Below, piece by piece: positions 1 to 6,555 of a stretch of DNA of 6,555 nucleotides (the stretch's first letter is position 1; each line of letters opens with the position of its first letter). The notes beneath the pieces are model-generated. The model ran no database searches, was not told the DNA's origin, and saw only the letters and a program-made list of their open reading frames with translations. Where the stretch lies: assembly GCA_021846605.1 (NCBI GenBank), contig JAJZWQ010000165.1:1-6555 (forward strand), written 5' to 3'. Source of the DNA: Bacillota bacterium (GTDB taxonomy: Bacteria > Bacillota_E > RBS10-35 > JAJYVN01). The position numbers and the translations under genes were made by a program.

Positions 1-115
1 CGACTTGGCGCGCCACGTCTACCGGCCCCTCCGAAAGCGAAAAGACCAGCGCCGCCAGGCCCACATAGCAGCCGGCGCGCTGGCTCTTCTCTAAGTTACA
101 GCCTATGGGAAACAT
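1..115 (-). CDS. 5' end of an unrecognised protein, cut by window edge
   Basis: Only the first 38 codons are visible. The frame opens with ATG at 115 and gives a peptide starting MFPIGCNLEKSQ, followed by a hydrophobic stretch around residues 17-27 (YVGLAALVFSL) and then a polar part (SEGPVDVARQV). After the first dozen codons the third positions are strongly G/C, as in the neighbouring genes, which supports real coding. A GAGGGG core inside an eight-G run sits just before the ATG and could serve as ribosome binding site. An in-frame GTG at 130 would place that G run inside the gene and is the alternative start. The gene lies 34 bp behind the acidic 169-residue protein gene and is probably co-transcribed with it. 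I do not recognise the family. The hydrophobic segment could be a membrane span, but too little is visible to say. Confidence 0.45.
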   Translation of the reverse strand, partial: MFPIGCNLEKSQRAGCYVGLAALVFSLSEGPVDVARQV

Positions 116-149
116 GCCCCCCCCTCGCACGATCCCGCCACACGGGCCG

Positions 150-659
150 CTACTCGCGGACGGGATTCTGGACCAGGTCCCCCAGGGCCTCGATGCGTTT
201 GGACAGGTCCTCGAAGGCCCAGTCGAACGTGAGCGGCCGGTCGCCCCGGACCCACTCATCCACTTCCCAGGAAAGCTCCACCCAGACACCCTCGAGTTCC
301 GGGACGCCCTCGTCGTTGACCCGGTACTGGACCGAGACCTCGCCGGCGTACCCCTCGTCCTCGTCGGCGTCCGCCAACCGGTTCTGTGCCTTGGCCGCCA
401 CCGCGAAGCCGTTCCAATGCGGCTCAACGGCCAACGGGATCGCGAACGACAGACTGTTGTCCTCACCGTCAGCGTGCATGTGCAACTGCAACTCGATCGG
501 ATCGCGCCGTTGCCAATCCGCCGGAGACACGGCCGCAAAGAACCGGTAGCAACCCTCTTCGCCGGGATCGAACCCCTCATGCCGAGGCCGGGACCAGCGG
601 CATTCGGCCCGAACTGCCGACTCGTACAGGGCGCAGACCAACTCGTTGATCTCCAGCAC
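150..659 (-). CDS. Hypothetical acidic 169-residue protein
   Basis: This is an unrecognised, probably soluble protein of 169 residues. The start is GTG at 659, chosen because GGGAGGG lies 6 bp upstream. The sequence is rich in Asp and Glu, with no signal peptide and no membrane segment. The middle (about residues 40-135) alternates hydrophobic and polar residues as in a beta-rich fold. Landmarks are CRWSRPRHEGF near residues 20-30, ELQLHMHADGED near 56-67, an acidic DADEDEGYAGE near 97-107 and a Trp-rich VWVELSWEVDEW near 125-136. The C-terminal 30 residues look helical. It is downstream of spoVAE, separated by a 122-bp spacer with its own promoter-like island, so it may be expressed apart from the sporulation operon. 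Codon use matches the spo genes. The long open frame on the opposite strand is judged a shadow. No function is proposed. Confidence 0.8.
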   Translation of the reverse strand: MLEINELVCALYESAVRAECRWSRPRHEGFDPGEEGCYRFFAAVSPADWQRRDPIELQLHMHADGEDNSLSFAIPLAVEPHWNGFAVAAKAQNRLADADEDEGYAGEVSVQYRVNDEGVPELEGVWVELSWEVDEWVRGDRPLTFDWAFEDLSKRIEALGDLVQNPVRE

Positions 660-781
660 CGCGAACCCTCCCCGGAGGCCCTGGCCAACCGGTCGCCGAC
701 GGACGGCGCCCGCCCGACGCCGGATGACGCCGCTACCGTTTTATATCACAAACGCGGGGGCCCGTAAGGCCTGGGGGGAAT
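660..781. other. Intergenic spacer downstream of the spoVA operon
   Basis: This 122-bp stretch separates spoVAE from the hypothetical gene. It contains an unusually AT-rich island (739-752) in an otherwise very GC-rich window, the promoter candidate listed separately, and the ribosome binding site of the downstream gene. Just after the spoVAE stop there is only a weak GGCC-TTACG-GGCC hairpin without a T run. An imperfect dyad (CCG, two-base bulge, TTT against AAACGG) covers the AT island. I see no convincing intrinsic terminator, so read-through from spoVA is possible. Confidence 0.6.
740..767 (-). promoter_or_regulatory. Candidate housekeeping-type promoter for the 169-residue protein gene
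   Basis: Read on the minus strand, TATAAA (745-740) is preceded by TGA, giving an extended -10 element TGATATAAA. A weak -35-like TTACGG lies at 767-762, with a 16-bp spacer. The -10 is good and the -35 is poor, which is typical of extended -10 promoters. Transcription would start near 733, leaving a leader of roughly 75 nt before the GTG at 659. It is one of very few AT-rich spots in the window. Recognition by a sigma-A holoenzyme is inference. Confidence 0.4.
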
Positions 782-1132
782 TCAGCCGCGGGGCCGGGCC
801 ACCAACGCCGCCAGGGTGCCGAAGATCACGGCCATGGTAATGCCGGCCGCCGAAGCGGTCAGACCGCCGCTCATCAGACCTTCGGCGCCTCGCTTACCCA
901 CCTCCTTGAAAATCCCTTGCACGAGGACGTTGCCGAAGCCGGTGAGGGGCACGCTGGCCCCGGCGCCGGCAAAGCGCACCAACGGCTCGTAGAGGCCGAG
1001 CCCGGCGAAGACCACTCCCAGCACGATGAACAGCACCATGGTGTGGGCTGTCGTCAGGGGAGTCAGGTCCACGACCAGCTGGGCAAGCGCGCACAGCCCA
1101 CCGCCGATCAGGAACGCCCAGACGAAAACCAC
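782..1132 (-). CDS. spoVAE: Stage V sporulation protein AE (SpoVAEb type)
   Basis: SpoVAE is a small polytopic inner-forespore-membrane protein of the SpoVA complex, which takes DPA into the spore core and releases it in germination. The chosen GTG at 1132 follows a GGGGG ribosome binding site at 8 bp and gives 116 residues, the usual family length. The longer open frame running back to 1651 is a shadow of spoVAD. Visible family features are FLIGGGLCALAQLVVD (7-22), an AGLGLYEPLVRFAGAGASVP segment (43-62), TGFGN (64-68), EGLMSGG (84-90) and a final hydrophobic span (about 92-112). Three to four membrane segments are likely. It is a paralogue of SpoVAC encoded in the same operon, and the two are thought to form the membrane channel together. 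It starts 13 bp after the spoVAD stop and is the last spoVA gene. No spoVAEa or spoVAF follows. Confidence 0.93.
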   Translation of the reverse strand: MVFVWAFLIGGGLCALAQLVVDLTPLTTAHTMVLFIVLGVVFAGLGLYEPLVRFAGAGASVPLTGFGNVLVQGIFKEVGKRGAEGLMSGGLTASAAGITMAVIFGTLAALVARPRG

Positions 1133-1145
1133 CGTGATCGCCCCC

Positions 1146-2219
1146 TCAAAGCAAACCCTGCCCGCCGTTCCCGGCATCCGCCGTTTCGATGGCCACGGCG
1201 TGGGCCACACCCGGAATCGTGGCGCCCTGCTGGTAGGTCGTCGGCGAGTGCAGGGAGCCGGTGGTGCACAGCAGCACCCGGCCGTAACGCCCGGCGGCGA
1301 GCCCCGGCAGGATACGTGCAGCAAAGACCAACCCAGAGCAGGCGGCGCCGCTGCCTCCGGCATGCACGTCCTGGTGCGTCGGGTCATACAACTCACGCCC
1401 GCAGTCGCGCAGCCGCATCTGGACCCCCTGGCGGTCCAATAGGTCCTGGCAGACCGGCACGCCAACCGCCGCCAGATCGCCCGTGAACACCGCCCCGTAC
1501 TGGCCGCCGTCGCGCCCCAGGTCGCGCAGGTGGGCCAACAGGGTGTCCGCGGCAGCGGGCGCCATGGCCCCGCCCATGTTGAACGGGTCCCGCACGCCGT
1601 AGTCGACCACACGGCCCGGAGTGAAGTGCGTGATGCGCGCAACCGGCTCACCCTGCCCTGCGCCGCCCACCGCTATGGCCACGGCGCCGGTGGCCGTCCA
1701 TTGGGCCGTGGGGGGCCGCTGGTTGCCCAACTCGGTCGGGAAGCGGTACTGGCGCTCGGCGGCGTCATGATGGCTGCTGACGGTGACGGCGACCCGCCGG
1801 CAATATCCGGCCGCGCACAGGGCCGCGGCCAGACCGAGCCCCTCGCCAAAGGTGGCGCATGCGCTGTATAGGCCGCAAAACGGGACATCCAGGTCACAGG
1901 CGGCAAAGCTGCTTGCCACGTTCTGATTCAACAGATCCCCGCCCAGCAGTAGGTCGAACTCCGTCTGCTGCCAGCCGATCTTGTCGCACAGGCGCCGGAA
2001 GGCACGCGCGAGCATCACCGACTCGGCCTGCTCCCAGGTCCTTTGGCCCAGAAGGTGTCCCTGGGTCACCTCGTCAAACTCGGGACCCAACGGACCCCGG
2101 CCCTCTGACGGGCCGGCCACCGAAGCGGCCCCGTAGATGTAGGCGCCCTGGAAGCAGATGGTCCGTCCCTTGCGGACGGCCGGCTCGCCTGCGGGCGCCG
2201 CCTCGACGGTCTGCGCCAC
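1146..2219 (-). CDS. spoVAD: Stage V sporulation protein AD, thiolase-fold DPA-binding protein
   Basis: SpoVAD is the soluble, membrane-associated SpoVA subunit; it binds DPA and has a thiolase/ketoacyl-synthase fold. GTG at 2219 is preferred because GGGAGGG lies 6 bp upstream; this yields 357 residues, slightly longer than the roughly 338 of Bacillus SpoVAD. A TTG 18 bp further upstream would overlap that ribosome binding site. Conserved stretches are GGDLLNQN (93-100), YSACATFGEGL with Cys121 at the thiolase nucleophile position, SSHHDAAERQYRFP (148-161), the NQRPPTAQWTATGA segment, NMGGAMAPAAADT, and DVHAGGSGAACSG with His286. The C terminus ends in the family's IPGVAHAVAIE followed by a short Gly-rich tail. 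The family is not known to be an active thiolase despite the fold. It lies 63 bp behind spoVAC and 13 bp before spoVAE, consistent with one transcript. Confidence 0.96.
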   Translation of the reverse strand: MAQTVEAAPAGEPAVRKGRTICFQGAYIYGAASVAGPSEGRGPLGPEFDEVTQGHLLGQRTWEQAESVMLARAFRRLCDKIGWQQTEFDLLLGGDLLNQNVASSFAACDLDVPFCGLYSACATFGEGLGLAAALCAAGYCRRVAVTVSSHHDAAERQYRFPTELGNQRPPTAQWTATGAVAIAVGGAGQGEPVARITHFTPGRVVDYGVRDPFNMGGAMAPAAADTLLAHLRDLGRDGGQYGAVFTGDLAAVGVPVCQDLLDRQGVQMRLRDCGRELYDPTHQDVHAGGSGAACSGLVFAARILPGLAAGRYGRVLLCTTGSLHSPTTYQQGATIPGVAHAVAIETADAGNGGQGLL

Positions 2220-2263
2220 ATCGTTCCCTCCCGTCAACTCTCACCCGGGTTGCGTACTGACTC

Positions 2264-2299
2264 GCCGGGGATGGCCGGCACCTCATTTGCCGGGGATGG
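2264..2299. repeat. 11-bp direct repeat at the spoVAC end
   Basis: GCCGGGGATGG occurs at 2264-2274 and again at 2289-2299, 25 bp apart. One copy encodes the last residues of SpoVAC (PIPG) and the other lies just past its stop in the spacer before spoVAD. The repeat is certain as sequence. A small local duplication is the simplest explanation, and no function is implied. Confidence 0.5.
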
Positions 2300-2747
2300 G
2301 TAGGCCGAGCACGATGTACACCGCACCAACCAGTGCGCTGGCCACCACCCCAAACACGATCACCGGGCCGGCAATGGTGAACATCTTGGCACCGACGCCG
2401 GTCACCCAGCCCTCCCGCCGCGACTCCATCGCCGCGGCGACGACGGCGTTGGAAAAGCCCGAGACGGGCAACTGGGCACCCATGCCGCCGATGCGCGCGA
2501 TCTCGTCATACAGGCCCAGCGCCGTCAGCGCTGCACCAGCCAGGATCACGATCACGGCGGTCCAGGCGCCCGCCCGCTCGGCGGGCAGGCCTGTCCGCTC
2601 GAACGCCCCCATGACGATCTGCGCCAACGCGCAGACCGAGCCACCGATCAAAAAGGCCAACACGGAGTTGGTCACCACAGGCACACCGGGCGTATGCCGA
2701 CGCAAGAGCCGCCGATACCGCTTGGCCTCGTCCTTGTCCGCGCGCAC
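2283..2747 (-). CDS. spoVAC: Stage V sporulation protein AC
   Basis: SpoVAC is a polytopic protein of the inner spore membrane and a core SpoVA component. In Bacillus it behaves as a mechanosensitive channel for DPA release. The start is GTG at 2747 with GGGAGG 7 bp upstream, giving 154 residues, close to the Bacillus length of about 150. The N-terminal 20 residues are basic and cytosolic (KDEAKRYRRLLRR). Then come FLIGGSVCALAQIVMGAF (32-49), a hydrophobic span 61-78, GLYDEIARIGGMGAQLPVSGFSN (78-100), EGWVTGVGAKMF (112-123) and a last span 125-148 containing GPVIVFGVV. The AFLIGG, PVSGFSN and VIVFGVV signatures are diagnostic. It begins 21 bp after the dodecin-like gene and precedes spoVAD by 63 bp. 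Its similarity to SpoVAE shows an old duplication. Confidence 0.96.
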   Translation of the reverse strand: MRADKDEAKRYRRLLRRHTPGVPVVTNSVLAFLIGGSVCALAQIVMGAFERTGLPAERAGAWTAVIVILAGAALTALGLYDEIARIGGMGAQLPVSGFSNAVVAAAMESRREGWVTGVGAKMFTIAGPVIVFGVVASALVGAVYIVLGLPIPGK

Positions 2748-2768
2748 GCCACAACCTCCCCCCGCGCC

Positions 2769-2984
2769 TCAGGCACGCCTCCGGTTGTTGTCCACGGCAA
2801 AGGCGACCTTCACGTTGGTGGTAAAGCTCCGCACCTCGCCGTCTCGCACGTCGGCGGTCATGTTGACGACCTCCAGCCCGGTGATGTGGTCGACGCTTAA
2901 AGCCGCCTCGCGCAGGGCGTTCTCGGCCGCCTGCTGCCAGGATTCGTTGCTGGTGCCCACCAGGTCGAGAACCTTGATCACCAT
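2769..2984 (-). CDS. Dodecin-family protein lacking the flavin-binding residues
   Basis: This 71-residue protein has the full dodecin pattern: a first strand VIKVLDLVG, then GTSNESWQQAAENALREAAL (helix), a second strand GLEVV and a third FTTNVKVAFAVD. Dodecins form hollow dodecamers that store or buffer flavins. ATG at 2984 has an excellent GGGAGGGG five bases upstream. Aligned without gaps (from memory) to Halobacterium dodecin, the flavin-stacking Trp36 is Gly36 (codon GGG at 2877-2879) and the flavin-contacting Gln55 is Thr55. It is therefore a dodecin fold that probably does not bind flavin in the usual way. It sits between spoVAB (52 bp gap) and spoVAC (21 bp gap) inside the spoVA operon, so forespore expression and a spore role are likely. 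The family call is firm; the ligand and role are unknown. Confidence 0.88.
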   Translation of the reverse strand: MVIKVLDLVGTSNESWQQAAENALREAALSVDHITGLEVVNMTADVRDGEVRSFTTNVKVAFAVDNNRRRA

Positions 2985-3036
2985 GGTCACCCCTCCCGAC
3001 GTGTCTTCACTTTGCCCTGGACGGTGGACGCGCATG

Positions 3037-3477
3037 CTAGAAGGGCGGCCGGCTGAACAGACCCGGCACCGAGAACCAGAGCACCGCGCCCACCGCCTTG
3101 CCCAAGACGAGCGCCACGACCAGCAACGGCAGGTAACGGCGCAACCCCAGGCGGTGACCGGCCAGGACCAGCGACCCCACGGTTTCCGCCAGGCCCGCCA
3201 CCACCAGGCCGATGAAGGTTCCCATCGCAAGTCCGGCCAGCACGGCCAAGACCAAGGGCCCGTGCAGGCTGTAGGGCCAGACCTCGTATGCCGCCGCCGC
3301 CAGCGCGCCAAATACAAGCGCCCACTGGTAGCTGGTCACCCAGGTCTCGGTGCCGGTGACCACTGCCAACCGGATGGCGACGGCCAGGAGCACTACGAGG
3401 GCCGCCAGTGCGGCCCCCACGGCCACCCCCTCAGCCAGGCCCACTAGGGCCACCAGCACAATCAGCGCCGCCGCCAT
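3037..3477 (-). CDS. spoVAB: Stage V sporulation protein AB
   Basis: SpoVAB is an integral membrane protein of the SpoVA set, needed in Bacillus for DPA uptake into the forespore; its exact mechanism is not known. The frame gives 146 residues against about 141 in Bacillus. It is almost entirely hydrophobic, with four to five predicted spans (about 3-20, 22-40, 50-66, 72-100 and 112-138). The segment GTFIGLVVAGLAETVG (86-101) is characteristic, followed by a basic loop GHRLGLRR and a last span. ATG at 3477 overlaps the spoVAA stop by 16 bp; no clear ribosome binding site precedes it, so translation is probably coupled to spoVAA. A GTG at 3459 is a possible shorter start and would fit the Bacillus N terminus about as well. 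The long opposite-strand frame across this gene is a GC-driven shadow. Confidence 0.92.
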   Translation of the reverse strand: MAAALIVLVALVGLAEGVAVGAALAALVVLLAVAIRLAVVTGTETWVTSYQWALVFGALAAAAYEVWPYSLHGPLVLAVLAGLAMGTFIGLVVAGLAETVGSLVLAGHRLGLRRYLPLLVVALVLGKAVGAVLWFSVPGLFSRPPF

Positions 3478-4106
3478 CCCCGCTGGCGCCAGTAGCCGCG
3501 GAGGCGGGCCCGATGGCCCTCCAACTCGAGTTCCAAGGGGCCCGGGTCCCCACCCGCCCCACGCGGCAGGGAGAAGAAAAGGAGGACCCCCACCCCGATG
3601 CCGACGGCATAGGGGATCTCGATCGCCAACGGGTGCTGCACCCGCCTGCCTGTGGCGATGTAATACAACTCACGGTGGGCCGCGGGCATGTTGACGTCGG
3701 CGTGGAAATCCAGGAGGGTCGTGGCCGCCCCCAAAAAGAGCAGCACCCAGACGGCGGCGCCCAGAAGCCAACGCGGCACGCGGACCGGGCGCGCCGGGCG
3801 CACCAGCACGTCCCCGCCGAGCACCTCCCAGTGGATGTCTGGCGCAACCCGCCGCACCGCCGCCACCACCTCCAGCGGCGCGACCACCCGGGGGATTCGC
3901 CCGACGGGCGCGTTGCCCAGCGGCGCCCCCCGGGCTCGGGAAACGGCGGCTGGCGGACCCTCAAGGTCCGCCACATCGGCCACGCAAAGCGGCGCGCCGG
4001 GCCGCAGCCGGACCTCCGCGTGCAGGTGCAGGTAGCCCGCGGGGGCCGACTGCGGCCGCCGCAGCGGCCGGATGCGGAGATCGGCCCGGCGCAGGCGCCC
4101 GCTCAC
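3462..4106 (-). CDS. spoVAA: Stage V sporulation protein AA
   Basis: SpoVAA is a bitopic or two-span membrane protein of the spoVA operon with an N-terminal soluble domain. Its role in DPA transport is established genetically, but not its mechanism. GTG at 4106 overlaps the stop of the small membrane protein gene as GTGA and gives 214 residues against 206 in Bacillus. The open frame extends upstream to 4529 without a stop, but that part is not protein-like and covers sigF. Visible features are an N-terminal beta-rich domain (AGYLHLHAEVRLRPG, 23-37; VADVADLEG, 42-50), span one at 113-131, the signature DFHADVNMPAAHRELYYIATG (133-153), HPLAIEIPYAVGIGVG (158-173) leading into span two up to about 180, and a basic 30-residue tail. 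No Shine-Dalgarno precedes it, so coupling to the upstream small gene is likely. Confidence 0.93.
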   Translation of the reverse strand: MSGRLRRADLRIRPLRRPQSAPAGYLHLHAEVRLRPGAPLCVADVADLEGPPAAVSRARGAPLGNAPVGRIPRVVAPLEVVAAVRRVAPDIHWEVLGGDVLVRPARPVRVPRWLLGAAVWVLLFLGAATTLLDFHADVNMPAAHRELYYIATGRRVQHPLAIEIPYAVGIGVGVLLFFSLPRGAGGDPGPLELELEGHRARLRGYWRQRGWRRR

Positions 4107-4276
4107 GCTGCGCGGGGACCCGTATGGAGCCCGACCAGCACCAGCACGGCGCCCGCGGGTACGTGCTGTACGTTGCGGGCCCGCGTCCGCAGGAAGAACC
4201 CGCCGCCCAATACCAAGAGGGCGACCAGGACCACCGCGGCCGTCGCCCACAGGATGCGCGATTCCACCGTCAGCAC
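4103..4276 (-). CDS. Small single-span membrane protein at the head of the spoVA operon
   Basis: This 57-residue protein is not one I recognise. GTG at 4276 follows GGGAGG by 8 bp, which makes it the best start; the frame is open further upstream but overlaps sigF there. It begins MLTVESRIL, has one clear membrane helix (about 10-29, ending GGGFFLRTRAR), then a basic patch and a second, milder hydrophobic strand (VPAGAVLVLVGL, 39-50). By the positive-inside rule the C-terminal part would face the forespore cytoplasm. Its stop overlaps the spoVAA GTG as GTGA, and spoVAA has no ribosome binding site of its own, so the small gene probably drives spoVAA translation. It lies directly behind the candidate sigma-G promoter. 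It could be a new accessory SpoVA subunit or mainly a leader peptide. In the Bacillus arrangement I know, spoVAA follows sigF directly. Confidence 0.72.
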   Translation of the reverse strand: MLTVESRILWATAAVVLVALLVLGGGFFLRTRARNVQHVPAGAVLVLVGLHTGPRAA

Positions 4277-4300
4277 GCCCACCGCCTCCCTGCTGGCTGC

Positions 4301-4314
4301 CCGACCAAGGTCGG
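4301..4314. promoter_or_regulatory. Perfect 14-bp dyad at the predicted spoVA transcription start
   Basis: CCGACC-AA-GGTCGG at 4301-4314 is an exact inverted repeat. It starts about 6 bp downstream of the candidate -10 element (4321-4327, minus strand), so it would form either an operator over the start site or a hairpin at the very 5' end of the spoVA messenger. No T run follows, so it is not a typical terminator for the spoIIA operon. The function is unknown. Confidence 0.5.
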
Positions 4315-4320
4315 TATCCC

Positions 4321-4351
4321 CAGTATGCGACGGCGGGCCGGGGCGGCATGC
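4321..4351 (-). promoter_or_regulatory. Candidate sigma-G promoter of the spoVA operon
   Basis: On the minus strand GCATG (4351-4347) matches all five positions of the sigma-G -35 (G-A/C-ATR), and CATACTG (4327-4321) matches six of seven positions of the -10 (CATNHTA). The spacer is 19 bp, one or two longer than usual. It falls in the 80-bp gap between sigF and the small membrane protein gene, exactly where sigma-G drives spoVA in Bacillus subtilis. The predicted start lies near 4314, leaving a leader of about 38 nt. The match is seen directly; use by sigma-G is inferred. Confidence 0.6.
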
Positions 4352-4356
4352 GGAGA

Positions 4357-5151
4357 TCAGCCGGGCGGCGCTTCCAGCCATTGACGACGGAGCGTCTCCA
4401 CCGCCCGTTTCTCCAGGCGGGAAATCTGCGGTTGCGACAACCCCAGGAGCGCCCCCACCTCGGCCTGCGAACGGTCCCGGTAGTACCGGAGGACCAGTAC
4501 CTGACGTTGGCGCGGCGGCAGGCGCCCAATCAGCGCCCGCAGCACGGCCTCTTCCCAACCCTCCAGGCCTCCCGCCGCCAGCCGTTCGTGCAACGGGCGG
4601 CCGCCATCGGTCTCGCCCGTCGTGATTTCGTCCAGGGATGCAGGGCGGCGGGCGGCCTCCAGCGCCAGGGCCAGTTCCGCGCCGGAGACACCCAGGGCTT
4701 CGGCCACCTCACCCGCGCTCGGCACGCGCCCCCGTTCGGCGGCGAGGCGGTCCTCGACGGCGCGCGCCTGTTGGGCCAGGCGGTAGGCGCCGCGGCCCAG
4801 GCCCGGCGGCGCCGCGTCCCGCAGGTACCGCTGGATCTCTCCAAGGATCAGGGGCACGGCGTACGTCGAAAAGCGTGTGCCACGCTCCGGGTCAAAGCGA
4901 TCGACCGCCTTGACCAAGCCCAGGCAACCCACCTGAAATAGCTCCTCGGGATCGTGCCCGGACAGGCGGTAGCGCCGCACGACGTGGTGTACCAGATTGA
5001 GGTTGCGCGTCACCAACCGTTCACGGGCGCGGCGATCACCCGCCGCCGCCTGGCGGGCAAGGCGGCGGACCTGGGCGGGCTGGAGCACGCCGCGGTTCTT
5101 CTGCCGCGCCCGGCGCAATGGTACCCGGCGCTTGCGGGGTCGCTCCGTCAC
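4357..5151 (-). CDS. sigF: RNA polymerase sigma-F factor (forespore)
   Basis: SigF (SpoIIAC) is the first forespore-specific sigma factor; it directs RNA polymerase to early forespore genes and is held inactive by SpoIIAB. The protein has 264 residues (about 255 in Bacillus). Region 2 runs from about 45 to 113 and contains LFQVGCLGLVKAVDRFDPERG, RFSTYAVPLILGEIQRYLRD (93-112). Region 3 is about 118-178 with GRVPSAGEVAEALGV. Region 4 is about 205-256 with LRYYRDRSQAEVG and the recognition helix SQPQISRLEKRA (239-250). GTG at 5151 overlaps the spoIIAB stop as GTGA and lacks a Shine-Dalgarno, so it is translationally coupled to its own inhibitor. The first 20 residues are very basic (about half Lys/Arg), which is unusual for this protein. 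A GTG at 5088 is an alternative but also lacks a ribosome binding site. Confidence 0.96.
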   Translation of the reverse strand: MTERPRKRRVPLRRARQKNRGVLQPAQVRRLARQAAAGDRRARERLVTRNLNLVHHVVRRYRLSGHDPEELFQVGCLGLVKAVDRFDPERGTRFSTYAVPLILGEIQRYLRDAAPPGLGRGAYRLAQQARAVEDRLAAERGRVPSAGEVAEALGVSGAELALALEAARRPASLDEITTGETDGGRPLHERLAAGGLEGWEEAVLRALIGRLPPRQRQVLVLRYYRDRSQAEVGALLGLSQPQISRLEKRAVETLRRQWLEAPPG

Positions 5152-5624
5152 TGGCGTTCGGCGGCGTTGGCCACCGCCTGCGGCTGCTTGCGCATGCGCA
5201 CGAGGGTGCCCCGTCCCGGTTCGGACTCCACCTCCAGGGCGTCAGTGAACTGCTCCATGAAGGCGAACCCGAGACCGCTGTGGTCGGGATCGGTCGAGGT
5301 GGTGAACGCGGGTTGGCGGGCCTGGGCGATGTCGGCGATGCCGCACCCCCAGTCCTGCACCTCGACCTGGATGGCGGCCATGCCCTCCAGGTGGGCACGC
5401 AGGCGGACCCTCCCCGGCGCGTCCGGATAGGCGTGCAGCACGCAGTTACCGATGGCCTCGTCCACGGCCACCTTCAGTTGGTCGATCTCGGCCAGCGTGA
5501 ACGGTAGCCCACCGGCCAACACCGCCACCGCAATCCGGCCGATCTCCGCGCTCTCGGGGAGGCTTGGCAGGGCCAGTTCCAGCCACATCGCGATCGTCGC
5601 CCCGGGCCCGTCATCCCAGGCCAT
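5148..5624 (-). CDS. spoIIAB: Anti-sigma F factor and serine kinase SpoIIAB
   Basis: SpoIIAB binds and blocks SigF and phosphorylates SpoIIAA using ATP; it belongs to the GHKL kinase fold. The frame gives 158 residues (146 in Bacillus). The N box is VAVDEAIGNCVLHAY with Glu56 and Asn60, the G1 box is DWGCGI with Asp91, and ARQPAFTT (102-109) and SGLGFAFMEQF (116-126, G2 box) follow. All expected ATP-site residues are present. ATG at 5624 is preferred because a GGGGGAGGGGG stretch lies 9 bp upstream, inside the spoIIAA end; this makes a 14-bp overlap with spoIIAA. An ATG at 5588 matches the Bacillus N terminus better (MWLELALPSL against MHLEFSALS), but its ribosome binding site is weak. The C-terminal 15 residues are a polar tail. 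Its stop overlaps the sigF start. Confidence 0.96.
   Translation of the reverse strand: MAWDDGPGATIAMWLELALPSLPESAEIGRIAVAVLAGGLPFTLAEIDQLKVAVDEAIGNCVLHAYPDAPGRVRLRAHLEGMAAIQVEVQDWGCGIADIAQARQPAFTTSTDPDHSGLGFAFMEQFTDALEVESEPGRGTLVRMRKQPQAVANAAERQ
5160..5178 (-). promoter_or_regulatory. Hairpin next to the sigF start
   Basis: The end of spoIIAB on the coding strand can fold as GGCGGUG-GCCAA-CGCCGCC, a seven-pair stem (one G-U) with a five-base loop. Its 3' edge lies 8 bases before the sigF GTG, where a ribosome binding site would normally be. Ribosomes finishing spoIIAB would open it. It may enforce coupled SpoIIAB/SigF synthesis, or be incidental to GC-rich coding sequence. Confidence 0.35.
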
Positions 5625-5967
5625 CGCCTGCGACCCCCTCCCCCACGGCGGCGCGTTCGGTGGGGAAAACGCTCACCGATCGTCCCAGCGCCACCATGTC
5701 CAAAACACTTCGGGCCACCCCACCTGGCGGCACCAGGGCCAGGGCCCGACCGGCCTCCTGAAGCCGCCGGATACGGCCCAGGATGGCGCCCAGCCCGGTC
5801 GAGTCCAGAAACGTCAGGCGGCTGAGGTTGAGGATGGTCTTGGCCGCCGGGTTCCCGGCGAGCACCTCGTCCACCCGTTGGCGGAATTCCGCGGCAGTGC
5901 GGACGTCCAAGTCGCCGCTGACGCGAAGCACCAGCGTTCCGGCGTGTACATGCGTCGTCACCTGCAC
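5611..5967 (-). CDS. spoIIAA: Anti-anti-sigma F factor SpoIIAA
   Basis: SpoIIAA is a STAS-domain protein that in its dephosphorylated form displaces SigF from SpoIIAB; SpoIIAB phosphorylates it and the phosphatase SpoIIE reactivates it. The start is GTG at 5967, with GGAGGT 9 bp upstream, giving 118 residues (117 in Bacillus). The longer frame back to a TTG at 5988 would swallow that ribosome binding site. The STAS core is complete: LVLRVSGDLDVRTAAEF (12-28), TILNLSRLTFLDSTGLG (44-60) and the ALALVPPGGVARSVLDM segment (76-92). Ser56 in LDSTGLG aligns with Bacillus Ser58, the phosphorylated serine. It is the first gene of the spoIIA operon, 94 bp after dacF, and overlaps spoIIAB by 14 bp. SpoIIE is encoded elsewhere. 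Confidence 0.96.
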   Translation of the reverse strand: MQVTTHVHAGTLVLRVSGDLDVRTAAEFRQRVDEVLAGNPAAKTILNLSRLTFLDSTGLGAILGRIRRLQEAGRALALVPPGGVARSVLDMVALGRSVSVFPTERAAVGEGVAGDGLG

Positions 5968-6000
5968 GACTGCGCCACCTCCGCCCAAGCCCGGGGCAGG

Positions 6001-6027
6001 CTTCGGCGGTGGGTGGCGCAGCCCTGC
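6001..6027 (-). promoter_or_regulatory. Candidate sigma-H promoter of the spoIIA operon
   Basis: In the dacF-spoIIAA gap, minus strand, GCAGGGCTG (6027-6019) and GCCGAAG (6007-6001) are separated by 11 bp. The sigma-H consensus is RNAGGAWWW, 11-12 bp, RNNGAAT. The AGG and GAA cores and the spacing fit; the AT-rich positions are mostly lost. In Bacillus, spoIIA has a sigma-H promoter at this place. The predicted start is about 26 nt before the spoIIAA GTG. This is a weak motif match in GC-rich DNA. Confidence 0.33.
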
Positions 6028-6061
6028 TGACGGCTTCCGCGCTCGATCGACGCCTGCCGCG

Positions 6062-6555
6062 CTATGCGCGCAGCCAGGGCCACATTCCGGCCCAAAGGCG
6101 CAGCCAGAGGCGGAAACCGCTAATGCGCGGCACCCCGTGGGCGGCGACGAGGGGGACCGTGGCGACCGGTTTGCCGTCCACCCGCACCGTGATCTCCCCG
6201 ACCGCCTGGCCGGCCTTGACCGGCGCGGCTACGGTGTTGGGCAGGGTGGTCTCGCTGATCACCGCCTTCTCCTGGCCCCGGGGCACGGTGACGCCAAACG
6301 CCCGCGCTGGCACGATTGAAACCGTATGCACCAATCCCCCGTCCACCGGAAGCTTGGCGATCACCTTGCCCTGGGTCGAGACGGGCACGGTATTGTAGTG
6401 CGTCAAGCCCCAGCGGAGCATCGCGGCGCTTTCACTGAAGCGCAGCGCGCTGGACGGCTCGCCGAGGACCACGGCGATCAGGCGCGTGTTGCCTTGCTTG
6501 GCCGTCGCCGCCAGGCAGTATCCGGCGAGCTGCGTGAAGCCGGTCTTCAGGCCGT
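6062..6555 (-). CDS. dacF: D-alanyl-D-alanine carboxypeptidase DacF, C-terminal part
   Basis: This is a low-molecular-mass penicillin-binding protein that removes the terminal D-alanine from peptidoglycan stem peptides; the sporulation version adjusts cross-linking in the spore envelope. Only the last 163 residues are in the window; the catalytic SxxK and SxN motifs lie beyond the right edge. The visible part starts within the third active-site motif, GLKTGFT (KTG box), followed by AGYCLAATA and RLIAVVLGEPSS. From about visible residue 55 begins the beta-rich C-terminal domain of the PBP5 family (KVIAKLPVDGG, TLPNTVAAPVKAGQAVGEITV). The protein ends in a Trp/Arg-rich amphipathic helix (FRLWLRLWAGMWPWLRA), the usual membrane anchor of this family. 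The stop is TAG. The dacF name rests on position directly before spoIIAA, as in Bacillus. No terminator follows, so read-through into spoIIA is likely. Confidence 0.92.
   Translation of the reverse strand, partial: GLKTGFTQLAGYCLAATAKQGNTRLIAVVLGEPSSALRFSESAAMLRWGLTHYNTVPVSTQGKVIAKLPVDGGLVHTVSIVPARAFGVTVPRGQEKAVISETTLPNTVAAPVKAGQAVGEITVRVDGKPVATVPLVAAHGVPRISGFRLWLRLWAGMWPWLRA

Follow-up and report, generated by a model that had tools for sequence, protein, structure and literature searches.

The 6,555-nt stretch of DNA analysed here (the window; positions 1 to 6,555 of contig JAJZWQ010000165.1, from a Bacillota bacterium) carries a dodecin-family gene in its spoVA operon, and similar genes occupy a place beside spoVAC in many other Bacillota. 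We propose that it codes for a sporulation-type dodecin, which the forespore would express from the sigF-spoVA cluster. The protein would form a dodecamer with pockets for a small, non-flavin anionic ligand and would work beside SpoVA, with dipicolinate (DPA) or Ca-DPA as the first candidate ligand. We put the probability of this reading at about one half. Its support is computed and consists of the fold, the conserved genetic place, the co-occurrence with SpoVAD, the enrichment of sigma-G-like sites and the replacement of flavin-site residues.

The dodecin gene and its operon in the window

The spoVA-linked dodecin gene (2769..2984, minus strand) translates without inner stops into 71 residues, including Gly36, Asn41, Thr43, Thr55 and Asn57. 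The Pfam profile PF07311 covers the protein in full (1-64/64; E 1.5e-21), with a score of 76.9 bits that is above the gathering cut-off of 22.5. By reading, a Shine-Dalgarno-like GGGAGGGG (2990..2997, minus strand) is found 5 nt before the ATG. The preliminary description of a complete dodecin-like gene with a ribosome binding site, located between spoVAB and spoVAC, is thus borne out, and both neighbours are confirmed by Pfam.

The genes of the window are all on the minus strand, in the order dacF (end), spoIIAA, spoIIAB, sigF, putative spoVAA, spoVAB, dodecin, spoVAC, spoVAD and spoVAE. The dodecin gene is separated from spoVAB by 52 nt and from spoVAC by 21 nt. At the upstream end, the C-terminal part of a DacF-type D-Ala-D-Ala carboxypeptidase (6062..6553; PF07943 E 7.4e-19, PF00768 E 4.4e-9) runs off the window. 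It is followed by spoIIAA (5611..5988; STAS domain PF01740, E 5.1e-20), spoIIAB (5148..5624; PF13581, E 2.8e-21) and sigF (4357..5151), whose best matches are SigF/SigG family models, below the NCBIfam cut-offs. We assigned the putative spoVAA (3462..4106) by its position and its relatives in loci L001, L002, L186, L190 and L240, as Pfam and NCBIfam searches gave no match, and spoVAB (3037..3477) by PF13782 (E 2.5e-18), with no match in an NCBIfam search. Downstream of the dodecin gene, spoVAC (2283..2747) matches PF03862 (E 4.4e-35) and, as its best NCBIfam hit, the SpoVAC model, below its cut-off; spoVAD (1146..2237) matches PF07451 (E 3.5e-117) and an NCBIfam SpoVAD subfamily model, above its cut-off. 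The Eb-type spoVAE (782..1132), whose start we read as the GTG at 1132, matches PF03862 (E 8e-31, in a search with 782-1141), and its best NCBIfam hit is the SpoVAE model, below cut-off. Two other open stretches on the minus strand have no Pfam match. One is an ORF of 169 codons past spoVAE (150-659), which also lacks an NCBIfam match, and the other comprises about 60 open codons in the interval between sigF and the putative spoVAA (4103-4285) and has the look of a short membrane segment. The window dodecin has 37 database homologues at 69-94% identity. Among the best 80 of 492 SpoVAD relatives, the closest proteins are from the Bacillota MAGs TL1-3.bin6 (67% identity) and MAS3.bin161 (69%).

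The AlphaFold2 monomer model of the window dodecin (mean pLDDT 94) shows the beta-alpha-beta-beta dodecin fold, and every one of its 29 PDB matches at E up to 1e-3 is a dodecin. Three spore-type dodecins were tested against the NCBIfam equivalog models and missed the cut-offs, with 47-58 bits vs 75 for DodecBact and 45-49 bits vs 100 for dodecin_Halo. This is a weak argument, since the SpoVAC, SpoVAE and SigF proteins of the window miss theirs too. The 83-member representative set of dodecins omits L263 and L280, and one alignment omits L298. A dodecin tree (98 rows, 69 columns) is poorly resolved. Three groups require three changes on this tree, the minimum being two; Gly36 dodecins of haloarchaea are placed among the spore type, and the Halobacterium dodecin forms a long branch beside the window protein.

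Recurrence of the dodecin place across Bacillota

We collected a draw of 199 Bacillota genomes, 119 of which have a dodecin, and examined the neighbourhood of each of the 122 dodecins (about 4 kb on each side). A spoVAC, spoVAD or spoVAE gene is found downstream, on the same strand and within 2.5 kb, in 94/122 cases, so that the place beside spoVAC is kept across lineages. Upstream on the same strand, sigF precedes 91 of the 122. Both associations hold for 82 dodecins, at least one for 103 and neither for 19. When sigF, spoVA, GerA-type or YqfD genes are counted anywhere in the fetched stretch and on either strand, 113/122 dodecins have such a neighbour and nine have none. The gap between sigF and dodecin is typically 49-675 nt (86 measured), and that between dodecin and spoVAC is mostly <150 nt (92 measured).

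The exact spoVAB-dodecin-spoVAC order of the window occurs in 5 of 135 contexts (13 extra ones besides the 122 from the draw), namely L186, L190, L240, L264 and L286. In these loci SpoVAA/SpoVAB genes lie between sigF and dodecin; four of them are among the 82 loci of the draw with both associations and one is an extra locus, and L264 and L286 are close kin of the window. The recurrence that the preliminary description had proposed to look for is therefore found, as a place beside spoVAC across Bacillota and as the exact order in five further loci, including two from close kin. An insertion in a single genome is rejected, as 94/122 dodecins adjoin spoVA genes. Nor is the gene peculiar to a high-GC lineage; it belongs to the sigF-spoVA cluster in a wide range of genomes.

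Gene order is kept among 79 loci whose dodecins have a median identity of 58% and a lowest identity of 38%. In Mantel tests, dodecin distances correlate with those of SpoVAD (r 0.55) and SigF (r 0.56), with p 0.001; the value for SpoVAD vs SigF is 0.80.

Taking the best 80 of 492 SpoVAD relatives, 14 loci carry, upstream of spoVAD, a dodecin ORF that adjoins spoVAC. No dodecin was found in the fetched flanks of the other 66, many of them from Bacilli, or in the B. subtilis control. The genomes of 30 of these 66 loci were searched, and 8 have a dodecin elsewhere. Four of the eight, from two Pelotomaculum genomes (L295 and L297), Dethiobacter (L296) and Peptococcaceae BICA1-7 (L294), have a GerA-type gene nearby and are described below. 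Lucifera butyrica has two copies, one (L142) behind sigF and before spoVA genes and the other (L149) with neither. The L147 dodecin is behind sigF, and those of L143 and L148 are near contig ends, with no sigF, spoVA or GerA-type genes.

Some genomes have two copies of these components. Six (G025, G093, G110, G144, G174 and G199) have two SpoVAD genes each, with a dodecin beside one only. Close kin of the window (G001, G002 and G003) have a second Gly36-type dodecin (L271 3798-4034, L287 3360-4043 and L288 974-1219), which in L271 and L287 points away from an adjoining gene for YqfD (stage IV sporulation).

SpoVAD is matched in 174 of the 199 genomes, above the cut-off in 171. It is present above the cut-off in 117/119 dodecin genomes vs 54/80 others (Fisher p 5e-10, uncorrected for kinship and incomplete genomes), with SpoVAD matches of E >1e-4 (G040, G105 and G182) counted as absent. 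Two genomes depart from this pattern. In G126 the dodecin lies close to the end of a contig, next to sigF and spoVA genes, and in G198 it belongs to a different type (Val36). Conversely, 54 of the 171 genomes with SpoVAD have no dodecin. The B. subtilis control lacks it too, so dodecin is dispensable there.

We considered whether the dodecin might stand in for another SpoVA protein. Replacement of SpoVAA/SpoVAB is rejected, since the window has both proteins, as do L186, L190, L240, L264 and L286. Replacement of the cytosolic SpoVAE1/SpoVAEa (PF14097) is rejected as well: it is found in 43/119 dodecin genomes and 19/80 others, and among SpoVAD genomes the two presences are unrelated (odds ratio 1.07, p 0.87).

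Sigma-G-like sites upstream of dodecin genes

A promoter matrix was seeded from the B. subtilis sigma-G consensus, and sites with scores >12 were sought within 250 nt upstream of the genes. The 130 upstream regions do not include five loci in which SpoVAA/B precede dodecin; these were scored apart. A first scan with regular expressions, superseded by the matrix, had given 19 and 24 of the 130 regions vs about 2 in dinucleotide shuffles. In a split-half test of the matrix, 37/65 and 32/65 regions scored above 12, with 0 in the antisense direction and 3.8 and 4.6 in plain (single-base) shuffles. The 135 contexts were then divided into classes, and a matrix trained on the 81 sigF-dodecin-spoVA loci among them gave 58/81 on this training set. 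Held-out sigF-dodecin loci without spoVAC/D downstream, some of which are close kin, gave 9/12 (antisense 1/12, shuffles 0.7/12). Dodecin loci with spoVA and without sigF gave 6/12 (antisense 0, shuffles 0.6), and those with neither 6/25 (antisense 0, shuffles 1.5). As controls, the regions upstream of spoIIAA and spoVAD gave 3/93 and 2/97, respectively.

None of the five loci with SpoVAA/B before dodecin had a site above 12 in the 250 nt before the dodecin gene, which fits a promoter further upstream without showing one. The highest-scoring site of the window, both strands considered, is a candidate sigma-G-like promoter, CGCATG-N19-CATACTG (4321..4352, minus strand), between sigF and the putative spoVAA. 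Its score of 6.5 is below the thresholds used elsewhere. Thus, because sigma-G-like sites precede dodecin in 58/81 loci, and in 9/12 held-out loci vs 0.7 in shuffles, dodecin is probably a forespore gene and would often be the first of the spoVA transcript.

Residues of the former flavin site

Positions are numbered as in the Halobacterium dodecin, where 36 and 55 have a role in flavin binding. Residues were tabulated for 121 dodecins, that is, the 122 of the draw minus L263 (Val36). Position 36 is Gly in 120/121 and Glu in 1/121; none has Trp. The other frequent residues are Thr43 (119/121), Asn41 (118/121), Trp16 (117/121) and Lys55 (116/121), and Ala19, Ser12 and Trp16 are as conserved as columns 36, 41, 43 and 55. 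Since residue 55 is Thr in the window and Ser or Arg in its close kin, Lys55 is not a universal anion site. Val36 is found in a single dodecin of the draw, that of the SpoVAD-less genome G198, and in one from Microvirga.

In known dodecins, flavins are held between symmetry-related paired tryptophans (PMC7414021), and in Rv1498A the tryptophan named is Trp39 (PMC8044443). The window protein has Gly36 for Trp36, Thr43 for Arg43 and Thr55 for Gln55. Among four proteobacterial plasmid dodecins, three have Trp36, Arg43 and Gln55, and the fourth, of Microvirga, is the one with Val36. Judged by these residues, the spore-type dodecin is no classical flavin dodecin. This suggests that many proteins of spore-formers named dodecin in databases, or flavin-binding dodecin as in some sources, are not flavin proteins. 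Because the Trp36 clamp and two further site residues are replaced, it should not be assumed that an aromatic similar to flavin is stored by the mechanism of known dodecins. This part of the preliminary description, a store of a small aromatic molecule, finds no support in that mechanism, whereas its forespore protein is likely in view of the sigma-G-like sites and the co-occurrence with SpoVAD.

Proposed role and alternatives

In the reading that we favour, the sigF-spoVA cluster would supply the forespore with a small soluble protein of dodecin fold. Its gene would commonly open a sigma-G-type transcript, dodecin-spoVAC-spoVAD-spoVAE, and in the window come behind spoVAA-spoVAB. The protein would assemble into a dodecin dodecamer, whose former flavin pockets, with Gly36 and mostly Lys55, may take a small anionic ligand that is not a flavin. 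It would act next to the SpoVA machine, either in the forespore or in the spore core. If the ligand is dipicolinate or Ca-dipicolinate, the first candidate, it might be buffered or ordered during loading or release. Points against this reading are Thr55 in the window, the low score of the window's promoter candidate, the 0/5 result for loci with SpoVAA/B before dodecin, the 6/25 result for dodecins with neither sigF nor spoVA, the nine dodecins that have no sigF, spoVA, GerA-type or YqfD neighbour, the SpoVAD genomes that lack dodecin, and the haloarchaeal dodecins with a similar pocket. A bolder version extends to many spore-formers outside Bacilli. There, a spore-core cage of Gly36 dodecin, co-made with the SpoVA channel, would use the former flavin sites to bind dipicolinate or Ca-dipicolinate, and would thereby nucleate, buffer or pace how the spore's main small molecule is loaded and released. 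We regard this extension as unlikely.

The alternative that survives best, which we also consider unlikely, is an accessory or assembly factor of a SpoVA/SpoVAF complex, with a dodecamer on the cytosolic face of SpoVAC/D/E or of a GerA-type protein and no small ligand. The tight link with spoVAC (94/122) is in its favour, and so are the loci in which a GerA-type gene follows where spoVAC/D are absent. In nine cases in the draw, a dodecin comes after sigF but has no spoVAC/D downstream. A GerA-type gene follows in six of these loci (L188, L207, L239, L252, L261 and L280) and in three extra loci (L295 and L297 of Pelotomaculum and the Dethiobacter MAG L296), in which the dodecin is behind sigF and the GerA-type gene downstream. 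It directly follows the dodecin in L188, L207 and L296. By coordinates, the order is sigF-dodecin-SpoVAE1 (spoVAEa)-GerA-type in G047, G061, G097 and G099 (L239, L261, L280 and L252), with no spoVAC/D/Eb between and a SpoVAD gene elsewhere in the genome; with the GerA-type gene after SpoVAE1, part of a spoVA-like operon therefore remains in these genomes. These four loci are among the 12 held out in the promoter analysis. Five dodecins without sigF or spoVA (L175, L177, L212, L216 and L220) likewise adjoin a GerA-type gene, and that of Peptococcaceae BICA1-7 (L294) is by one too. SpoVAF is a GerA-family protein, and the genes downstream of dodecin in L175, L177, L212, L216, L220, L188, L207 and L296 possibly code for SpoVAF. 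An accessory factor is less easily reconciled with several of the most conserved columns being at or near the former ligand site (36, 41, 43 and 55), although Ala19, Ser12 and Trp16 equal them, and with the 54 SpoVAD genomes that lack dodecin.

Somewhat more doubtful is a buffer of calcium or other cations in the spore core, akin to the calcium dodecin Rv0379 (3onr). Spore cores are rich in Ca2+, and 3onr is matched by both sequence and fold, with Ser-Trp at positions 15-16 and no Trp clamp at position 36. Nevertheless, the likeness is one of overall similarity, position 36 being Val rather than Gly in the Rv0379 type and other columns differing too. Slightly less probable again is a flavin store or scavenger packed for outgrowth, that is, an ordinary dodecin with a forespore promoter. 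The fold and family match would be as expected for such a protein, and in other organisms dodecins hold flavins between tryptophan pairs (PMC7414021). However, the stacking Trp is absent from 121/121 draw members and positions 43 and 55 are changed; the missed NCBIfam equivalog cut-offs of the three tested proteins are a weak point against it. A fortuitous or recent insertion with no link to sporulation is very improbable: although dodecin is missing from the B. subtilis control and from the fetched flanks of 66 of the best 80 SpoVAD loci, the recurrence in 94/122 cases, the divergence of the proteins and the upstream promoter sites contradict it.

The list of spoVA genes derives mainly from Bacillus and Clostridium. 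It would gain a conserved member, probably expressed in the forespore, that is absent from the B. subtilis control and found in many other Bacillota lineages. Furthermore, a soluble partner of the channel would make testable a part of the question of how DPA gets into the core and is kept there at very high levels. Our literature search, which left subscription papers, preprints and supplements outside, found no paper joining dodecin and spoVA, nor, among the papers listed, a sporulation dodecin by title or start of abstract. The word dodecin is absent from the main text of the 2012 catalogue of sporulation genes (PMC3533761).

Comparison with known dodecins and SpoVA operons

A plasmid search with the window protein as query gave 24 matching records, nine of which were opened; seven were haloarchaeal, and four of these were read. 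These haloarchaeal dodecins (Natrinema, Halalkalicoccus, Halobaculum and Haladaptatus), picked for likeness by the choice of query, share 37-45% identity with the window protein. Like the spore type they have Trp16, Gly36, Thr43 and Lys or Arg55, but they have Ser, Gly or Asp41 and Thr57, whereas the spore type has Asn41 and Asn or Asp57. No spore genes were seen among the annotated features shown near them; the neighbours of these Gly36-type dodecins (L300, L305, L306 and L307) code for universal stress proteins, a CBS domain, a pyrophosphatase and others. Gly36 alone is thus rejected as a mark of sporulation. Since haloarchaea make no endospores and their dodecins share these residues, the remodelled pocket need not serve DPA, and this sharing speaks against a pocket exclusive to spores. 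An intermediate type, with Ser36, Asn41, Gln43, Arg55 and Asn57, is encoded on an 809-kb plasmid of Peptoclostridium acidaminophilum (L299 4995-5198), where it precedes a DEAD/DEAH helicase gene.

With the flavin dodecins of Halobacterium salinarum (2cc6/1mog), Thermus thermophilus (2cz8), H. halophila (2vxa) and M. tuberculosis (Rv1498A, 2yiz), the spore type has in common its length, the beta-alpha-beta-beta fold and PF07311. It differs from them by Gly36 instead of Trp36, by Thr43 instead of the bacterial-type Arg43, by Lys in most members, and Thr in the window, instead of Gln55, and by its link to sigF/spoVA. The calcium dodecin Rv0379/SecE2 (3onr) resembles the spore type in its dodecin fold, its Ser-Trp at 15-16 and its lack of Trp36, but its position 36 is Val instead of Gly, and it diverges in further columns.

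The SpoVA operon of B. subtilis and clostridia has the layout spoVAA-AB-AC-AD-AE(a/b)-AF. As in that operon, spoVAC, spoVAD and spoVAE follow sigF in the usual order, and the window also has spoVAB. What sets the present operons apart is the dodecin gene upstream of spoVAC.
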